DNA of 64,000 nt from Deltaproteobacteria bacterium HGW-Deltaproteobacteria-6 (GTDB taxonomy: Bacteria; Desulfobacterota; Syntrophia; Syntrophales; Smithellaceae), in the NCBI GenBank assembly GCA_002840435.1, contig PHAT01000002.1:390696-454695 (forward strand), given 5' to 3'. Within the stretch, counting starts at the first letter, position 1. Each line of letters begins with the position of its first letter. The notes below the pieces were generated by a model. It worked only from the letters and a program-made list of their open reading frames with translations. It was not told the DNA's origin and did no database searches. This document shows, one piece after another, positions 1 to 64,000 of this stretch. Both the position numbers and the translations under genes were made by a program.

Positions 1-307
1 CGTTGATAAAGGCGACGCCACTTGGAAGGGTAAGGAAGGTTTTGTCCCCGCCGTATGTAAGGAAGTTGCCCCCAGCAAGGAAAATGCGGTGGCTGTGATC
101 TGCGGTCCTCCGGTGATGATTCGTTTTACGCTGCCGGTATTCTTTGAACTGGGATTCACCAAGGAGAACATCATCAGTTCTCTGGAAATGCGCATGAAGT
201 GCGGTATCGGCAAGTGCGGCCGATGCAACGTCGGGAGCAAGTATGTCTGCAAGGACGGGCCGGTCTTCTCTCTGGCGGAACTGGATAAGCTGACTCCGGA
301 ATATTAG
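1..307 (+). CDS. flxA: FlxA-like FAD/NAD(P)-binding oxidoreductase, C-terminal part (cut by window start)
   Basis: The open frame runs in from the window edge (codons from base 2) to TAG at 305-307. The visible ~101 residues match the C-terminal third of the complete paralogue at 6521-7381 almost residue for residue. They include CGPPVMI, which belongs to the NAD-binding half, and a terminal 2Fe-2S motif with four cysteines (CGIGKCGRC, then YVC). By family this subunit takes electrons from NAD(P)H and passes them to the Fe-S subunits of an Flx-Hdr complex. Its place just before a full hdr-flx cluster suggests that a second copy of the cluster lies upstream. A strong terminator follows. The symbol rests on the paralogue and the context. 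Confidence 0.85.
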   Translation, partial: VDKGDATWKGKEGFVPAVCKEVAPSKENAVAVICGPPVMIRFTLPVFFELGFTKENIISSLEMRMKCGIGKCGRCNVGSKYVCKDGPVFSLAELDKLTPEY

Positions 308-339
308 AAAGCCCCCAATTCTTTTGATAAGTTGTCTAA

Positions 340-365
340 GGGAACCTGCGGGTTCCCTTTTTTTT
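340..365 (+). terminator. Rho-independent terminator after the first FlxA copy
   Basis: GGGAACC (340-346) pairs with GGTTCCC (351-357) around a four-base loop, and eight T follow (358-365). It lies 33 bases after the stop codon and separates this copy from the next cluster. Confidence 0.9.
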
Positions 366-494
366 GAGGTTGTTGAGAAATATCCGCTAAAAGAGCATCG
401 TGAAATATATTTGCTGTTTGCTTCTTTATATGTTAGCGAAAACACAAAAAACAATAGGACCGATTAACGATTCATCAATGACGGGAGATATTTA

Positions 495-1688
495 ATGTCA
501 CAAACAGTTACACCGTATCTGGAAATGTCCCAGGCGATTATGGACGCGGGTGGCGAAGCGCTGAAAAAATGTTATCAGTGCGGCACCTGTTCCGGCACTT
601 GCCCCTGGACGCCCATCACGCATTTTAACATCCGCAAGCTTGTGCGCTTCGGCCAGCTGGGCCTGGATGGTATTGAGGAGTTCATGTGGGGCTGCTCCAC
701 CTGCAAATTCTGCGTCGAGCGCTGCCCCCGCGGCGTGGAAATCATCGACGTTGTTACGGCCATTCGCAATGTTTACAGCGGCGGCGGCATGCTGCCGCAG
801 AGTTTGCGGGCCTTTGTCGGATCGCTTTCGGCGCGCGGCAATCCCTGGTCCGGCGATCAATCCAAGCGCAACGACTGGGCCAAGGAAAAATACCCTCTTT
901 ACACACCGGATAAAGACTATCTGTTCTGGAGCTGCTGCACGGTTTGTTACGATCCCCGCAACAACCGTCTGGCCAAAGCCGCGGCGGAAGTACTAAACCT
1001 GTCGGGCTTGAGTTGGGGGCTGCCTTCGCTTGATGTTAACTGCTGCGGCGAGAGCTTAAAAAAAGTTGGTGATCTGGATCTTTTTGAAAGACTCAAAAAC
1101 AATAATCTGAACTATTTCAAGTCACAGGGTATTTCTAAAATTATTACCGTGTCTCCACACTGCCTGGCGTCCTTCAATAAGGATTACGGCGAGGATTATG
1201 ACGTGCTCCATCTGAGCGAACTGATGGCGAAGTTTGTGGAAGAAGGTAAATTAAAGCCCAAAAAAGATATTGGCGGCGTCAAGGTTACTTACCACGATCC
1301 CTGCTACCTTGGCCGGCACAGCAAAGTTTATGACGCACCGCGTACTGTGCTCAAGTCCATCCCGGGGCTTGAATTTGTCGAGATGGAACGCAACAGCGAA
1401 GAGAGCATGTGCTGCGGCGGCGGCGGCGGCGGATTGTGGATGGAGAAACTGAAAGGCGAGCGTTTAAGCGATCTGAGAATTGAAGAAGCGTTGTCAACCG
1501 GAGCGAAAGTTCTGGCCACGGCCTGTCCGTATTGCATCACCATGTTTGAAGACAGCATCCGGACGCTGAATGCCGATGATCAGATCAAGGTAAAGGATGT
1601 GACGGAGCTTCTTCTGGAGAGTCTGGATATCAGCATCGACGAGCCGGTTGTGGATACGTGCGCCCTCGTGCCACCTTCAGGTGATTAG
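495..1688 (+). CDS. Heterodisulfide reductase-like HdrC-HdrB fusion (Fe-S protein with two CCG domains)
   Basis: 397 residues. The N-terminal part is HdrC-like, with two 4Fe-4S motifs (CYQCGTCSGTCP near residue 27 and CSTCKFCVERCP near residue 67). The rest is HdrB-like, with two CCG-type cysteine-rich units: CC...NCCGES, and HDPCYLG...CCGGGGGG. In Hdr enzymes the CCG domains hold the noncubane clusters that reduce a disulfide. Here B and C are one chain, as in HdrD-type proteins. The start follows GGGAGAT. With hdrA next, this should be the disulfide-reducing half of an Flx-Hdr complex; the natural substrate is unknown (DsrC-like or a small thiol are possibilities). The last residues (about VPPSGD) are encoded by a palindromic motif, CCACCTTCAGGTGATTAG, that recurs near 7412, so the C-terminus may have been set by a repeat. 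Confidence 0.85.
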   Translation: MSQTVTPYLEMSQAIMDAGGEALKKCYQCGTCSGTCPWTPITHFNIRKLVRFGQLGLDGIEEFMWGCSTCKFCVERCPRGVEIIDVVTAIRNVYSGGGMLPQSLRAFVGSLSARGNPWSGDQSKRNDWAKEKYPLYTPDKDYLFWSCCTVCYDPRNNRLAKAAAEVLNLSGLSWGLPSLDVNCCGESLKKVGDLDLFERLKNNNLNYFKSQGISKIITVSPHCLASFNKDYGEDYDVLHLSELMAKFVEEGKLKPKKDIGGVKVTYHDPCYLGRHSKVYDAPRTVLKSIPGLEFVEMERNSEESMCCGGGGGGLWMEKLKGERLSDLRIEEALSTGAKVLATACPYCITMFEDSIRTLNADDQIKVKDVTELLLESLDISIDEPVVDTCALVPPSGD

Positions 1689-1827
1689 TGCACATGCGGT
1701 ATCGCGTCACCTCGCGTCACCTTTAGGTGATCAGGTCACGAGGGGCTGAAGGTTAGAAACGGTATCTGGTCTTTATGAAAAATTACATCATCAGGATGAT
1801 GTGGAAGTAAAAAAGGTAGGAGAGTGT

Positions 1828-3777
1828 ATGAGCAGAATTGGTGTTTTTGTTTGCCACTGCGGTTTAAATATAGCCAAGACGGTTCGGGTAAGTGAGCTGG
1901 CCCAGTTCGCGGCCACACTGCCGGATGTTGTTGTCGCGAAGGATTACAAGTTCATGTGTTCCACGCCCGGTCAGGAAATGATCGCCAATGATATCAAAGA
2001 ACATAAACTGGATCGCGTCATTGTGACAGCCTGTTCGCCTTTGATGCATGAACAGACGTTTCGCAAGGTTCTGGCGGCTTCCGGCCTCAATCAGTATTTG
2101 TTGACCATCGTGAATATCCGCGAACAGGTCTCCTGGGTCACGCATGACATTGAAGAAGGCACGGCCAAGGCCAAGGCGGTCTTAAACGGTGCAGTGTATC
2201 GGGCCAGACTCCTCGCTCCGCTGACGTCGCGCGTGATTGACGTCAATCCCGATGTGATGGTCGTAGGCGCCGGCATCGCCGGCATTCAGGCGGCACTGGA
2301 ACTGGCCAATACCGGCAAGAAGGTCTATCTCGTCGAAAAGAATTCCACTATCGGCGGCCATATGGCGCAGTTTGACAAGACCTTTCCCACGCTGGACTGC
2401 TCCGCCTGTATTCTGACGCCCAAGATGGATTCCGTTCTCCAGCATAAAAACATTACCATGATGACCTCCTGTGAAGTCAGCGAGGTCAAGGGATTTGTCG
2501 GTAACTTTGATATCACCGTCCGGCAGAAAGCGCGTTATGTTGATCACAGCAAATGTAATGCCTGTCTTGCGTGTACGGAGAAATGCCCCGGTAAAGGCGT
2601 GTCGGAATGGGATGAAGGCCTGGTGAAAAGAAAGGCCATTTACATACCTTTCCCGCAGGCCGTGCCTCAAAAGCCGGTCATTGACCGGGAATCCTGTACC
2701 TTCTTTAAAAAAGGCAAATGCCGGCTGTGCGAGAAAGTATGCGAACAGAAGGCGATTGATTTTGATGAGCAGGACACCTTCAGCACGGTGAAAGTGGGAG
2801 CCGTCATTGTCGCCACGGGTTATGATCTGATGGATACCCGGGAACTCATTCAATATGGCTACGGTAAATATCCCGGTGTGTATAATGCTCTGGAAGTGGA
2901 AAGGCTCTTTAATTCCGCAGGCCCCACCGGCGGCAAAGTGACGCTCCGGGACGGCAAGGAGCCTCAGGCCATCGCCATCCTGCACTGTATCGGCAGCCGC
3001 GATAAAAATAATTGCGAACATTGCAGCCGCGTCTGCTGCATGTATTCGCTGAAATTTGCGCATCTGTTCAAGGAAAAAACGTCAGCCGACGTTTATCAGT
3101 TCTACATTGATATGCGGGCCGCCGGCAAAGGGTATGAAGAATTTTACAATCGTATAATCGAAGAAGACGTGAAGTTCATTCGCGGCAAGGGCGCCCGCGT
3201 GGCCGGGAGCGCCGATGAACCCGGCCGTTTGATTGTAGAAGCGGAAGATACCATTACCGGAAAATTTATCAGGCTGCCGGTGGATATGGTGGTGTTGTCC
3301 CCGGCCATCGTGCCGCGGGCGGATTCCAAGGATTTGGCCAGGCTTTTCAATTTAAGCACCGACAAGCAGGGTTTCTTCATGGAACGGCATCCGAAGCTGG
3401 CGCCTCTGTCCACGATGTCCGAAGGCATCTTTATTGCGGGCGTCTGTCAGAGCCCGAAGGATATTCCCGATACCGTGGCTCAGGCCAACGGCGCGGCGGC
3501 GGAAGCTTTGACGATTGTGGTCAAGGATAAGATGGAACTGGAAGCGACGACAGCCATGGTGAATCCCGCGTCGTGTTGCGGTTGTCAGAATTGCGTGCGT
3601 GTCTGCCCCTATGGCGCGCCTTCCTATAACGCCGAGAAGCGGGTTTCGGAAATCAATGAAGCGTTATGTAAAGGCTGCGGACTTTGCGCGTCCGTTTGTC
3701 CGAGTTCGGCGATTATCGCGAGACACTTTACGAATGACCAGGTCTTGGCCGAGATGGAAGGCCTCATGGAGTTCTAG
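1828..3777 (+). CDS. hdrA: HdrA-like heterodisulfide reductase subunit A (flavin, multiple 4Fe-4S)
   Basis: 649 residues from the ATG at 1828, chosen over the in-frame GTG at 1801 because GGTAGGAGAG lies just before it. The N-terminus has the HdrA CHCG motif. A dinucleotide-binding loop (VVGAGIAGIQAAL) is near residue 145. Fe-S motifs follow: CNACLACTEKCP near 234, CRLCEKVC, the HdrA cysteine cluster CIGS...CEHCSRVCC, and two C-terminal ferredoxin motifs (CCGCQNCVRVCP and CKGCGLCASVCP). HdrA is the flavin-based bifurcating core of Hdr complexes. Here it would split electrons from FlxA between ferredoxin and the HdrBC branch. The cluster layout supports the assignment, but bifurcation itself is inferred. 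Confidence 0.92.
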   Translation: MSRIGVFVCHCGLNIAKTVRVSELAQFAATLPDVVVAKDYKFMCSTPGQEMIANDIKEHKLDRVIVTACSPLMHEQTFRKVLAASGLNQYLLTIVNIREQVSWVTHDIEEGTAKAKAVLNGAVYRARLLAPLTSRVIDVNPDVMVVGAGIAGIQAALELANTGKKVYLVEKNSTIGGHMAQFDKTFPTLDCSACILTPKMDSVLQHKNITMMTSCEVSEVKGFVGNFDITVRQKARYVDHSKCNACLACTEKCPGKGVSEWDEGLVKRKAIYIPFPQAVPQKPVIDRESCTFFKKGKCRLCEKVCEQKAIDFDEQDTFSTVKVGAVIVATGYDLMDTRELIQYGYGKYPGVYNALEVERLFNSAGPTGGKVTLRDGKEPQAIAILHCIGSRDKNNCEHCSRVCCMYSLKFAHLFKEKTSADVYQFYIDMRAAGKGYEEFYNRIIEEDVKFIRGKGARVAGSADEPGRLIVEAEDTITGKFIRLPVDMVVLSPAIVPRADSKDLARLFNLSTDKQGFFMERHPKLAPLSTMSEGIFIAGVCQSPKDIPDTVAQANGAAAEALTIVVKDKMELEATTAMVNPASCCGCQNCVRVCPYGAPSYNAEKRVSEINEALCKGCGLCASVCPSSAIIARHFTNDQVLAEMEGLMEF

Positions 3778-3778
3778 T

Positions 3779-3903
3779 TATGGCATCATAAAACGCCCCC
3801 GGCATGCGCCGGGCTGCGCATCTGCGGAGTGAATCCGGCGTATGCCGGATGCGCCTCATTCAGTTTGCGCGCCTTGCCTCTGGACATTTTATGACGTCAT
3901 AAT
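3779..3903. repeat. Palindromic MITE-like intergenic element A
   Basis: It starts right after the hdrA stop. The left end (ATGGCATCATAAAACG) and the right end (TTTTATGACGTCAT) are imperfect inverted repeats. An internal palindrome, CCGGCGTATGCCGG, is present. The right end (CCTCATTC, then GCGCGCCTTGCCTCTGG) is shared with the element at 7380-7538, which shows a dispersed family. No ORF is present. Confidence 0.6.
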
Positions 3904-3938
3904 AAAGGAAGCAATGTTTTTAGAAAGGAAATTTATTC

Positions 3939-4355
3939 ATGTCATTTGAACCGAAAATACTGGGTATCGCCTGTAACTGGTGCACTTATACCGGAGCGGA
4001 TCTGGCCGGAACGACCAGATTGCAGTATCCGCAGAATCTCCGGGTGGTCCGGGTGATGTGCTCGAGCCGAATCAACCCTTCCTTTATATTCCGGGCGTTT
4101 CAGCTCGGTGCGGACGGCGTGCTGGTCGGCGGCTGCCACCCCGGTGATTGCCATTACAATACGGGCAATCTTTACGCGAGAAGACGGCTGGCCGTGACCA
4201 AGCGGATTCTGGAATTTTCCGGAATGGAACCGGGGCGGTTCCGGGTGGAGTGGATTTCCGCGTCCGAAGGCAATAAATTCGCCGAGGTTGTTACTGAATT
4301 TACGGAACAGATCAAAAATCTGGGCCCCCAGACCAAGTTCAAGATTTCACAATAG
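3939..4355 (+). CDS. MvhD/FlxD-like iron-sulfur electron-transfer subunit
   Basis: 138 residues, the usual size of MvhD (delta subunit of F420-non-reducing hydrogenase), which carries a 2Fe-2S cluster and links the electron-input module to HdrA. The cysteine pattern is visible: CNWC near residue 13, VMCSSRI near residue 39, and GGCHPGDCHY near residue 65. The start is preceded by AGAAAGGAAA. The gene sits between hdrA and the flxC-like gene, as in FlxABCD-HdrABC clusters of sulfate reducers. No hydrogenase subunits are in the window, so NAD(P)H through FlxA is the likely electron source. Confidence 0.9.
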   Translation: MSFEPKILGIACNWCTYTGADLAGTTRLQYPQNLRVVRVMCSSRINPSFIFRAFQLGADGVLVGGCHPGDCHYNTGNLYARRRLAVTKRILEFSGMEPGRFRVEWISASEGNKFAEVVTEFTEQIKNLGPQTKFKISQ

Positions 4356-4369
4356 CGTTGGGAGAGGAT

Positions 4370-5236
4370 ATGGCAATCAGCTTTAAGCAAATTGAAGAAA
4401 AATTAAAAACCGAAGCCAAGAGGCTTCTGGAAACAGGTGCGGTGAGCGTGGTTCTGGCCTATGGTAAAGGCTACGATGAAAACCATCCCATGCCCTATGC
4501 CGCCAAGCATCCATCCGATGTGGAAGATCTTGTCTTTAACGAATTCTGCACCCACAACATGGCCAGGTATCTGGGCCGGTATCCGCGGGGAACAAAAATT
4601 GCCATTGCCGTTAAAGCGGCGGACAGCCGCGCGGTCATTCAACTCATTCAGGAAGAAAAAGTCTGTCGTGAGGATCTGGTGGTGCTTGGTATCCCCGTTT
4701 ACGGCATGAAGAATCCCCGAACCGGGGAAGTCATCGACAGCAAAACCACCTGTGGTCTTTACAACCCGGTATTGTATAACATCCTGCTTGATGAAGAGGT
4801 GCACGGCCAACCCATTGTTTCCCCCTATGACGTGCTTGTCGAATACGAAGCCATGGACAAAGACGCGCGTTTTGCGTTCTGGAAAAAGGAATTTGATAGA
4901 TGCATTCGTTGTTATGCCTGCCGCAAGGCCTGTCCGATGTGCTACTGCGATCCCTGCTTTATTGACCAGAACAAACCGAAGTGGGGCGATAAATCGCCCG
5001 AGTCTTCCGGCAATCTGATGTATCACCTGACCCGATTTCATCATCTGGCCGGCCGGTGCATTGACTGCGGAGAATGTTCGCGCGCCTGTCCTGTGAATAT
5101 TCCTTTGTATCTGTTCCACAAGAAAGTGGCCAAGGAATGTGAAGAAATGTTTGGTCAGCAGGCGGGTATGAGCATCAATGATAAGCCTGTCCTGGTGAAT
5201 TTCCGGGTGGATGATTCCGATAAAATTCTGGAGTAA
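4370..5236 (+). CDS. FlxC-like 4Fe-4S electron-transfer protein
   Basis: 288 residues from the ATG at 4370, which is placed well behind GGGAGAGG; an in-frame TTG at 4358 is less likely. The N-terminal ~160 residues are a domain without cysteine clusters. The C-terminal part has two ferredoxin-like cysteine sets: CIRCYACRKACPMCYCDPC near residue 175 and CIDCGECSRACP near residue 228. The order relative to the mvhD-like and flxB-like genes fits FlxC of the Flx-Hdr complexes, thought to wire FlxA to FlxD/HdrA. It starts 14 bases after the previous stop and so is probably in one transcript with it. The family name is by context and cysteine pattern; a general 4Fe-4S dicluster protein is the safe label. 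Confidence 0.8.
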   Translation: MAISFKQIEEKLKTEAKRLLETGAVSVVLAYGKGYDENHPMPYAAKHPSDVEDLVFNEFCTHNMARYLGRYPRGTKIAIAVKAADSRAVIQLIQEEKVCREDLVVLGIPVYGMKNPRTGEVIDSKTTCGLYNPVLYNILLDEEVHGQPIVSPYDVLVEYEAMDKDARFAFWKKEFDRCIRCYACRKACPMCYCDPCFIDQNKPKWGDKSPESSGNLMYHLTRFHHLAGRCIDCGECSRACPVNIPLYLFHKKVAKECEEMFGQQAGMSINDKPVLVNFRVDDSDKILE

Positions 5237-5339
5237 TGGCTATGATATTCAAGGGAGGCTCTTGACAAAGTAAAACAGCCCGGTCCGATGCACCGCAATA
5301 AACCGGGACCCGCCGGCAGAAAACTTGCGGGATAAATTC

Positions 5340-5381
5340 GACTAAGAATTTTGCTTCGCGCAAGCTCGCAAAAATCAAGTC
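5340..5381 (+). other. Long hairpin in the flxC-flxB gap
   Basis: GACTAAGAATTTTGC (5340-5354) pairs almost fully with GCAAAAATCAAGTC (5368-5381). Smaller stems lie upstream (CCCGGT...ACCGGG and CCCGCCGG...TTGCGGG). It ends about 20 bases before the next start and has no T tract, so it is more likely an mRNA processing or stability element than a terminator. Confidence 0.5.
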
Positions 5382-5402
5382 TCATTAATAAGGAGTTCTG
5401 TA

Positions 5403-6458
5403 GTGTTAAAGAAAACAACAATCGATAAATTATCTGAGTTGACAGCTCATCTGATGGAAAAGGGAACGCTTGTGGCCCCGGTCAAGGAAGATGGCGGCTT
5501 TAACTTTCGGACCATCACCGATGCAAAACAAGTGGATTTAATTTTTCATAATACCATTATCAGCCCGAAATCCGCTTTCTTTCCCCAGATGGAAGATTTT
5601 GTCCGCTATCAGACAGGAAAATCTATTCTGGATGCGGCTACAGTCGAGCTGAATTTGAAGCCGACGTTTCTCTTCGGCGTCCGTCCCTGCGACGTGAAGA
5701 GCTTTCAGATTATGGATATTCATTTTTCCCAAACAGGTATGGTGGATCCTTACTGGCAGAAAAGAAGAGAAGCCACGACTATTTTTGGCTTCGCTTTTGA
5801 CATGAGTGAATCGGCCAATCCGGCGGAATTCTATCATACGCTGGGCATTGGCGCCGCTGATCCCGAAGGCAGCGATATTTTCATGGTGAGAAGAGACCAT
5901 GTTCTGTTGCTCAAGGGCATTACTCCCAAGGGCGAAAAACTGCTGGCTGAATTGAGTTCTCTTGAGGAGGCCTCGACGGATGACGCAGGATTTTTTGATG
6001 ACTATATCGCCCGTGGAAACGATTACAAAACGCGTTATACCTGCGTGGATGCTGAAGTGATTGCGAAGGAATTTGAAGCGATTTTCCACAATACGGATTT
6101 CTGGACGAAGGTTTCCAATGCCTGCCTGAGCTGCGGCGTCTGCACCTTTGTCTGTCCTACCTGTTACTGCTTTGATATTTGCGATGACACGCTGTTCAGC
6201 CAGGGCACCCGCCGCCGGGTCTGGGACGCCTGCATGTTTACCGACTTCACGCTGGAGGCCAGCGGTCACAATCCCCGGACCAACGTCTATCAGCGCTTGC
6301 GGCAAAAAATATCTCATAAATATTCCTTCCATATCCGCAAGTACGGCGTTATCTCCTGTGTCGGCTGCGGCCGCTGCACGCGCTACTGTCCGGTCAATAT
6401 CGATATCTTTTCCATCGTGGAGCAGGCGGTGAAAGCGAAATGGTACAAACACTTGTAG
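5403..6458 (+). CDS. FlxB-like / AsrA-like 4Fe-4S dicluster subunit
   Basis: 351 residues. The N-terminal ~220 residues resemble the beta subunits of sulfhydrogenase and anaerobic sulfite reductase A; FGVRPCDVKSFQIMD near residue 95 is the typical motif. Two C-terminal clusters follow: CLSCGVCTFVCPTCYC near residue 242 and CVGCGRCTRYCPVNI near residue 317. Proteins of this type partner with an FlxA/AsrB-type flavoprotein and relay electrons. The partner lies 62 bases downstream. The start follows AAGGAGTTC. AsrA alone is unlikely because no asrC is present and hdr genes are. Confidence 0.85.
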   Translation: MLKKTTIDKLSELTAHLMEKGTLVAPVKEDGGFNFRTITDAKQVDLIFHNTIISPKSAFFPQMEDFVRYQTGKSILDAATVELNLKPTFLFGVRPCDVKSFQIMDIHFSQTGMVDPYWQKRREATTIFGFAFDMSESANPAEFYHTLGIGAADPEGSDIFMVRRDHVLLLKGITPKGEKLLAELSSLEEASTDDAGFFDDYIARGNDYKTRYTCVDAEVIAKEFEAIFHNTDFWTKVSNACLSCGVCTFVCPTCYCFDICDDTLFSQGTRRRVWDACMFTDFTLEASGHNPRTNVYQRLRQKISHKYSFHIRKYGVISCVGCGRCTRYCPVNIDIFSIVEQAVKAKWYKHL

Positions 6459-6520
6459 CAATGTTCAAATCAGAAAAGGACGTTTTAATTATTATTAACA
6501 AAAAAAGGATTTGAAGATAC

Positions 6521-7381
6521 ATGACAAACAATAACCCTTACATTCCCATGCCCGTAGAGATATCCAAAATCATCGACGAAGTGGATACGCACGATATTAA
6601 AACCTTCCGTTTTACGTTTCTGAATAAGGAAGATGAAAAAAAATTCGTCTATCTGCCCGGCCAATTCGCTGAATTATCCATTTACGGAAAAGGGGAATCG
6701 CCGATCGGCATCGCCTCGTCGCCAACCGATCCGGGCTACGTGGAGTTTACGGTGCAAAGAGCCGGAGCCGTTGTGCCCGGCCTGGTGACGGCCGCCCTGC
6801 ATGATATGGAGGAAGGCGGTAAAATCGGTTTGCGGGGGCCCCTGGGGCATCCCTGGCCGATTGAATTTCTGGAGAATAAAAACATTGTTGTGGTCGGCGG
6901 CGGCTTTGCTTTCACCACACTGAGATCGCTGATCAACTACATGCTGCATGAGGACAACCGTTCGCGTTTCGGTGAAATCACCGTCATCTATGGCGCGAGA
7001 AACCCCGGCCTGCTTCTGTATAAGGATGAGCTGGCCCGGTGGGAAAAAAGAAACGACATTAAAACAGTCATAACCGTTGATAAAGGCGACGCAACCTGGA
7101 AGGGCAGGGAAGGCTTTGTTCCTGCTGTTTGCAAGGAAGTTGCTCCGTCGCCTGCAAAAACTGTTGCCGTGATCTGTGGTCCGCCCATCATGATCAAGTT
7201 TACGCTCCCGGTGTTTTTTGAACTGGGCTTTTCCAAGGAAAACATCCTGACGTCGCTGGAAATGCGCATGAAATGCGGCATCGGGAAATGCGGCCGCTGC
7301 AACGTCGGCTACAAATACGTTTGTTCAGACGGACCGGTGTTTTCGCTGGCCGAGTTGGAAGAACTGCCGCGCGACTTTTGA
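6521..7381 (+). CDS. flxA: FlxA-like FAD/NAD(P)-binding, 2Fe-2S oxidoreductase
   Basis: 286 residues, a typical length for the AsrB/HydG/FlxA family. The N-terminal FAD-binding barrel includes LPGQFAELS and SPIGIASSP (residues ~47-68). The NAD-binding half has VVVGGGFAFTTLRS (near 127) and CGPPIMI. The C-terminal 2Fe-2S motif is CGIGKCGRC with a further YVC. The enzyme should oxidise NAD(P)H in the cytoplasm and feed the FlxB/C/D-HdrA chain. It is very similar to the partial gene at the window start, with roughly 80% base identity over the shared part by eye. A palindromic element begins at its stop codon. Confidence 0.9.
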   Translation: MTNNNPYIPMPVEISKIIDEVDTHDIKTFRFTFLNKEDEKKFVYLPGQFAELSIYGKGESPIGIASSPTDPGYVEFTVQRAGAVVPGLVTAALHDMEEGGKIGLRGPLGHPWPIEFLENKNIVVVGGGFAFTTLRSLINYMLHEDNRSRFGEITVIYGARNPGLLLYKDELARWEKRNDIKTVITVDKGDATWKGREGFVPAVCKEVAPSPAKTVAVICGPPIMIKFTLPVFFELGFSKENILTSLEMRMKCGIGKCGRCNVGYKYVCSDGPVFSLAELEELPRDF

Positions 7382-7538
7382 TGACGCCTTAAAATGTCCA
7401 TAAGCTGGGTCCCACCTTCAGGTGGCGTTGCACTTCAGCTTTCGTCACTGCGGCCAATAACCTGAAGGTCGCTCGCGCGAGAGCAGGCCTCATTCCTCAA
7501 TCTTCGCGCGCTTTGCCTCTGGCATCTTAAAGCGTCAT
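7380..7538. repeat. Palindromic MITE-like intergenic element B
   Basis: The ends are inverted repeats: GATGACGCCTTAAAATG at the left, and CATCTTAAAGCGTCATC at the right read on the other strand. It contains the palindromes CCACCTTCAGGTGG and CTCGCGCGAGAG. The right ~45 bases match the end of element A at 3779-3903. It starts on the TGA of the flxA-like gene. Confidence 0.6.
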
Positions 7539-7597
7539 CTGGAAAGCAGCCTGTTTGGACATGAGAAGCAGTATGAATAGCGAGGGGAAAGAAGTTA

Positions 7598-8005
7598 ATG
7601 ATGAAGAAAATACTTGCAGTGATAGTGATCATGCTTTTTGCCGTTTCATTGGCTTTTGCCGCGGGAGAGGATTTGCCGGGTCTCGATAAAAACAAAGACG
7701 GTAAAATCAACAAGAAGGAATATATGGATTCCATGACGGCGGTTTTTGACAGGCTTGATAAAAACCATGACGGCATTCTTGCACGCGATGAGCTTTCCCA
7801 TATGGATAAGAAGGACCTGAACAGATTCATCAAGGAAACCGATACGGACAAAGACGGCAAAATTATTAAAAGAGAGTATGAACAGGCCGCTGAGAAACGG
7901 TTCAAACAACTGGATAAAAACAGGGACGGTTTTATTGATAAACTGGAATGGGGTTCCGTCGGCCGTTCTGAACTTTATTCCCCGTTTACCCGCTTCACCT
8001 TTTAA
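7598..8005 (+). CDS. Exported EF-hand calcium-binding protein
   Basis: 135 residues with an N-terminal signal peptide (hydrophobic run ILAVIVIMLFAVSLAFA), so it is probably periplasmic. Four EF-hand loops follow the DxDxDG pattern: DKNKDGKINKKE, DKNHDGILARDE, DTDKDGKIIKRE and DKNRDGFIDKLE. All keep the glycine at loop position 6 and an acidic residue at position 12, so all four should bind calcium. Such small proteins buffer or sense periplasmic calcium; no partner is evident. Adjacent start codons at 7598 and 7601 cannot be told apart. A dispersed repeat begins directly after the stop. Confidence 0.85.
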   Translation: MMKKILAVIVIMLFAVSLAFAAGEDLPGLDKNKDGKINKKEYMDSMTAVFDRLDKNHDGILARDELSHMDKKDLNRFIKETDTDKDGKIIKREYEQAAEKRFKQLDKNRDGFIDKLEWGSVGRSELYSPFTRFTF

Positions 8006-8094
8006 CCCGCTCAAGCGGGATGAGCGTTAATAAGCCTTCGCTTGCTGCGATATAAAAGCGTTCACTTCATCCCTCGACGGCCTGCTGCGAGGCG
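8006..8094. repeat. 89-bp dispersed repeat, copy 1
   Basis: It begins at the base after the EF-hand gene stop with the palindrome CCCGCTCAAGCGGG. It aligns without gaps to 61333-61421, sharing about 71 of 89 bases by my count, including GAGCGTTAAT, GCTTGCTGCGATATAAA and TGCTGCGAGG. Both copies follow a stop codon closely. It is likely a REP/ERIC-like intergenic element. Confidence 0.7.
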
Positions 8095-8393
8095 TTTGAT
8101 TCCGCCACTTTCAGGAACACAGAAAGCATAGATATCCTATCGGTCTGTGAAATATCCCTCATTCCACTGCTGAATATCATGATCAGCTCATGACCCGGAG
8201 GCGCGCGAGGTTGCGTACGGATTACTGCCATTCCGGTGCAACAAGCAGAAAGTAAACGCCTTTAAAATGTTGCTATGACTTTTGAGACAAACAAATCCAG
8301 CATGATGCTCAACTGTCCGGGCGTATTGCTGATCCTGATTTACACAATAATACCGGGCGAATGGTTTGCTTCTTAAATAAACTGATACGATAA
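8095..8393. other. Non-coding stretch upstream of the adenylate cyclase
   Basis: About 300 bases with no convincing ORF, RNA gene or repeat. It leads into the promoter at 8394. Confidence 0.4.
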
Positions 8394-8422
8394 TTGACTT
8401 AGTCATTGCGCTGGTATAAAAT
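8394..8422 (+). promoter_or_regulatory. Sigma-70-type promoter for the adenylate cyclase
   Basis: TTGACT (8394-8399) and TAAAAT (8417-8422) are 17 bases apart. The overlapping TGGTATAAA also gives an extended -10. It lies about 30 bases before the coding start. Confidence 0.55.
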
Positions 8423-8453
8423 GCGCTTCAATATTCTGAAGAGGTGTTAAATT

Positions 8454-10340
8454 TTGCATTTCATTACATTACAAAACAACAAGAAGCGTTATCTGGCCTA
8501 TAACAATTTCCGTAAAAAAATATTTTCCGCCAATTCACCGAAGGACAGCCAGATTATTCTTTATATGCTGCCCTGGTTAATGAGCGTCAACAAACTTGCC
8601 GTCCCCGGCTACATCAAGGATTTGAAGAAACCATTTCATGTATCGGGCTTGGGAATCGACCGGGAATTTATCCGGCAGGAATTAGCCTTCAAAAAGCTGT
8701 TTAATATTAAAGAAGAGAAATCATTGCTGAGCTTTCAAAACCGTGGTCCGGAAATACAGGGTATCTACACGATCGGTTCGGCGGGTACGGTCAGTCAGAC
8801 GTCCCGTTCGGATTGCGACACCTGGATTTGTATTGACAGGAATGATTATGATGACTACGCCCTGCAGCATTTGAGCGAAAAAATAAATCTGATCAAGGAT
8901 TGGCTGGATGCGAGACTGAAAATCCCCGTTTATTTTTTTATAACAGATGTGGAGGACATCCAAAACTGTAATTTCGGCAAACTGGATTATGAAAGCAGTG
9001 GTTCGGCGCAAAAGAATGTATTGAAAGAGGAATTTTACCGGACATCCATTCTTATTTCCGGCAAAATTCCTTTCTGGTGGGTCTGTTATGACGGCGATGC
9101 GGAACTCGATTATGATCAGGAATTTGCCCAGAATTCCCGTAATGAATACGGAGAACCTGATTTCATTGATATGGGCAACCTGCAGGCTGTTAATCAGGAT
9201 GAATATTTCGGTGCTTCCGTGTGGCAGTATAACAAATCTCTGACGCATCCTTTGAAATCCATCATAAAGATGTTGCAGCTCAAAATGTTTCTGGAATCTC
9301 CGAAGGAAGAACTTTTATGTCATAAACTGCGCCGGGTGGTTTTGGGGGGAAAAGACAAAGATGATTTTCCCGACCCCAGTGTTTTTGCCATGAATGCCGT
9401 ATTGGATTATTATAATGAAAATACCGGTAAGGAAAATTTTGAGTATATTAAGAAGTTTTTTTATCTGCGTTTTGATTTAAGGCTGCTTTCCAAGACCCAG
9501 ACTTTCAAAGAAGAAATGGTTGGCGACCTTTTTAAAAAATATAAAATTGAACGGAGTGAAATTTACAAACTTAATGAATTCGAATCCTGGAAGTTGCAGG
9601 ATCATATCAATCTGGGAAAGTTAATGTTCAGATTCCTGATTGAGATTTACAATGATATTGTCCGGATTCAGAAGGGCAAGGCCAGAGAAATTGCCCCGCA
9701 GGATTTAACCATTCTCGGCCGTAAACTGTCCTCGTCTCTGGTCAATAAAACATACAAAATTCCGGTTTTTCAGATTCCCGTAGAAAACATTAAACTGCCG
9801 GTGCTTACTTTCTCTACTGACAGGAAAACATGGAAAGTTACTTCATCCGACGCCCCCGCTTCGCCGTTCATTGACCATGAAAATATTATTTTCTGTATTG
9901 CGTATCTTGTCTGGAACGGGATTTATGATCCAACGCAGACCAGAATGCTGCCTAATCAGACACAGGTGACCATTCAGGAAATTATTAATCTCGGCAGAAA
10001 GATAAGAGACGTGTTCGGCAGCTACGATATTACCAGCGTTCATTTCGGCAATTTCCTGCAGGAGGAAAAAATCACAAAAATTCTTTTTGTTTTCAGTTTT
10101 GAAAATGTGAGAATGAACATGGACGTCAGCGATTTCTGCGTTATCTATAAAAATAACTGGGAAGAAATGTTTGTGCGCAGATTTTCATCGGTGGAAAAGA
10201 TGAAGAGTTTTTTTGCAAAAGTCAGCAAAACATCCCGTAACATGGAAAAATACTTCTACGTTCAACGAAATAATATTTACTATGAAAAATTAATTGAACG
10301 CACGAAGAATATGGTAACGCAAGTGCTGGCCGGTATTTAG
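8454..10340 (+). CDS. cyaA: Class I adenylate cyclase (enterobacterial CyaA type)
   Basis: 628 residues, shorter than E. coli CyaA (848). The class I catalytic signature is near residues 105-125: IGSAGTVSQTSRSDCDTWIC, matching the family GS-x-SS...SDLDxW pattern with both aspartates kept. This makes cyclic AMP from ATP in the cytoplasm. The E. coli-type C-terminal regulatory region is largely missing. The start is TTG at 8454 behind GAGGTG. The gene is visibly richer in A/T than its neighbours. No CRP-type receptor is in the window. A hairpin terminator follows. The family call is firm; activity depends on residues I cannot test. Confidence 0.85.
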   Translation: MHFITLQNNKKRYLAYNNFRKKIFSANSPKDSQIILYMLPWLMSVNKLAVPGYIKDLKKPFHVSGLGIDREFIRQELAFKKLFNIKEEKSLLSFQNRGPEIQGIYTIGSAGTVSQTSRSDCDTWICIDRNDYDDYALQHLSEKINLIKDWLDARLKIPVYFFITDVEDIQNCNFGKLDYESSGSAQKNVLKEEFYRTSILISGKIPFWWVCYDGDAELDYDQEFAQNSRNEYGEPDFIDMGNLQAVNQDEYFGASVWQYNKSLTHPLKSIIKMLQLKMFLESPKEELLCHKLRRVVLGGKDKDDFPDPSVFAMNAVLDYYNENTGKENFEYIKKFFYLRFDLRLLSKTQTFKEEMVGDLFKKYKIERSEIYKLNEFESWKLQDHINLGKLMFRFLIEIYNDIVRIQKGKAREIAPQDLTILGRKLSSSLVNKTYKIPVFQIPVENIKLPVLTFSTDRKTWKVTSSDAPASPFIDHENIIFCIAYLVWNGIYDPTQTRMLPNQTQVTIQEIINLGRKIRDVFGSYDITSVHFGNFLQEEKITKILFVFSFENVRMNMDVSDFCVIYKNNWEEMFVRRFSSVEKMKSFFAKVSKTSRNMEKYFYVQRNNIYYEKLIERTKNMVTQVLAGI

Positions 10341-10351
10341 CATCGACAAAA

Positions 10352-10376
10352 GCAGCGCCTGCGCTGCGGATTTTAT
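10352..10376 (+). terminator. Terminator between convergent genes
   Basis: GCAGCGC (10352-10358) and GCGCTGC (10361-10367) form a tight hairpin followed by GGATTTTATTTT. It ends the adenylate cyclase transcript and overlaps the 3' end of the convergent minus-strand gene. Confidence 0.75.
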
Positions 10377-10762
10377 TTTATCTTTTGCAGCATGTCGCCC
10401 ATCATTTTGTGGACCATATTGACGGCTTTTAAAGGGCGGAGCATGACTTTGAAGTCGGTGATTCTCCCGTCTTCGCCCCAGGTGATCATGTCCACGCCGT
10501 TGATGGAGATGCCGTCAATGACCGTCTGAAATTCCAGGACGGCGTTGTTGCCGGAGATGACTTCCCTCAGATATTTAAACGTATCGTTGTTAAGAACATG
10601 CAGCGCCGCCGTCAGATATAATGTGGTGATTGGCTTTCCCGCCTGCGGCGTATGAACCACGGGTGAATGAAAGACGACGTTCTCAGCGAGAATGTCGTCC
10701 AAAGCGGCCGCGTCCTTTGTGTCAACCAGTTTGTGCCATGCGGTGATCGTGTTTTCAATCAT
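10373..10762 (-). CDS. NTF2-like (SnoaL-type) small protein
   Basis: 129 residues with the NTF2-like pattern: an N-terminal helix (ITAWHKLVDTKDAAALDDIL), ENVVFHSP, then strands including VLEFQTVIDGISINGVDMI and ITDFKVMLRPL. This fold is used both by small enzymes (isomerases, cyclases) and by binding proteins, so the substrate cannot be given. It lies 19 bases downstream of the next minus-strand gene and is likely co-transcribed with it. Another NTF2-like gene is at 62275. Catalytic residues are not clear. Confidence 0.7.
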   Translation of the reverse strand: MIENTITAWHKLVDTKDAAALDDILAENVVFHSPVVHTPQAGKPITTLYLTAALHVLNNDTFKYLREVISGNNAVLEFQTVIDGISINGVDMITWGEDGRITDFKVMLRPLKAVNMVHKMMGDMLQKIK

Positions 10763-10781
10763 TAATCAAACCTCTTAATGT

Positions 10782-11132
10782 TTATTGGCCGGGCAAAACG
10801 ATCCGGGATGATTCCTGCCGCTCCATTTCCTTGGCCTCGGCAATCATGGCCTGAACCGATTTTTCAATGGCATCGGGCAATTTGGCTGCCGCTTCGCTGA
10901 GCGTCTTGGCGTCTTCAATCACACACTGAACCGGAATCGGTCCATTGGGGGACATGAGCTGGGCCATTCCGGTGAAAAGGGGCTGCCGGCTCTCATCAGG
11001 CGTTCCGTCGATCTTGACGGGTGTAAGACGCCGGATGGTGGCGTAAGTCAGATCCGTGAAGGATTCTTCTCGATAAAGGTTATCGGGATTAATTCTGATG
11101 TTCGTTATTTTGGGTTCGTTCGAGTTGCTCAT
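10782..11132 (-). CDS. Conserved-looking hypothetical protein
   Basis: 116 residues from the ATG at 11132, chosen because AAGGAGA sits seven bases before it; an in-frame start at 11153 has no ribosome site. It is a soluble protein with no signal peptide or membrane segment. It has a strand-rich first half (ITNIRINPDNLY, FTGMAQLMSPNGPIPVQCVIE) and a helical, charged end (EKSVQAMIAEAKEMERQ). I do not recognise the family. It appears to form a two-gene unit with the NTF2-like gene downstream. Confidence 0.65.
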   Translation of the reverse strand: MSNSNEPKITNIRINPDNLYREESFTDLTYATIRRLTPVKIDGTPDESRQPLFTGMAQLMSPNGPIPVQCVIEDAKTLSEAAAKLPDAIEKSVQAMIAEAKEMERQESSRIVLPGQ

Positions 11133-11483
11133 GGATTGTCTCCTTCTTTGCATGGGGTTGATGGTTCATTTGCCCCGAAAAATAATGGAAACTGTCAACG
11201 AAACGGCCTCCTTTTTTCGGATCACTGACTGTTTTCCTACACTGAAAATACCGAAGGGTCAAATAATATTAGAAAGCGGAAAGAAACAAAGACAGGAAAT
11301 TAGAAACAAGGTGGAAGTGCGCAGATGGTTATTCCACCGCATCCGGGGCATTTCATGCTGGAAGGTGAGGGAGAGGATATAGGGAAGGCATGTTGGAACA
11401 TACCTTTTGTCCCTAAAACCCTCTCCCTCGGTGGCAGGAAAAAAAGGGGATCTGTGGCGGCTCTCTAGCGGGAGCCGCATATA
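11133..11483. other. Non-coding gap with two hairpins
   Basis: Between two minus-strand genes. GAGGGAGAGG (11367-11376) pairs with CCTCTCCCTC (11420-11429), a REP-like inverted repeat. GCGGCTC (11457-11463) pairs with GAGCCGC (11472-11478) just after the ligase stop and may end that transcript, although no T tract follows. No gene was seen. Confidence 0.55.
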
Positions 11484-13142
11484 TTATTTTTTAACTTTCG
11501 CTATTTCCTCATCCCGCAGAATTTTGCGTAAAATTTTGCCCACTGCTGATTTCGGAATGCTCTCCCGGAATTCCACCAGTTTGGGAACTTTATAAGCGGC
11601 AAGCTTGGTTCGGCAGAATTCGGAAATCTCTTTTTCCGTGGCTGTCTGACCGGGTTTGAGCACTACAAAGACTTTTACGGTTTCACCCCGGTAAGTATCC
11701 GGCACGCCCACTGTCACCGCTTCGGCAATTTTGGGATGCTGATAGAGGACCTCGTCCACTTCGCGGGGATAAATATTGAATCCGCCGGCAATGATCATGT
11801 CCTTCTTGCGATCCACGATATAAATATATCCGTCTTCATCGGCCTGTCCGATGTCACCGGTGTGCAGCCAGCCGTCAGTGAGCTGGATTTTGGTTTCTCC
11901 CGGGTTGTTCCAGTAGCCCTGCATAACCGAGGGGCCTTTGATGAGGATTTCACCCGGTTCGCCTTGTTTGACGTCATCAACGCCATTTTCTATATCAACC
12001 AGACGAACGTCGTTTTCCATCAGAGGAACGCCGATCGATCCGGTCCGGCAGGCAAGAATCGGATTCGAGATGCCCAGCGACGCGGTTTCGCTCATGCCCC
12101 AACCCTCACCAAAGAAAATACCTAAGTCCTTCACTTTCTGAATGAGTTCCAGGGGCATGGGCGCGCCCCCGGAATTAAAGAAACGAAACCGCTGGTCGAG
12201 GTTCATTTCTACTGCTTTGGGATGATTGATAATAGCCGTAATCATGGTGGGAACCGTCGGAAAATAAGTGATCTGATCGACGCGTTTGATGGTTCCCAAT
12301 ACCTCATCAAGATCAAAACGGGGCACCAGCACCTGCGTGGCTGCGTTGAGCATGCCCCAGTTCATGCAGCAGGTATTGCCGTAGATGTGAAAGTAGGGAA
12401 TGATGCCGAGGACGTTGCGCTTTTCAGGAGGCGAACAAAGCGTGATGTGATTGCCCCACATGGAACTCTGCAAGGTCGCCGCGACAACGTTGGCATGGGT
12501 GAGCAGCGCGCCCTTGGGCAGACCGGTCGTGCCGCCGGTGAACTGAATGAGGGCGGCATCGGATGGAATAAAGTCAATGCGGGGGAGCTGCGTATTGGCG
12601 CAGCCTTCGATGAGTTCTGAAAAATGATGCCAACCCTCTTCAAGCTCCAGTACTTTAGCTGTGCTGACGCCCAAGCCGGTGATGTAGTCCGTTACCCGTG
12701 TTACGATCAGCGCGATGTCCAGTTCTTTAGCCAGCGGCCGCATGGTGGGTAAAGCACCGTCGAAGGTGACCAGTATTTTAACAGCCGTGTTTTCCATCAT
12801 GAACTTGAGTTCGTCATGCGTATACATGGGATTCATATTCACGACAATTCCGCCCGCTGATAAAATGGCGTAGTAGGCGATGATATACTGAGGGCAATTG
12901 GGCAGTGCCAGGCCGATGCGATCACCTTTTTTAACGCCCATTTGCACGAGTGCATTGGCCAGGCGCAGCATCTGTGTGCGCAATTGCGTAAAGGTCATTT
13001 CCGAACCGTAAAAATCAGTAGCTGCTTTAAAAGGGTACTGAGAGGCCGCAAAGTGCAGGAAATTCTGTGCGGGAAATTTCGGGAAGCGAATGGTAGTGGG
13101 GACGGGATAATCGTAATTTTTCTGCCAGGGTCTCGTCTGCAA
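11484..13142 (-). CDS. Long-chain/medium-chain fatty acid-CoA ligase (AMP-binding)
   Basis: 552 residues from the TTG at 13142, which has AGAAGGAGA upstream; the longer GTG start at 13169 would place that ribosome site inside the gene. ANL-family motifs are all present: the P-loop FTGGTTGLPKGALLTH near residue 190, GWGMSE, WLHTGDIG, DRKKDMIIAGGFNIYPREVDE, and the C-terminal catalytic lysine in KSAVGKILRK. The enzyme activates a carboxylic acid to its acyl-CoA with ATP, the entry step for syntrophic fatty acid or aromatic acid use. Chain length cannot be read from sequence. It is divergent from a sigma-54 activator and has a -24/-12 promoter. Confidence 0.9.
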   Translation of the reverse strand: MQTRPWQKNYDYPVPTTIRFPKFPAQNFLHFAASQYPFKAATDFYGSEMTFTQLRTQMLRLANALVQMGVKKGDRIGLALPNCPQYIIAYYAILSAGGIVVNMNPMYTHDELKFMMENTAVKILVTFDGALPTMRPLAKELDIALIVTRVTDYITGLGVSTAKVLELEEGWHHFSELIEGCANTQLPRIDFIPSDAALIQFTGGTTGLPKGALLTHANVVAATLQSSMWGNHITLCSPPEKRNVLGIIPYFHIYGNTCCMNWGMLNAATQVLVPRFDLDEVLGTIKRVDQITYFPTVPTMITAIINHPKAVEMNLDQRFRFFNSGGAPMPLELIQKVKDLGIFFGEGWGMSETASLGISNPILACRTGSIGVPLMENDVRLVDIENGVDDVKQGEPGEILIKGPSVMQGYWNNPGETKIQLTDGWLHTGDIGQADEDGYIYIVDRKKDMIIAGGFNIYPREVDEVLYQHPKIAEAVTVGVPDTYRGETVKVFVVLKPGQTATEKEISEFCRTKLAAYKVPKLVEFRESIPKSAVGKILRKILRDEEIAKVKK

Positions 13143-13261
13143 AATGAATTTTCTCCTTCTAAAAAACACCTTAAAAGCCCGATACGCTTATGGTTTCCTG
13201 TAATTTCAGCTGTTTGTACGGAATGATCTTCAAAATGGGAAACCGTAATCGATGAAAACTA

Positions 13262-13279
13262 TAGCATTCATCATGCCAA
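13262..13279 (-). promoter_or_regulatory. Sigma-54 (-24/-12) promoter of the acyl-CoA ligase
   Basis: The minus strand reads TTGGCATGATGAATGCTAT, with GG and GC exactly ten bases apart as sigma-54 requires, and a close match to TGGCAC-N5-TTGC. The predicted transcript start is near 13252, about 110 bases before the ligase start codon. Confidence 0.65.
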
Positions 13280-13360
13280 CTAACTGATATTTATATGATG
13301 CTGATATTATTAAAGTTTATATTTATTGCTGGATTATTGTTTCAAAATATGATTCGCTAA

Positions 13361-13375
13361 TGTCTCAATGAGACA
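13361..13375. promoter_or_regulatory. Probable activator-binding site (enhancer)
   Basis: TGTCTCA-A-TGAGACA is a perfect 7-1-7 inverted repeat. Another half site, TGAGAC, is at 13391-13396. It lies about 110 bases upstream of the sigma-54 start of the ligase and about 55 bases before the regulator gene, which suits both activation and autoregulation. Confidence 0.6.
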
Positions 13376-13429
13376 ATATTGAGGCACTTGTGAGACGTTC
13401 AATGTGATTATGGTGTGCAGGGAGGAAAT

Positions 13430-15454
13430 ATGACAGAAGACTCAAGATCGGAAAAGCGTCGTCTGCTCAGAGAAATCAATTTAATGGGAGTCGATTATTA
13501 TGAGCGATATCACCAGCGGACTTACCTGGAGTGGAAAAAATTTACTTCGGGTGATCGTGACATCGACATGTCCGTTATTCCGCAGGAAGTTCTTGATTGC
13601 TGGAGCCTCTGCGCAGAACTGGGCGTTGATCCGTTTGGCCAGCCGTGTAATGAGGTGTTGACCGGGGAAGCGCTTGAGGATCTGCTCAATAAAAATAAGG
13701 AATTCATCGACGTCAGCCGTCCCTTCATGATTAATCTTTACCGGTTTCTGGAAGGATCGGGATTTATGGTCAGTCTATTTGAACACAGGTGTTTTGTGCT
13801 GGAAGTTCTCGGCGACCCGGAAGAAAATAAACTGATCCGCACGTCCAGAGGATTTGTCGGAGCCTGCTGGGATATAAAAAATTCCGGCAACAACGCCGCC
13901 AGCACCGTTATTCTCTATCGGAAGCCGATGCAGGTCTTTGGTTCGCAGCAGTATATCCGGCTTTATCATGGAGCCACCGGGGCCAGTGCGCCGATTTTCA
14001 ACCCCGACGGCGACCTGCTGGGAGGCATTGTGATTTTCGGACGCTACTACCGTGCCAATCCGCATACGCTGGGCATGGCGGTGGCGGCGGCAGGCGCGAT
14101 AGAAAATGAACTGAAAATCCGCAGGGCTTTATCGGAAAGCCAGGTCGCCTCCAGCTATCAGCAAACGGTTATCTCTTCGATTCAGGAGGCGCTCATTGCA
14201 GTGGATTCTACCGGACGCGTGACGCTGATCAACGATAACGCGCGCACAAAATTCGGTCTGATCAATACGAAAGTCGAAGGGCGGAGCATCCGCGATGTCT
14301 TCAGCCATGAGAACGCGCAGCTTTTCACGCTGATTGAAAATAATGAAACCATTACCGACACGGAAGTCAGGATCGCCTCCAACAAATTTTCCGGTGACTA
14401 CACGTTGACCTGCAATCCGATTTTTTCTCCTGATCAAAACGTGATCGGCAAAATCATCATTCTGAATGAAATCCAGCGGGCCAAGTCCATGGTCACTAAA
14501 ATGATGGGCGCCAGCGCCAATTTCCGCTTCGAAGATATTTACGGTCAGAATTCCCGGTTTCTGATGACTGTGGATCAGGCCAGAATGGTATCGCAAAGCA
14601 CTTCCAATGTTCTGCTCTTGGGCAAGAGCGGGACGGGTAAGGACATCTTTGCCCAGGCCATTCATAATGCAAGCGACCGCAAAAACGGACCCTATGTGGC
14701 CATTAACTGCGGCGCCATCCCCCGGGATCTGATCGCGAGTGAACTGTTCGGCCACGAGGAAGGGGCGTTTACCGGTTCGCGCCGGGGCGGCAATCAGGGC
14801 AAATTTGAACTGGCCGACGGAGGAACGCTTTTTCTGGATGAAATCGCTGAAACGCCGCTGGAGTTGCAGACGGCTCTTTTAAGGGTGATCGAGGATAAAT
14901 CCGTTTTGCGCATCGGCGGCACCCGTGTCCGGCCGGTGGATGTGCGCATTATCGCCGCCACCAACAAGGATTTGCGGGAAGAAGTCCGCAAGGGCAACTT
15001 CCGGGAAGATCTCTATTACCGCGCCAATGTCTTTGCCATCGAAATGGTTCCGCTCAAGGAGAGGATTGATGATATTCCTCTTCTGGCGGACTACTTCATC
15101 AAACGCTACGCCAGTGCCATGAAAAAAAGAATTGTCCGCGTGGATAAAAAGGTGATTGAAACTTTTATGAACTACCCGTGGCCCGGCAATGTAAGGGAAC
15201 TGCAAAATGCGATCGAACGGATGATCAATTATCTCAAAACATCGGAACTGACGGTGGACCTGATCCCCGACCATATCCGGCATCCCGGCCATACAACCGA
15301 AATCCGGGAAGATTCCATCATGCCCGGGGAGACCGAGCGGCTGATGATTTCCAGAATGCTGAATCAGAAAATGCGTAAAAACCGCATTGCCGAAAAAATG
15401 AATATCTCCCGTGCAACGCTTTACCGGAAGATGAAGCAGTTTGATCTGGGATGA
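13430..15454 (+). CDS. Sigma-54-dependent activator, AcoR-like (GAF-PAS-AAA+-Fis)
   Basis: 674 residues from the ATG at 13430 behind GGGAGGA. Regions in order: an N-terminal GAF-like sensor (~60-220), a PAS domain (~240-340, [18 protein letters not shown]), the AAA+ domain (~370-590) with Walker A GKSGTGKD, the sigma-54 contact loop GAFTGS, and Walker [10 protein letters not shown], then a Fis-type helix-turn-helix ([19 protein letters not shown]). The family activates sigma-54 promoters in response to a small ligand bound by the N-terminus. The likely target is the divergent acyl-CoA ligase. The contact loop has Ser where most relatives have Ala. Confidence 0.9.
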
Positions 15455-15659
15455 GGACCGGAATTTTCTTAATGCTTCAGAAAGACAGGTCATAATCCCT
15501 TTTGTAAAGACGACTTTTTTAAGAGCGGCAGTGGAGAGCATCTTCCTGAAGCCTTACCGATGTATGCAGGATTACAATAAACATCATTAAAAAACTGCAC
15601 TCTCATTTGACATGTGGTATAGGCATTCCAATGGATCGAAACCGGAGGAGAGTTTTTTT

Positions 15660-17435
15660 ATGAAGATTGCTGGTAAATACAAAAAGTTCTGTTTGGTTAT
15701 TTTTACAGGCATGTTGATTTTCTCTTTATCGGGATGTTCAAAATGCGCCGTCAAAAATCAAAGTCAGCCCTCGGGCTATCCGATTGCCGCCAATGTTCAA
15801 ACAACGGTTCAAAGGACGATCGTGCCGGGCCCAACCCCTTCGACGGCGATTAATCTCTGGGAGATTGCCAAATACGACCAGTACGGCTACGGCAACTGGA
15901 CATACGGCCCGGGGCTTCCCTATGACCAGCGGCTGGATATCATGCCGGTCGCCTATAGCGGTTCCGCCGTCACGAAAAAAACAAAACTTTTAAATTTCTT
16001 TACGATATCGGACATCCATATCACCGACAAAGAATCCCCTAATCAGTTGATCTATATTCAACGCCTTCATCCCACCATGCCGGTTGGGGCCGCTATCTAT
16101 TCAGGGAGCATGCTTTACACAACGCATGTTCTGGATGCCGTCGTCCAGACGGTCAATGCTCTGCACCAACGAAATCCCATCGATTTCGGCCTCTCGCTGG
16201 GCGACACCAGCAACACCACGCAGTACAACGAAACGCGCTGGTATATCGATGTTCTGGATGGGAAAGTCATTAAGCCCAGCTCCGGCGCTCATCTGGGGGC
16301 CGACACCATCGATTACCAGAAACCTTACAAGGCGGCAGGGCTGGATCAGTCGATTCCCTGGTATCAGACTCTCGGCAATCACGATCATTTCTGGATGGGT
16401 TCCATTCCCGTGGACCATAGTTCACGCAAGGATCTCAGGCAATCGTATGTCACAGGCGAGGTCTTCGCAACGGGAGATGTCCTTGGTGATCCCAGAAAAA
16501 TTAACAGCCGGGATTACTATACGGGTGTCATCGACGGCTCGACGCCTTATGGCGACATCAAATACGCAGGACCCGTCGGCAACTTCGCAAGCCCGCCTCG
16601 GGTTGCCGCCGACCCGGATCGGCGTTCGCTTTTAAGAACCGAGTGGATGCAGGAATTTTTTAAAACGTCTTCCCGTCCCGTGGGTCACGGTTTCAATATG
16701 ACCGACGTCAAAAACGGCTTTGCCTGTTACAGCTTTGTGCCGAAATCGAAGATTCCGTTCAAGGTGATTGTCCTCGATAATACCCAGAAGGAAGACGACG
16801 GCTCTATCGATATTCATGGGCATGGCTTTCTGGATCAGGCACGCTGGGTCTGGCTTAAAAAGGAACTGGCCGATGGCGATGCGGCAGGTCAGCTCATGAT
16901 TATTGCCGCGCACATACCGATCGGCGTCGAAGTCACTGCGCCGAAATCCCAAATGGGTTGGTGGACAAATCCGCAAAACGTTGTAACCCTGCCCGATCTG
17001 ATTGCGGAACTGCAAAGCCATCCGAATCTGCTCATGTGGGTTGCGGGGCATCGTCATTTGAATACCGTGAAAGCTTTTATCTCACCTGATCCGGCGGGCG
17101 CTCCGGAGAAAGGCTTCTGGCATGTGGAAACGCCGTCACTCCGGGATTTTCCGCAGCAGTTCCGGACTTTTGAAATTTACCTGAACAGCGACTATACCAT
17201 TTCCATCCTGACAACTGATGTCGATCCGGCAGTCCAGGACGGAACACCTGCGGCAACATCGCGTAAATACGCCATCGCGGCAGCGCAGATTGTTAATACC
17301 TGGGATTCAACGACCAAGTGGAATCCAACCAATGATCCGACGGTCAGGCCGATGCCGACCAGTTCGTACAATGCAGAGCTGGTCAAGCAGTTGAGCCCGG
17401 CAATGAAGGTGAAGATCAAGGCACTGTATCCGTGA
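15660..17435 (+). CDS. Lipoprotein metallophosphoesterase (TIGR03768-like)
   Basis: 591 residues from the ATG at 15660 behind GGAGGAGAG. The lipobox LSGC near residue 26 marks a lipoprotein. The calcineurin-type dimetal motifs are complete: SDIHITD, LGDTSN, LGNHDHFW, AAHIPIG and AGHRHLN. The long insert between the second and third motifs fits the TIGR03768 family known from anaerobes, whose substrate is not established. A periplasmic phosphoesterase acting on phosphate esters is the fair description. It starts a run of plus-strand exported-protein genes that lasts to 25.4 kb. Confidence 0.8.
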   Translation: MKIAGKYKKFCLVIFTGMLIFSLSGCSKCAVKNQSQPSGYPIAANVQTTVQRTIVPGPTPSTAINLWEIAKYDQYGYGNWTYGPGLPYDQRLDIMPVAYSGSAVTKKTKLLNFFTISDIHITDKESPNQLIYIQRLHPTMPVGAAIYSGSMLYTTHVLDAVVQTVNALHQRNPIDFGLSLGDTSNTTQYNETRWYIDVLDGKVIKPSSGAHLGADTIDYQKPYKAAGLDQSIPWYQTLGNHDHFWMGSIPVDHSSRKDLRQSYVTGEVFATGDVLGDPRKINSRDYYTGVIDGSTPYGDIKYAGPVGNFASPPRVAADPDRRSLLRTEWMQEFFKTSSRPVGHGFNMTDVKNGFACYSFVPKSKIPFKVIVLDNTQKEDDGSIDIHGHGFLDQARWVWLKKELADGDAAGQLMIIAAHIPIGVEVTAPKSQMGWWTNPQNVVTLPDLIAELQSHPNLLMWVAGHRHLNTVKAFISPDPAGAPEKGFWHVETPSLRDFPQQFRTFEIYLNSDYTISILTTDVDPAVQDGTPAATSRKYAIAAAQIVNTWDSTTKWNPTNDPTVRPMPTSSYNAELVKQLSPAMKVKIKALYP

Positions 17436-17570
17436 TGGTATGCCCGTAATGGCGGATCGCAGGTAAGTTGCCATCGTGCGAATGGTCTTCAGTGCAAAGG
17501 AAATATCAAGGGTGGCTTTTTCCGGGATGTTCTTTCCGAAAGGAGGAATTGATTGTCCCACCCATTCTTC

Positions 17571-17599
17571 TTGACACATAAGGTTATTCTTTTTATGAT
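17571..17599 (+). promoter_or_regulatory. Sigma-70 promoter of the first caspase gene
   Basis: TTGACA (17571-17576) and TATGAT (17594-17599) are separated by 17 bases, close to full consensus, about 58 bases before the start codon. This gives the caspase gene its own transcription start. Confidence 0.75.
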
Positions 17600-17657
17600 G
17601 TCATCAAATAACAGGTCTGATCAAAGCGGTTGAATTATTAATTGCATGGAGTTGCTT

Positions 17658-19013
17658 ATGAAGCAATTTGCCTGTGTTTTATCATGGCTGCTGTTCATGA
17701 ATATTTTTGGCTGCGCCGGGATTCAATACACCGATAAAATTCAATCTGTCGAGATAGCCCAATTTGATAAACAGGCAGCGACGACAAGGGTTCTGGCGCA
17801 GGCGGAGGAATGGAGAAATTCCGGAGTCATTGTTGAAAAAGGTAAAAAGTATGCAATAAAAGCCAGGGGGAAATGGACTCATTCACCATTGTGTTCTATG
17901 ACAGGACCTGATGGAATTACCAGTTGCCCCAGTATCGGAATCATCGTGAAAGGTTGGAGCGGAGCCACCCTGATCGGCAAAATTAATGAGGATGGAACCC
18001 CCTTTGCTGTCGGCAATGAACTTGTTATCTCTCCCCAGGACAGGGGAACCCTTTATTTCAGAATAAATGACGTGCCGGGATTATGCGGCGACAATGACGG
18101 CTATGTTGACGTGGGCATTGCTCTTGTGGATACAGGCAGAGAGCATTCCGTGAAATTCGCGGCAAGGCCGTCCGCTTCTGAAACGGATCAAAAATATGCG
18201 TCTCACCAGGAAGAACGGAAGCAATACGTTCAATCTCAAAAGTGGGCGGTCGTCATCGGTATTTCCAGATACAAGGATTCACGCATTGCCGGATTAAGAT
18301 ATGCTGCGGCAGATGCCCGTTCATTCTATGAGTGGCTTATCTCACAGCAGGGAGGCGGATACGCGCCGTCACGGGTTGCCTTACTGCTGGATTCCGAAGC
18401 AACGGCTCAGAACATCAAAAATGCCTTGTTCAACTGGCTGAAACAACCGCTGGCGGAAGATATGGCCACGATCTACTTTGCGGGGCATGGATCGCCGGAA
18501 TCACCTGATTCACCGCATAATCTTTTTCTCCTTCCGTATGATGCTGTCTATGACAATGTTGCCGCGACGGGATTTCCCATGTGGGACATCGAGACAGCGC
18601 TTAAACGTTTTATCAAGGCGAAGAAAGTAGTGGTCATTGCGGATGCCTGCCATTCCGGAGGCGTCGGACAGGCTTTTGATGTTGCAAGGAGAGACAACCG
18701 AAGCGTCCAGGTCAACCCGATCAATTCCGGTCTGCAGAATCTATCTCAAGTTGGCGACGGTATTGCCGTGATCAGCGCCTCTGACGATAAACAGTTTTCG
18801 CAGGAAGGACAACAATGGGGCAATGGTCACGGAGTTTTCACTTACTATCTTCTGAAGGGCGTCCATGGCGACGCGGACTACAACAGAGATGGCCATGTGA
18901 CCCTGGGAGAACTCATTCCTTATTTATCGGAAAAGGTTCGCCGTGAAACGAGGAATGCCCAAAGTCCCACTGTTTCCGGAAAATTTGACCCGGCGCTGAG
19001 CATCGGTCAATGA
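17658..19013 (+). CDS. Caspase-family (C14) lipoprotein with a LecA-like N-terminal domain
   Basis: 451 residues from the ATG at 17658 (GGAG upstream). The signal peptide ends in a lipobox-like IFGC. Residues ~40-170 look like the PA-IL/LecA beta-sandwich (TGPDG, LIGKINEDGTPFAVG, LYFRINDVPGLCGDNDGYVD). The caspase-like domain (~190-450) has the strand WAVVIGISRYKD, the catalytic His in FAGHGSPE and the catalytic Cys in IADACHSGG. This is an orthocaspase/metacaspase-type cysteine protease, usually with Arg/Lys specificity, here predicted to sit at the cell envelope. The LecA-like call is by motif and less certain than the peptidase call. Confidence 0.82.
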   Translation: MKQFACVLSWLLFMNIFGCAGIQYTDKIQSVEIAQFDKQAATTRVLAQAEEWRNSGVIVEKGKKYAIKARGKWTHSPLCSMTGPDGITSCPSIGIIVKGWSGATLIGKINEDGTPFAVGNELVISPQDRGTLYFRINDVPGLCGDNDGYVDVGIALVDTGREHSVKFAARPSASETDQKYASHQEERKQYVQSQKWAVVIGISRYKDSRIAGLRYAAADARSFYEWLISQQGGGYAPSRVALLLDSEATAQNIKNALFNWLKQPLAEDMATIYFAGHGSPESPDSPHNLFLLPYDAVYDNVAATGFPMWDIETALKRFIKAKKVVVIADACHSGGVGQAFDVARRDNRSVQVNPINSGLQNLSQVGDGIAVISASDDKQFSQEGQQWGNGHGVFTYYLLKGVHGDADYNRDGHVTLGELIPYLSEKVRRETRNAQSPTVSGKFDPALSIGQ

Positions 19014-19163
19014 CGTGTTGATTTCATTTATTCCGGCAAATGACCGCTTTTTCACAGGCGTGTGAGCCACGTTCATGGAGCAATCTGCAAGGAAAAGCCT
19101 TCTGTTTTATCATTGTTTCCTGTATGGATATCAATGATACTGCCATATTGAAAGGTTTTGGGA

Positions 19164-20990
19164 ATGGCCTTGAAACAGACTCTGGAAACAACTGCCTGCA
19201 AAATATTGGCTTATCTCAGGAATTTCATTCCGCGACCGGACGTCTATACCCTGGCAGGCAAGGATCCGTCATCTGAAAAAAACGGCTGTAAAGAATCCGG
19301 AGAGAACACCCGGGGAATTGTCCTGTCGAATCGCGAGGCCTTCAAGGACCTGGATATCGGAGGGGTTCTGGATAAAGTATTTGCTTCAGTTCCCCGGCAA
19401 TATGAGAGTGGCAGGGCGCGTGACAGGGAGTACACGGACGATATCTTCCATAACCCTGTCCATGATCCTCATGAGATAGCGGAAAGACAGGCGGCCATAT
19501 CGGAGCTGCAAACCGACGAAGCCCTGTGGAATCAGGTTCTCGCCGTCAAATCCGGTTTGGACATGTGCCTGTATGATGGACGATTCAGAAGCGCCGTTAA
19601 TGGTCTCAAAGCTCTTCAGGATGCGTCCAATATCGTCGAGTTCATCTTCAGCATCCGGCAGATGCGGCAGCCGGTTTCAAAACGCCTGAAGCGCGTGAAA
19701 GACCTGGGAGACCAATTCGATGCTGATGAGAGATTCCGTGAAGTCGAAAAATTTGTAAAGGAAATTTATCTTCCCTATGGATTGGGCGACGCGATAGACG
19801 ATAATATGGATTATCTGCAATCCATCAGCGGCGTAGGATCAAGAAGGGCATTCTATGGAGGCAACCGGATCATTCTTGAGGCCGCGGAGCGGATGCTCAC
19901 GGAAGCGCCTTTCAAAAGTTTCCTCAATGATGAGGCAAGAGCGGTCAATCTGCTCAAAACCATGAAGTCCAAGCTCGATATCTGGCACAAGGAGATGTTC
20001 AGTTTTAACCTCAGCGGGATCAACCTGGAAGCATGGGGGAAAAAGGAGCGAAAGCGGTACGGGGATTTAATGGAATACTGGCTTTTGCTCGTGAATGAAG
20101 CCGTTTATTCCAGGATTCCGAAGCTCGATGTCGGTGATTTGTCCTGCGAACTGGGTTTCTATCTGGGTGCCGCGGCTTTGCAAAGGAAATGGACGGCAGC
20201 CGGTCTGAAAGTAGCAAACCCGAAAATTCTGGAGAAGCGGGAGATCAGGGCCGCAATATTCGGTTCCGCCAATACATCACTTATTGAAAGACTCCCTGCC
20301 GGTCACATTACCCGAAATGATATTATTTCGGACAGAGATCATAATCTTTTTGTCATTACAGGGCCCAACAACGGAGGAAAAACAACCTATATCAGGCAGG
20401 CAGGGCAGATGTACTGGCTTGCTCATGTGGGCATGGGGATTCCGGCGGAGAGCGCCGAGCTGAGCGCCATTGATGCAATCTTCACATCTTTTAATACGGA
20501 AGACAATACGATGGAAGGCACGGGACTATATCTGACCGAATTAAAGAGAATTTCACAATTTTCCCGATCCGCTGCGGGACAACCCCTCATGACCCCTTAT
20601 TCAATCGTTTTTTTCGATGAATTTGCCAATGGCACCGATCATGAAGAATCGGTTAAGAGAACGAAGATTGTCCTGGAATACTTAAGCCAGAAGGGTGTTA
20701 CGGCTTATTTTACGACTCATAAGCATGAGATTGCAGATATGGTCGATGCGGACGGCCTGCCGGGAGCGGTTAATCTCGGGGCTGAGGTGAGGCAGGATGG
20801 CGACGGTATCGAAACGACTTACCGGATCTTGAGGAATGCGAAGGAAAAAAGCTATGGTCATATTCAAGCTGAAGCGATGGGCATTACTCCTGAAGCGCTG
20901 CAGGCGTCTCTGCTGAAAGAAATCGCCCGGAAATCATACCCCGTTGAAGATACAAGAGTAAAGATAGAGAACACAAATATAAACCTTTAG
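19164..20990 (+). CDS. MutS-like ATPase lacking the mismatch-recognition domain
   Basis: 608 residues. The N-terminal ~130 residues are not MutS domain I; the middle is helical, like the MutS core. The C-terminal ABC-type ATPase has Walker A TGPNNGGKTTYIRQ, a signature region (NTMEGTGLYLTELKRI), Walker B IVFFDEFANGTDHEE and the switch histidine in FTTHKHEIAD. Without domain I it is unlikely to do classical mismatch repair; MutS2- or MSH4-type relatives act on branched DNA. The ATG at 19164 is preferred over the TTG two codons earlier. It lies between two caspase-type genes, without overlap, so joint function is only a suggestion. Confidence 0.8.
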   Translation: MALKQTLETTACKILAYLRNFIPRPDVYTLAGKDPSSEKNGCKESGENTRGIVLSNREAFKDLDIGGVLDKVFASVPRQYESGRARDREYTDDIFHNPVHDPHEIAERQAAISELQTDEALWNQVLAVKSGLDMCLYDGRFRSAVNGLKALQDASNIVEFIFSIRQMRQPVSKRLKRVKDLGDQFDADERFREVEKFVKEIYLPYGLGDAIDDNMDYLQSISGVGSRRAFYGGNRIILEAAERMLTEAPFKSFLNDEARAVNLLKTMKSKLDIWHKEMFSFNLSGINLEAWGKKERKRYGDLMEYWLLLVNEAVYSRIPKLDVGDLSCELGFYLGAAALQRKWTAAGLKVANPKILEKREIRAAIFGSANTSLIERLPAGHITRNDIISDRDHNLFVITGPNNGGKTTYIRQAGQMYWLAHVGMGIPAESAELSAIDAIFTSFNTEDNTMEGTGLYLTELKRISQFSRSAAGQPLMTPYSIVFFDEFANGTDHEESVKRTKIVLEYLSQKGVTAYFTTHKHEIADMVDADGLPGAVNLGAEVRQDGDGIETTYRILRNAKEKSYGHIQAEAMGITPEALQASLLKEIARKSYPVEDTRVKIENTNINL

Positions 20991-21058
20991 CATTCAAAAC
21001 TCTGCGTTACCTACACCGGCAGACAAAGCAGCGCGAACGGACGTTTCTTTTCCTTCTC

Positions 21059-21087
21059 TTGCAATTGCTTTCCATCCTTAATATAAT
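21059..21087 (+). promoter_or_regulatory. Sigma-70 promoter of the lipoprotein gene
   Basis: TTGCAA (21059-21064) and TATAAT (21082-21087) are 17 bases apart, about 48 bases before the start codon at 21136. Confidence 0.65.
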
Positions 21088-21135
21088 GAAAGCCGTATTT
21101 TAAGTTTACCGGCAGGCAAATGGAGGAACTGTGAA

Positions 21136-21807
21136 ATGAGAAAAGTACTCCTGTTGATCGTGTTGATTATTGTGTTCAGCGGATGCGCCGTAAACATCCG
21201 GACAACCGGTTTTCTGGACCGGTCGGGAGGAGAACCCGCACCGCCGAAAGGAGCGCCATTTGCAGTCTTGGAAAACGGACAGGCGCCGAATCCCATCTTA
21301 GACAGAGAAATCAGATACAAGATTGAAAAACTGCTCTTGAGACACGGCTACCCGATAGCCGCTCAAAATCAGGCCCGGTATATTCTCACGTTTGCTTACA
21401 ACATCAGTCCGGGATTACGACTGGGCACAACTACGTTATACAGCCCGCCGCAGTCGCAAATTATTCCGGTGCCGGATGGCAAAGGCGGCACGACGTTCAC
21501 TACGGTTATGACGCCGGGCGCCACGTCATATGTTCCTTCCGTTACGGGAATCTTTACGAAGCATCTGACACTTAAGGTAACTGACGCCCAGAGCCTCCGG
21601 ACGGGCCGGAAAGAAAAGGTCGTCTGGATGGGAGATACATTAAGCACCGATGAATCCTCTGATCTGAGGTACGACATCGATTACCTGCTGGCCGGTACTT
21701 TCGGATATTTCGGCAGGGATACGGGACAGCAAATCAGTGTTAACATTGGCAAAGATAACCCCGACGTTAAGGCGTTGAGAACGGAAACGGCAGTCCCGGC
21801 CGAATGA
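21136..21807 (+). CDS. Lipoprotein of unknown function
   Basis: 223 residues. A short signal peptide with lipobox FSGC gives Cys at about residue 17, so it is a predicted lipoprotein. The mature part has a conserved-looking core (IRYKIEKLLLRHGYPIA, ARYILTFAYNIS) and a late region (VVWMGDTLSTDESSDLR) that ends in a possible amphipathic stretch. The layout resembles small outer-membrane-linked lipoproteins that follow a strand-rich fold, but I do not recognise a named family. It has its own promoter and precedes the WD40/caspase gene by 236 bases. Confidence 0.7.
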   Translation: MRKVLLLIVLIIVFSGCAVNIRTTGFLDRSGGEPAPPKGAPFAVLENGQAPNPILDREIRYKIEKLLLRHGYPIAAQNQARYILTFAYNISPGLRLGTTTLYSPPQSQIIPVPDGKGGTTFTTVMTPGATSYVPSVTGIFTKHLTLKVTDAQSLRTGRKEKVVWMGDTLSTDESSDLRYDIDYLLAGTFGYFGRDTGQQISVNIGKDNPDVKALRTETAVPAE

Positions 21808-22043
21808 ACAATGACTGAGGCGGGCCATGCAAAACGCTCTGTGGAATGACCAGTCCATGGAAAATTTCAGCTGAAAATAATTGGAATCCTGCGGAATTCT
21901 CATCTGACATATGTTAAAACAGCAAACACAGGTCGATCGACGGGTTTTCTTATCTCAGTTTTTTGAAACAGAAAATTATTCGGGCACAGATTCGCGAAAG
22001 CATTTTTCTTAACAGGTATATCTTTATTAAGAAGGAGGCTGCT

Positions 22044-24578
22044 ATGTTTGCTAAGTTTAAATACTTGATGGCATTGTCTGTCATTTCCCTGACCTCTTGC
22101 ATGTGGGGCGCCACAACCGTTCCCGAGATCTATCTGCGGCAGAGCGATATGACAATGGAGCTAAAAAAGGAGGCCTATGGCATAGAGGCGCTGGCTGTTT
22201 CCAGTGACGGGAAATACCTCCTGACCGGTGACAATGGAGGATGGTCCATGGCAACCGGCGGATTCGGTACAGGCAAATCCGCGCTTAGAGTCTGGGATCT
22301 CACACAGGGAAAACAAATTTCCAAATTCGATGTCCGGCACACCATCATCTCTGTCGCCCTGTCACCCGACATTAAATCAGCCCTGAGCGGTGGTTTTGTC
22401 CAGGATCGCGGTCCGCTGCGCAAAACACCTTTCCCCCCTTTGCAGATATGGGATATCGAAGCAGGCCGATTGCAGAAAACCATCCAGCCCTTTGAAGGTT
22501 TTCTGGGCAATGAATTTAACAGTGTAGTCTATTCTGCGGACGGCAGGTATTTTCTGGCCACCGACTGGACGAGTGTTTATATCTTTGACGCCCGGACATG
22601 GTCGCTCATCAGAACTTTAACGCCGGCCGGCTATCGTCCACCCGTTATTATTCCCTATAAAAGCTTTGTCGCAACGTTCTCCCGTGACGGGAAATATGTA
22701 CTTTCCGGAGGTCCAGATGCCATTGTCCGTTTATGGGATATTAACAGCGGACGGGAGATAAAAACTTTTAAAGGACACAAGTCCGGAAACCTGCATGGGG
22801 GAATATGTTCCGTCGAATTCTCTCCCGACGGGAAATACGCCATTACCAATGCTTATAACGACGGCAATGTCATTCTCTGGGATATTGAAAAAGGAACCGA
22901 AGTCAAACGTTTTTCCGATTTTCCAAGTGTGCTTGGCATGTCTTTCATGGATAAAGGCCTCTCTTTTTCTCCCGACGGCAAAAACGTTCTGGTTGTCGGC
23001 GACACCATTTGGGATGTGCATGCCGGTAAAGTAGTGACCGACCTGCGCCATGCATGGAAGGGAATTAAAATTGGCGGTAGAAATCCTGTGTCGGGACAGT
23101 ACCATCCCAACGGCAGATACGTCCTTATGACCATGGATGACGCCGCGGTGAGGATTTATGATGCCAAAACGGGTGATGAAGCGGCCGTGCTGATAGGCTT
23201 CGAAGACGGCGAGTGGCTTACGATAACGCCGGAAGGTTATTACAACTCGTCAGAAAAAGGCGCCCAGTATCTGAGTGTCAAGGTGGGAGAAACATCTTAC
23301 AGCGTGGAAAGATTCTATGATGTGTTTTACCGCCCGGACATCGTAACCGCAAAGCTGAAGGGAGAAGATATCAGGGATTTAATCACCATAACGATGCAGG
23401 ATGCCATAAAGACTCCGCCTCCTGTTGTAAAAATAAACGCCATTACGGCGGCTCCAGGCTCTCCAAGGGCGAAAGTCTGCTATAACATCCAAAGCGCGGG
23501 CGGCGGCATCGGCGAGATCAGAGTATTTCATAATGGTAAACTCATTGAGTCGGATGGCTTTTATAAAGAGGCATCAAAAACAACAATAGAAAAAACGCAA
23601 CTGGCGGGACTGGACAGCAAAGCAATCTATGAAGAAATGAGAAGCGTCAAAATACAGGAGAAAGCGGCAATAAGCCCCGTAACGGCCAAAGCAAAAGGAA
23701 ATGAGTTCAATGACTGTAAAGAAATGGATGTCGTATCAGGAGAAAATGAAATAAGCGTAACGGCTTTTAATCAAAATAATACGGTTCAAAGTTACCTGCA
23801 GACGGCAAAATTTTCATCAGCCGTTAAATCGGAAGAACCGCGTCTTTACATTCTTTCCATTGGCATAGACCAGTACCGGGATAATAAAATAAATCTGAAA
23901 TACGCGGTAAAAGACTCAAAGGATATCAAAGAGAAGCTTCTTTCGCAGGCGGCGACTATTTATCAGCCCCGGAATATCCACTCTGTGATCCTCACGGACA
24001 GGGAAGCCACGAAAGCCGGCATTACCGGCAAGATCAACGAACTCTCCCGCGTGATCAAACCTCAGGACAGCTTTATCCTTTTTGTGGCAGGTCACGGCGT
24101 GCTGCTGCAAAATCAATATTACATGCTGACGAGCGACTATGACGGCAGGGTAACCGATGCCGGCATCATCAGTTCCAACGAGATTGTCGATATATCCAAA
24201 AAAATAAATTCTCTTTCGCAGCTCTTCATCTTTGACACCTGTCATGCCGGAGGGGTCGATTTCCTGGTCAGCGGATTATATGATGCCAGGATGTCCGTGC
24301 TGGCTAAAAAAATGGGACTGCACATTTATGCTTCGGCTTCAGGCAAACAGGCGGCTATGGACGGTTACAGGAACAACGGACTTTTTACTTATAGTTTGCT
24401 GGATGGATTAAACAACAACAGACAGGCTGATAAATATCATGACGGCAAGGTCAGTATTGTGGGGTTGGGTGAATATTCCAGAAAGATGACAACGGGAATC
24501 TCCCGACAGATCGGCCACGAACAGACGCCGCTGATCATCAATTTCGGGAAGGACAGCCCGTTATATAAATTGCAGTAA
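22044..24578 (+). CDS. WD40-repeat caspase-family lipoprotein
   Basis: 844 residues from the ATG at 22044 with AAGGAGG before it; an upstream in-frame start at 21963 lacks one. The signal peptide ends in a lipobox, SLTSC. Residues ~45-400 hold WD40-like repeats, each ending in a WD-type motif (RVWDLTQG, QIWDIEAG, RLWDINSG, ILWDIEKG). After a linker of ~200 residues, the caspase domain (~600-840) has LYILSIGIDQYRD, the catalytic His in FVAGHGVLL and the catalytic Cys in IFDTCHAGG. WD40-caspase fusions occur in many bacteria, where the propeller is thought to sense or recruit partners. Anchoring to the envelope is the unusual aspect here. Confidence 0.85.
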   Translation: MFAKFKYLMALSVISLTSCMWGATTVPEIYLRQSDMTMELKKEAYGIEALAVSSDGKYLLTGDNGGWSMATGGFGTGKSALRVWDLTQGKQISKFDVRHTIISVALSPDIKSALSGGFVQDRGPLRKTPFPPLQIWDIEAGRLQKTIQPFEGFLGNEFNSVVYSADGRYFLATDWTSVYIFDARTWSLIRTLTPAGYRPPVIIPYKSFVATFSRDGKYVLSGGPDAIVRLWDINSGREIKTFKGHKSGNLHGGICSVEFSPDGKYAITNAYNDGNVILWDIEKGTEVKRFSDFPSVLGMSFMDKGLSFSPDGKNVLVVGDTIWDVHAGKVVTDLRHAWKGIKIGGRNPVSGQYHPNGRYVLMTMDDAAVRIYDAKTGDEAAVLIGFEDGEWLTITPEGYYNSSEKGAQYLSVKVGETSYSVERFYDVFYRPDIVTAKLKGEDIRDLITITMQDAIKTPPPVVKINAITAAPGSPRAKVCYNIQSAGGGIGEIRVFHNGKLIESDGFYKEASKTTIEKTQLAGLDSKAIYEEMRSVKIQEKAAISPVTAKAKGNEFNDCKEMDVVSGENEISVTAFNQNNTVQSYLQTAKFSSAVKSEEPRLYILSIGIDQYRDNKINLKYAVKDSKDIKEKLLSQAATIYQPRNIHSVILTDREATKAGITGKINELSRVIKPQDSFILFVAGHGVLLQNQYYMLTSDYDGRVTDAGIISSNEIVDISKKINSLSQLFIFDTCHAGGVDFLVSGLYDARMSVLAKKMGLHIYASASGKQAAMDGYRNNGLFTYSLLDGLNNNRQADKYHDGKVSIVGLGEYSRKMTTGISRQIGHEQTPLIINFGKDSPLYKLQ

Positions 24579-24931
24579 AGGTTTCAACCTGACACCTGAT
24601 AATCACAACTCATCCTCGATAATGAAAGATCCGCCTCATGACCCCCTCAGCCCGCCCCGAAAGGCAGACTGAGGGGGTGAGGTGAAAGCTTAAGTTAAAA
24701 TCTGGTTTTTTCTGCATGGAGAGGCTTCGCGGCAAGGCCGGATTGCATTCTGCGGTTTTTCAGCCTTCAGAGTGGCTTCAAAATTATTCTGTTTCAGCTC
24801 TTCTTCGGAAATCAAAATTTTAACTTTTTTCCGGATCAGCATCCGGAACATCAAGAACGCTGGATTCTCCCGGAACTATTGTGATATAAGCGTGCCGAAG
24901 ATCGGCAATAGCAAAAGGAGGAACAAGAGCA
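24579..24931. other. Non-coding gap with a strong hairpin
   Basis: ACCCCCTCAG (24641-24650) pairs perfectly with CTGAGGGGGT (24669-24678). No T tract follows, yet the position 60 bases after the stop suits transcript end formation or a REP-like element. I saw no gene in the remainder. Confidence 0.55.
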
Positions 24932-25372
24932 ATGAAAACGAACATTCGGCTGAGGAAGCAATGGCGTCTGCTGATGGGAATCATCTTTATTTCGGTATTG
25001 CTGTCATTGACGATATCATCCAAAAGTGCAAGCGCATATTGCGACGGATGGCAGCGGGATATCTGTAATCATTCAACAAAGGCTGTCACAGTAAAAGTTT
25101 ATCAAGTCCGGAATGGTGGTGCGTGGATAAATGGTGGGTCAAGTTATACAATTAATCCGGGTTCGTGCGGATATTATACCCTTCACACGGGTGGATCCGG
25201 TATTGGACCCATCCATTTCGATGACGCATGGGCTGAAGCAGATTTGCTGATCGGTACGTGTACGATTAAAGCCTATGCGAATTGCGGTGACGGCAACCCG
25301 ACACTTATGTATCCTTGTCTCCCCGAAGTCCGTCTGAATGATGGTAATTGGGGGGTAATCGGCTTATATTGA
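24932..25372 (+). CDS. Small secreted cysteine-rich protein, unknown function
   Basis: 146 residues with an N-terminal signal peptide (LLMGIIFISVLLSLTI, cleavage likely after SASA). The mature part has six cysteines (in YCDG, DICN, GSCGY, GTCTI, ANCGD and YPCLP), enough for three disulfides, and is rich in Gly, Tyr and Trp. This suggests a small beta-rich secreted or periplasmic protein. I do not recognise a family. The start codon follows AAAAGGAGGAACAAGAGC, an excellent ribosome site, which supports real expression. Confidence 0.7.
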   Translation: MKTNIRLRKQWRLLMGIIFISVLLSLTISSKSASAYCDGWQRDICNHSTKAVTVKVYQVRNGGAWINGGSSYTINPGSCGYYTLHTGGSGIGPIHFDDAWAEADLLIGTCTIKAYANCGDGNPTLMYPCLPEVRLNDGNWGVIGLY

Positions 25373-25568
25373 TTGATACCTGTTCGTCCGCAACCTTTGC
25401 CAGGGAATAATAGGGAATTTCCCGATATTTAAAAAAGCCATGGAGACGAGCATACCATACCAACACGTATTTCCGGCATCATTTTACCGTTGCCGGGAAG
25501 GTGATATAAAAATCAAGACCGGATAAACCAGGCGCTCCGTAACCTTCGTCGTTAGAAGTAATGATGAC

Positions 25569-25982
25569 ATGAAACTTGTGACTGCTTTAATACGATTAAT
25601 ATTTGATAACCCAAATTCGAGTGAACTCAAAAAACTGTATTTGGCCGGCTTCCCAAGGTCATTCGAGTCGTTTATAAAAATAATTCATCCGAAAAAATTT
25701 GATCAATTATATGACGGATTCATTTATATCAATCTTGCAGACAAGCTTGCCGATGAATATCCTGATGTGGTCGGTGGAATATATCTGAAGCTCGCCAGTG
25801 AGGCATGCCTGGATGCAGATGCACCGAATTATTTGAGGCAAAACCTAATAGATTTTGAGCGCAAGCATGCGCGCCTGTATAAGCAATATTACGAAACCCT
25901 TACCCCAGAAAAACAAAGCAATGTTGAAAATTTTAAACGAGCTTCATTGCATGATGGCGGCAAAGGCATGTGTAACTTCTGA
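25569..25982 (+). CDS. Hypothetical soluble protein
   Basis: 137 residues, without signal peptide or membrane segment. It is predicted mostly helical (ELKKLYLAGFPRSFESFI, FERKHARLYKQYYETL). No motif or family is recognised. The base composition is A/T-richer than in flanking genes and no strong ribosome site precedes it, so it could be recently acquired. It is convergent with the FMN-reductase gene at 25996, only 13 bases away. Confidence 0.5.
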   Translation: MKLVTALIRLIFDNPNSSELKKLYLAGFPRSFESFIKIIHPKKFDQLYDGFIYINLADKLADEYPDVVGGIYLKLASEACLDADAPNYLRQNLIDFERKHARLYKQYYETLTPEKQSNVENFKRASLHDGGKGMCNF

Positions 25983-25995
25983 CAATGCCAAACCG

Positions 25996-26652
25996 TCAGG
26001 GCATGAGCGGTCGATCGAAGCTCCGGTCCAGTACACCGTTTTTTTCCATCTGGGTGTCCCATAAGGCCTGGTTGATGAAAGGGATGACCTGGGCCAGGTT
26101 CTCGGCACTCAAGTGTTCAGGCCGGGCCAGTTTGGCAAGCAGGGTTTCATCGATAACTCCCGTCTTCCCGAAATGCTGTCCGAGCATGGAGAATAACGCA
26201 AAGTATTTATCGGTGAGGAAAGGCGGCTGAATTGCCAGGCCTTCGCAGCCGCCCTTCAAAATGCATCCCAGGGTGCGGCACCCGAGTCTGCGGGAAACCT
26301 TTTCGCAGTATCTGGCCGCAAAGCGGTTGTGGACTGTTTCGGGAAAGCCGCACTGAATGACGAAGCCCAGGGTGGGAAGGTCCTTCTGGCCCGCGAGGGG
26401 CGCCAGCGCTTCCAGAAAGGCCTTGACGCTTCCCGGCACCGCGTCGACATAGAGCGGGAATCCGATGATGACGTTTTGAGCCTGACTGAATTTTTCCGTC
26501 AGGGGGGTCAGGTTCTTCCGGTGTTTGACCAGATATTCCACCTCGCAGGTGTTGCCTGCCGTTTCCAGAAATCCGCGGATGAAATAATCCATCAGCAGAC
26601 CGGTATTGCTTTTTGTTCCCCGCGGGGAACCATTAATGAACAGTAATTGCAT
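25996..26652 (-). CDS. NADPH-dependent FMN reductase/flavodoxin-family protein (1)
   Basis: 218 residues from the ATG at 26652, behind GAGGAGG. The N-terminal strand and phosphate loop (LLFINGSPRGTKSNTG) are typical of NAD(P)H-dependent FMN reductases, as is the second FMN loop (FPLYVDAVPGSVKAFLE). The C-terminal half is longer than usual. The physiological substrate cannot be told. Its start overlaps the end of the next upstream gene by 20 bases, so the two are translated together; they appear to be paralogues. Confidence 0.8.
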   Translation of the reverse strand: MQLLFINGSPRGTKSNTGLLMDYFIRGFLETAGNTCEVEYLVKHRKNLTPLTEKFSQAQNVIIGFPLYVDAVPGSVKAFLEALAPLAGQKDLPTLGFVIQCGFPETVHNRFAARYCEKVSRRLGCRTLGCILKGGCEGLAIQPPFLTDKYFALFSMLGQHFGKTGVIDETLLAKLARPEHLSAENLAQVIPFINQALWDTQMEKNGVLDRSFDRPLMP

Positions 26653-27184
26653 GGGTGACCTCCTCAACGGGTGATTCGGTGAAATGGACAAAACCGAGGG
26701 ATGCTCTGACGTTCACGGCCTGTCTCCGGAAAATATCCATCGCAATGGCAATGTCTTCATCATCCGTGCAGGCCTCTTTCTCCAGAAGATACGAAATGAC
26801 CGGGTAACGATCATAACGCTTCTTGTGATGAACCTCTCCGTTCACTTCCTCAAGGTGGGGATGGATGATGGGAATGTTCCTGTCCATGGTGTTTTTCAAA
26901 AGAGAGCTCGGAAACCCGATTATGAGCGGCGAGGCAAGAATGACGTGGTCCGCCGCAATATACTGTCTGGAAACATCCCCTGCATCGTCATGAATGCTGC
27001 ATGTGCCGGGGGTTTTGACCCAGCAGTTGAAGCAGCCGTTGCAGGGAGCGATTTTCAAATTCCGAAGAACAATGACTTGGGCTTCGTGTCCTGCGGATTT
27101 TATCTGTTCCATCAGGCGCTCGATATAAGAGTCCATGTTGCCTTTGCCGCCCGCCGGATTTCCGTTCAAAATTAAAACTTTCAT
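26633..27184 (-). CDS. NADPH-dependent FMN reductase/flavodoxin-family protein (2)
   Basis: 183 residues from the ATG at 27184. FMN phosphate loop VLILNGNPAGGKGNMDS, a cysteine-containing segment PCNGCFNCWVKTPGTC typical of iron-sulfur flavoproteins and quinone/nitro reductases of anaerobes, and the loop ASPLIIGFPSSLLKNTMDR. The cysteines could hold a 4Fe-4S cluster or a redox disulfide. It overlaps the following gene. A dispersed repeat lies just upstream (27227-27322). Confidence 0.82.
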   Translation of the reverse strand: MKVLILNGNPAGGKGNMDSYIERLMEQIKSAGHEAQVIVLRNLKIAPCNGCFNCWVKTPGTCSIHDDAGDVSRQYIAADHVILASPLIIGFPSSLLKNTMDRNIPIIHPHLEEVNGEVHHKKRYDRYPVISYLLEKEACTDDEDIAIAMDIFRRQAVNVRASLGFVHFTESPVEEVTHAITVH

Positions 27185-27226
27185 GATCACCTCATTTTTA
27201 GAGAGCTTTGGAGCATTCCATTTTCG

Positions 27227-27322
27227 TGTCATTGCAAAGCGAGAAATCCGTGTCCCGGGTATTGAGAGGGATCTTAAGATTCCTCATCCCGACGCAGCGG
27301 GATTCGGAATGACAATTGTTAC
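27227..27322. repeat. Dispersed MITE-like repeat, copy 1
   Basis: TGTCATT (27227-27233) and AATGACA (27308-27314) form terminal inverted repeats. The 86 bases 27237-27322 match 29864-29949 with one mismatch by my reading. It contains short palindromes (GATCTTAAGATTC, CCCGACGCAGCGGG). It is non-coding. Confidence 0.85.
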
Positions 27323-27334
27323 CGTTGCGATTTT

Positions 27335-27907
27335 TTACTTTGCTAACCCGGACCCAGCCGCATAAGCCTTGCTCATCACGTCCGTATTGCTCTGTGCCGA
27401 ATCCGGGCTTCCCATTCCGCCGGCGGCTATGCGCCCCTCAACCTTGAAGCCCAGGAATCCAAGAACGCCTTCATTCAGATCGAAGGAGGAAGCAAACAGG
27501 CCGGTATCCGGCTGTGCCTGCGAATAAACGGTGATGGCCTTCTTCCCTTTTATTTTGTTACGAAACGCGCCCGGCTGGCCGTCTTTGAGATACAACAGGG
27601 CAAAAAGCCGGTCGATGAAAATCTTGGTCTGACCGGTTATCTGGAACATGAAGACCGGCGTTCCGATTACCACGGCGTCGGCGCTGAAGATTTCATCATA
27701 GAGCGGGGCCATGCCGTCTTTCTGAACGCATTTGCCTTCCGGCGTCTGGCACTTGTAGCAGGCCTGACATCCCCGGATCGCAAGCTCATTGAGATCGAAG
27801 ATTTTTGTTTCCGCACCGGCATCAGACGCGCCGCGCAGAATCTCATTAACGATGGTGGTTGTATTGCCTTTCTTTCTGGGGCTTCCGACAAATCCGACAA
27901 CTTTCAT
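27335..27907 (-). CDS. NADPH-dependent FMN reductase/flavodoxin-family protein (3)
   Basis: 190 residues from the ATG at 27907. The FMN loop is VVGFVGSPRKKGNTTTIV. The cysteine segment is GCQACYKCQTPEGKCVQKD, as in iron-sulfur flavoproteins, and TPVFMFQITGQTKIFIDRL forms the second flavin loop. It is a third paralogue in a row with the two genes downstream, although separated from them by 150 bases that contain a repeat. The likely role is two-electron reduction of a quinone, nitro or halo compound, or electron shuttling; no specific substrate is evident. Confidence 0.82.
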   Translation of the reverse strand: MKVVGFVGSPRKKGNTTTIVNEILRGASDAGAETKIFDLNELAIRGCQACYKCQTPEGKCVQKDGMAPLYDEIFSADAVVIGTPVFMFQITGQTKIFIDRLFALLYLKDGQPGAFRNKIKGKKAITVYSQAQPDTGLFASSFDLNEGVLGFLGFKVEGRIAAGGMGSPDSAQSNTDVMSKAYAAGSGLAK

Positions 27908-28018
27908 GATGTTTTCTCCTTTTTCTGAATAAATTATTTTGTTACACCGTTTCCACCCGGCGCGGAACACAGTGGTGAACAGGACGGACCGGTTGGGGTG
28001 CGCGTGTTTAATCCATCC

Positions 28019-28810
28019 CTATTTCTTTTTGAACTGGGCGATCTGGCGCGAGATTGCCGCCAGATTGCCTTCTTCATCCCATACTTCGCCGTCGGCTTCC
28101 AAAAGCCCGCAGGTGATGAAGCGGGTGCGCAGGCTGCATTTGAGCCGTTTGCTTGCGGGAAGGTTTCTGATGTTGACGGATAGCTCGATGGTCGGAACCC
28201 ATGCCGTTACACCCTGTGTGGCCATGACGGCGGGCGGCATGGCATCGATGATCAGAAACAGCGAGAGGAGATCCACGGGGCGTCCGTCATGAAAGCTGAA
28301 GTAACCCTTGCTCTGCGATATATCGGCCAACTTTCCCCCCGTCATCCAGCCGGCACAGGCCGGGTCAAGCCGGAGGTCGAGATTTTGAAAAAGTGTATAG
28401 TTCGGCATGAGAGGCACCGGAACACAATTTTCAACAGGGGCAAGCTCGGGCGCGCCTGCCTCATATCGCTGCACGGTGCAGTCGTCATTTTGCGCAGCGA
28501 AGGTGCCCAGCGCTCGGACCTTTTCCTCTCCGTCCTGGAAGAGACGCCCCTCAAAACGGGTGAACTGCCGGGAACGGGCCATTTCCGAAATGTGAATTTC
28601 CGCGTTTCCCGGGATGCAACGGGATAGATAATTGGCGGTTAGTATGGGGCTCTCTTGTTTGTCGCTCATCCGCGTCATCGCGTTTGCGATCATCGCCATG
28701 AGATACCCCCCGTTGGGATTGCCGTTCACCGACCAGTTATCGGAGATGACTCCGCTGAAACGTGAGTTTCCCAGATCGTCGATGCGTATGTCCTTGTCGA
28801 AAAGATTCAT
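28019..28810 (-). CDS. Thioesterase-family (double hotdog) protein
   Basis: 263 residues. The N-terminal part (NWSVNGNPNGGYLMAMIANAM) is the typical start of the TesB-like acyl-CoA thioesterase family, and the C-terminal half repeats the hotdog pattern (DAMPPAVMATQGVTAWVPTI). It should hydrolyse acyl-CoA to free acid and CoA in the cytoplasm. It lies 34 bases downstream of the crotonase gene on the same strand, a sensible pairing in acyl-CoA metabolism. Acyl specificity is not readable. Confidence 0.8.
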   Translation of the reverse strand: MNLFDKDIRIDDLGNSRFSGVISDNWSVNGNPNGGYLMAMIANAMTRMSDKQESPILTANYLSRCIPGNAEIHISEMARSRQFTRFEGRLFQDGEEKVRALGTFAAQNDDCTVQRYEAGAPELAPVENCVPVPLMPNYTLFQNLDLRLDPACAGWMTGGKLADISQSKGYFSFHDGRPVDLLSLFLIIDAMPPAVMATQGVTAWVPTIELSVNIRNLPASKRLKCSLRTRFITCGLLEADGEVWDEEGNLAAISRQIAQFKKK

Positions 28811-28844
28811 GTCTTTTTCCCGTCCTCCGCTAGCAGCGCCACTG

Positions 28845-29648
28845 CTAAACGGGGTCTTTGAAATTGGGCGGACGCTTGGTAAACTGTGCGGTGACCGCCT
28901 CCAGCTGGTTGGGGCTGCCCATCAGCGTCATCATCAGTTCCGATTCCATCATGAGCCCGCGGGCGGAGTCGCCATGCCAGACGTCGTTGATGAGTTTTTT
29001 CGCCGCGCGGATGGCGTCGGGATTCTTGGAGGCGATTTCTTTAGCCAGAACCATGGCGTCTTCATAAGGTTTTTCCGCCAGATGCGTCACCAGCTTCAAA
29101 CGGAGCGCCTCTTCACCCAGAATGAATTTGTTCGTAAAGATCAGTTCCTTGGCCACGTCAATTGCGACGATATCGCGGATGGTCTGCGTGACGCTCATAT
29201 CCGGGATCAGTCCCCAGCGCATTTCCATGATGGAGAATTTAGTGTCTGGTGTGCAGAAGCGAATATCGGCGCCCATGGCAATCTGAAAGCCGCCGCCCAA
29301 AGCTACCCCGTGAATGGCCGCGATGACCGGTACGGGCAGCTCTTTCCAGCCGTATCCGATATACTGATAGATGTTGGATATTTTGTCCCGGTATCTTTCC
29401 GTCAGATTGGGAAACTTGTTTTCTCCGGATTGCAGCGCCGCGAAATTTTCGATATCCAGTCCGGCGCAGAAGCTCTTGCCTTCACCGGAGATGACGACCA
29501 CGCGGACACCGGGTTCTTTGGCCAGACGGTCGATGGCGGCGGCCATGGCATCGATCAGATCAAAGCTCAATGCGTTGAATTTATCGGGCCGGTTGAAACG
29601 GACATCCGCGATGTGGTTTTCGATGGTAATTTTTACAAGGTCACTCAT
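28845..29648 (-). CDS. Enoyl-CoA hydratase/isomerase (crotonase) family protein
   Basis: 267 residues, the usual crotonase length. Oxyanion-hole segments are present: SFCAGLDIENF near residue 60 and HGVALGGGFQIAMGADI near residue 115. The region around the catalytic glutamates reads SIMEMRWGLIPDMS, keeping one Glu but having a Gly-Leu-Ile-Pro-Asp stretch at the second site, so hydratase versus isomerase cannot be fixed. The start follows AAAGGAGAAAGC. It precedes a thioesterase gene in the same transcript. It acts on acyl-CoA esters in beta-oxidation or a related path. Confidence 0.87.
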   Translation of the reverse strand: MSDLVKITIENHIADVRFNRPDKFNALSFDLIDAMAAAIDRLAKEPGVRVVVISGEGKSFCAGLDIENFAALQSGENKFPNLTERYRDKISNIYQYIGYGWKELPVPVIAAIHGVALGGGFQIAMGADIRFCTPDTKFSIMEMRWGLIPDMSVTQTIRDIVAIDVAKELIFTNKFILGEEALRLKLVTHLAEKPYEDAMVLAKEIASKNPDAIRAAKKLINDVWHGDSARGLMMESELMMTLMGSPNQLEAVTAQFTKRPPNFKDPV

Positions 29649-29673
29649 GCTTTCTCCTTTATCCGGTATTATT

Positions 29674-29700
29674 ATTATATCAGTAATTATTCACGATCAA
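29674..29700 (-). promoter_or_regulatory. Sigma-70 promoter with extended -10 for the crotonase unit
   Basis: The minus strand has TTGATC (29700-29695), a 15-base spacer, and TGATATAAT with -10 TATAAT (29679-29674). The short spacer is offset by the extended -10. It is about 26 bases before the start codon. Confidence 0.5.
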
Positions 29701-30149
29701 GAATGCCATGCCTGACTCGACGGTGACCTCACACCATTTCGAGACTGCGTCGTCATTCATTTTTATGTCATTGGAATCATCGCCCTGCGAGCTCAGATTC
29801 TCGGTGCGGAAATGATATCTTGCTAATGTGCTCCCCTTTCTGGATGCACTTCCGATCGAAGCGAAGCGAGAAATCCGTGTCCCGGGTATTGAGAGGGATC
29901 TTAAGATTCCTCATCCCGACGCATCGGGATTCGGAATGACAATTGTTACAATTAAAACACAGTTTCTCTGCAGGAATGACCCTTTTCAAATATCCTGTTG
30001 CCTGAGTCGTAACATCACGAGGCATCAGACCGCCTCTACTCTACATGGCACATACCACCTGATGACCTGATGACCTGGAGGTCACACGAGGTCACGCGAG
30101 GTGGCGAGAGTGCACGAATCACATGTGATTCGGCGTTGATTTTTCATTC
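29701..30149. other. Non-coding stretch holding repeats
   Basis: Contains the dispersed repeat listed at 29861-29949. Around 30060-30130 it has short direct and inverted copies of GGTCAC/GGTGAC and the palindrome AATCACATGTGATT, resembling the sequence after 1689. No gene was seen. Confidence 0.5.
29861..29949. repeat. Dispersed MITE-like repeat, copy 2
   Basis: Bases 29864-29949 match 27237-27322 with one mismatch, in the same orientation. The left terminal TGTCATT of copy 1 is missing here, while the right AATGACA (29935-29941) is kept. The two direct copies bracket the third FMN reductase, thioesterase and crotonase genes. Confidence 0.85.
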
Positions 30150-32384
30150 CTACACCGCCTCCACTCGACAGGGCACATACCGGTGAATCGGTGTGCCGAA
30201 CTGGTCGCGGTGCGTGTTTTTGGTCAGGCGGTTCACATTGGCGCCATACTTGACGCCGTTGTAAACCAGGCCAAAGCCATGCGGGATGACGACATGGCCC
30301 TTGCGCGCGGTGTCGGTGATTTCCAGTTCGATTTCTTCATTGCCCGCCTCCGTCGTTATCCGCACCTGCTGACTATCCTTGAAATTCAAAGCGGCCGCAT
30401 CATCGGGATGCATCGCCAGTGTACAGGTGCGTTTGCCTTCGTTCCAGGCGGGATCGCGCATCAGCGTGTTGGCGTTGGTGGAGATATGACGCCCCGCCAT
30501 GAGAATGAGCGGATATTCGGCAGGCAGCTTGAGCGCCGCCTCTTCTTTTGCCGCTTCGATCGTTTTCAGTTCATCGAGCAGTTCGGGAATGAGCAGATTG
30601 ATTTTGCCGTCTGCGGTTTTTATTTCCGCAAAATTATTTTCCGGATCGATCCGGCCCACCCAGATGCCTTCGGGATGATCGAGGATCTGCTGGAAAAGCT
30701 CTTCACCCAGGGCGGGTCCGGATGTAAAGCCGGCCCGGACAGCGTTTTTATAAAGGGATTTGGGAGCCGCCTGCAGCATGCCCCAGAGAGCCGCCAGATG
30801 CACGGAACCCAGTGCTTTACCCAGGGTTTTCCCCAGAATAAACGGCATAGCCTTGAGCGCTTTGGGCTCCGTCATGGCATACTCCATTAAAGCCTTGGCA
30901 AAGGCCGGGCGGCCATCATTGGCTGCCTGATAGAGGCTCTCCGGAATCGGCGGAATCAGCCCCAGCGAATCTGCCAGGAGCAGATCGATTTCACCCTGTT
31001 CTTTCGGTTCTCCCTCCGGTTCGACAATCGGCCGGCGCATCTGGAAATAGACGCCGGGATAGGTCATGGGGAAGAAGGTGCCGTCCCACGATTCGTAGCC
31101 GGTGCGCGACGGCAGCACGTAATGGGATAAAGCGGCCGTCTCCGTCATGGCAATTTCCGCCGTGACCAGCAAATCCAGCTTCTGGAATGCTTTTTCATAG
31201 GCTGTCGTGTCCGCGTAAGAGCGCAGGGGGTTCAATCCGGTCACGAAAACCGCCCGCAGGCGATCGGGATGATCCGAGAGAATTTCTTCCGGCATGACAT
31301 TGGGCGGGAACACACCGCAAACCGGGAAGGAATTTGTTGCCACCGTGCGCCATGTTTTCGGGTCTCTTTCATCCGTGCTGGGGCCGATGGGCATCATATG
31401 GCCGTTGATGACATTGCCGCCGGGAACACAAAGCCTGCCGCAGATCGCCATCAGAATCACGATGAGGTAAGAATTCAACCCGCTGTGCCGCCCCATGAAA
31501 AGGCCAAGATCATAGCGGAAGGATGATTTGCGCGTGGCGAAAAGTCTGGCGACTTCGCGGACCTGGTCGAAATCCAGTTCACAGGTTTTAATGGCGGCGC
31601 GGGCGTCGAAATTTTCAAAAAAGGATTGGACCTGATCAAAGCCCGATGTGTGGGAAGCCAGGTAATCCTTTTTCTCCCAGCCTTCAGCAAGGATGATGGA
31701 AATCATCGCTTTGAGCAGCAGCGCGTCCGTGCCGGGACGGATGCGCAAATGAATGTCGGCAATCTTTGCCGTTTCGGAAAGCCGCGGATCGACGACGATC
31801 AGCATTTTATCTTTGTCTTTGGACAGACGCTGAAGCTGGCGGGGGGCCTGAGGGATCTGATGGCTCTGCATGCCGTTCCAGCCGAATACCAGAAGAAGGT
31901 CGGTGTTGTTCACGTCCGGCTGGTCGTGAAGATACTGCTTGCCGTGCGTGCGTCCGATCACCCAGAAGGCGCCGGAAAATTCCTGGGCCAGAGCGCTGTA
32001 TTGATACTGAGAGCCTAAGCCCCGCATCAGGCGAACGCCAAAGGGAACCTCGAAGTGGCAGCCCTGTCCGCCGCCGCCCATATAGGCGAACGAGCGCGGG
32101 CCGTGTTCATCGATAATGCTTTTCAGCTTGGCCGCGATCTCACCTATGGCCTGATCCCAGGAAATGCGTTCAAATTTATCTCCCACTTTTTTCAGCGGAT
32201 ATTTCAGGCGGTCGGCATTGTGCTGGTGGTAGGCTATGTTCATGCCCTTGCGGCAGAAATAGCCTTCGCTTTTGCCATTGGCTTTGTCCGGTTTTACTTT
32301 GACAATACGGTTATTTTCCACCTCAACTTCCAGACCACAGTTTTGCGCGCACAGGACACAGCCGGTTTTATGAATGGTTCCCAT
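30150..32384 (-). CDS. Molybdopterin oxidoreductase (4Fe-4S, DMSO reductase family)
   Basis: 744 residues from the ATG at 32384 (AGGAGCT upstream). The N-terminal 4Fe-4S motif is CVLCAQNCG...FCRKG. The Mo-bisPGD domains follow (DLLLVFGWNGMQSH, MLIVVDPRLSETA, HLRIRPGTDALLLKAM). The C-terminal dinucleotide-binding domain has LILMAGRHISTNANT and HPDDAAALNF. No clear catalytic Cys or Sec ligand stands out in the region where formate dehydrogenases have it, so the substrate is open. No signal peptide means it is cytoplasmic. No partner Fe-S or membrane subunits are adjacent. A TetR-type regulator gene lies upstream on the same strand, but with a 135-base gap. Confidence 0.87.
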   Translation of the reverse strand: MGTIHKTGCVLCAQNCGLEVEVENNRIVKVKPDKANGKSEGYFCRKGMNIAYHQHNADRLKYPLKKVGDKFERISWDQAIGEIAAKLKSIIDEHGPRSFAYMGGGGQGCHFEVPFGVRLMRGLGSQYQYSALAQEFSGAFWVIGRTHGKQYLHDQPDVNNTDLLLVFGWNGMQSHQIPQAPRQLQRLSKDKDKMLIVVDPRLSETAKIADIHLRIRPGTDALLLKAMISIILAEGWEKKDYLASHTSGFDQVQSFFENFDARAAIKTCELDFDQVREVARLFATRKSSFRYDLGLFMGRHSGLNSYLIVILMAICGRLCVPGGNVINGHMMPIGPSTDERDPKTWRTVATNSFPVCGVFPPNVMPEEILSDHPDRLRAVFVTGLNPLRSYADTTAYEKAFQKLDLLVTAEIAMTETAALSHYVLPSRTGYESWDGTFFPMTYPGVYFQMRRPIVEPEGEPKEQGEIDLLLADSLGLIPPIPESLYQAANDGRPAFAKALMEYAMTEPKALKAMPFILGKTLGKALGSVHLAALWGMLQAAPKSLYKNAVRAGFTSGPALGEELFQQILDHPEGIWVGRIDPENNFAEIKTADGKINLLIPELLDELKTIEAAKEEAALKLPAEYPLILMAGRHISTNANTLMRDPAWNEGKRTCTLAMHPDDAAALNFKDSQQVRITTEAGNEEIELEITDTARKGHVVIPHGFGLVYNGVKYGANVNRLTKNTHRDQFGTPIHRYVPCRVEAV

Positions 32385-32519
32385 CACAGCTCCTTTTCTC
32401 CGGCAGTCTTGCCGGGTGTTTAATATGCGTCATCAATCACGCGGGGCGGAAAGACGCGGGGGGTGAATAATGCCGTGCAAATCACGTTTGTTCTTCGGTC
32501 AACACCTGTAGAAACCCGG

Positions 32520-33122
32520 TCATATCTTTTCTTCCGGTTTTAAATTTTTTAAATATCCGAGTAAATAGTTTCGGAATCCCTGAAAAGGTTCGATGTTTTT
32601 TACAACCTTCATATGCATGACAGCCCCTTCAAAACCCTGGAATATGAAACGTGCGGTATCCGCCGCATTCAGATCAGCCGGGACTGATTTGTCGCGTTTG
32701 GCTTCCGCAAGGCATGATTCCAGTTGCGCGATGAGCGTTTCGATGACGCCCGCCAGATGTACGCGCAGCCGTTCATTGGTGTCGGCAAGCTCGAGCGACA
32801 GGTTTCCGATCGGGCAGCCCAGGGCATTGCCGCTTTTTTGAAAGGAGGCTTCGAAGAAGCCGAATAATTTTTCCAGCCGTTTCAGGGGTGGTATTTTCCC
32901 GTCGCTCAAATAGTGGGTGAAGATTTCGCTGATGATCGCGTTGAAATAATCAATAATCGCCAGACCGAAATCTTCTTTGCTTTTGAAATAAAAATAAAAT
33001 GAGCCCTTGGGAATGCCCGCCGCCTGAAGAATCTGCTGAAGGCCGGTGGCATTGAAGCCCTGCGCGTGAATCAGCTCAGCCCCCTTGCGGACAATTTCTT
33101 CGCGGGTATTGGTTCGTGCCAT
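32520..33122 (-). CDS. TetR-family repressor, NemR-like
   Basis: 200 residues. The N-terminal helix-turn-helix (TREEIVRKGAELIHAQGF, LQQILQAAGIPKGSFYFYF) closely follows the NemR/AcuR branch of TetR regulators, which respond to electrophiles or acyl-type compounds. The C-terminal part is the ligand/dimer domain; cysteines in ALGCPIG and ESCLAEA could be redox sensors, as in NemR. It lies 15 bases after the Fe-S protein gene, and a NemR-like box overlaps the promoter of that unit, so autorepression is likely. Confidence 0.85.
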   Translation of the reverse strand: MARTNTREEIVRKGAELIHAQGFNATGLQQILQAAGIPKGSFYFYFKSKEDFGLAIIDYFNAIISEIFTHYLSDGKIPPLKRLEKLFGFFEASFQKSGNALGCPIGNLSLELADTNERLRVHLAGVIETLIAQLESCLAEAKRDKSVPADLNAADTARFIFQGFEGAVMHMKVVKNIEPFQGFRNYLLGYLKNLKPEEKI

Positions 33123-33137
33123 AACTAACTCTCCTTG

Positions 33138-34220
33138 TCAACTTTGCATGACCTTCATAAAAGCTTCCAGCCTTCCTTTTTCCAGAAGGACTTGAGCCCC
33201 CATTTCCTTGATCGTCGCAGGAATGGGAGGCAGTTGTTTTCTTTCCAGCAATTCAATCGCATCAACCGGGCATCCCGTCACGCACAGGCCGCAGCCGATA
33301 CATTCTTCCGGATGAACCAGGGCAACATCATCCTTCATTTCGATCGCCTTCATCGGACAGCGCTCATCGGCACAAATCGAGCAGCCGATGCAATTTTCAC
33401 TTTTAACGTGCGCTTCAAAACGGCTGGGTTCAAAGGCGTGAGCATGCTTTAACTGTGTTCTTCCCCGCAGAACCGTACAGCAGCAGGGGCAGCAGTTGCA
33501 GATCAGGTTGGCGTGGTCGGCGCTGTTGTTGCTGGTATGAACCAGCCCCGCTTCCTCTGCTGTATTTAGAACCTTCATTCCTTCTTCCTTGCTGATCTGA
33601 CGGGCAAACCCTCTCTCCACAAGAAATTCGCCCATTTCACCGAAAATGAGACACATTTCTTTGGGCTTGTCACATTTGCCCACACTGACCCGGCACGCGC
33701 AGTTGGTTACCGCGATATAGTTTGCATCATTAATGAAATTTTTGACTTCTTCGTAGGGATGGACACGGTCTTGCGCCGGGATCGACTTCTCAACGGCGAC
33801 GACCCGCATCAGCGGCGTAGGATTGCCGGCAAAGGAGCTTCCCAGCGCCTCGTGGTGATATTCCTCCCAGAGCTCACCCAGGCGTTTGTGCATCGGTGTT
33901 CCGCCGCCTTTCATAAAGGGAAATTCAAATACACCGGGGATCGTCGGAACTAAAGCATAGAATGTCTCTCCCGCTTTATTCCGGGACTGAATAATGCCTT
34001 TGTCGGCCATGGATTCCAGATGTTGTTTTGCTTCGCTTTCCGAAAGACCGGCCGCTTTTGCTATGGTGGACAAGCTTTTGGGTTTAAAGCTCATCTTGAC
34101 GGCAAGAGCCGCTTCTTCCGGGGTGAAAAGGATGCGCAGTATTTCATCTATTGATTTGGCTTTGGGCGCGGTTGAAGGATTTGAATCCAGAATTTCTCTT
34201 AATCGTTCGTAAATATCCAT
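33138..34220 (-). CDS. Winged-helix and 4Fe-4S ferredoxin-domain protein
   Basis: 360 residues from the ATG at 34220 behind AAAGGAGAAG. Residues ~20-110 look like a winged helix (LSTIAKAAGLSESEAKQHLE, MADKGIIQS). The middle has a cysteine-rich region (NCACRVSVGKCDKPKEMC near 185 and ICNCCPCCCTVLRG near 245). The C-terminus has two 4Fe-4S motifs (CIGCSICADERCP and CIGCGLCVTGCPVDAIE). Similar proteins occur next to TetR genes in anaerobes, and their reaction is not established; an electron carrier or a redox-responsive protein is possible. It is the first gene of a two-gene unit controlled by the NemR-like box. Confidence 0.78.
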   Translation of the reverse strand: MDIYERLREILDSNPSTAPKAKSIDEILRILFTPEEAALAVKMSFKPKSLSTIAKAAGLSESEAKQHLESMADKGIIQSRNKAGETFYALVPTIPGVFEFPFMKGGGTPMHKRLGELWEEYHHEALGSSFAGNPTPLMRVVAVEKSIPAQDRVHPYEEVKNFINDANYIAVTNCACRVSVGKCDKPKEMCLIFGEMGEFLVERGFARQISKEEGMKVLNTAEEAGLVHTSNNSADHANLICNCCPCCCTVLRGRTQLKHAHAFEPSRFEAHVKSENCIGCSICADERCPMKAIEMKDDVALVHPEECIGCGLCVTGCPVDAIELLERKQLPPIPATIKEMGAQVLLEKGRLEAFMKVMQS

Positions 34221-34253
34221 GATTCTTCTCCTTTGCTTTTTGACTTGGCGAGC

Positions 34254-34283
34254 ATCATAATAGACCAGTCGTCTACAAGTCAA
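34254..34283 (-). promoter_or_regulatory. Promoter with TetR/NemR-like operator in its spacer
   Basis: The minus strand has TTGACT (34283-34278), a 17-base spacer, and TTATGA (34260-34255). The spacer holds TAGACGACTGGTCTA (34275-34261), an inverted repeat like the E. coli NemR box (TAGACC...GGTCTA). A repressor bound there would block polymerase directly. Confidence 0.75.
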
Positions 34284-34391
34284 GGAATTTTTATAACGGA
34301 ACAGGTTGCTGACTGAAAATCCGCACAGGAAGCATAGTTATAAATTAAATAATTTCAAAAGTTTAGTCTCAGGACAAGCGCCTGCCATTGA

Positions 34392-35285
34392 TCATGGATA
34401 TTTTGCATGCAGCGTGTGCTGATGGGGAATGCCGCTTTGTCCACCTGTTTGCGCGCTGACCAGGCTTGCCGCCCACGCGCCCAGATCCAATGATTTTTCG
34501 GCGCTCCACCCCTGTATGATGCCGTAGGTGAGGCCCGCGTGAAAGACATCGCCGCAGCCGGTGGTGTCAACCGCCGTTACTGGATATGCCTCTTTGCGGA
34601 TGAAACACCCGTCAACCAGGGCGATGTATCCTTTCGCGCCCAGCGTGACACCCGTAAAGCCGATGCCCAGGGCCGCAAGCTTCCGGCAGGTTTCTTCCGG
34701 CGTTTCAGAAAAGGCATTGGAAAATGTTTCCGATGTGACAAAGCAGTCGCTTTGTCTGGCAATATCCAGCATCCCGTCGCGCAGCGTTCCCGCATCGATA
34801 ATCACGGGAATACCCGCCTTCTTTGCCTTTGCGCAGGCGAAAAGGGAAGCTTCGGGAAACAATCCGTCGATGTGCAAAGCGCTGCTTTTTAAAAGAAGGT
34901 TGATGTCCAGTTCTCCCGGTTCAAGAGGAGGTCCGGTGGGCCTCTGCCAGAAAATCGTCCGGCGTGCGGTGGACGGTTCGCTGGCGATAAACGCGAATTG
35001 GGAGGAGTGATTTTTGCGAATACGCAGGCCGTTCGTGTCGATGCCTTCCCTGGCGAGCGATGCCGTGATTTGTGCGCCGAAGTTGTCGTCGCCTGCAACA
35101 CCGGCCATGTGGCAATCCATACCCCAGCGCCTGAGCGCGACAAGCGCCGTGGCGACAGGTCCCCCGCATTGTTCAACCAGATTGGAAAATTCGCACTTCA
35201 CATCCGGCGGCGGATAGGCGGGTATCTGACCGATATAATCGAGTGAACACTGGCCGATGCCAAAGACGTGGGGTGATTGATGCAC
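34392..35285 (-). CDS. PfkB-family carbohydrate kinase
   Basis: 297 residues from the GTG at 35285, chosen because AAAGGA lies seven bases before it; the ATG at 35321 has none. PfkB/ribokinase features: an N-terminal GIGQCSLDYIG, a GGP-x-A motif (QCGGPVATALVALRRWG), and the C-terminal anion-hole/catalytic motif AVDTTGCGDVFHAGL with the base Asp. It phosphorylates a sugar or nucleoside hydroxyl with ATP; the substrate is unclear. It stands alone. Confidence 0.87.
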   Translation of the reverse strand: MHQSPHVFGIGQCSLDYIGQIPAYPPPDVKCEFSNLVEQCGGPVATALVALRRWGMDCHMAGVAGDDNFGAQITASLAREGIDTNGLRIRKNHSSQFAFIASEPSTARRTIFWQRPTGPPLEPGELDINLLLKSSALHIDGLFPEASLFACAKAKKAGIPVIIDAGTLRDGMLDIARQSDCFVTSETFSNAFSETPEETCRKLAALGIGFTGVTLGAKGYIALVDGCFIRKEAYPVTAVDTTGCGDVFHAGLTYGIIQGWSAEKSLDLGAWAASLVSAQTGGQSGIPHQHTLHAKYP

Positions 35286-35453
35286 GGCGTTATCCTTTCT
35301 TTTGCAGAGTTTAAATACCATGTAAGAGAGGAAATGTGAAAATAAAGATAAAAAGATGGGTAAAAAAATATTGATAAGTATTTCAATTAGCTATATTAAT
35401 GACCTCGCAAAAAGTTCTCAAAATCATTCTGCTGAAAAATAAGGATAATACCG

Positions 35454-38363
35454 ATGCCCGCTCCGCAAATTATTCTTGATCTGATTGAACGCTTCGAGCG
35501 AAATCAGGACGTTTACAAATCCAGCGCCTACAACGAAACGCAGGTGCGCCGGGAATTTATTGACCCCTTTTTTGAAGCTTTGGGCTGGGATGTCAACAAT
35601 ACTTCCGGCCATGCCGAAGCGTACAAAGATGTTATTCACGAAGATGTGGTGAAAGTCAGCGGCGTCACCAAAGCGCCTGATTATTCCTTCCGCATCGGCG
35701 GACAGCGCAAGTTTTTTGTCGAGGCCAAGCAGCCCTCCATCAACATTAAAGATACTCCGGCGCCAGCTTTTCAGGTCAGACGCTATGCCTGGTCGGGCAA
35801 GCTGCCGCTTTCCATCGTTACGGACTTTGATGAATTTGCCGTTTACGACTGCCGGATCAAACCGGATCAGGCCGACAAATCCGACAAAGCTCGCATCAAA
35901 TACTATACGTATCAGCAATATGCTGAAAAATGGGATGAAATAGCGGCTGTCTTTTCCAAGGATGCCATCCTGAAAGGATCGTTCGACAAATACGCCGAAT
36001 CCAGCAAAGTCAAACGCGGCACCGCCGAAGTGGACAGTGCCTTTCTGGCGGAGATAGAAAGCTGGCGTGAGGCACTCGCCCGAAATATTGCCCTTCGCAA
36101 CAGCCTTTCCGTTCGCGAACTTAACGATTCTGTCCAGCGCGTCATTGACCGGATTATCTTTTTGCGCATTGCCGAAGACCGGGGCATTGAAGACTATGGG
36201 GCGCTCAGAGGCATCTGCAACGGCAGCAATATCTATGGCCGCTTGCAGGAACTTTTTGAAAAAGCCGACGACCGATACAACTCCGGCCTCTTCCATTTCC
36301 GCCAGGAAAAGGATCAGACGGAACTGCCTGATAAACTGACGCCTAATCTCATCATCGACGACAAGCCGCTCAAGGACATTCTCAAGACGCTTTATTATCC
36401 CGATTCACCCTACGAGTTTGCCGTCCTGCCCGCCGATATTCTGGGGCAGGTCTATGAGCAGTTCCTGGGGAAGGTCATCCGTCTGACGAGCGATCACCGA
36501 GCCGTAGTGGAAGACAAGCCCGAAGTCAAAAAAGCGGGCGGCGTCTTTTACACGCCCACTTACATTGTCGAGTATATCGTTCAAAACACCGTCGGAAAAC
36601 TCCTCGATGGGAAGACCCCGAAGAAGGCGGAGAGTCTGCGGATTCTTGATCCGGCCTGCGGTTCGGGGTCGTTTTTGCTGGGGGCTTACCAGCATCTGCT
36701 CGACTGGCATTTGAAGTGGTATGTGGCGGACGGCCCGGAAAAACACACAAAGGCAAAAAGACCGGCCCTGTATTCCGGACAGGGCGGCGCGTGGCATCTG
36801 ACCACCGCCGAGCGCAAACGGATTCTGCTCAACAACATTTACGGCGTGGATATCGACAGCCAAGCCGTCGAAGTCACCAAGCTCTCTCTTCTGCTCAAAG
36901 TGCTCGAAGACGAAACCGGCGAGACGCTCAATTCACAGCGCAAGCTTTTTCACGAGCGGGCGCTGCCCAATCTGGGCGGCAACATCAAGTGCGGCAATTC
37001 GCTGATCGGCCCGGATTTTTATGACGGCAAACAGATGAACCTGTTGGACCCGGAAGAAGCCCAGCGCATCAACGTGTTCGACTGGCAGGCAGAGTTTCCC
37101 GAGATTTTCAAAGTAGGCGGGTTTGACGCAGTAATCGGGAATCCGCCTTATGTTATCACGGGTAATGATAACTCTAACAATTCTCTGATAGATTATTTTA
37201 AACGTTATAATGTCTCACAATATAAGATTGATCTTTTTCATTTGTTTATTCAGCGTGGAATAGATCTAATCAGAAAAGATGGTAAATTAGGGTTTATCGT
37301 GCCTAACACATGGCTGACTTTGCAATATACGGATAGGTTGAGGAAATATATACTTGATCACACATCAATATTTGAAATTATAATATTCGACTATTTGGTT
37401 TTTAAGTCTGCGGATGTTCATACCGCCCTGATCTTTTTAGAAAAATATGACGCCGAAAAAGATCATAAAGTTCAGATAAAAATAATTTCAAAATTAGCGA
37501 CAGCTGAAGAATTAAAAAGTGCTGAGACTTTGCTTTCATCGCAATTATCATGGAAAAATTGCAACGGTTATATTTTTGAAACCAGAATAGTTGGGAAAGC
37601 AGGTGTTTTGATAAATAAGCTACTGAATAGTCATCCTCGACTTGATCAAGTTGCACGTGCTTCATTAGGTTGCCAAGCCTACAATAGTTCAAAGCATACA
37701 CAAGAACAGATAAAAAATCGTGTTTTTCATGCGTCTAAAAAACTAAGCGAAGAATATTTGCCTGAATTAGCAGGAAAAGATGTTTCTAGATACATAATAA
37801 TCAGGGAAAGGGGCGAATGGATAAAGTATGGTTCATGGCTGCATGATTATAGAACAATGGACTGGCTCACAGGTCCACGAATTCTGATACGCGAAATATC
37901 TGGACAAGATAAGCACAAAATACAAGCTTGTTACGCGGAAGAAACGTATTGTAATTATAAGACAATACTAAACGTTAACCCGTCTTCAAATACACAATTT
38001 TCAATGATGTATCTACTTGGCATTCTTAACTCAAGGCTGATATCCTTTCTATATCCTTACGTTTCCAATAAGATGGTTGCAAAGAGTTTCCCGCGTCTAT
38101 CTGTTGGGGATTTAAAAAAATTACCAATCCGTGAGATTGATATCGGAGATACCACTGATAAGAAAATGCATGACCGCATGGTTGAACTCGTCGAGCAGAT
38201 GCTTACGTCGAATAAGCAATTAGCAGAAGCCAGAATCGGCCAAGAGCAAACCCTGATCCAGCGCCAGATCGACGCGACCGATAAGCAGATCGACAAACTG
38301 GTTTATGAACTCTATGAACTGACAGAAGACGAAATCAAAATCGTTGAGGGGCAATCAACATAG
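35454..38363 (+). CDS. Type IIG restriction endonuclease-methyltransferase (Eco57I-like)
   Basis: 969 residues. An HsdR-like nuclease domain at ~1-150 has the PD-(D/E)xK pattern (PDYSF then FFVEAKQP). Helical region ~200-330. The N6-adenine methyltransferase domain has motif X GGVFYTPTYIVEYIV (~361), motif I LDPACGSGSFLLGAY (~400) and motif IV GNPPYV (~560). The remaining ~400 residues are the target recognition domain and a C-terminal coiled coil. One chain thus both cuts and modifies DNA, and no separate R, M or S gene is present. The recognition part (from about 37150) is markedly A/T-richer than the first half, a sign of exchange. Start ATG behind AAGGATAA. Confidence 0.87.
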   Translation: MPAPQIILDLIERFERNQDVYKSSAYNETQVRREFIDPFFEALGWDVNNTSGHAEAYKDVIHEDVVKVSGVTKAPDYSFRIGGQRKFFVEAKQPSINIKDTPAPAFQVRRYAWSGKLPLSIVTDFDEFAVYDCRIKPDQADKSDKARIKYYTYQQYAEKWDEIAAVFSKDAILKGSFDKYAESSKVKRGTAEVDSAFLAEIESWREALARNIALRNSLSVRELNDSVQRVIDRIIFLRIAEDRGIEDYGALRGICNGSNIYGRLQELFEKADDRYNSGLFHFRQEKDQTELPDKLTPNLIIDDKPLKDILKTLYYPDSPYEFAVLPADILGQVYEQFLGKVIRLTSDHRAVVEDKPEVKKAGGVFYTPTYIVEYIVQNTVGKLLDGKTPKKAESLRILDPACGSGSFLLGAYQHLLDWHLKWYVADGPEKHTKAKRPALYSGQGGAWHLTTAERKRILLNNIYGVDIDSQAVEVTKLSLLLKVLEDETGETLNSQRKLFHERALPNLGGNIKCGNSLIGPDFYDGKQMNLLDPEEAQRINVFDWQAEFPEIFKVGGFDAVIGNPPYVITGNDNSNNSLIDYFKRYNVSQYKIDLFHLFIQRGIDLIRKDGKLGFIVPNTWLTLQYTDRLRKYILDHTSIFEIIIFDYLVFKSADVHTALIFLEKYDAEKDHKVQIKIISKLATAEELKSAETLLSSQLSWKNCNGYIFETRIVGKAGVLINKLLNSHPRLDQVARASLGCQAYNSSKHTQEQIKNRVFHASKKLSEEYLPELAGKDVSRYIIIRERGEWIKYGSWLHDYRTMDWLTGPRILIREISGQDKHKIQACYAEETYCNYKTILNVNPSSNTQFSMMYLLGILNSRLISFLYPYVSNKMVAKSFPRLSVGDLKKLPIREIDIGDTTDKKMHDRMVELVEQMLTSNKQLAEARIGQEQTLIQRQIDATDKQIDKLVYELYELTEDEIKIVEGQST

Positions 38364-38409
38364 AACAAGGAATTGCAACCACCACTGAAGGGTGGCAAGT
38401 CCCCTTGTT
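38364..38409 (+). other. Hairpin after the restriction-modification gene
   Basis: AACAAGG...CAACCACC pairs with GGGTGGCAAG...CCTTGTT directly after the stop codon. No T tract follows, so it is at best a weak terminator. Confidence 0.4.
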
Positions 38410-38644
38410 CAGCAATTTCTCTCAACATGCCATGGATGAACTGATCCCGGAAGCCCCGCTTACCTTCGCTTCTGGGACAATTCCCAATCCCGATATGCCG
38501 GAATTATCTCTTGTAAAATCAGAAACCATCGCAGTTGAGCCGGGGCATACCCTGCGCGAATATGCCCGAAATGTTGTGGCTCTTGGCGAAGCGAAGCGTC
38601 AAGCAGCCGAACTGTTTGAGCCGAAGGCGAGTTTTCGGCTGTAG
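38405..38644 (+). pseudogene. Short uncertain ORF, partly repeat-encoded
   Basis: 79 codons from TTG with no good ribosome site. The frame stays open upstream across the hairpin to about 38348. The second half (from VEPGHTLREYA) is encoded by the long inverted repeat 38531-38709. No family is recognised. It is more likely a remnant or chance ORF than a working gene. Confidence 0.25.
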
Positions 38645-38709
38645 TGCAGCGAGCATAGAGCCACAGTTGCAGGGCATTCTGAGCGATGGGTATGCCCCGG
38701 CTCAACTGC
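38531..38709. repeat. Long imperfect inverted repeat (about 180 bp)
   Basis: GCAGTTGAGCCGGGGCATAC (38531-38550) is the exact reverse complement of 38690-38709. Pairing continues inward with gaps (ATGCCC...TGTGGCTCT against AGAGCCACA...GGGCAT) to an inner stem around GAGCCGAAGG...TTTTCGGCT. It looks like a palindromic mobile-element remnant (MITE type). Confidence 0.75.
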
Positions 38710-38787
38710 CTCCGTTCACCCCTGATGGACAATGACATTCTCATTCTCAGAATCGGAGATCGGAATGATGTTGGTTTCTTGAACTGA

Positions 38788-38816
38788 TTGACAAATATGA
38801 GGGAGACTGGTAAGCA
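38788..38816 (+). promoter_or_regulatory. Possible promoter for the thiamin unit
   Basis: A perfect TTGACA (38788-38793) and, 17 bases on, a weak TAAGCA (38811-38816), just ahead of the TPP riboswitch. Confidence 0.4.
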
Positions 38817-38824
38817 AAAAACAT

Positions 38825-38900
38825 TCGGGGTGTCAGGGCATCGGCCTTGTCTGAGATCATACCCGTTGAACCTGATCTGGGTAATGCCGGCGTAGGGAGA
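38825..38900 (+). ncRNA. TPP riboswitch (THI element)
   Basis: The conserved blocks are present in order: CGGGGTGTC, CTGAGATCATACCCGTTGAA, CCTGATCTGGGTAATGCCGG and CGTAGGGA. It binds thiamin pyrophosphate and here should control thiM-thiE. The terminator at 38917 gives the off state. Confidence 0.95.
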
Positions 38901-38916
38901 ATAGAGATTTCATTTT

Positions 38917-38954
38917 AACCCCTTTCTCTCTTATGGCGAAGGGGTTTTTATTTT
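38917..38954 (+). terminator. Riboswitch-controlled terminator
   Basis: AACCCCTT (38917-38924) pairs perfectly with AAGGGGTT (38939-38946), followed by TTTATTTT. It lies between the TPP riboswitch and thiM and ends 26 bases before the start codon. Confidence 0.85.
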
Positions 38955-38979
38955 GAAATCAAAAACAGGAGAAGCAGGA

Positions 38980-39783
38980 ATGAAGATAACGGCGGCGGAA
39001 ATATTTCAATCAGTTGAAGACATCCGGGCGAAGAGCCCCCTGATCCACAACATTACCAATTATGTGGTGATGAACAATACGGCCAACGCGCTTCTGGCTA
39101 TCGGCGCGTCGCCGGTGATGATTCATGCCGAAGAAGAAGTGGAGGACATGGCGGCAATCGCTTCCGCGCTGGTCATCAATATCGGCACCATCAGCGCCCC
39201 CTGGGTAAGGGGAATGTTCAAGGCCATGGCTTCCGCCCGTTCCAAAGGCGTGCCTGTGGTTATCGATCCGGTCGGCGCCGGGGCAACCCCTTATCGGACC
39301 CGGACCATCCGCGAACTGATCAGCGCCAATCAGCCGACGATTATCCGGGGCAATGCCTCTGAAGTTATGGCGCTTATGGATGACCATCTGAAAACCAAGG
39401 GTGTGGACAGCACGGCCGCCTCTGATGAGGCGCTCCATGCCGCGCAACAGATCAGTGAAGAACGCCAATGTGTTGTTTGCATCAGCGGCGCCGTGGATTA
39501 TATCGTTTCCGGAAACCGGACGGTGAAAGTTGCCAACGGCCATCCGATGATGACCAAAGTGACCGGCCTGGGCTGCACGGCTACCGCCATTTGCGGCGCT
39601 TTTGCCGCCGTGGAAAAAGATCCGCTCACGGCAGCGGCTAAAGCCATGGCGGTTATGGGCATTGCCGGAGAAATGGCCGCAGCAAAATCAGCTGGTCCCG
39701 GATCGCTGCAAATGCATTTTCTGGATATTCTATATGCCCTGTCGGAAAACGACATCAGCCGGCATTTAAAAATGGAGGAATAG
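38980..39783 (+). CDS. thiM: Hydroxyethylthiazole kinase
   Basis: 267 residues from the ATG at 38980, with CAGGAGAAG upstream. ThiM motifs are clear: [20 protein letters not shown] at the start, the [12 protein letters not shown] loop near residue 108, GNASEVMAL, and the C-terminal [14 protein letters not shown] with the catalytic Cys region. It phosphorylates 4-methyl-5-hydroxyethylthiazole with ATP, a salvage step of thiamin synthesis. It is followed two bases later by thiE, which uses its product, and is controlled by the TPP riboswitch upstream. Confidence 0.95.
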
Positions 39784-39785
39784 TC

Positions 39786-40418
39786 GTGCGAGGTGTTTAT
39801 CTGGTGACCGACCGCGGCCTGTGCCGCAACAGACCCCTGCAGGATATTGTCTTGCAGGCCATACAGGGCGGCGCAGCTTATGTTCAGCTGCGCGAAAAGG
39901 AAATGTCAACCCGCGATTTTGTCGAAGAAGCCCTCGCCGTAAAAAAATTGCTTGCCCCCCGTCAGGTGCCGCTGATCATCAACGACCGTATTGACGTGGC
40001 GCTGGCGGTAGGTGCGGAAGGCATTCATATCGGTCAGGAAGACATGCCCTATGCCATGGCGCGCCGGTTGCTGGGGGAAAAGGCGATCATCGGCTTGTCG
40101 GTGGAAACGTGGGCGGATGTTGAAGCCGCGGAATCGCTGGCCGTCGCTTATATCGGTGTAAGCCCCGTGTTTGACACGCCGACCAAAACGGATACGAAAG
40201 AGCCCTGGGGCCTGGAGGGGTTGAAGAAAATCAAGTCCTTCAGCCGTCATCCTCTGGTGGCTATCGGCGGCATTAATGAAACCAATGCCCGGGATGTTGT
40301 CGCGGCAGGCGCCGATTGCCTGGCTGTCGTGTCGGCCATCTGTTCGGCTTCTGATCCGGTTGCGGCAACGATCAATCTCAAAAACAGAATTGATTCTGCT
40401 TTAAAAGAGAGAAAATAG
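39786..40418 (+). CDS. thiE: Thiamin phosphate synthase
   Basis: 210 residues from a GTG at 39786 behind GGAGGAAT. TIM-barrel ThiE motifs: VYLVTDR, VQLREKEMSTRDF, LIINDRIDVALAVGAEGIHI, GQEDMP, GLSVETW, YIGVSPVFDTPTKTD and VAIGGINETN. It joins the thiazole phosphate made by ThiM with HMP pyrophosphate to give thiamin phosphate. With thiM it makes a two-gene salvage unit; no thiC, thiG or thiD is in the window. Confidence 0.95.
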   Translation: MRGVYLVTDRGLCRNRPLQDIVLQAIQGGAAYVQLREKEMSTRDFVEEALAVKKLLAPRQVPLIINDRIDVALAVGAEGIHIGQEDMPYAMARRLLGEKAIIGLSVETWADVEAAESLAVAYIGVSPVFDTPTKTDTKEPWGLEGLKKIKSFSRHPLVAIGGINETNARDVVAAGADCLAVVSAICSASDPVAATINLKNRIDSALKERK

Positions 40419-40550
40419 CCGAATCCGGCAATGGCGATTCAGGCGGGGAACCTATTAAAACCGTTTCCCGCGGATGCTGCCACCCGTCCCGCGTAGTCAT
40501 CCCGTGCACAAAAATGATTGTTGCAAATTATGGAGACTTGACGGTGGGGG

Positions 40551-40949
40551 GTGATAGTGATAGAAAAAACCATGTGTTTCAGATCACTCAAAAATTACCT
40601 GACCTATGCCATTCTTCTCTTTTACCTTTGCACACCTATGCTCGACAGTATGGTATACACCGATTGTGCAGGTAATGCCCCTTTTCGCGGTGAAACAACT
40701 ATCTCTCACATGAAAGCCTCTCACACGGATGTTCGCTATTCCGGAAAAGGCGAGACGCAATCCAATACTGCCGGTGAGCAGGGTCATCAATCCATCTGTT
40801 CGATCTGTGCCAATGTGCTCATGGGCACAGAAGTTTCTTCCGTCAATCCACCTGTCATCACAGCGCAATATTATAACCCCTGCATAACGCCGGTGATATC
40901 CGAACTCCATTATTCCATCGATAAACCGCCTCAGAACCTCTTCGTATAA
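40551..40949 (+). CDS. Small membrane-anchored protein upstream of a metal efflux operon
   Basis: 132 residues from a GTG at 40551; the ATG at 40572 is an alternative, and neither has a clear ribosome site. One hydrophobic segment (LTYAILLFYLCTPMLDSMV) near the N-terminus suggests a signal or anchor. The exported part has a cysteine/histidine motif (GHQSICSICANVLMG) that could bind metal. I do not recognise a named family. The position ahead of a CzcCBA-type system is the main hint of a metal role. Confidence 0.55.
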   Translation: MIVIEKTMCFRSLKNYLTYAILLFYLCTPMLDSMVYTDCAGNAPFRGETTISHMKASHTDVRYSGKGETQSNTAGEQGHQSICSICANVLMGTEVSSVNPPVITAQYYNPCITPVISELHYSIDKPPQNLFV

Positions 40950-41045
40950 ACCATTTCTCTGTAGAGCCGTTTCAGCCGGAATACTGCCGTAATCCCGCTG
41001 AAATACCTGCATCTGATACCAGATTTCTTAATATGAGGTGAATCA

Positions 41046-42275
41046 ATGCGACGTTTTATGATGACGATGTCTTTCATAATTATTTTTGCCGCCCCGGCTT
41101 ATTCGATGACGGTCGAAGAGGCGGTCCGGCATGCCCTTGCTCATCATCCCGATCTCCAGGCCCTGAGGCTCGAAGAAGGTTCCGCCAATGGCCGGCTGGC
41201 AAAAGCGCGGCTGCTTTTAAACAATAACCCGACCCTCGGGGGCAGTATCTCGAAAAAAGACAGACCGGAGGGGGAAAACGGCAGTGCCTACACCAATTAT
41301 GGCTTCAAACTCTCTCAGGAATTTGAAATCGCGGGGCAAAGGGGCACACGGATTCATATGACGGAAACGGAGCTGGCCCGCGTCAAAGCCGGAATCAAAG
41401 ATAAAGAGCGGGTTTTGATTTCGGAAGTAAAGGATTCCTTTGCCAGAGTGCTGGCGTTAAAAAAGAAAAACGGGCTGGCCCGGGAGATTGTTCAACTGAA
41501 AGAAGAATTGCTGGGGTACACCAGGATCAAGTTTCAGGCGGGCGATGTCTCCGGCCTTGATGTGAATCTGGCGGAGGTTGAATTGAGCAGGGCCAGGAGA
41601 GAACTTCTTTTAAACGGGAGAGAATACCGGGAAGCACTTTTGGCCTTACAGGGATTGCTCGGCATATCGCCGGACGGGTCATTTTCCATCCAGGGCGATT
41701 TGCCTTCGGATGTGCCGGCGTTGCCTGATCGGGCAGTCCTGAAAGAGAGAGCCCGTGCCTTGCGGCCCGACGCCAGGGCAGGCATCTTTGAAGTGGAGAA
41801 AGCCAGGGCAGCGCTTAAACTGGCGGAAAAGGACGTTATCCCGAATGTAACGCTCTCCGGATTTTACGACCGCGACGAGCTGAGAAATGCCGTCGGGCTG
41901 GAGATATCCATTCCGTTTCCCCTCTTCGACAGGAAGCAGGCGGAGAAAAAAGAGGCCTATGCCAAAGCGGAAGGAGCGAAGATAAAGGTCGATGGACAAA
42001 AAAGAACAATAGAACGCGAAGTCGAGCAGGCATACAGCGATCTTGCCGCGGCTGTTGAGGAGCTGACGCTTTTCAAAAAGGAGATTATTGTGAAAGCGGC
42101 CGAGAACCTGAACCTCCTGAATCTGGCGTTTAAGGAAGGGAAGGTTGGCTTCTTTGAAGTGCGGCTGGCGCAAAAGGATACCATTGAGGCGCAGTTCGCC
42201 TATATTGAAGCGCAGACCCGGACACAGCTGGCGGTGAACGCAATTGAAAAGACCACAGGAGGAGCGCTGAAATGA
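41046..42275 (+). CDS. TolC-family outer membrane factor of an RND efflux system (CzcC-like)
   Basis: 409 residues with a signal peptide (MSFIIIFAAPAYS). It has two repeats of the outer membrane efflux protein fold, rich in long helices (VEEAVRHALAHHPDLQALRL near the start; KAAENLNLLNLAFKEGKVGF near the end). The protein forms the trimeric channel through the outer membrane. The stop overlaps the start of the adaptor gene (ATGA), so the three efflux genes form a translationally coupled operon. Confidence 0.88.
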   Translation: MRRFMMTMSFIIIFAAPAYSMTVEEAVRHALAHHPDLQALRLEEGSANGRLAKARLLLNNNPTLGGSISKKDRPEGENGSAYTNYGFKLSQEFEIAGQRGTRIHMTETELARVKAGIKDKERVLISEVKDSFARVLALKKKNGLAREIVQLKEELLGYTRIKFQAGDVSGLDVNLAEVELSRARRELLLNGREYREALLALQGLLGISPDGSFSIQGDLPSDVPALPDRAVLKERARALRPDARAGIFEVEKARAALKLAEKDVIPNVTLSGFYDRDELRNAVGLEISIPFPLFDRKQAEKKEAYAKAEGAKIKVDGQKRTIEREVEQAYSDLAAAVEELTLFKKEIIVKAAENLNLLNLAFKEGKVGFFEVRLAQKDTIEAQFAYIEAQTRTQLAVNAIEKTTGGALK

Positions 42276-43516
42276 TAAAACCATTTGGAGATATAGTGAA
42301 GCAGGGTTTGCTGATTGCCGCCTTCCTTCTTCCGGGAATGGCCATGATGACCGCGGGATGCGGAAAAAATGACGCGCAGGAAAAAGCAAAAACGGCAGTG
42401 GTCAGGGAAGCGAAGGAATCCGGCCATAATGAAAGCGCTGAAAAAGAAGCGCACGGCATGGTTACGCTGTCTCAGGAAATGCAGATGTCTTCAGGAATAG
42501 AAGTCATGCAGGTATCCCTGGAAGAAGCGGCAGTTCCTCTCTCGGCGACGGCTGTGATCGAAATGAACATGGACAGAGCCGCCAGAATCAGTCCGCGGGT
42601 AACGGGAAAGGCTGTTAAAATAATTGTCTCACAAGGTGACAGGGTGAAAGCCGGACAGGCGCTTGCTTATCTCGACAGCGTGGAACTCGATCAGATTTGG
42701 GCCGACTATCGGAAAGCGCAGGGCAAAGTGGAGCTGGCGCGGAGGAACCTCCAGAGGGAGGAAACTCTGTTTCAAAAAAAGATATCCCCGGAGAAAGACG
42801 TATTGAAGGCAAGACAGGAACTCAATGAGACGGAGGCGGATGTCAATTATGCCAAGGAGCGTTTCCGTCTGGTTGGCGTTGATGTGACTCAGTTTGCCTC
42901 AAGTAAAGCTAACAGCAGCCATCCCCTTGTGCCGGTTGCATCACCGGTCGGCGGGATCGTGATAGAAAAAGCAGTAACTCAGGGCGAGGTGGTTAATCCC
43001 GACAAGACGCTCTTTCTGGTGGCGGATCTCACGACGCTCTGGGTGGTGATCGATGTCTATGAAAAGGATGCATCCAGGCTCAGGGTCGGCACAGGCGTGA
43101 AGGTATCGGTCACAGCATTTCCGGATAAGGTATTCAAAGGAAAAATATCCTACGTTGCCGACGTTGTGGATGAAAAGACCAGAACCGAAAAGGCGAGGGT
43201 CACGATCGACAATGCAAGCGGGCTGCTTAAGCCCGGCATGTTTGCGTCCGTCCTGATTGAAACAAAAAACGTCAAGGGTGAGCGGTTAATCGCCGTCCCG
43301 GAAGAGGCCGTGCAGATTGAAGGCGCGGCGCGCTACGTTTTCGTCCGGGTCGCCCCCGACAAGTTTGCCAGAAGAGATATCGAGGTCGGCAGGACACTCG
43401 GAAAAAATCTGGAGGTGACGGCAGGACTTAAGGAAGGCGAGTTCTTCGCGGTCAGGGGCGCCTTTATTCTGAAATCGGAGCTCAAAAAAGGTGAACTCGA
43501 GGGGGATGCGCACTGA
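42272..43516 (+). CDS. Periplasmic adaptor of an RND efflux system (CzcB-like lipoprotein)
   Basis: 414 residues. The signal sequence ends in a lipobox-like TAGC (near residue 30), and a His/Glu-rich stretch (ESGHNESAEKEAHG) could bind metal. The HlyD-type fold is clear: a split lipoyl motif (ISPRVTGKAVKIIVSQGDRV and VASPVGGIVIEKAVTQGEVV), a helical hairpin between, and the beta-barrel (LWVVIDVYEKDASRLRVGTG). It bridges inner pump and outer channel. It overlaps both neighbours. Confidence 0.88.
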   Translation: MIKPFGDIVKQGLLIAAFLLPGMAMMTAGCGKNDAQEKAKTAVVREAKESGHNESAEKEAHGMVTLSQEMQMSSGIEVMQVSLEEAAVPLSATAVIEMNMDRAARISPRVTGKAVKIIVSQGDRVKAGQALAYLDSVELDQIWADYRKAQGKVELARRNLQREETLFQKKISPEKDVLKARQELNETEADVNYAKERFRLVGVDVTQFASSKANSSHPLVPVASPVGGIVIEKAVTQGEVVNPDKTLFLVADLTTLWVVIDVYEKDASRLRVGTGVKVSVTAFPDKVFKGKISYVADVVDEKTRTEKARVTIDNASGLLKPGMFASVLIETKNVKGERLIAVPEEAVQIEGAARYVFVRVAPDKFARRDIEVGRTLGKNLEVTAGLKEGEFFAVRGAFILKSELKKGELEGDAH

Positions 43517-46500
43517 TGCTGGGAAAAATTATCGCCTATACGTTGAAGCAAAAAGGGATGGTTATCTTCCTTTCGTTTTTGATCATTGCGGCAGGCCTGT
43601 ATTCCTATTTCAAATTGCCGATTGACGCGTTTCCGGATGTCACCAACATTCAGGTGGACGTTGTCAGCCACGCCGACGGACTATCGGCCATAGAGATTGA
43701 GAGAAATGTCACATACCCGATTGAGATGGCCATGCGTGGTTTGCCGGGCATTGAACAAATGCGGTCGGTCACAAAATTCGGGCTGTCCATTGTAACCATT
43801 GTCTTCAAGGATAATGTTGATATTTATTTTGCGCGGCAGCTGGTCTTCGAGCGATTGGCGGAGGCGAGAGAGAAGGTTCCTAAAGGCGTGGAGGTGGCCA
43901 TGGGGCCCATCGGCACGGCCATGGGTGAAATCTATCAATACACCCTCGAAGGGATAATGCCGAAAGATCCAGTGCAAAAAATATCTTATCTGACCAATTT
44001 GAGAACACTTCAGGAGTGGGTGATTACCCCGCAGCTGAAAAGTGTCGCCGGCGTCAATGAAATTAATTCCTACGGTGGTTACTTCAAGCAGTATCAGGTT
44101 ATTGTATCGCCGGAGAAACTGGTGAATTATGGAATAACGGTTGACGATGTTTATTCCGCCATCGGCAGCAATAATCAAAATGTGGGCGGCAATATTCTTG
44201 AACGAAACACGGATCAGTATATCGTTCGCGGCGTCGGATTGATCCGGAATGTCAGCGATATTGAAAATATTGTGCTGAAATTACATAAAGGAACACCGAC
44301 TTTCGTCAGAGATGTCGCTCGGGTAAAAATCGGCGAAGCCGTTCGGATGGGTGCGGCGATGAAGAACGGTAAAGATGAAGCCGTCGGCGGCATCGTCATG
44401 ATGCTCAGAGGCGAGAACAGCCGCGACGTGGTCCTCCGGGTGGCGGAGAAGGTAAGGGAAATAAATGAGAACAACATGCTCCCGGACGGCATCAGGATTG
44501 TCCCCTATTACGACAGAAGTGATATTGTGAATGCCAGCATCGGAACGGTTAACAAGGCACTCATCGAAGGCGCCATTCTTGTTCTGATTGTGCTGTATTT
44601 CCTGCTAAACAGTTTCCGGGGAAGTTTCGTCGTTCTGGTCACCTTGCCGTTATCGCTGCTCGTTACATTTATTGTAATGAAGCTTGCCGGCCTCAGCGCC
44701 AATTTGATGTCTCTGGGCGGGCTCGCTATTTCCATCGGCATGATCATTGATACGACGATCATCCAGGTCGAAAACGTCCAGCGTCATTTAAGTGATGCCG
44801 GGGACAGGCATCCCAAAGCATTGACGGTGCTCCAGGCGGTGATGGAAGTGAGAAAACCCAGTATTTTTGGAGAATTGATCATAGCGCTCACTTTCATTCC
44901 GATTCTTTCGTTGGGGGGAATTGAAGGAAAGATGTTCGGGCCGCTGGCTGTTACCGTTGCCATAGCGCTCTTTGCATCACTGCTGCTATCTATTGTCATT
45001 GTTCCGGTTCTCTGTTTCCTGTTTCTGAAACCGCAGTTGCATCAAGAAAGCATCATCATGAGGTATGCCAGGAAAGCTTATTTGCCGCTTCTGGAATATG
45101 CCATGAACAAGAAAAAAGTTGTCTTAAGCCTTGCCGGGATTTTCCTTGTGATTTCTTTGTTTCTGTTTACCCGACTGGGAACGGAATTTATTCCGACGAT
45201 GGATGAAGGTTCATTTGACATGGATGTCGCCACGCTGCCCGGCGTTTCACTGGCCACAGCCATGGAACTCAATCAGCGCGCCGCTCAAAAGCTGATGCAG
45301 TTTGACGAACTGGATGTGGTGGTATCGCGAACGGGTCAAACCGGTGTGGCTCTGGATACACGGGGCACGGATAAAACCGGGTATGTTGGTGTATTCAAGC
45401 CTAAAAGCGACTGGAAACGAAACATTTCAAAAGAAGAATTGACCAATGAAATGCGAAGATCATTGGATTCCATAGCGGGGATCAGTTTTGGCTTCAGCCA
45501 GCCGATCCAGTGCCGGATTGATGAGCTGATGGCCGGAACGCGCGCGCAGCTGATCGTTAAACTGTTTGGCGAAGATATTGACGTGCTGAACAATAAATCG
45601 GCTGAAATTGCGCGTGTCCTTTCCACCGTCAAAGGAGGGACTGATCTGGTTACGGAAAAAATATCGGGTCAGCCCTATCTGACGGTCAGCATCGACCGGG
45701 CAAAAACGGCGCGGTACGGGCTCAGCATCAGCGATGTCCAGAATGTCATTGAAATAGCCGTTGCCGGAAAATCTGCCTCCAAATATTATGAGGAGAACCG
45801 CAGCTTTGATATAACGGTTCGTCTGCCGGAAGAAAAAAGAAATTCGCCCGAAGCAATCAAAAACATATTAGTGACCACCAAGTCGGGAATGAACATTCCA
45901 CTCGAACAGCTGGCCGATGTAAAAACGATTGAAGGTCCGGTTCAGATCAGCCGCCAGGACGGGATCAGAAGAATCGGCATCGAGATGAATGTCAGCGACC
46001 GGGATATCGGCAGTTTTGTTGCAGAGGCAAAACGAAAGATAAAAGAAAAAGTCAAGTTGCCTGCCGGTTATTATCTGACCTGGGGCGGGCAATTTGAAAA
46101 CCAGCAAAGAGCCATGAATAAACTGATGATCATCGGGCCTGTTGCCATTGGATTGATTCTGCTTCTCTTGTATGTCACGTTCAGATCGATCCGCTTGTCG
46201 CTTCTGGTTATTTCCAATCTGCCCTTTGCCCTGATCGGCGGCGTCTTTGCTCTCTTTATATCCGGACAATATTTGTCCGTCCCGGCGTCAGTGGGGTTTA
46301 TCGTCTTGTTCGGCGTTGCCGTTTTAAACGGTCTTGTGCTGGTTTCGCGCATTGCGCAACTGCGCGATGAGGGGCTCGGTTTGCCGGAAGCCATCCGGAA
46401 GGGCAGTCTGGATCGGCTGCGGCCGGTGTTGATGACGGCATCGATAGCCATTTTCAGTCTGGTGCCGATGCTGCTGGCCTCCGGCATGGGGTCTGAAATT

Positions 46501-46620
46501 CAAAGACCGCTGGCCACCGTTGTTGTCGGGGGATTGATAACCTCAACGCTGCTTACATTACTAATTATTCCATCTGTTTATGGTTGGTTCGAAAAAAGAA
46601 AAGTTGAAGAAGAAATGTGA
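43516..46620 (+). CDS. Heavy-metal RND efflux pump (CzcA/CusA family)
   Basis: 1034 residues, full length for HME-RND pumps, with twelve membrane segments in the usual 1+5+1+5 layout and two periplasmic loops. Family marks: FPDVTNIQVDVVSHADGLS near residue 36, and in TM4 GGLAISIGMIIDTTIIQVEN near residue 400. That TM4 motif resembles the CusA type (GGIAIAIGAMVD) more than the DFGxxxD of CzcA, so monovalent copper or silver, or another metal, is possible. It uses the proton gradient to export metal through the adaptor and channel encoded upstream. Metal specificity is uncertain. Confidence 0.9.
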   Translation: MLGKIIAYTLKQKGMVIFLSFLIIAAGLYSYFKLPIDAFPDVTNIQVDVVSHADGLSAIEIERNVTYPIEMAMRGLPGIEQMRSVTKFGLSIVTIVFKDNVDIYFARQLVFERLAEAREKVPKGVEVAMGPIGTAMGEIYQYTLEGIMPKDPVQKISYLTNLRTLQEWVITPQLKSVAGVNEINSYGGYFKQYQVIVSPEKLVNYGITVDDVYSAIGSNNQNVGGNILERNTDQYIVRGVGLIRNVSDIENIVLKLHKGTPTFVRDVARVKIGEAVRMGAAMKNGKDEAVGGIVMMLRGENSRDVVLRVAEKVREINENNMLPDGIRIVPYYDRSDIVNASIGTVNKALIEGAILVLIVLYFLLNSFRGSFVVLVTLPLSLLVTFIVMKLAGLSANLMSLGGLAISIGMIIDTTIIQVENVQRHLSDAGDRHPKALTVLQAVMEVRKPSIFGELIIALTFIPILSLGGIEGKMFGPLAVTVAIALFASLLLSIVIVPVLCFLFLKPQLHQESIIMRYARKAYLPLLEYAMNKKKVVLSLAGIFLVISLFLFTRLGTEFIPTMDEGSFDMDVATLPGVSLATAMELNQRAAQKLMQFDELDVVVSRTGQTGVALDTRGTDKTGYVGVFKPKSDWKRNISKEELTNEMRRSLDSIAGISFGFSQPIQCRIDELMAGTRAQLIVKLFGEDIDVLNNKSAEIARVLSTVKGGTDLVTEKISGQPYLTVSIDRAKTARYGLSISDVQNVIEIAVAGKSASKYYEENRSFDITVRLPEEKRNSPEAIKNILVTTKSGMNIPLEQLADVKTIEGPVQISRQDGIRRIGIEMNVSDRDIGSFVAEAKRKIKEKVKLPAGYYLTWGGQFENQQRAMNKLMIIGPVAIGLILLLLYVTFRSIRLSLLVISNLPFALIGGVFALFISGQYLSVPASVGFIVLFGVAVLNGLVLVSRIAQLRDEGLGLPEAIRKGSLDRLRPVLMTASIAIFSLVPMLLASGMGSEIQRPLATVVVGGLITSTLLTLLIIPSVYGWFEKRKVEEEM

Positions 46621-46729
46621 ATCGTGCGGTGAATATTTTACATGCCGGTCATCCATGAGGCGCATGAGAGCAAAGAGGGAACGATGAGATTCAGCCGCAT
46701 CGGCTTGCGGGCAATAAAATAAAAAATTC

Positions 46730-46758
46730 TTGACAAGCCGGAATATCTCATTTATATA
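46730..46758 (+). promoter_or_regulatory. Promoter of the aromatic amino acid operon
   Basis: TTGACA (46730-46735) and TATATA (46753-46758) are exactly 17 bases apart. The transcript should start near 46765, about 27 bases before the leader peptide start. Confidence 0.8.
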
Positions 46759-46791
46759 GCCCGGTAATCAACAAGGACAAGGTTTTTTTCA

Positions 46792-46887
46792 ATGAACAGA
46801 CAGATTAACGCAAACAATAATATTTTTGGCTTCTGGTTTTATTACTATTATGCGTCGGTCTGCCTGTCGCTGAGGAGGACTTGGTAA
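46792..46887 (+). CDS. Aromatic-rich leader peptide of the aro operon
   Basis: 31 codons, ATG to TAA. Codons 12-20 read Phe-Gly-Phe-Trp-Phe-Tyr-Tyr-Tyr-Tyr, eight aromatic residues in nine codons covering all three aromatic amino acids. AAGGACAAGG precedes the start. Two terminator hairpins follow before aroF. This is the arrangement of a transcription attenuator: if charged tRNA for Phe, Trp or Tyr is short, the ribosome stalls in this run and the RNA fold changes. The reading is by pattern only. Confidence 0.8.
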   Translation: MNRQINANNNIFGFWFYYYYASVCLSLRRTW

Positions 46888-46905
46888 AGTAACATCAACC
46901 AAAAC

Positions 46906-46952
46906 AGCCATGGGTAGATCGAAAGCGGATTCCCCATGGCTTTTCTTTTTTT
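46906..46952 (+). terminator. Attenuator hairpin 1 of the aro leader
   Basis: AGCCATGGG (46906-46914) pairs with CCCATGGCT (46933-46941), followed by TTTCTTTTTTT. Its CCATGG core can also pair with the hairpin downstream. Confidence 0.8.
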
Positions 46953-46986
46953 AAGGCCATGGCGGGCAAAAGCCATGGCCTTTTTT
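46953..46986 (+). terminator. Attenuator hairpin 2 of the aro leader
   Basis: AAGGCCATGGC (46953-46963) pairs perfectly with GCCATGGCCTT (46972-46982), followed by TTTT. With hairpin 1 it gives four copies of CCATGG that can pair in alternative ways, a plausible terminator/antiterminator switch. Confidence 0.8.
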
Positions 46987-47003
46987 CATTCAAGGAGAGA
47001 TTT

Positions 47004-48014
47004 ATGATTATTGTTATGAAAAGTCAGGCAACGGAAAAACAGATTGACGACGTGATTCATTGGATTGAATCGGTCGGCTACAAGGCGCATCCGTCCAGCG
47101 GTGTGGAACGCACCATCATCGGAGCGGTTGGTGACAATCGCGACAAAGCCGTGCTGAAGTATGCGGAATCGCTGCCGGGTGTGGAAAAAACCATGCCGAT
47201 CCTGAAGCCCTACAAACTGGCCAGCCGCGAATCGCATGAAGGCGACACCGTGATTAACGTGGGTTCCATCCAGATCGGCGGACCGGAATTCATCGTGATG
47301 GCCGGCCCCTGCGCCATTGAAAGCGAAGAGCAGTTGCTGGAGAGCGCCTATATTGTTAAAAAAGGCGGGGGACATATTTTAAGAGGCGGCGCCTTCAAAC
47401 CGCGTACGTCACCCTACAGCTTCCAGGGCATGGAAGAGGACGGTCTGAAAGTCCTGGATTCCGTCAGCAAAAAAACCGGCCTGCCCACGGTTACCGAAGT
47501 GGTTAATCCGGCGGATGTGGATCTGGTGGAAACCTATGCTGACATGCTGCAAATCGGCGCGCGCAACGTCCAGAATTTTGCCCTGCTGAAAAAAGTCGGC
47601 CAGGCCCGCAAGCCGGTGCTGCTCAAACGCGGCATGATGACCACCATCGAAGAATTGCTCATGTCGGCGGAATACATTTTATCGTCCGGCAATCCGAATG
47701 TCATCCTGTGTGAACGCGGCATCCGCACCTTTGAAACGGCCACCCGCAATACACTGGATATCAGCGCCGTGCCGGTGCTCAAAAGCCTGACGCATCTGCC
47801 GGTGGTGATTGATCCCAGTCATGCGGCCGGCAACTGGAAGTATGTCAGTCCGCTTTCCCGTGCGGCGGTTGCCGTGGGAGCGGACGGCATTATTGTGGAA
47901 GTGCACCCCGAACCGGAGAAGGCGGTTTCCGACGGGGCGCAGTCGCTTAAACCGGAAAAATTCTATCAAATGATGGATGACGTGCGGAAGCTTGCCAAAG
48001 CGATGCGCAGCTGA
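47004..48014 (+). CDS. aroF: DAHP synthase, type I-beta
   Basis: 336 residues from the ATG at 47004 behind AAGGAGAG. It has an N-terminal ferredoxin-like domain of ~70 residues ([20 protein letters not shown]), then the KDPGal/DAHPS barrel with [45 protein letters not shown], and the metal-site region [12 protein letters not shown]. It condenses phosphoenolpyruvate and erythrose 4-phosphate, the first step to all aromatic amino acids. It is the first gene after the aromatic-rich leader, which fits control at pathway entry. The N-terminal domain often gives feedback control in this subtype. Confidence 0.95.
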
Positions 48015-48029
48015 GGCCATGGAGCTGAT

Positions 48030-49124
48030 ATGAGATCATTGAAAGTTAATCTTGATAAAAAAATAGCGTCGTCTCATGAAATCCGGATTGGCCAGAATAT
48101 TCTTGACCGGATGATTCTGTTGATTGCGAAAAACCACAAAGCCTCGCGCTACGTGATTGTCACCGACAGCAATGTCAACAGGCTCTATGGAGCAGCCATG
48201 CTTTCCGCCATGGTCCAGGCGGGAATGAATGCGTCCCTGATGGAAATTCCCGCGGGGGAGTCTTCCAAAAACATCGCAACGGTGATGGATGTCACCGGCA
48301 GGCTTCTGGCAGCAGGCGCGGACCGGGGGACGCTGCTGATCGCGCTGGGCGGCGGAGTGGTGGGCGACCTGACCGGCTTTATCGCGTCGGTTTACATGCG
48401 GTCGGTTCCTTATATTCAGATTCCGACCACGCTCATCGCTCAGGTCGACAGCGCAATCGGCGGGAAAACCGCCGTGGATCTGCCTCAGGGAAAAAACCTG
48501 CTGGGCACTTTTTACCAGCCGCGGGCGGTGTTTGCGGATTTAAATTTTCTTTCCACACTGCCGGATAAGGAATTTAATAACGGGCTGGCCGAAATTATTA
48601 AATATGGCATTATTGAAGATGATAAAATGTTCCAACTGCTCGAAGAAAACATGGCGGCGGTCAAAAGCAAAGATCCGGCCTGTCTTCTGAAAATTATAGA
48701 AACTTGTTGCCGGATTAAAAAATCGATTGTAGAGATAGATGAACGGGAACAGGGACTTCGCAGAATATTGAATTTCGGCCATACGCTGGGGCATGCTCTG
48801 GAGGCTGCTTCGGATTATGCCCTGTCGCATGGAGAAGGTGTGGCGCTGGGCATGATTGCCGCGGCGCGTCTTTCGGCGAAGATGCATTATCTCCCGGAAG
48901 ATGAATCAGCGCGCATAGAGCGCCTTATCGTTCAGGCGGGGCTGCCGTCAAAGATTCCTTTTTCCTTTGCCCCGGACGCGGTGATTGCCCGGTTGAAAAT
49001 GGATAAAAAGAAAAAGGATGACACGATCCATTTTGTCCTGATTAAAAAAATCGGCATGCCCTTTGTCAGCGGCAGTGTCAGCGAGCAGCTGATCAATGAG
49101 GTTCTGGAGGAAATGAAAACATGA
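48030..49124 (+). CDS. aroB: 3-dehydroquinate synthase
   Basis: 364 residues. NAD-binding and metal-site motifs of AroB: ALGGGVVGDLTGFIASVYMR near residue 109, IPTTLIAQVDSAIGGKTAVD, KNLLGTFYQP, and the Zn-ligand region NFGHTLGHALE with the later HGEGVALGM. It turns DAHP into 3-dehydroquinate. It starts 15 bases after aroF, and its stop overlaps the pheA start (ATGA). Confidence 0.95.
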   Translation: MRSLKVNLDKKIASSHEIRIGQNILDRMILLIAKNHKASRYVIVTDSNVNRLYGAAMLSAMVQAGMNASLMEIPAGESSKNIATVMDVTGRLLAAGADRGTLLIALGGGVVGDLTGFIASVYMRSVPYIQIPTTLIAQVDSAIGGKTAVDLPQGKNLLGTFYQPRAVFADLNFLSTLPDKEFNNGLAEIIKYGIIEDDKMFQLLEENMAAVKSKDPACLLKIIETCCRIKKSIVEIDEREQGLRRILNFGHTLGHALEAASDYALSHGEGVALGMIAAARLSAKMHYLPEDESARIERLIVQAGLPSKIPFSFAPDAVIARLKMDKKKKDDTIHFVLIKKIGMPFVSGSVSEQLINEVLEEMKT

Positions 49125-50200
49125 AGCCATCTTTGGATGAACTGAGGGACGCTATGAGAAAGAAAGACCGGGACATTATCCGGCTGCTCAATGAGCGTTC
49201 GCAGATATCCGTTCAGATCGGGAAGGTGAAGGGGCAGACCGGCCTGGAAGTTTATAATCCGGCGCAGGAAGCCCGTGTCATGAATTATTTACAGGATCTC
49301 AACTGCGGACCGTTATCGGACCGTCAGGTGACATCGATTTTCCGGGAGATCATTTCCGCATCGCGTGATCTGCAGAAGCCGATGAATATTGCTTTTCTGG
49401 GGCCTACGGCTTCTTTCAGCCATCTGGCGGCGCGTCTGCATTTTGGCATGTCCAGCCGTTTTTGGCCGCAGCCGGGTATTTCCCGCGTGTTTGACGAAGT
49501 GGAAAAAGGCGCTGTGGAATGGGGGGTCGTTCCGGTGGAAAATTCGCTGGAAGGGTCGGTCAATGTGACGCTGGACCGGTTGATTCTGACGCCCCTGAAA
49601 ATTCAGGCCGAGATGTATCTGCGCATCAGCCAGTGCCTGATTTCTTCCGCTAAAAGTCTGAAAGGCATCAAAAATGTCTACTCGCATCCGCAGGGGCTGG
49701 CGCAATGCCAGGCGTGGCTTCGCGCCAACCTGCCCAACGCCGTGTCAGGCGAGATGGAAAGCACGGCGGCGGCCGCGCAGATGGTGCGCGGAAAAAAGAC
49801 GGCCGCGGCGATCGGGAGCGCGCTTGCGGCGTCAACCTACGGGCTGAACATGCTGGCGGAAGGCATTGAAGACAATCCCTCCAATACCACAAGGTTTCTG
49901 GTGATCGGCCATGGGGAAGGGACGCCCACGGGAGATGATAAGACATCGATTATTTTTGCCACACCGGATTTTCCGGGATCGCTGCACAGCGCGCTGGCTT
50001 CTTTTGCCAAACGAAAAATCAATCTGGCCAAGATTGAATCGCATCCCGTGAAAGAAAGGTTGTGGGAGTATCTTTTCTTTGTGGATATGATCGGACACAT
50101 ACGGGACAAAGAGGTTAAAGCCTGTCTGAAAGAACTGAAAGATAAAACGATATATTTGAAAATACTGGGATCGTATCCCCGGGCAAAGGACGGCTTATGA
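49121..50200 (+). CDS. pheA: Chorismate mutase / prephenate dehydratase (P-protein)
   Basis: 359 residues in three parts: an AroQ-type chorismate mutase (residues ~1-90, LDELRDAMRKKDRDIIRLLN), the prephenate dehydratase domain (~95-275, NIAFLGPTASFSHLAARLHF, VPVENSLEGSV and the NTTRFLVIG signature), and a C-terminal ACT domain (~285-355, FPGSLHSALASFAKRKINL followed by KIESHPVKERLWEYLFFVD) for phenylalanine feedback. The product is phenylpyruvate. Overlaps of four bases with both neighbours indicate coupled translation. Confidence 0.95.
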   Translation: MKPSLDELRDAMRKKDRDIIRLLNERSQISVQIGKVKGQTGLEVYNPAQEARVMNYLQDLNCGPLSDRQVTSIFREIISASRDLQKPMNIAFLGPTASFSHLAARLHFGMSSRFWPQPGISRVFDEVEKGAVEWGVVPVENSLEGSVNVTLDRLILTPLKIQAEMYLRISQCLISSAKSLKGIKNVYSHPQGLAQCQAWLRANLPNAVSGEMESTAAAAQMVRGKKTAAAIGSALAASTYGLNMLAEGIEDNPSNTTRFLVIGHGEGTPTGDDKTSIIFATPDFPGSLHSALASFAKRKINLAKIESHPVKERLWEYLFFVDMIGHIRDKEVKACLKELKDKTIYLKILGSYPRAKDGL

Positions 50201-51762
50201 TTTGCATACCCATCACGGATGCGACGGGTCGGGAAGCGCTTCGAACCGTTGAAAGATGCGCACTGGCTGCCGACGCCATCGAACTGCGCATGGATTTGAT
50301 TGCTGACGGCGATCTGGCGCAATTGATGGCCGTCGCCCGCGGCCTGTCCGCCCGCATCAAAATCATTGTCACCTGCCGCAGGAAGGAAGAATCCCTCCTG
50401 CCGCCGTCGACGGATCAAGCCGTTCACAAAGAGCTGACCAAAACGGCCAAAATGCAACTGCTCAAGCAGGCCATCTTGCTTGGTGCGGATTTTATTGATA
50501 TTGAACTGGCCTCCGGGGAAAAGGCGATCAAACAACTGCAAGCTATTTGCCGCAGACAAAAAAGCCTGACAAGGGTGATTGTTTCCTGGCATGATATTTC
50601 CAAAACCCCGCCGCTTAAAAAATTAAAGGAAATATTTCAGGCGTGCGCCGGAACCGGCGCCGACATTGTGAAGATCGTTCCTTACGCCCGGAAGATGTCG
50701 GACAACCTGAAAGTGCTGAGCCTGATTGCTCATGCCAAGGCACAGCATCGCAATATCATTGCCATGTGCATGGGCGATGAGGGAAAAATCAGCCGCGTCA
50801 TGGCGCCGCTCTGGGGAAGTTATCTGGGTTTTGCCGTTTTGCCGGGCAGCAAAAAATCGGCGCCCGGCCAGTTGACGCTGAGCGTGATGAGGGAATTCCA
50901 GAGTTTGCAGAAACAAAATAAACACCTGGCCCAGCCGTGGTTTTTACCGCCCGGCGCGCCAAACTTTGTTCTTCTGGGCAATCCCGTCGGGCACAGCCTG
51001 TCGCCGCTCATGCATAACAAGGCTTTGGAGGCGATGCAGATCGACGGGCATTACAGCGCGTTTTGCGTGAGTGATCTGGCTGCGGCGATGGCCGGAATCC
51101 GGGGGATGAATATTCGCGGCGCGTCCGTCACGATTCCGTTTAAGACGGCGGTGATGGAATATCTCGACGAGATCGATCCGGATGCCGTGGCTCTGGGCGC
51201 CGTCAATACAATTGTGAATGAACGGGGGCGGCTTGCCGGTTACAACACGGATTGGCTGGGGTTGATGCAGGCGCTGAAAAACAAAATCAGCATAGCGGGG
51301 AAAACCTTTGTGATCATCGGCGCGGGCGGCACGGCGCGGGCGGCGGTTTATGGCGTGATTAAAGAAGGCGGTCGGCCGGTTATTGTTAATCGCAGCCTGG
51401 ACAAAGGGAAGGCCCTTGCCGGCCGGTTTGATTGTCCGTTTTATCCGCTTTCAGATATTGGCCGGATCAAAGCCTCCGTGCTGATCAATACCACCTCCGT
51501 GGGGATGTATCCGCAGATCCACCAGTCACCGGTCGCTGCGGCGATCCTGGCCAATTACCGGGTTGTGGCCGATGTGATCTACAATCCCCTGAAAACAAAA
51601 TTGCTTCGCGATGCCGAGGCGCAGGGTTGCAGGATTATTCCCGGCCTGGAGATGTTTATCAATCAGGGCGCGGAACAATTAAAATTATGGACGCGAAGAG
51701 AAGCCCCTCTGGCTCTGATGAAAAAACTCGTCCGGGAAAGGTTGGAGAAGCTTGAAGTCTGA
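50197..51762 (+). CDS. aroDE: Bifunctional 3-dehydroquinate dehydratase / shikimate dehydrogenase
   Basis: 521 residues. The N-terminal type I dehydroquinase (~1-225) has ELRMDLIADGD, the catalytic His in VSWHD and the Schiff-base Lys in DIVKIVP. The C-terminal shikimate dehydrogenase (~250-510) has LLGNPVGHSLSPLMHN, ASVTIPFKTAVM, YNTDWLGLM and the NADP loop VIIGAGGTARAA. The fusion catalyses two successive steps from dehydroquinate to shikimate; such fusions are known in plants, chlamydiae and some deltaproteobacteria. It overlaps pheA by four bases and aroA by eleven. Confidence 0.95.
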   Translation: MICIPITDATGREALRTVERCALAADAIELRMDLIADGDLAQLMAVARGLSARIKIIVTCRRKEESLLPPSTDQAVHKELTKTAKMQLLKQAILLGADFIDIELASGEKAIKQLQAICRRQKSLTRVIVSWHDISKTPPLKKLKEIFQACAGTGADIVKIVPYARKMSDNLKVLSLIAHAKAQHRNIIAMCMGDEGKISRVMAPLWGSYLGFAVLPGSKKSAPGQLTLSVMREFQSLQKQNKHLAQPWFLPPGAPNFVLLGNPVGHSLSPLMHNKALEAMQIDGHYSAFCVSDLAAAMAGIRGMNIRGASVTIPFKTAVMEYLDEIDPDAVALGAVNTIVNERGRLAGYNTDWLGLMQALKNKISIAGKTFVIIGAGGTARAAVYGVIKEGGRPVIVNRSLDKGKALAGRFDCPFYPLSDIGRIKASVLINTTSVGMYPQIHQSPVAAAILANYRVVADVIYNPLKTKLLRDAEAQGCRIIPGLEMFINQGAEQLKLWTRREAPLALMKKLVRERLEKLEV

Positions 51763-53008
51763 GATAGTCATCAAGGAGCCGGCGGGGACGGTTGAAGTGC
51801 CCGGTTCCAAAAGTTTAACGCAAAGAGCCTTGATTGTGGCCGCGCTGGCCGAAGGAGAATCCCTGCTTTGCCGTCCGCTGATTGCGGAAGATACCCGGCA
51901 TTTGATGGCGGGTTTAACGCAGTTAGGCGCGCAAATTGAACCCGTTGCCTATGGCCTCAAGGTTATCGGCACGGGCGGAGCGATCTCCAATCCATGCCGT
52001 GAAATATTTCTGGGATATAACGGTACGGCGCTGCGCTTTCTGACCGCGCTGGTCTGTCTGGGACGGGGGTCTTATGTGCTGACCGGCGAAGAGCGGTTGC
52101 GCCAGCGGCCGGTCGGACCCCTGGTGTCGGCGCTGCAAAGCATGGGGGTTGCGATTTCCTGTCAGGATAATTGTCCGCCGGTGAAGGTGGCGGCCAACGG
52201 CCTCAAAGGCGGAAGGATTACGCTTGCCGATATTGAAAGCTCCCAATATGTTTCCGCGCTGCTTTTGTGCGGACCCTATACCGCCAAGGGGATTGAACTT
52301 TCGCTTACGGGGAACGTCGTTTCCGCTCCATACATTGATTTGACAATCGCTGTGATGAATGATTTTGGCGCAAAAATTATCCGGACGGATAATCGCCACT
52401 ACATGGTCGGCACACAACACATTTATACGGGTCGATCCTATGATGTGGAAGGGGATGCCTCCAGCGCCTCTTATTTTTTCCTGGCTGCCGCGCTTTTGAA
52501 GAAGACCATTCGCGTTTCCGGCGTTAAAAGGAAAAGCGCCCAGGGGGATATCCGGCTGCTCGATATTCTGGAAAAACTCGGCTGCCGGATTGGAAGCGGC
52601 GAAACCTGGGTCGAAGTGTCCGCGCCAGATGAACTGGCCGCGGGCGATATGACTTTTGATATGGGCGACATGCCGGATATGGTGCCGACCTTAGGCATTC
52701 TTGCGGCTTTCCGCAAGGGCCGGACAATGATTGTGAACGTTGCGCATTTAAGAATCAAGGAAAGCAATCGTCTGGCGGCGATGGCGGCCGAACTGAATCG
52801 GATCGGCATTGTCGCTTCAGAACTGCCGGATGGTTTGATGATTGAGGGCGGAAAGGCTCGGCCTGCCGCGATCGAAACCTATAATGACCACCGGATTGCC
52901 ATGAGTTTTGCCGTGGCCGGACTGTGCACCCCGGGCATTGAAATTACCGATAAGAAGTGCGTGGATAAATCCTTCCCCGGTTTCTGGAAGGAGCTTGCAA
53001 AGATATGA
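51752..53008 (+). CDS. aroA: EPSP synthase (3-phosphoshikimate 1-carboxyvinyltransferase)
   Basis: 418 residues from a TTG at 51752. AroA motifs: VPGSKSLTQRALIVAALAEG near residue 15, the LGYNGTALRFLTAL region near 88, GEERLRQRP, and the C-terminal RIKESNRLAAMAAELNRIG with DHRIAMSFAVAG. The loop around YNGTALRFL differs from the common class I form (GNAGTA), so glyphosate sensitivity is not obvious. It joins shikimate 3-phosphate with phosphoenolpyruvate. It overlaps aroDE and, by four bases, aroK. Confidence 0.94.
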   Translation: MKSEIVIKEPAGTVEVPGSKSLTQRALIVAALAEGESLLCRPLIAEDTRHLMAGLTQLGAQIEPVAYGLKVIGTGGAISNPCREIFLGYNGTALRFLTALVCLGRGSYVLTGEERLRQRPVGPLVSALQSMGVAISCQDNCPPVKVAANGLKGGRITLADIESSQYVSALLLCGPYTAKGIELSLTGNVVSAPYIDLTIAVMNDFGAKIIRTDNRHYMVGTQHIYTGRSYDVEGDASSASYFFLAAALLKKTIRVSGVKRKSAQGDIRLLDILEKLGCRIGSGETWVEVSAPDELAAGDMTFDMGDMPDMVPTLGILAAFRKGRTMIVNVAHLRIKESNRLAAMAAELNRIGIVASELPDGLMIEGGKARPAAIETYNDHRIAMSFAVAGLCTPGIEITDKKCVDKSFPGFWKELAKI

Positions 53009-53574
53009 AGGTCATCCTCATCGGATATCGGGCAACCGGCAAGTCAACCGCAGGGGCGCTTTTGTCCAAAAAACTCAGAATTCCGTTTGTGGACACCGAC
53101 CGGTTGATTGAAGATGCGGCGGGCATGCCGATCAAAGACATCGTTGCGCAGGAAGGCTGGGAAAAATTCCGCGAAAGAGAAACAGCAGCCGTGGCGTCTC
53201 TCGGCGCGCAGAAGGTTTGTGTTGTAGCCACAGGCGGCGGTGTTGTTACGGCCTCGCAGAACAGGGACTTATTAAAAAAAATGGGAGTTCTGGTGTGGTT
53301 GAAAGCGCCCCTTGCCGACATTGTTGAACGCCTGGAACGCGATGCGGGAAATGAACAGCTGCGGCCACAGCTTACCTCCGAAAACCTTGTTGCGGAGACG
53401 CTCGCCGTGCTGAAAGAACGCCTGCCCGTCTATGAATCGATTGCCGATATTACGGTGGACACGCAAGGGCAAAGTGTTGTACGGGTGGCGGACAGCATTT
53501 ATCAGCACCTGCTGGAAGCAGGTCATGTATTCGAAATCAACAAATTAAAAAATAAACAGAAGAAGAAATCTTAA
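53005..53574 (+). CDS. aroK: Shikimate kinase
   Basis: 189 residues. Walker A is GYRATGKSTAGALLSKKL, followed by the shikimate-binding FVDTDRLIED. A further substrate motif is VATGGGVV near residue 75, and the lid region (RPQLTSEN) is present. The enzyme phosphorylates shikimate with ATP. The start overlaps the aroA stop (ATGA); aroC follows 11 bases later with its own AACAGGAGAG ribosome site. Confidence 0.94.
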   Translation: MKVILIGYRATGKSTAGALLSKKLRIPFVDTDRLIEDAAGMPIKDIVAQEGWEKFRERETAAVASLGAQKVCVVATGGGVVTASQNRDLLKKMGVLVWLKAPLADIVERLERDAGNEQLRPQLTSENLVAETLAVLKERLPVYESIADITVDTQGQSVVRVADSIYQHLLEAGHVFEINKLKNKQKKKS

Positions 53575-53585
53575 CAGGAGAGCAT

Positions 53586-54662
53586 ATGGCGGGAAATACT
53601 TCAGGCTGCGTGTTTCGCGTGACGACATGGGGAGAGTCGCACGGTGCGGCGCTTGGCGCGGTGATCGATGGATGTCCGGCCGGAATGGACCTGGCTGAGG
53701 ACGATATTCAACAGGCGCTGGATCGGCGCAGACCTTCATCCGGTGCGGCTTCAACATCGCGCAGCGAACAAGACAAGGTGGAAATCCTGTCCGGCGTCTT
53801 TGAAGGAAAAACAACCGGCACGCCGATTGCGCTTCTGATCCGCAATACCGATGCCCGCTCATCGAATTACCATGACCTGAAAGATGTTTTCCGCCCGGGA
53901 CACGGCGATTTTACCTACTTTAAAAAATACGGCATCCGCGACTGGCGTGGAGGGGGCCGCGCATCGGGCCGGGAAACCGCCGCCCGCGTTGCTGCGGGAG
54001 CCGTCGCCCGAAAATTGATTGCCGCCGCCGGTATGGAAGTGATCGCGTTCACCAGAAGCATCGGCGGGATTGAGATTGATCCCGCGGCCGTTGCGCAGAA
54101 CCGGGATTTAAAGGCAAAAGTACTGCAAAGCGCCCTGTATTGTCCTGATCCTCTGGCGGCAGCGTCTATGGAAGAGAAACTGGCAGCCGTCCGCAAGGAA
54201 GGCGACACGCTGGGCGGTGTGGTGGAGATTATTGTCCGGGGGTGTCCCGCGGGGCTGGGTGAACCGGTGTTCGATAAGATGGATGCGGATCTGGCGGCAG
54301 CCCTGATGAGCATTGGGACGGTGAAGGCCGTGGAAATAGGCGAGGGTTGCGCGGCGGCTTTCAAAAAAGGCTCCGAAATCAACGATCCGATGGATGCCGA
54401 AGGTTTTGCCAAAAATTCCGCCGGCGGCATCCTGGCCGGCATTACAACCGGTCAGGACATTGTTGTCCGGGTTTACTGCAAGCCGATTCCGTCAATTGCC
54501 CTGCCGCAGCAGACACGCGACATGGAAGGCCGGGAGCGGTCCATTGAAATACAGGGGCGTCACGATATCTGCGTCGTTCCGCGGATTGTGCCGGTGTGCG
54601 AAGCCATGGTCAGCCTTGTGCTTGCCGACCACTGGCTGCGGCAGAAAGCGCAAACCCGATGA
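53586..54662 (+). CDS. aroC: Chorismate synthase
   Basis: 358 residues. Signatures: TTWGESHGAALGAVIDGCPAG near the N-terminus (in a run of two short blocks), RPSSGAASTSRSEQDKVEIL, RPGHGDFTYFKKYGIRDWRG, and GGGRASGRETAARVAAGAVA. It needs reduced FMN to make chorismate from EPSP; the FMN reductase-type genes at 26-28 kb are not obviously linked. The last codons overlap the tyrA start. Confidence 0.95.
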   Translation: MAGNTSGCVFRVTTWGESHGAALGAVIDGCPAGMDLAEDDIQQALDRRRPSSGAASTSRSEQDKVEILSGVFEGKTTGTPIALLIRNTDARSSNYHDLKDVFRPGHGDFTYFKKYGIRDWRGGGRASGRETAARVAAGAVARKLIAAAGMEVIAFTRSIGGIEIDPAAVAQNRDLKAKVLQSALYCPDPLAAASMEEKLAAVRKEGDTLGGVVEIIVRGCPAGLGEPVFDKMDADLAAALMSIGTVKAVEIGEGCAAAFKKGSEINDPMDAEGFAKNSAGGILAGITTGQDIVVRVYCKPIPSIALPQQTRDMEGRERSIEIQGRHDICVVPRIVPVCEAMVSLVLADHWLRQKAQTR

Positions 54663-55432
54663 AAAAAATTACCGTAGGCATTATCGGCGGAACAAACGGC
54701 ATGGGGCGCTGGCTTGCCGATCTGCTGGCCGGGGAAGGCTGCACTGTTCACGTAACCGGAAGAAAAACGGTCATGACGGCCAAGGATGCGGCAAACGTTT
54801 GCGATGTCGTGGTGGTATCCGTGCCGATCGCGGCGACGGCCGGCGTGATTGCGGAGGTCGGTCCGCTGTTGAAAAAGAGCCAGTTATTGATGGATTTAAC
54901 GTCGCTGAAAAAAGAGCCGGTGGCGTTGATGCTCGCGCATTCCGACGCCTGCGTGGTCGGCTGCCACCCGCTGTTCGGTCCGTCCATTTCGTCGGCTGCG
55001 GGGCATAACATTGTTTTGTCCCGGGGGCGGGGTGATGCCTGGTACGACTGGATTAAAAATATCTTTACAAAAACCGGCTATACGATTCTGGAAAGAACGC
55101 CTGCCGAGCATGACCGGATGATGTCTGTTGTACAGGCGCTCAATCATCTCAATACCATTGCCCTGGGGCTGGCGATCGCCGAAACAGGAATTCCAATGGC
55201 CGAGATCAGTCAATTTGCAACGCCCGTTTTTAAGGCCAAAATGGATATTGTCAAAAAAGTATTCACGGAAAGCCCTGAACTTTACGCCGATATTATTGCC
55301 CGGAATCCTGACCGGGATAACGTGCTGAAAACCTGCGAACAGGTTGTTCGGGATATCCGCTCAACGCTTAAGGCGGGGGACGGCGCGGAATTGAAGATCG
55401 CCATGGAAGCCGCCGCGAAAAAATTGTTCTGA
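54659..55432 (+). CDS. tyrA: Prephenate/arogenate dehydrogenase
   Basis: 257 residues from the ATG at 54659, which overlaps the aroC stop. The NAD-binding loop is VGIIGGTNGMGRWLADLLAG at the N-terminus; CHPLFGPS near residue 103 is the TyrA signature, and the helical dimer domain follows (SVVQALNHLNTIALGLAIAE). It has neither a chorismate mutase domain nor an ACT domain, so it depends on PheA's mutase for prephenate. It is the last gene of the operon and yields the tyrosine precursor 4-hydroxyphenylpyruvate. Confidence 0.92.
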   Translation: MKKITVGIIGGTNGMGRWLADLLAGEGCTVHVTGRKTVMTAKDAANVCDVVVVSVPIAATAGVIAEVGPLLKKSQLLMDLTSLKKEPVALMLAHSDACVVGCHPLFGPSISSAAGHNIVLSRGRGDAWYDWIKNIFTKTGYTILERTPAEHDRMMSVVQALNHLNTIALGLAIAETGIPMAEISQFATPVFKAKMDIVKKVFTESPELYADIIARNPDRDNVLKTCEQVVRDIRSTLKAGDGAELKIAMEAAAKKLF

Positions 55433-55637
55433 TCCTGTCTTCAAATTCTCTCGCTGACATCCGGCATGACCATGTCGAGGATAACCGGATCGATTGAGGT
55501 TTTGAGGTTCCTCCAGTTGATGTGATTATCTCTTGTTACACCTACAACTGTTTCCTGGAATCCAGTTTTCGGAATTGATGATTACCATTTGAAATGATGT
55601 CGTTTAAAGGGAATTTCTAAACAACATAATGAAGAAC

Positions 55638-56546
55638 CTATCGGTCTCCCTTGGATTTCATGCTCATCCACGTCGTGGCAACTATTGTTACCAAATTGGA
55701 GATGGTTTCCAAAAGGCGTTGCTGTTCAGGGAAAAGATCTTTAGAATTATATAAGATTCCGATAACTCCAACAGTCCCCTCAAGATATTTCATGGGGATA
55801 AAATAGAATTTATTATCTGAGTAGGTATGTGTTCCTGCACCGGAAACCTCCCCATTGGCGAATGTCCAGTTCGCAGCAGCATTATCTTGTTCGGTAAGTT
55901 CGAGATCTACACTGCTTTTGGCACAAACCTTCAGAGTGCCGTCATCTTCCCGAAAAAAAACAAGAGACGGGACATCCAAAATCATTTTTGCGTATCTTAA
56001 AGTAAGCTGTCCCAATTGGTTGAATACAGCTGTTCGCAGAGAAAACGTGATGTTTTGGACTGTATACGTTTGTTCGATAGGGATAAGTGCCAGTAAATCT
56101 CTGCTCATGTCTTCGATCAGGTATACGCGATTCAGTCTGTCTTTCAGGAATATATTCTGACGGGTAACAATATTTATGAGATATGAAATAAGAATAGCGC
56201 AGGTGAAATAGACGATGACATTATAGACATCCTGTGGATTTGAAATATGAAGAGTATAGTATGGTTTGACAAAAACAAAGTCGAATATAAGGAAACCGGC
56301 AGTAAAAGATAATACCGAGGCCCAGGTTCCAAAATAAATTGCTCCTGCAATCGCGGGGACAAGATAAACAAAAATCAGAGAAGACGGCTGAATGAATTGT
56401 TCCAGGAATATATTCAGAATGGTAGTGAGAGTCAACATTACCAGAACGACTAGAAATCGCCTTGTTTTTTTAATTGTTTCTTTGTTAAAGCCTTTACCTC
56501 TGCTGAAAAAAGGCTCTAAATTAAAACCTTCATCTATTTTGTTCAT
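55638..56546 (-). CDS. KdpD-like DUF4118 membrane protein with GAF domain, no kinase
   Basis: 302 residues from the second ATG (56546), nine bases behind AGGAGG; an ATG six bases earlier is too close. Four membrane segments at ~30-140 follow the DUF4118 pattern of KdpD (SSLIFVYLVPAIAGAIYFG, FLIFDFVFVKPYYTL). A GAF-like domain spans ~165-295. The histidine kinase and the N-terminal Kdp/Usp domains of KdpD are absent. It lies 47 bases after a KimA-like potassium transporter, so a role in potassium or turgor sensing is likely but not shown. Confidence 0.8.
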   Translation of the reverse strand: MNKIDEGFNLEPFFSRGKGFNKETIKKTRRFLVVLVMLTLTTILNIFLEQFIQPSSLIFVYLVPAIAGAIYFGTWASVLSFTAGFLIFDFVFVKPYYTLHISNPQDVYNVIVYFTCAILISYLINIVTRQNIFLKDRLNRVYLIEDMSRDLLALIPIEQTYTVQNITFSLRTAVFNQLGQLTLRYAKMILDVPSLVFFREDDGTLKVCAKSSVDLELTEQDNAAANWTFANGEVSGAGTHTYSDNKFYFIPMKYLEGTVGVIGILYNSKDLFPEQQRLLETISNLVTIVATTWMSMKSKGDR

Positions 56547-56593
56547 GAGCATTTACCTCCTTTCAATCAACTGTCTTATTTATTTTATAAAGA

Positions 56594-58570
56594 TTAAACC
56601 CTGATCGGCATAATGACCGATTCAATTCCATCCCATTGTAAGCGTCTTTGAATAGCGTAAGCTGTCTCATTATGCAGTGCCCTTTGATAAAAATGTTCCT
56701 GATGGAAAATTAATTTTCCTGTGAAAACCATGGATTTTGGAAATTCTTTCGCTAACGACTGGCACACCTGAGTGGCTGTTTCGACCACATCCGTTCCGGC
56801 ATCCATCCTGTATTCTGCCGGCATGCCGAAGGAGCGGACAAGTTCTACATATTTTTTTAAGCCGTTTTCAACCGCAATTCTGAGTTGTTCCATTTCTGCA
56901 GATCCTTTGAATGCGGCCTGATCTACTTCTGCGATCGAAACAAAAATAAAGTTTTTATAGAAATGCGGAAATTTACGGTTAATTGAAAAAAATGTATGCA
57001 GGCCGAATCCGTTGAACCCGCTCACAAGAATGATTGCCGTGGGTTCTTTTGGATTCAGTGGTTCGTTGTTGTATTTTTTGCCGGGATGGATTTTCTGCAA
57101 AATATTTTCCAGCTTTCGCGCTTCGCCACGAACGTTAAGATAATGCTTATTAATCAAATAGCATGAAGTGATTAAAATAGATGTTATAACTAATGTTATC
57201 CAACCGCCTTCACCAAATTTCTCGTAGAGAATGACACAGAGTATTATCATACAAAGAATAAACCCGATTACATGAATAATTATGTGTCTCTTCCAATTTC
57301 TATCTTTTTCTCTGTCGCGAAGGAAAAAACGTATCATCCCAAACTCGGATAAGGAAAATGTCAAGAACACGTTAATGGAATACATGACTATAAGAGCAGA
57401 TATAGAACCGTTTGTATAGAAGAGCAGAATGACGGATGCGATGCCCATTAATACAATGCCGTTTTGCATGGTGAGCCGTTCGGAAAGCATGGCGAAGCGA
57501 TGAGGAAGCCAGAAATCGGTCGCCATGTTGGCCATAACTCTCGGCCCGTCAACAAATCCGGCTTGGGCGGCAACCAGGAGCAAGGCGCCTTCGGAGAAAA
57601 TTGTTACAAGAACTATCCATGATGATAAAGGCCAGTTGCGGAATACTTCGTCCGCCAGAATTGCATTTAAAGTTCTACCTTCAACTGGTTTTACTTGAAG
57701 AAGAGCATAACAAATCAGCAAGCCGGTTGCGGTAAAAGCAAGCGATACCGCCATGTAAAGCATAGTTCGCCTGCCCGTTTGCACACGCGGTTCCCTCATG
57801 ATCTGTATGCCATTGGAGACGGCTTCTATTCCGGTATACGTTCCGCCACCCAATGAGAAAGCCCGCAAAAAAATAGCCAGTATGCCGATAAAACCGATTG
57901 TTCCGATGTCCTGTTTGAAACTGCTGTTAAATTGACTCAATACCAACCCAAATTGATCAGCGTGATGTGCTATGCCAAAGACAATGAGAAGAATATGAGT
58001 TAAGATAAAAACAATAAAAATAGGAGCGAGGGCTATAACGGACTCCTTCACACCCCGCAGATTCATAATGACAAGCATCAGAATGAGAAATACAACAAAG
58101 ATGAGTTTGTATTTTTGATAAGCTATCGGCAAAAAACTGAAGATGGCATCGCCGCAGGCAACTAGAGAAACGGTAATTGTCAGCATGTAGTCTATGATCA
58201 AAGCACTGCCTGATACTACGCCGGCGCTTTTGCTGATAGTTTTTGTGGATACTATGTATCCTCCTCCACCTTGTGGGAAATGTTCGATGATGCGCGAATA
58301 CGCATAAGCAATGATAAAAACAGTAAATGCCATGGCTATACCAAGGAGAAGCGCTATGTAAGTATGACTACCCAGCGTCCTAAATGCTTCTTCCGGTCCG
58401 TATGCTGAAGATGATAAACCATCGGCGCCTAAGCCAATCCACGCAAGTATGGGAATGAGGGATAATTTGTGAAAAAGAGATGGTTCATTTACATTACGCG
58501 GTTCTCCAACAAGTTTATGCCACAACCTGTGCTTCAAGCTTTTTTCATGCACTGAATCGAATGTATCCAC
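56594..58570 (-). CDS. KimA-like potassium transporter (APC superfamily)
   Basis: 658 residues from a GTG at 58570 with GAGGAGG upstream. About twelve membrane segments, then a soluble C-terminal domain (~500-658). Motifs match Bacillus KimA: GADGLSSSAYGPEE, PQGGGGYIVSTKT and IDYMLTITVSLVACGDAIF, and the C-terminal layout ends similarly. KimA takes up potassium with protons and is a c-di-AMP target. The riboswitch upstream and the KdpD-like gene downstream both support potassium. The usual automatic label would be amino acid permease, which I think less likely. Confidence 0.8.
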   Translation of the reverse strand: MDTFDSVHEKSLKHRLWHKLVGEPRNVNEPSLFHKLSLIPILAWIGLGADGLSSSAYGPEEAFRTLGSHTYIALLLGIAMAFTVFIIAYAYSRIIEHFPQGGGGYIVSTKTISKSAGVVSGSALIIDYMLTITVSLVACGDAIFSFLPIAYQKYKLIFVVFLILMLVIMNLRGVKESVIALAPIFIVFILTHILLIVFGIAHHADQFGLVLSQFNSSFKQDIGTIGFIGILAIFLRAFSLGGGTYTGIEAVSNGIQIMREPRVQTGRRTMLYMAVSLAFTATGLLICYALLQVKPVEGRTLNAILADEVFRNWPLSSWIVLVTIFSEGALLLVAAQAGFVDGPRVMANMATDFWLPHRFAMLSERLTMQNGIVLMGIASVILLFYTNGSISALIVMYSINVFLTFSLSEFGMIRFFLRDREKDRNWKRHIIIHVIGFILCMIILCVILYEKFGEGGWITLVITSILITSCYLINKHYLNVRGEARKLENILQKIHPGKKYNNEPLNPKEPTAIILVSGFNGFGLHTFFSINRKFPHFYKNFIFVSIAEVDQAAFKGSAEMEQLRIAVENGLKKYVELVRSFGMPAEYRMDAGTDVVETATQVCQSLAKEFPKSMVFTGKLIFHQEHFYQRALHNETAYAIQRRLQWDGIESVIMPIRV

Positions 58571-58745
58571 GATTAATGGACCTCCTCGATTATATAAATA
58601 AAGGATATAGGTCGGTATTCGTAGTCGGTTTTTTTGTGAGAATTATAGGGCTTGATAAATGTAAATTGGGAGCGGGCAATGGGTGAATTGAATTCTTCAC
58701 CAGTTGCAAACGCAGAGAATCGTCGCAATAGCAATACATCCGTTG

Positions 58746-58768
58746 AAAGAAGAATAAACATCTTCTTT
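58746..58768 (-). other. Short A/U-rich hairpin after the riboswitch
   Basis: AAAGAAGA and TCTTCTTT form an eight-base stem at the 3' edge of the riboswitch. A second stem, GGTGAA...TTCACC, lies at 58682-58701. Neither has a T tract, so the way the riboswitch acts is unclear. Confidence 0.4.
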
Positions 58769-58892
58769 GTCCCTTCCATATGCCGACGAGGTTAGCTGAC
58801 GGGCTCGGACTTGGAAGTATCCTATTCCTTGGAAATTCGCCCCAAAATTCTGGTTCCCCCGTATCTATCCTACTGGTAGATTTAGGCATCAA
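58768..58892 (-). ncRNA. c-di-AMP (ydaO-yuaA) riboswitch
   Basis: Read on the minus strand, conserved ydaO blocks appear in order: ATGCCTAAATC (P1, 58889 down), GGGGGAACC (58860-58852), TTTTGGGGCGAATTT (58847-58833), GAGCCCGTCAGCTAACCTCG (58806-58787), then GGCAT closing P1 (58784-58780) and GGAAGGGA. P1 pairs ATGCC with GGCAT. This element binds cyclic di-AMP and usually turns off potassium import or wall genes, which fits the gene downstream. Confidence 0.85.
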
Positions 58893-58904
58893 TACATGTG
58901 TTTA

Positions 58905-58932
58905 AGCTTAGTCTCTTTATAATAACTGTCAA
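58905..58932 (-). promoter_or_regulatory. Probable promoter of the riboswitch/KimA unit
   Basis: A perfect TTGACA (58932-58927) and a weak TAAGCT (58910-58905), 16 bases apart. The predicted start (~58898) is just before the riboswitch P1. Confidence 0.45.
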
Positions 58933-59206
58933 GGGGAATTTATGATACATTTTTGTCCGTTTTTACGATAATATCTTTGTCAAGCTAAATGTCGATGTTT
59001 GTTCTTATATTGAATTGTGTTTATGCAAATTGAAATTTTAGCATTTAAGCCGAGGAAAAAAAATAAGGGCTTCAGGAGCGACATCAACCGGATGAATGGC
59101 TATTAAAGAATAGGAGGCGGCTGTACAGTAGAAAATTTCCTTTTTGATTTTTGAAGGAGTTGGTGTATTTAAATTAACCAGCAGGGCGACAGCCAAAAAG
59201 GAGAAC
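58933..59206. other. Non-coding stretch before cobB
   Basis: About 270 A/T-rich bases. An in-frame extension of cobB reaches back to 59144 but has no ribosome site. I see no other gene or repeat. Confidence 0.4.
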
Positions 59207-59980
59207 ATGGACCTGATGGAGAAAAAAATAATTCAAGTTGCCGATATGATCGCGAAGGCAAAGCGTGTCGTTGTTTTTACCGGCGCGGGCATCAGTACGG
59301 AATCCGGCATTCCGGATTTCCGCGGTCCCGGCGGACTCTGGACAAAATATGATCCCGATGACTTCACGATTGATAAATTTCTGGGGTCCCACGCGACGCG
59401 AAAAAAAATGTGGCAGCGTCTGCGTGAAGGCGGCTTGATGGAAGACGCCAATCCCAATGCGGCGCATTACGCCATTGTTGAACTGGAAAAGACGGGCAAG
59501 CTGAGCGCGCTGGTTACGCAGAATGTCGACAATCTGCATCAAAAGGCGGGAAGCTCCCCCGCGCTCATCCGCGAACTTCACGGCAACATGCAGAGGCTGG
59601 TTTGCCTGAACTGCGGTGAGCTTTATCCCATCACCCTTGTCAAGGAGCGGTATGCCGATTCCGATAATGTTCCGACCTGCGAATACTGCCGGGGTATTCT
59701 CAAACCCGACGTTATTTTCTTTGGAGAGGCTCTGCCGCAGCGGACGCTGGCGCAGGCCATGCAGGAAGCCTCGGAATGCGATGTGATGCTGGTGATCGGT
59801 TCCTCGCTGGTTGTTTATCCGGCGGCTTACATTCCGGTTCAGGCCAAACAGGCGGGCGCAAAACTGGTGATCATCAACAAAGGCCCGACTGAACAGGATC
59901 ATCATGCCGATGTGCGCATCGACGCGGCAGCCGGTGCGACGATGACGAAGATATTAAATAGGCTGAAGACCGAAGGCTGA
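59207..59980 (+). CDS. cobB: Sir2-family NAD-dependent protein deacylase
   Basis: 257 residues from the ATG at 59207 behind AAGGAG. Sirtuin motifs: TGAGISTESGIPDFRGPGG near residue 25, TQNVDNLHQKAGS near 105, the catalytic His in ELHGNM, and a four-cysteine zinc site (CLNCG...CEYCRG). It removes acyl groups from lysine using NAD. In syntrophs with high acyl-CoA pools this may counter non-enzymatic acylation. Acyl preference cannot be read with certainty. Downstream are an NRDE gene, a Nudix gene and an HDAC-like gene. Confidence 0.93.
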   Translation: MDLMEKKIIQVADMIAKAKRVVVFTGAGISTESGIPDFRGPGGLWTKYDPDDFTIDKFLGSHATRKKMWQRLREGGLMEDANPNAAHYAIVELEKTGKLSALVTQNVDNLHQKAGSSPALIRELHGNMQRLVCLNCGELYPITLVKERYADSDNVPTCEYCRGILKPDVIFFGEALPQRTLAQAMQEASECDVMLVIGSSLVVYPAAYIPVQAKQAGAKLVIINKGPTEQDHHADVRIDAAAGATMTKILNRLKTEG

Positions 59981-60102
59981 AGGCTGGAGGTCAATTTGAA
60001 AGGTGCGAAACGCACCATCATGCCTTAGAAGGGCGGCATCCAGAAAAGAATAAAAAGGCCGAAGGCTCACAAAATGGATCTTCAGCCTTCAGTCTTCAGC
60101 CT
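59959..60102. repeat. Inverted repeat between cobB and the NRDE gene
   Basis: AGGCTGAAGACC... (59959-59981) is, with one mismatch, the reverse complement of 60080-60102, over 23 bases. The left arm covers the last codons of cobB. The units are GGCTGAAG/CTTCAGCC tandem-like motifs. Confidence 0.7.
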
Positions 60103-60120
60103 GTATCCTAGAGGTTTTTT

Positions 60121-60897
60121 ATGTGCCTGATCCTTTTTGCCTATAATGTTCATCCCTCATACCGCTTGATTCTGGCGGCCAACCGTGACGAATTTTATGA
60201 TCGGCCGTCAACCCCCGCTGATTTCTGGACGAAAAATCCTCAGGTGCTGGCGGGAATTGATCTGAAAGAAAAAGGCACGTGGCTGGGCGTCACCCGTGAG
60301 GGGAAATTTGCGGCCATTACCAATTACCGCGATCCGGCCTCTTGGAAAGATCAGGCGCCTTCCCGCGGCAAACTGGTCAGCCGCTACCTGACAGGATCAT
60401 CCGCTGCGGACAAGTATTTACAGAAAATAGCCCCGCAGGCGCAGAACTATAACGGCTTTAATATGCTGCTGGGAGATGCAAACGAACTGTTTGTCTATTC
60501 CAACCGGGGAGAGCTCCAAAAACTTTCCGCCGGCATCTACGGGTTGAGCAACCGCCTGCTCGATACACCCTGGCCGAAAGTAAGGCGGGGCACAAAACTG
60601 CTGAAAGCGGCGCTTCCGCAAAAAGGAGCAAGGCTGGAAGAAGCGTTATTCGCCGTGCTTACGGATTGTCATGTTCCGCAGGACGCTCACCTGCCGGACA
60701 CGGGTGTGGATCTGGAATGGGAAAGGATATTGTCTCCGATCTTCATCGCCAGCCCCGTTTACGGTACGCGCTCTTCGACCATTCTGCTGATCGGGAAAAA
60801 CAGAAGGATAAAGTTTGTGGAAAAAGTATATAACGGCAAACCGGAGCCCTGGGTGACCAGCCGGTTTACATTTTTGCAGGAGCAGCAAAAGAAATGA
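60121..60897 (+). CDS. NRDE-family protein (TANGO2-like)
   Basis: 258 residues. The family hallmark is at the start: MCLILFAYN and then AANRDEFYDRP, followed by GGIDL-like AGIDLKEKGTWLGVT and AAITNYRDP. The N-terminal Cys2 suggests an Ntn-type fold. Human TANGO2 is linked to lipid and heme handling; the bacterial role is not settled. Its stop overlaps the Nudix gene start (ATGA), so the two are coupled. Confidence 0.88.
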   Translation: MCLILFAYNVHPSYRLILAANRDEFYDRPSTPADFWTKNPQVLAGIDLKEKGTWLGVTREGKFAAITNYRDPASWKDQAPSRGKLVSRYLTGSSAADKYLQKIAPQAQNYNGFNMLLGDANELFVYSNRGELQKLSAGIYGLSNRLLDTPWPKVRRGTKLLKAALPQKGARLEEALFAVLTDCHVPQDAHLPDTGVDLEWERILSPIFIASPVYGTRSSTILLIGKNRRIKFVEKVYNGKPEPWVTSRFTFLQEQQKK

Positions 60898-61331
60898 CTT
60901 TGGAGAGCGCCAGAATTTATCCTGATGTGCCGCGCACCGGCGTCGGGGCGATGGTCTTCAAGGATAATAAAATCCTTCTGGTGAAGCGGGGCGTTGAGCC
61001 TAACAGAGGCCGGTGGGCTATTCCCGGAGGAATGTTAAAACTTGGGGAGACCATGCGCGAATGCGCGGCCCGGGAAATTCTGGAAGAGACGGGCGTAACG
61101 GTGGCAGTAGGCGATTGTATTTATGTGACGGATCTGATCGAGCGCGATGAAGCTGGAAAAATCAAGTTTCATTTTGTCGTGGTGGATTTTACCGCGCTGT
61201 ATGTGGCAGGCGAGCCGAAAGGCGCGGACGATGCCCAGGAGGCAGGCTGGTTCGCGCCCGTTGACCTCGACGGTCTTCAGGTTTCGCCGATTACCCTGAA
61301 GGCCCTGCATTCGATTGGATTTCTGATATAA
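60894..61331 (+). CDS. Nudix hydrolase
   Basis: 145 residues with a complete Nudix box near residues 46-68 (GGMLKLGETMRECAAREI, then LEETG), which holds the metal-binding glutamates. VGAMVFKDNKILLVKRG before it is usual for ADP-ribose or nucleoside diphosphate hydrolases. Next to a Sir2 gene, hydrolysis of ADP-ribose (from O-acyl-ADP-ribose) is tempting but inferred. It overlaps the NRDE gene by four bases. Confidence 0.88.
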   Translation: MTLESARIYPDVPRTGVGAMVFKDNKILLVKRGVEPNRGRWAIPGGMLKLGETMRECAAREILEETGVTVAVGDCIYVTDLIERDEAGKIKFHFVVVDFTALYVAGEPKGADDAQEAGWFAPVDLDGLQVSPITLKALHSIGFLI

Positions 61332-61332
61332 T

Positions 61333-61421
61333 CCCGCTGTTGCGGGACGAGCGTTAATTCGCCGCAGCTTGCTGCGATATAAACACGTTCATTTCACACT
61401 TCGACAGCTTGCTGCGAGGTG
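61333..61421. repeat. 89-bp dispersed repeat, copy 2
   Basis: Starts two bases after the Nudix stop with CCCGCTGTTGCGGG and aligns without gaps to 8006-8094 in the same orientation. It is about 80% identical by my count. The last bases lie just before the ribosome site of the next gene. Confidence 0.7.
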
Positions 61422-61448
61422 GTTAATAGAATTCATCAGGAGGATGAT

Positions 61449-62192
61449 ATGAAGGTTGTTTATTCCGAGGAGTATAAGCAGGTTTATTCGTATGATCCCG
61501 CCTCCAATCCCGGGAGAATTGAATCCATAGAATTCGCACTGGCGGGACGCGTGGATTATATTGAACCGCAGCCGGCAACGGAAGAGGATATCGCGGCGGT
61601 GCATACCCCGAGGCATATTGCGGAAATCCGGCATGAAGGCGTTTATGAGATTGCCGCGCTGGCCGCGGGCGGTGCCATTAAAGCCGCCGAGATCGGCCTT
61701 TCCGAGCCCTGCTTCGCCGTGATCCGGCCGCCCGGCCATCATGCCTCCGCCGATACCGCCTGGGGTTTTTGTTACTTCAACAATATGGCCATTGCTTTGA
61801 CCAGACTTAAAAAGCGGGATAAAATCAAAAAAGCGTTTATCCTGGATTTTGATCTGCACGTGGGTGACGGCAATATCAACATCCTGGGCACGACGGGGTT
61901 TGTAACGATTCTGAATCCCGGAAGCTCCGACCGCAATGAATATTTGAAAACCGTGACCAATGCTCTTGCCAAAACGGACGCGGATATGATTGCCGTTTCG
62001 GCAGGTTTTGACAATCATGAGGCGGACTGGGGGGGGCTGCTCCTGACGGAGGATTACACCTATATGGGAAAGCTTGTCCGGGACACCGCCCTCGCCAACA
62101 AAGGCGGCTGTTTCGGCATCCTGGAGGGCGGCTACAATCACGCCGTTCTGGGCAAAAACGTCCTGGCGTTTATTGAAGGATTGAGCGGCTGA
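61449..62192 (+). CDS. Histone deacetylase-family (AcuC/HdaH-like) amidohydrolase
   Basis: 247 residues from the ATG at 61449 behind AGGAGGATGAT. The HDAC core is present: RPPGHHASAD with the paired histidines near residue 98, zinc ligands in DFDLHVGDG (Asp and His) and in SAGFDNHEAD, and the catalytic Tyr in LEGGYN. It is shorter than most AcuC proteins (about 370). It should remove acetyl or other acyl groups from lysine or polyamines by a zinc mechanism, distinct from the NAD-dependent CobB two kilobases upstream. Confidence 0.88.
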   Translation: MKVVYSEEYKQVYSYDPASNPGRIESIEFALAGRVDYIEPQPATEEDIAAVHTPRHIAEIRHEGVYEIAALAAGGAIKAAEIGLSEPCFAVIRPPGHHASADTAWGFCYFNNMAIALTRLKKRDKIKKAFILDFDLHVGDGNINILGTTGFVTILNPGSSDRNEYLKTVTNALAKTDADMIAVSAGFDNHEADWGGLLLTEDYTYMGKLVRDTALANKGGCFGILEGGYNHAVLGKNVLAFIEGLSG

Positions 62193-62274
62193 CATCACCG
62201 GGTAAATGATGATATCCGTGCATGCTGTTTGTCACGTCGACCCCCGCATGAGCAGGGTGATGCTCCGGGAGACC

Positions 62275-62691
62275 TTACAGCGGCGTTTTTTTTGTTTTCA
62301 GCCTGGCGATTTCCGAAAGCAGCCCGGAGCGGTCAAAATAGACTTCATTGCGGCGAATCTTGCCTTCACCGTTTAATTGGACGAAGCAAACCCCGACCAC
62401 ATCCAGTGTTAAAGGTCCCACCGGAATTTTTGCCAGCCATTTGTTTAAAAAACCGTCTTCCATCGGAATGCCTTCAATCTGTGTCCAGATCCAATTGGGA
62501 TTTACGGCCAGCAGTTTGCGAAAGTATGCCAGCAATTCCGCTTTTCCTTTTACCCCTCCGGGAATGCCCGGATCAAGGTAAATGGCATCATCGGAATAAA
62601 AACTTGCCAGCAGTTCGGGATTATTGCCCGACCAGGCCGGCAGCCATTTTTCGGCAAACTGTCCGGCTTCCAGAGCAGTGAGGTATTTCAT
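62275..62691 (-). CDS. NTF2-like (SnoaL-type) protein
   Basis: 138 residues from the ATG at 62691; a GTG nine bases earlier is also possible. Typical NTF2-like features: FAEKWLPAWSGNNPELLASF, YSDDAIYLDPGIPGGVKGK, ELLAYFRKLL, and the last strands VCFVQLNGEGKIRRNEVYFD. The function is not predictable: small-molecule binding, isomerase or polyketide-cyclase-like. It is convergent with the HDAC gene. Confidence 0.75.
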   Translation of the reverse strand: MKYLTALEAGQFAEKWLPAWSGNNPELLASFYSDDAIYLDPGIPGGVKGKAELLAYFRKLLAVNPNWIWTQIEGIPMEDGFLNKWLAKIPVGPLTLDVVGVCFVQLNGEGKIRRNEVYFDRSGLLSEIARLKTKKTPL

Positions 62692-62774
62692 AAAGCACAC
62701 GCCACCTTTCTTTAAACTTTAAATTTTAAACTTTGCACCTTGCCCATGTGTTTTCGTTTATTGTCAGTCAATCC

Positions 62775-63173
62775 TCAGGCTTCATGACGCGATTGACGGT
62801 TTTTCGTCTTTACCGTTTTTGATGGATGCTTTCGGAGTTTGATTTCTTTATTTTTAATTCCCTTGGGTATGGGCATGGGAAGCTGCTGCGCCGTGATCCG
62901 GATTAAGCTGCTGATCCATTCCGGATCTTCGTAAGCATCTTCGATCAGAAAATACATTCTGGCCCCGGGATACGGCGGCGCTTCACGGACATCGCCGATG
63001 TAGGCTCTTCCCTTTTCAGTCGGTTTTACATAAAGTTGATCATTGCAAATCAGCGCCACGACTTTGCCGTCACAGTAGACGGCATATTCCCCGAACATTT
63101 TCCGGTAGGAAATGCTGCCTGCCGCCCCCATTTGATCTGTGACAAATTCAACAAAACTCTGATCAGAAGACAC
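62775..63173 (-). CDS. TfoX/Sxy N-terminal domain protein
   Basis: 132 residues. The TfoX N-terminal pattern is clear: SISYRKMFGEYAVYCDGKVV, ALICNDQLYVKPTEKGRAY, PPYPGARMYFLIED, and a basic tail (KHPSKTVKTKNRQSR). In gammaproteobacteria Sxy/TfoX with two domains promotes competence gene expression; single-domain versions like this are widespread and of unknown role. It lies 18 bases downstream of the M29 peptidase gene and may be in one transcript with it. Confidence 0.82.
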   Translation of the reverse strand: MSSDQSFVEFVTDQMGAAGSISYRKMFGEYAVYCDGKVVALICNDQLYVKPTEKGRAYIGDVREAPPYPGARMYFLIEDAYEDPEWISSLIRITAQQLPMPIPKGIKNKEIKLRKHPSKTVKTKNRQSRHEA

Positions 63174-63191
63174 TTTACCTGCCCCCTTATC

Positions 63192-64000
63192 TTAAATTTT
63201 GAATATGCCCCGGTCGTATACGATTAGCTTTTTTCCGTCGGCCAAGTGCGCCGTTACCGTTTTGGGTTCGGTATTAACCAGATCCCAGTGAAGCGCGGAA
63301 TCATTGAACCCGAGTTTTTTCTTTAGCGCGGGCGTCAGTTTTGCCGGGTTGCCGCTGTAGGTGTCGCTGTACGATGAACCAAGCGCCACATGGCAATTGC
63401 CTTCTTTCCCGCCGAAGTTTTCATCAAAGAGCGTTTCCGCCATGAAACGGTCGATCCGTGAAAACCGTTTGTCGGTGAGCGAGAACTCGCCCAGCTGGCG
63501 CGCGCCCGCGTCCATGGCGAGTTGCTTTTTGATGAACGCGTCACCTTGCTTGGCTTCAATCTTGACGGCTTTGCCTTTGGCAAAAGTGATGCGGACATCC
63601 TCAACATAATTGCCGCTGCGGAAGGAGGGAAGGTTGGCGAAATAAACGCCTTCCGTCCCGCGCCAGTCGGGTGAGATAAAAATTTCGAAGCTGGGCACGT
63701 TATGGCCGGAAACGCCCGCCCATTTACGCTGTTCGCCCGGTGTAATCCGCAAATCCATGTTTGCCGATTCCAGATGAAAATATTTGACCAGGAGGGAACT
63801 GAGCCGCTTTTTGATGATTGTGACGTTTTTATGAATCTTTTGCCATTCGGCGATAGGATCATCACAGTCAAGGTAACAGCCTTTGACGACCTGCGCCGTA
63901 TATTGTTTCAACGACATTTTTGCCTGGCGCGCCAGTTCATCCGTGGGAACCATACAGAGCGTCCAGCTGTATTGGCGCAGTTCTTCGCGTTTATTGAGAA
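63192..64000 (-). CDS. M29-family aminopeptidase, C-terminal part (cut by window end)
   Basis: The frame is open to the window edge (residues LNKREELRQYSWTLC precede the Met at 63953), so the gene starts outside. The visible ~269 residues match thermophilic metallopeptidases: a PTDELARQAKMSL helix, the metal-site region SGHNVPSFEIFISP, GNYVEDVRITFAKGK, ENFGGKEGNCHVALGSSYSD, and DSALHWDLVN with the late His and Asp. These are dimetal exo-aminopeptidases of the cytoplasm. The N-terminal domain cannot be seen. Confidence 0.87.
   Translation of the reverse strand, partial: LNKREELRQYSWTLCMVPTDELARQAKMSLKQYTAQVVKGCYLDCDDPIAEWQKIHKNVTIIKKRLSSLLVKYFHLESANMDLRITPGEQRKWAGVSGHNVPSFEIFISPDWRGTEGVYFANLPSFRSGNYVEDVRITFAKGKAVKIEAKQGDAFIKKQLAMDAGARQLGEFSLTDKRFSRIDRFMAETLFDENFGGKEGNCHVALGSSYSDTYSGNPAKLTPALKKKLGFNDSALHWDLVNTEPKTVTAHLADGKKLIVYDRGIFKI

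Follow-up and report, generated by a model that had tools for sequence, protein, structure and literature searches.

A c-di-AMP riboswitch that may gate a leader ORF, and through it kimA- and kdp-type K+ importers, in Smithellaceae

The window, by which we mean the whole 64,000-nt stretch of contig PHAT01000002.1 analysed here, carries on its minus strand a c-di-AMP aptamer, an open reading frame that begins at the aptamer edge and a gene for a KimA-type K+ importer. The first-pass annotation, made from the letters of the window, had described the genome as deltaproteobacterium-like, which agrees with its placement in Smithellaceae (Syntrophales, Thermodesulfobacteriota); the Thermodesulfobacteriota members considered here were once classed under Deltaproteobacteria. 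In the direction of transcription, the features are:

58946..58957, minus strand: GACAAAAATGTA, a palindromic box with the consensus TACA-AAAA-TGTA, whose start precedes that of the -35 element by 25 nt
58905..58932, minus strand: inferred promoter, with TTGACA (58932-58927), a 16-nt spacer and TAAGCT (58910-58905)
58766..58898, minus strand: c-di-AMP (ydaO, RF00379) aptamer, from cmscan with Rfam 15
58771..58777, minus strand: GGAAGGG, a Shine-Dalgarno-like sequence for the leader ORF, located 4 nt beyond the P1 GGC, from sequence
58746..58768, minus strand: hairpin AAAGAAGA-UGUUUAU-UCUUCUUU holding the leader-ORF AUG, from a helix search and two-sided changes
58573..58761, minus strand: leader ORF (uORF) of 62 codons, with an ATG start and a TAA 2 nt before the kimA GTG, from sequence and from length and stop-position statistics
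58581..58587, minus strand: Shine-Dalgarno sequence of kimA, GAGGAGG, within the end of the leader ORF, from sequence
56594..58570, minus strand: kimA-type K+ importer gene, 658 aa, GTG start, from a PDB KimA match and AlphaFold/Foldseek
55638..56552, minus strand: gene with DUF4118 (the KdpD membrane part, PF13493) and a weak GAF domain, second behind kimA

Searching the whole window with cmscan placed RF00379 at 58898..58766 of the minus strand with 92.1 bits (gathering score 38, E = 2.5 × 10−20), and the match covers the model end to end (1-134 of 134), enclosing the ydaO aptamer that had been annotated at 58768-58892 on the same strand. The annotation had named a covariance search with the ydaO model and a search for a cyclase as its checks, and an insignificant score or a genome lacking a diadenylate cyclase as grounds for giving it up; with a score above the cut-off and two DAC genes in the genome, neither is the case. 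Across the whole genome (G000; 4.09 Mb, 53 contigs), RF00379 occurs at the window place and at one more, which lies before kup (G000:C2:95594-95724, 96.7 bits). The first cyclase gene (L007:6380-7837) encodes 485 aa with CdaA_N and DAC domains, and its C-terminal part reaches 22.0 bits for YbbR, slightly under the cut-off of 22.3; from this domain order it is probably a CdaA-YbbR fusion, i.e., CdaA joined to its regulator CdaR. Open frames of ~490-510 aa for the CdaA-type cyclase are present in many relatives. The second gene (L006:4744-5616; 290 aa) combines DacZ_P with DAC, a cyclase type known from archaea, and a further DAC match of roughly similar length is frequent within the family, in which 50 of 51 genomes contain DAC. 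The genome also has three DHH places, of which two were scanned and one of those carries DHHA1; these represent candidate phosphodiesterases.

The importer gene behind the switch, annotated earlier as KimA-like, bears that name out. At a threshold of E 0.001, B. subtilis KimA (6s3k/8b70/8b71) was the sole PDB match (E = 3.6 × 10−59), and a profile built from eight relatives reached the same protein at 2.8 × 10−75. The AlphaFold model (mean pLDDT 70.8, pTM 0.60) returned three KimA entries as the top three Foldseek matches, over 624-636 columns at 25-26% identity, so the fold is shared across almost the whole length. In the model, residues 511-657 form a PPAT-like cytosolic domain of five strands and four helices, the composition given for the KimA cytosolic domain in the excerpted KimA paper (PMC10284832). 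The same excerpts name D36, Y43, T230 and Y377 as K+ ligand residues, all four of which are kept (D50, Y57, T246 and Y397). We consider the product a full-length KimA-type importer and predict from the model and alignments that it transports K+. Among the c-di-AMP-site residues, H579 and N580 are retained as H633 and N634, whereas R337 aligns with H357 (R358 adjoins), Q581 is replaced by E635 and S582 by T636. With two of five residues kept and three replaced, inhibition of this KimA by c-di-AMP at the protein level is possible.

The product of the DUF4118 gene matches PF13493 at E = 5.1 × 10−19 and GAF_3 at 26.8 bits (cut-off 27), covers the NCBIfam KdpD model just at positions 398-639 of 895, and gave no kinase match in domain searches. 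A DUF4118 gene stands behind kimA in two further genomes (G031 and G150) as well, and the kdp operon of G014 contains a protein with KdpD, Usp, DUF4118 and GAF parts that likewise has no kinase match. Such kinase-less KdpD pieces (DUF4118 with or without GAF, KdpD and Usp; 55638-56552, L210:5144-7213, L207:2914-3867 and L074:2837-3643) stand behind riboswitch-controlled kimA in three genomes and behind kdp in G014, and from their domains it is possible that they are kinase-free K+ sensors.

We searched 155 genomes of the order for RF00379 with stricter filters, by which some weak matches were lost, and found it in 34 genomes at 38 places, one of which (L073) scores under the cut-off. K+ uptake operons follow 36 of the 38 places (Kup 21, Kdp 11, KimA 3, TrkH 1, the last being L013 of G036:C1); the remaining two precede an APC permease (L035) and an unclear gene with an interrupted leader (L072). 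All 21 Kup genes behind RF00379 match the window genome's own Kup at 62-100% identity. At the L021 kdp locus, a response regulator and another gene lie ahead of KdpA. The genomic context supports the predicted c-di-AMP control of K+ uptake in Smithellaceae/Syntrophales, as had been claimed for the lineage from the window. At L072 (G096:C55:171129-171262), the leader ORF appears by eye to be broken by an insertion-like stretch; the next gene is an ORF of 702 aa whose start is lipoprotein-like.

KimA homologues occur in 30 of 149 order genomes and in 16 of 51 family genomes, and the riboswitch precedes kimA only in G000, G031 and G150. A riboswitch at every kimA was refuted, with RF00379 found by cmscan at none of 20 kimA loci (L039-L058); the other ten of the 30 are L008 and L038, which are riboswitch-linked, and L059-L066, on whose contigs the genome search with stricter filters gave no RF00379. 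In G096 and G123, kimA lies behind a proB-like gene (named by eye). KdpA was found in 17 of the 51 family genomes and no kdpA match in G000, G031 or G150; in 11 of the 17, a riboswitch precedes kdp, one of these aptamers (G153) scoring under the cut-off. In the portions of the 2019 study available to us, riboswitch-led kdp is confined to Bacillales and mutually exclusive with KdpDE (PMC6488665), and relative to that survey Smithellaceae extend its range; as regards the exclusivity, the G014 kdp operon showed the kinase-less KdpD-type protein and no complete KdpDE. Using a DNA pattern match rather than cmscan (at least 118 stretches, 80 loci analysed), we also noticed, among the matches listed, ydaO-like leaders before KimA-like genes in Verrucomicrobia-type/Kiritimatiellae MAGs (L083, L087, L101, L136 and L150), whose transporters are 43-47% identical to that of the window.

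The 38 leaders follow two designs. Those of kup are short, mostly ~55 nt, and by eye the 3' arm of their hairpin can pair with the Kup Shine-Dalgarno; in the window genome's kup leader (L005:4595-4780; G000:C2:95594-95779) this arm reads UUCUCC and could pair with the kup Shine-Dalgarno. The long design comprises 15 leaders, namely those of kimA and kdp and the interrupted locus L072. In the window the interval from aptamer to kimA is 195 nt and holds an ORF that the first-pass annotation had overlooked. All 15 long leaders have a purine-rich, Shine-Dalgarno-like stretch right behind P1, followed by an AUG that opens an ORF. Taking the AUG located 8-26 nt behind P1, the ORF runs for at least 40 codons in 13 of the 15 leaders, against 2.1 expected from dinucleotide shuffles (nominal P = 3 × 10−10); the exceptions are L036 (25 codons) and the interrupted L072 (4 codons). 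Moreover, 10 of 12 leaders have their ORF stop at -45..+30 nt relative to the transporter start (1.41 expected, nominal P = 1 × 10−10), compared with 3 of 12 and 0 of 12 in the control frames +1 and +2; L021, L030 and L072 were excluded here as their transporter start was not assigned. Both P values are nominal because the leaders are kin within one family and the -45..+30 limits were chosen post hoc.

The stop position in the window leader is -2 nt, and among the ten leaders with the stop at the start, the distance from AUG to transporter start varies from 149 to 261 nt. The two misses are L029 (kimA, G031) at -162, where the kimA frame stays open beyond the stop, and L036 at -65. At L027 the ORF shares an ATGA with the start of kdpA, and at L034 and L032 (in the latter for the second of two AUGs) it touches the kdpA Shine-Dalgarno. 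Of 11 leader pairs scoring at least 45, ten have more amino-acid than silent changes and one has equal numbers, and strong selection on the leader peptide was not seen; judged from these changes, the frame is preserved and the peptide hardly. For three of the 13 peptides that were tried, Pfam gave nothing better than E 0.23. We also rejected the idea that the leader ORF is KdpF, since the Kyte-Doolittle scale gives a hydrophobic 19-residue stretch (above 1.6) in just 1 of 13 peptides (L070), and the leader peptides are thus not KdpF-like.

Comparable short frames were observed elsewhere. The trkH leader L013, of the kup design, holds an ORF of 46 codons that shares an ATGA with the start of trkH, a possible second ORF relay. 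Among the matches listed, four Smithellaceae loci (L112, L116, L126 and L141) have an ORF that opens with an AUG at most 40 nt from the aptamer and closes at -45..+30 nt relative to a long ORF, the position for L116 being taken relative to an upstream TTG rather than the aligned kimA ATG. Also among the matches listed, loci from other phyla (L085, L099 in two places, L103, L110 and L140) show 11-22-codon ORFs that end near the start of a longer ORF and whose AUG lies 24-34 nt behind the end of the ydaO-like aptamer.

A helix surrounds the leader-ORF AUG in 13 of the 15 long leaders, although it is weak in L021 and L034, where 38 and 68 of 300 shuffles, respectively, equalled it; the hairpin is absent in L036, the leader with the 25-codon ORF. 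Two-sided changes were found at four of the eight hairpin pairs (pairs 5-8) at two loci, L032 and/or L037. Across the 13 leaders, 94 of 104 hairpin cells pair, compared with 60-66 when the alignment is slid, a count that leans toward the helix as the best one was chosen per leader and L021 was shifted by hand. The gap between P1 and the hairpin is 10-15 nt in the 13 leaders. In minimum-energy folds of a 62-nt segment, the AUG hairpin forms in 8 of 13 leaders, while L071, L021, L034, L073 and L037 fold otherwise, L071 and L021 doing so over the Shine-Dalgarno. When the aptamer core was forced, the unpaired fraction of the Shine-Dalgarno rose in L070 (0.23 to 0.49) and L033 (0.19 to 0.74), fell in L021 (0.28 to 0.05) and L032 (0.24 to 0.10), and barely shifted in L002, L029 and L030; accessibility thus changed in no consistent direction between the free and the forced state in the 7 leaders with anchors, of 13. 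Anti-Shine-Dalgarno pairing by an aptamer CCUC was dropped as a candidate, the GGAAGGG of the window being without GAGG.

Upstream of the aptamer, most long leaders have further elements in common. The TACA-AAAA-TGTA box was found with at most two mismatches in 10 of the 15 kimA/kdp-type leaders (0.47 expected) and in 1 of 20 kup leaders (0.52 expected), the latter count taking 20 of the 21 places with L069 omitted. It lies 25-28 nt before TTGACA in nine of the ten box-bearing long leaders, and looks like a putative site of a regulator. TTGACA occurs upstream of the aptamer in 11 of the 15 leaders and TAGC(T/G)A 17 nt on in 7 of the 15; the TAAGCT that the window carries in the -10 place is weak. 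Judging from these motifs, most kimA and kdp leaders share one cassette of box, promoter, riboswitch and leader ORF. The G150 kimA leader (L070 1-350) carries TTGGCACAAGTATTGCT (TTGGCAC-N5-TTGCT) and an upstream hairpin instead of the TTGACA promoter; the motif resembles a sigma-54 promoter.

Taken together, these observations suggest, with a probability that we put at roughly 55%, that the c-di-AMP riboswitch gates translation of the leader ORF, and thereby of kimA or kdpA, by ribosome coupling. Leader-ORF initiation would be the regulated step, with the transporter following by coupling. With c-di-AMP bound, P1 would be closed and the Shine-Dalgarno would sit in the single-stranded gap before the AUG hairpin, which at 10-15 nt may be too narrow for a 30S subunit, leaving the leader ORF unread. 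A drop in c-di-AMP, as expected at K+ shortage, would open P1, so that ribosomes could bind, melt the hairpin and translate the leader ORF, and kimA or kdpA would then start through termination-reinitiation or unmasking of its start. Untranslated leader RNA might be shortened by Rho as well. The net outcome would be K+ uptake that is OFF at high c-di-AMP, a direction that we prefer because the excerpted literature describes the riboswitches on kimA and ktrAB in B. subtilis, and the one on kdp in B. thuringiensis, as OFF switches; given the lack of a consistent folding change in the seven leaders, it rests on physiology and those known switches. Support for the coupling comes from the anatomy of the leaders, the slot shared with Paenibacillus and the precedent of M. 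tuberculosis ppe2, both described below.

The absence of a consistent folding change also bears on the opposite polarity, in which c-di-AMP would be an ON signal: the 3' strand of the aptamer (CCC or CCUC) would pair with the Shine-Dalgarno in free RNA and ligand would release it. The gain in unpaired Shine-Dalgarno in L070 and L033 is what such a switch predicts; however, L021 and L032 shift the opposite way, three leaders barely move, and K+ import would rise at K+ surplus, contrary to the Bacillus OFF switches in the parts of the literature consulted, which leaves the ON direction doubtful. We regard as slimmer still the chance of a classical ydaO OFF switch with an intrinsic terminator, to which the ORF would be incidental. 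Although termination is the known mode of the class in the sections of PMC6488665 at hand, and a 10-pair hairpin interrupted by an internal loop is predicted at 58707-58676, no T-tract follows that hairpin, and a simple consensus scan found no intrinsic terminator between 58766 and 58570, in line with the earlier remark that no T-tract terminator is visible. The lone terminator-like site in 58300-59250 lies inside kimA (58438-58421, minus strand), one site against a shuffled mean of 1.0. Such a switch would, moreover, leave the length and stop statistics of the leader ORF without a role.

Those statistics are equally relevant to the notion that the leader ORF is a chance frame retained through kinship. 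All 15 leaders belong to one family and the shuffles treat them as independent, yet the stop falls at the transporter start despite length differences of more than 100 nt and with each of the three relative frames represented, and the control frames give far fewer such stops; we consider chance retention highly improbable. The alternative that we take most seriously, while still thinking it unlikely, accepts that the ORF is translated: it would be read in both states, c-di-AMP would act elsewhere (termination lacking a U-tract, or Rho access), and the ORF would be merely a shield against Rho. A Rho gene is present in the genome, and the window leader has 26.7% C and 11.6% G (C/G 2.29; C minus G = 18 in its best 60-nt stretch). 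The bias is, however, weak in the other 12 leaders measured (C/G 0.98-1.67), and an ORF that begins at the edge of the aptamer, close to a hairpin showing two-sided changes, and reaches to the transporter start exceeds what shielding needs. Rho was rejected as a general explanation, only the window leader of 13 being distinctly C-rich and G-poor.

The proposed coupling can be compared with known systems. Switches of the ydaO class in B. subtilis end in a terminator. The kdp switch of B. thuringiensis also has an intrinsic terminator at its end, and in the excerpts of PMC6488665 the ydaO/yuaA switches ahead of kimA and ktrAB (B. subtilis) and kdpFABC (B. thuringiensis) have the same aptamer class and the same K+ targets as those described here. 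In contrast to the Bacillus switches, the Smithellaceae leader has no terminator that our scan could find, and an ORF lies between aptamer and transporter. In Paenibacillus loci, among the matches listed, an aptamer GGC, GGAAGGAG and a start codon are spaced by ~20 nt as in the window; there the next gene occupies the slot with its TTG start, whereas in the window the leader ORF fills it. The Paenibacillus genes behind this shared aptamer end appear by eye to be NlpC/P60-like, among the matches listed.

The closest parallel in architecture is M. tuberculosis ppe2, for which the available text of PMC11260477 describes a B12 riboswitch that controls uPPE2, with PPE2 requiring uPPE2 translation and being made mainly by termination-reinitiation, Rho being considered too. 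Both systems combine a riboswitch with a leader ORF whose Shine-Dalgarno lies at the aptamer edge and whose stop touches the next start. They differ in ligand and aptamer, and according to the same text ppe2 overlaps as AUGA and lacks its own Shine-Dalgarno, whereas kimA has GAGGAGG; translation has been demonstrated for ppe2 and is predicted for the Smithellaceae leader.

By their profile matches, riboswitch and importer are members of known families. The first-pass annotation had implied that c-di-AMP control of K+ uptake in a Gram-negative lineage was new; the control is supported here but is less novel than implied, as c-di-AMP riboswitches ahead of ktr, trk, kdp and kup had already been predicted for Proteobacteria and other phyla according to the 2019 paper, in the passages available (PMC6488665), so the riboswitch and importer part is ordinary. 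A c-di-AMP riboswitch gating a leader ORF was not found in the open-licence PMC literature, an absence that carries little weight, and as far as open PMC papers reach the leader-ORF platform would be an undescribed variant for the RF00379 class.

In the literature consulted, as far as its excerpts go, c-di-AMP control of K+ uptake has been worked out in Gram-positives; a family of Gram-negative syntrophs appears to use the same aptamer with a different output, namely a ribosome hand-over via the leader ORF. The coupling reading would offer a concrete, testable answer to how a c-di-AMP riboswitch acts in the absence of a terminator, and among kdpA-bearing Smithellaceae genomes the 11 of 17 with a riboswitch would widen the range of such control of kdp beyond Bacillales, as that range appears in the parts of the survey available. 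More speculatively, and in our view rather improbably, the leader could be a two-input K+ sensor, in which the aptamer reads c-di-AMP, the leader ORF (its start codon held in a hairpin, its peptide free to vary) reads how well ribosomes initiate and proceed at low K+, and the importer is produced only when the two inputs concur; box, promoter, riboswitch and ORF would then form a portable K+-starvation module placed before kimA or kdp.

Other elements of the window were noted in passing. A Sir2-family gene is divergent from the kimA locus, and behind it lies an inverted repeat (59960-60102) with 23-nt arms, 96% complementary and 97 nt apart, which is REP-/MITE-like. A TPP riboswitch at 38816-38916 on the plus strand (69.5 bits) lies ahead of ORFs that we named by eye as ThiM- and ThiE-like.
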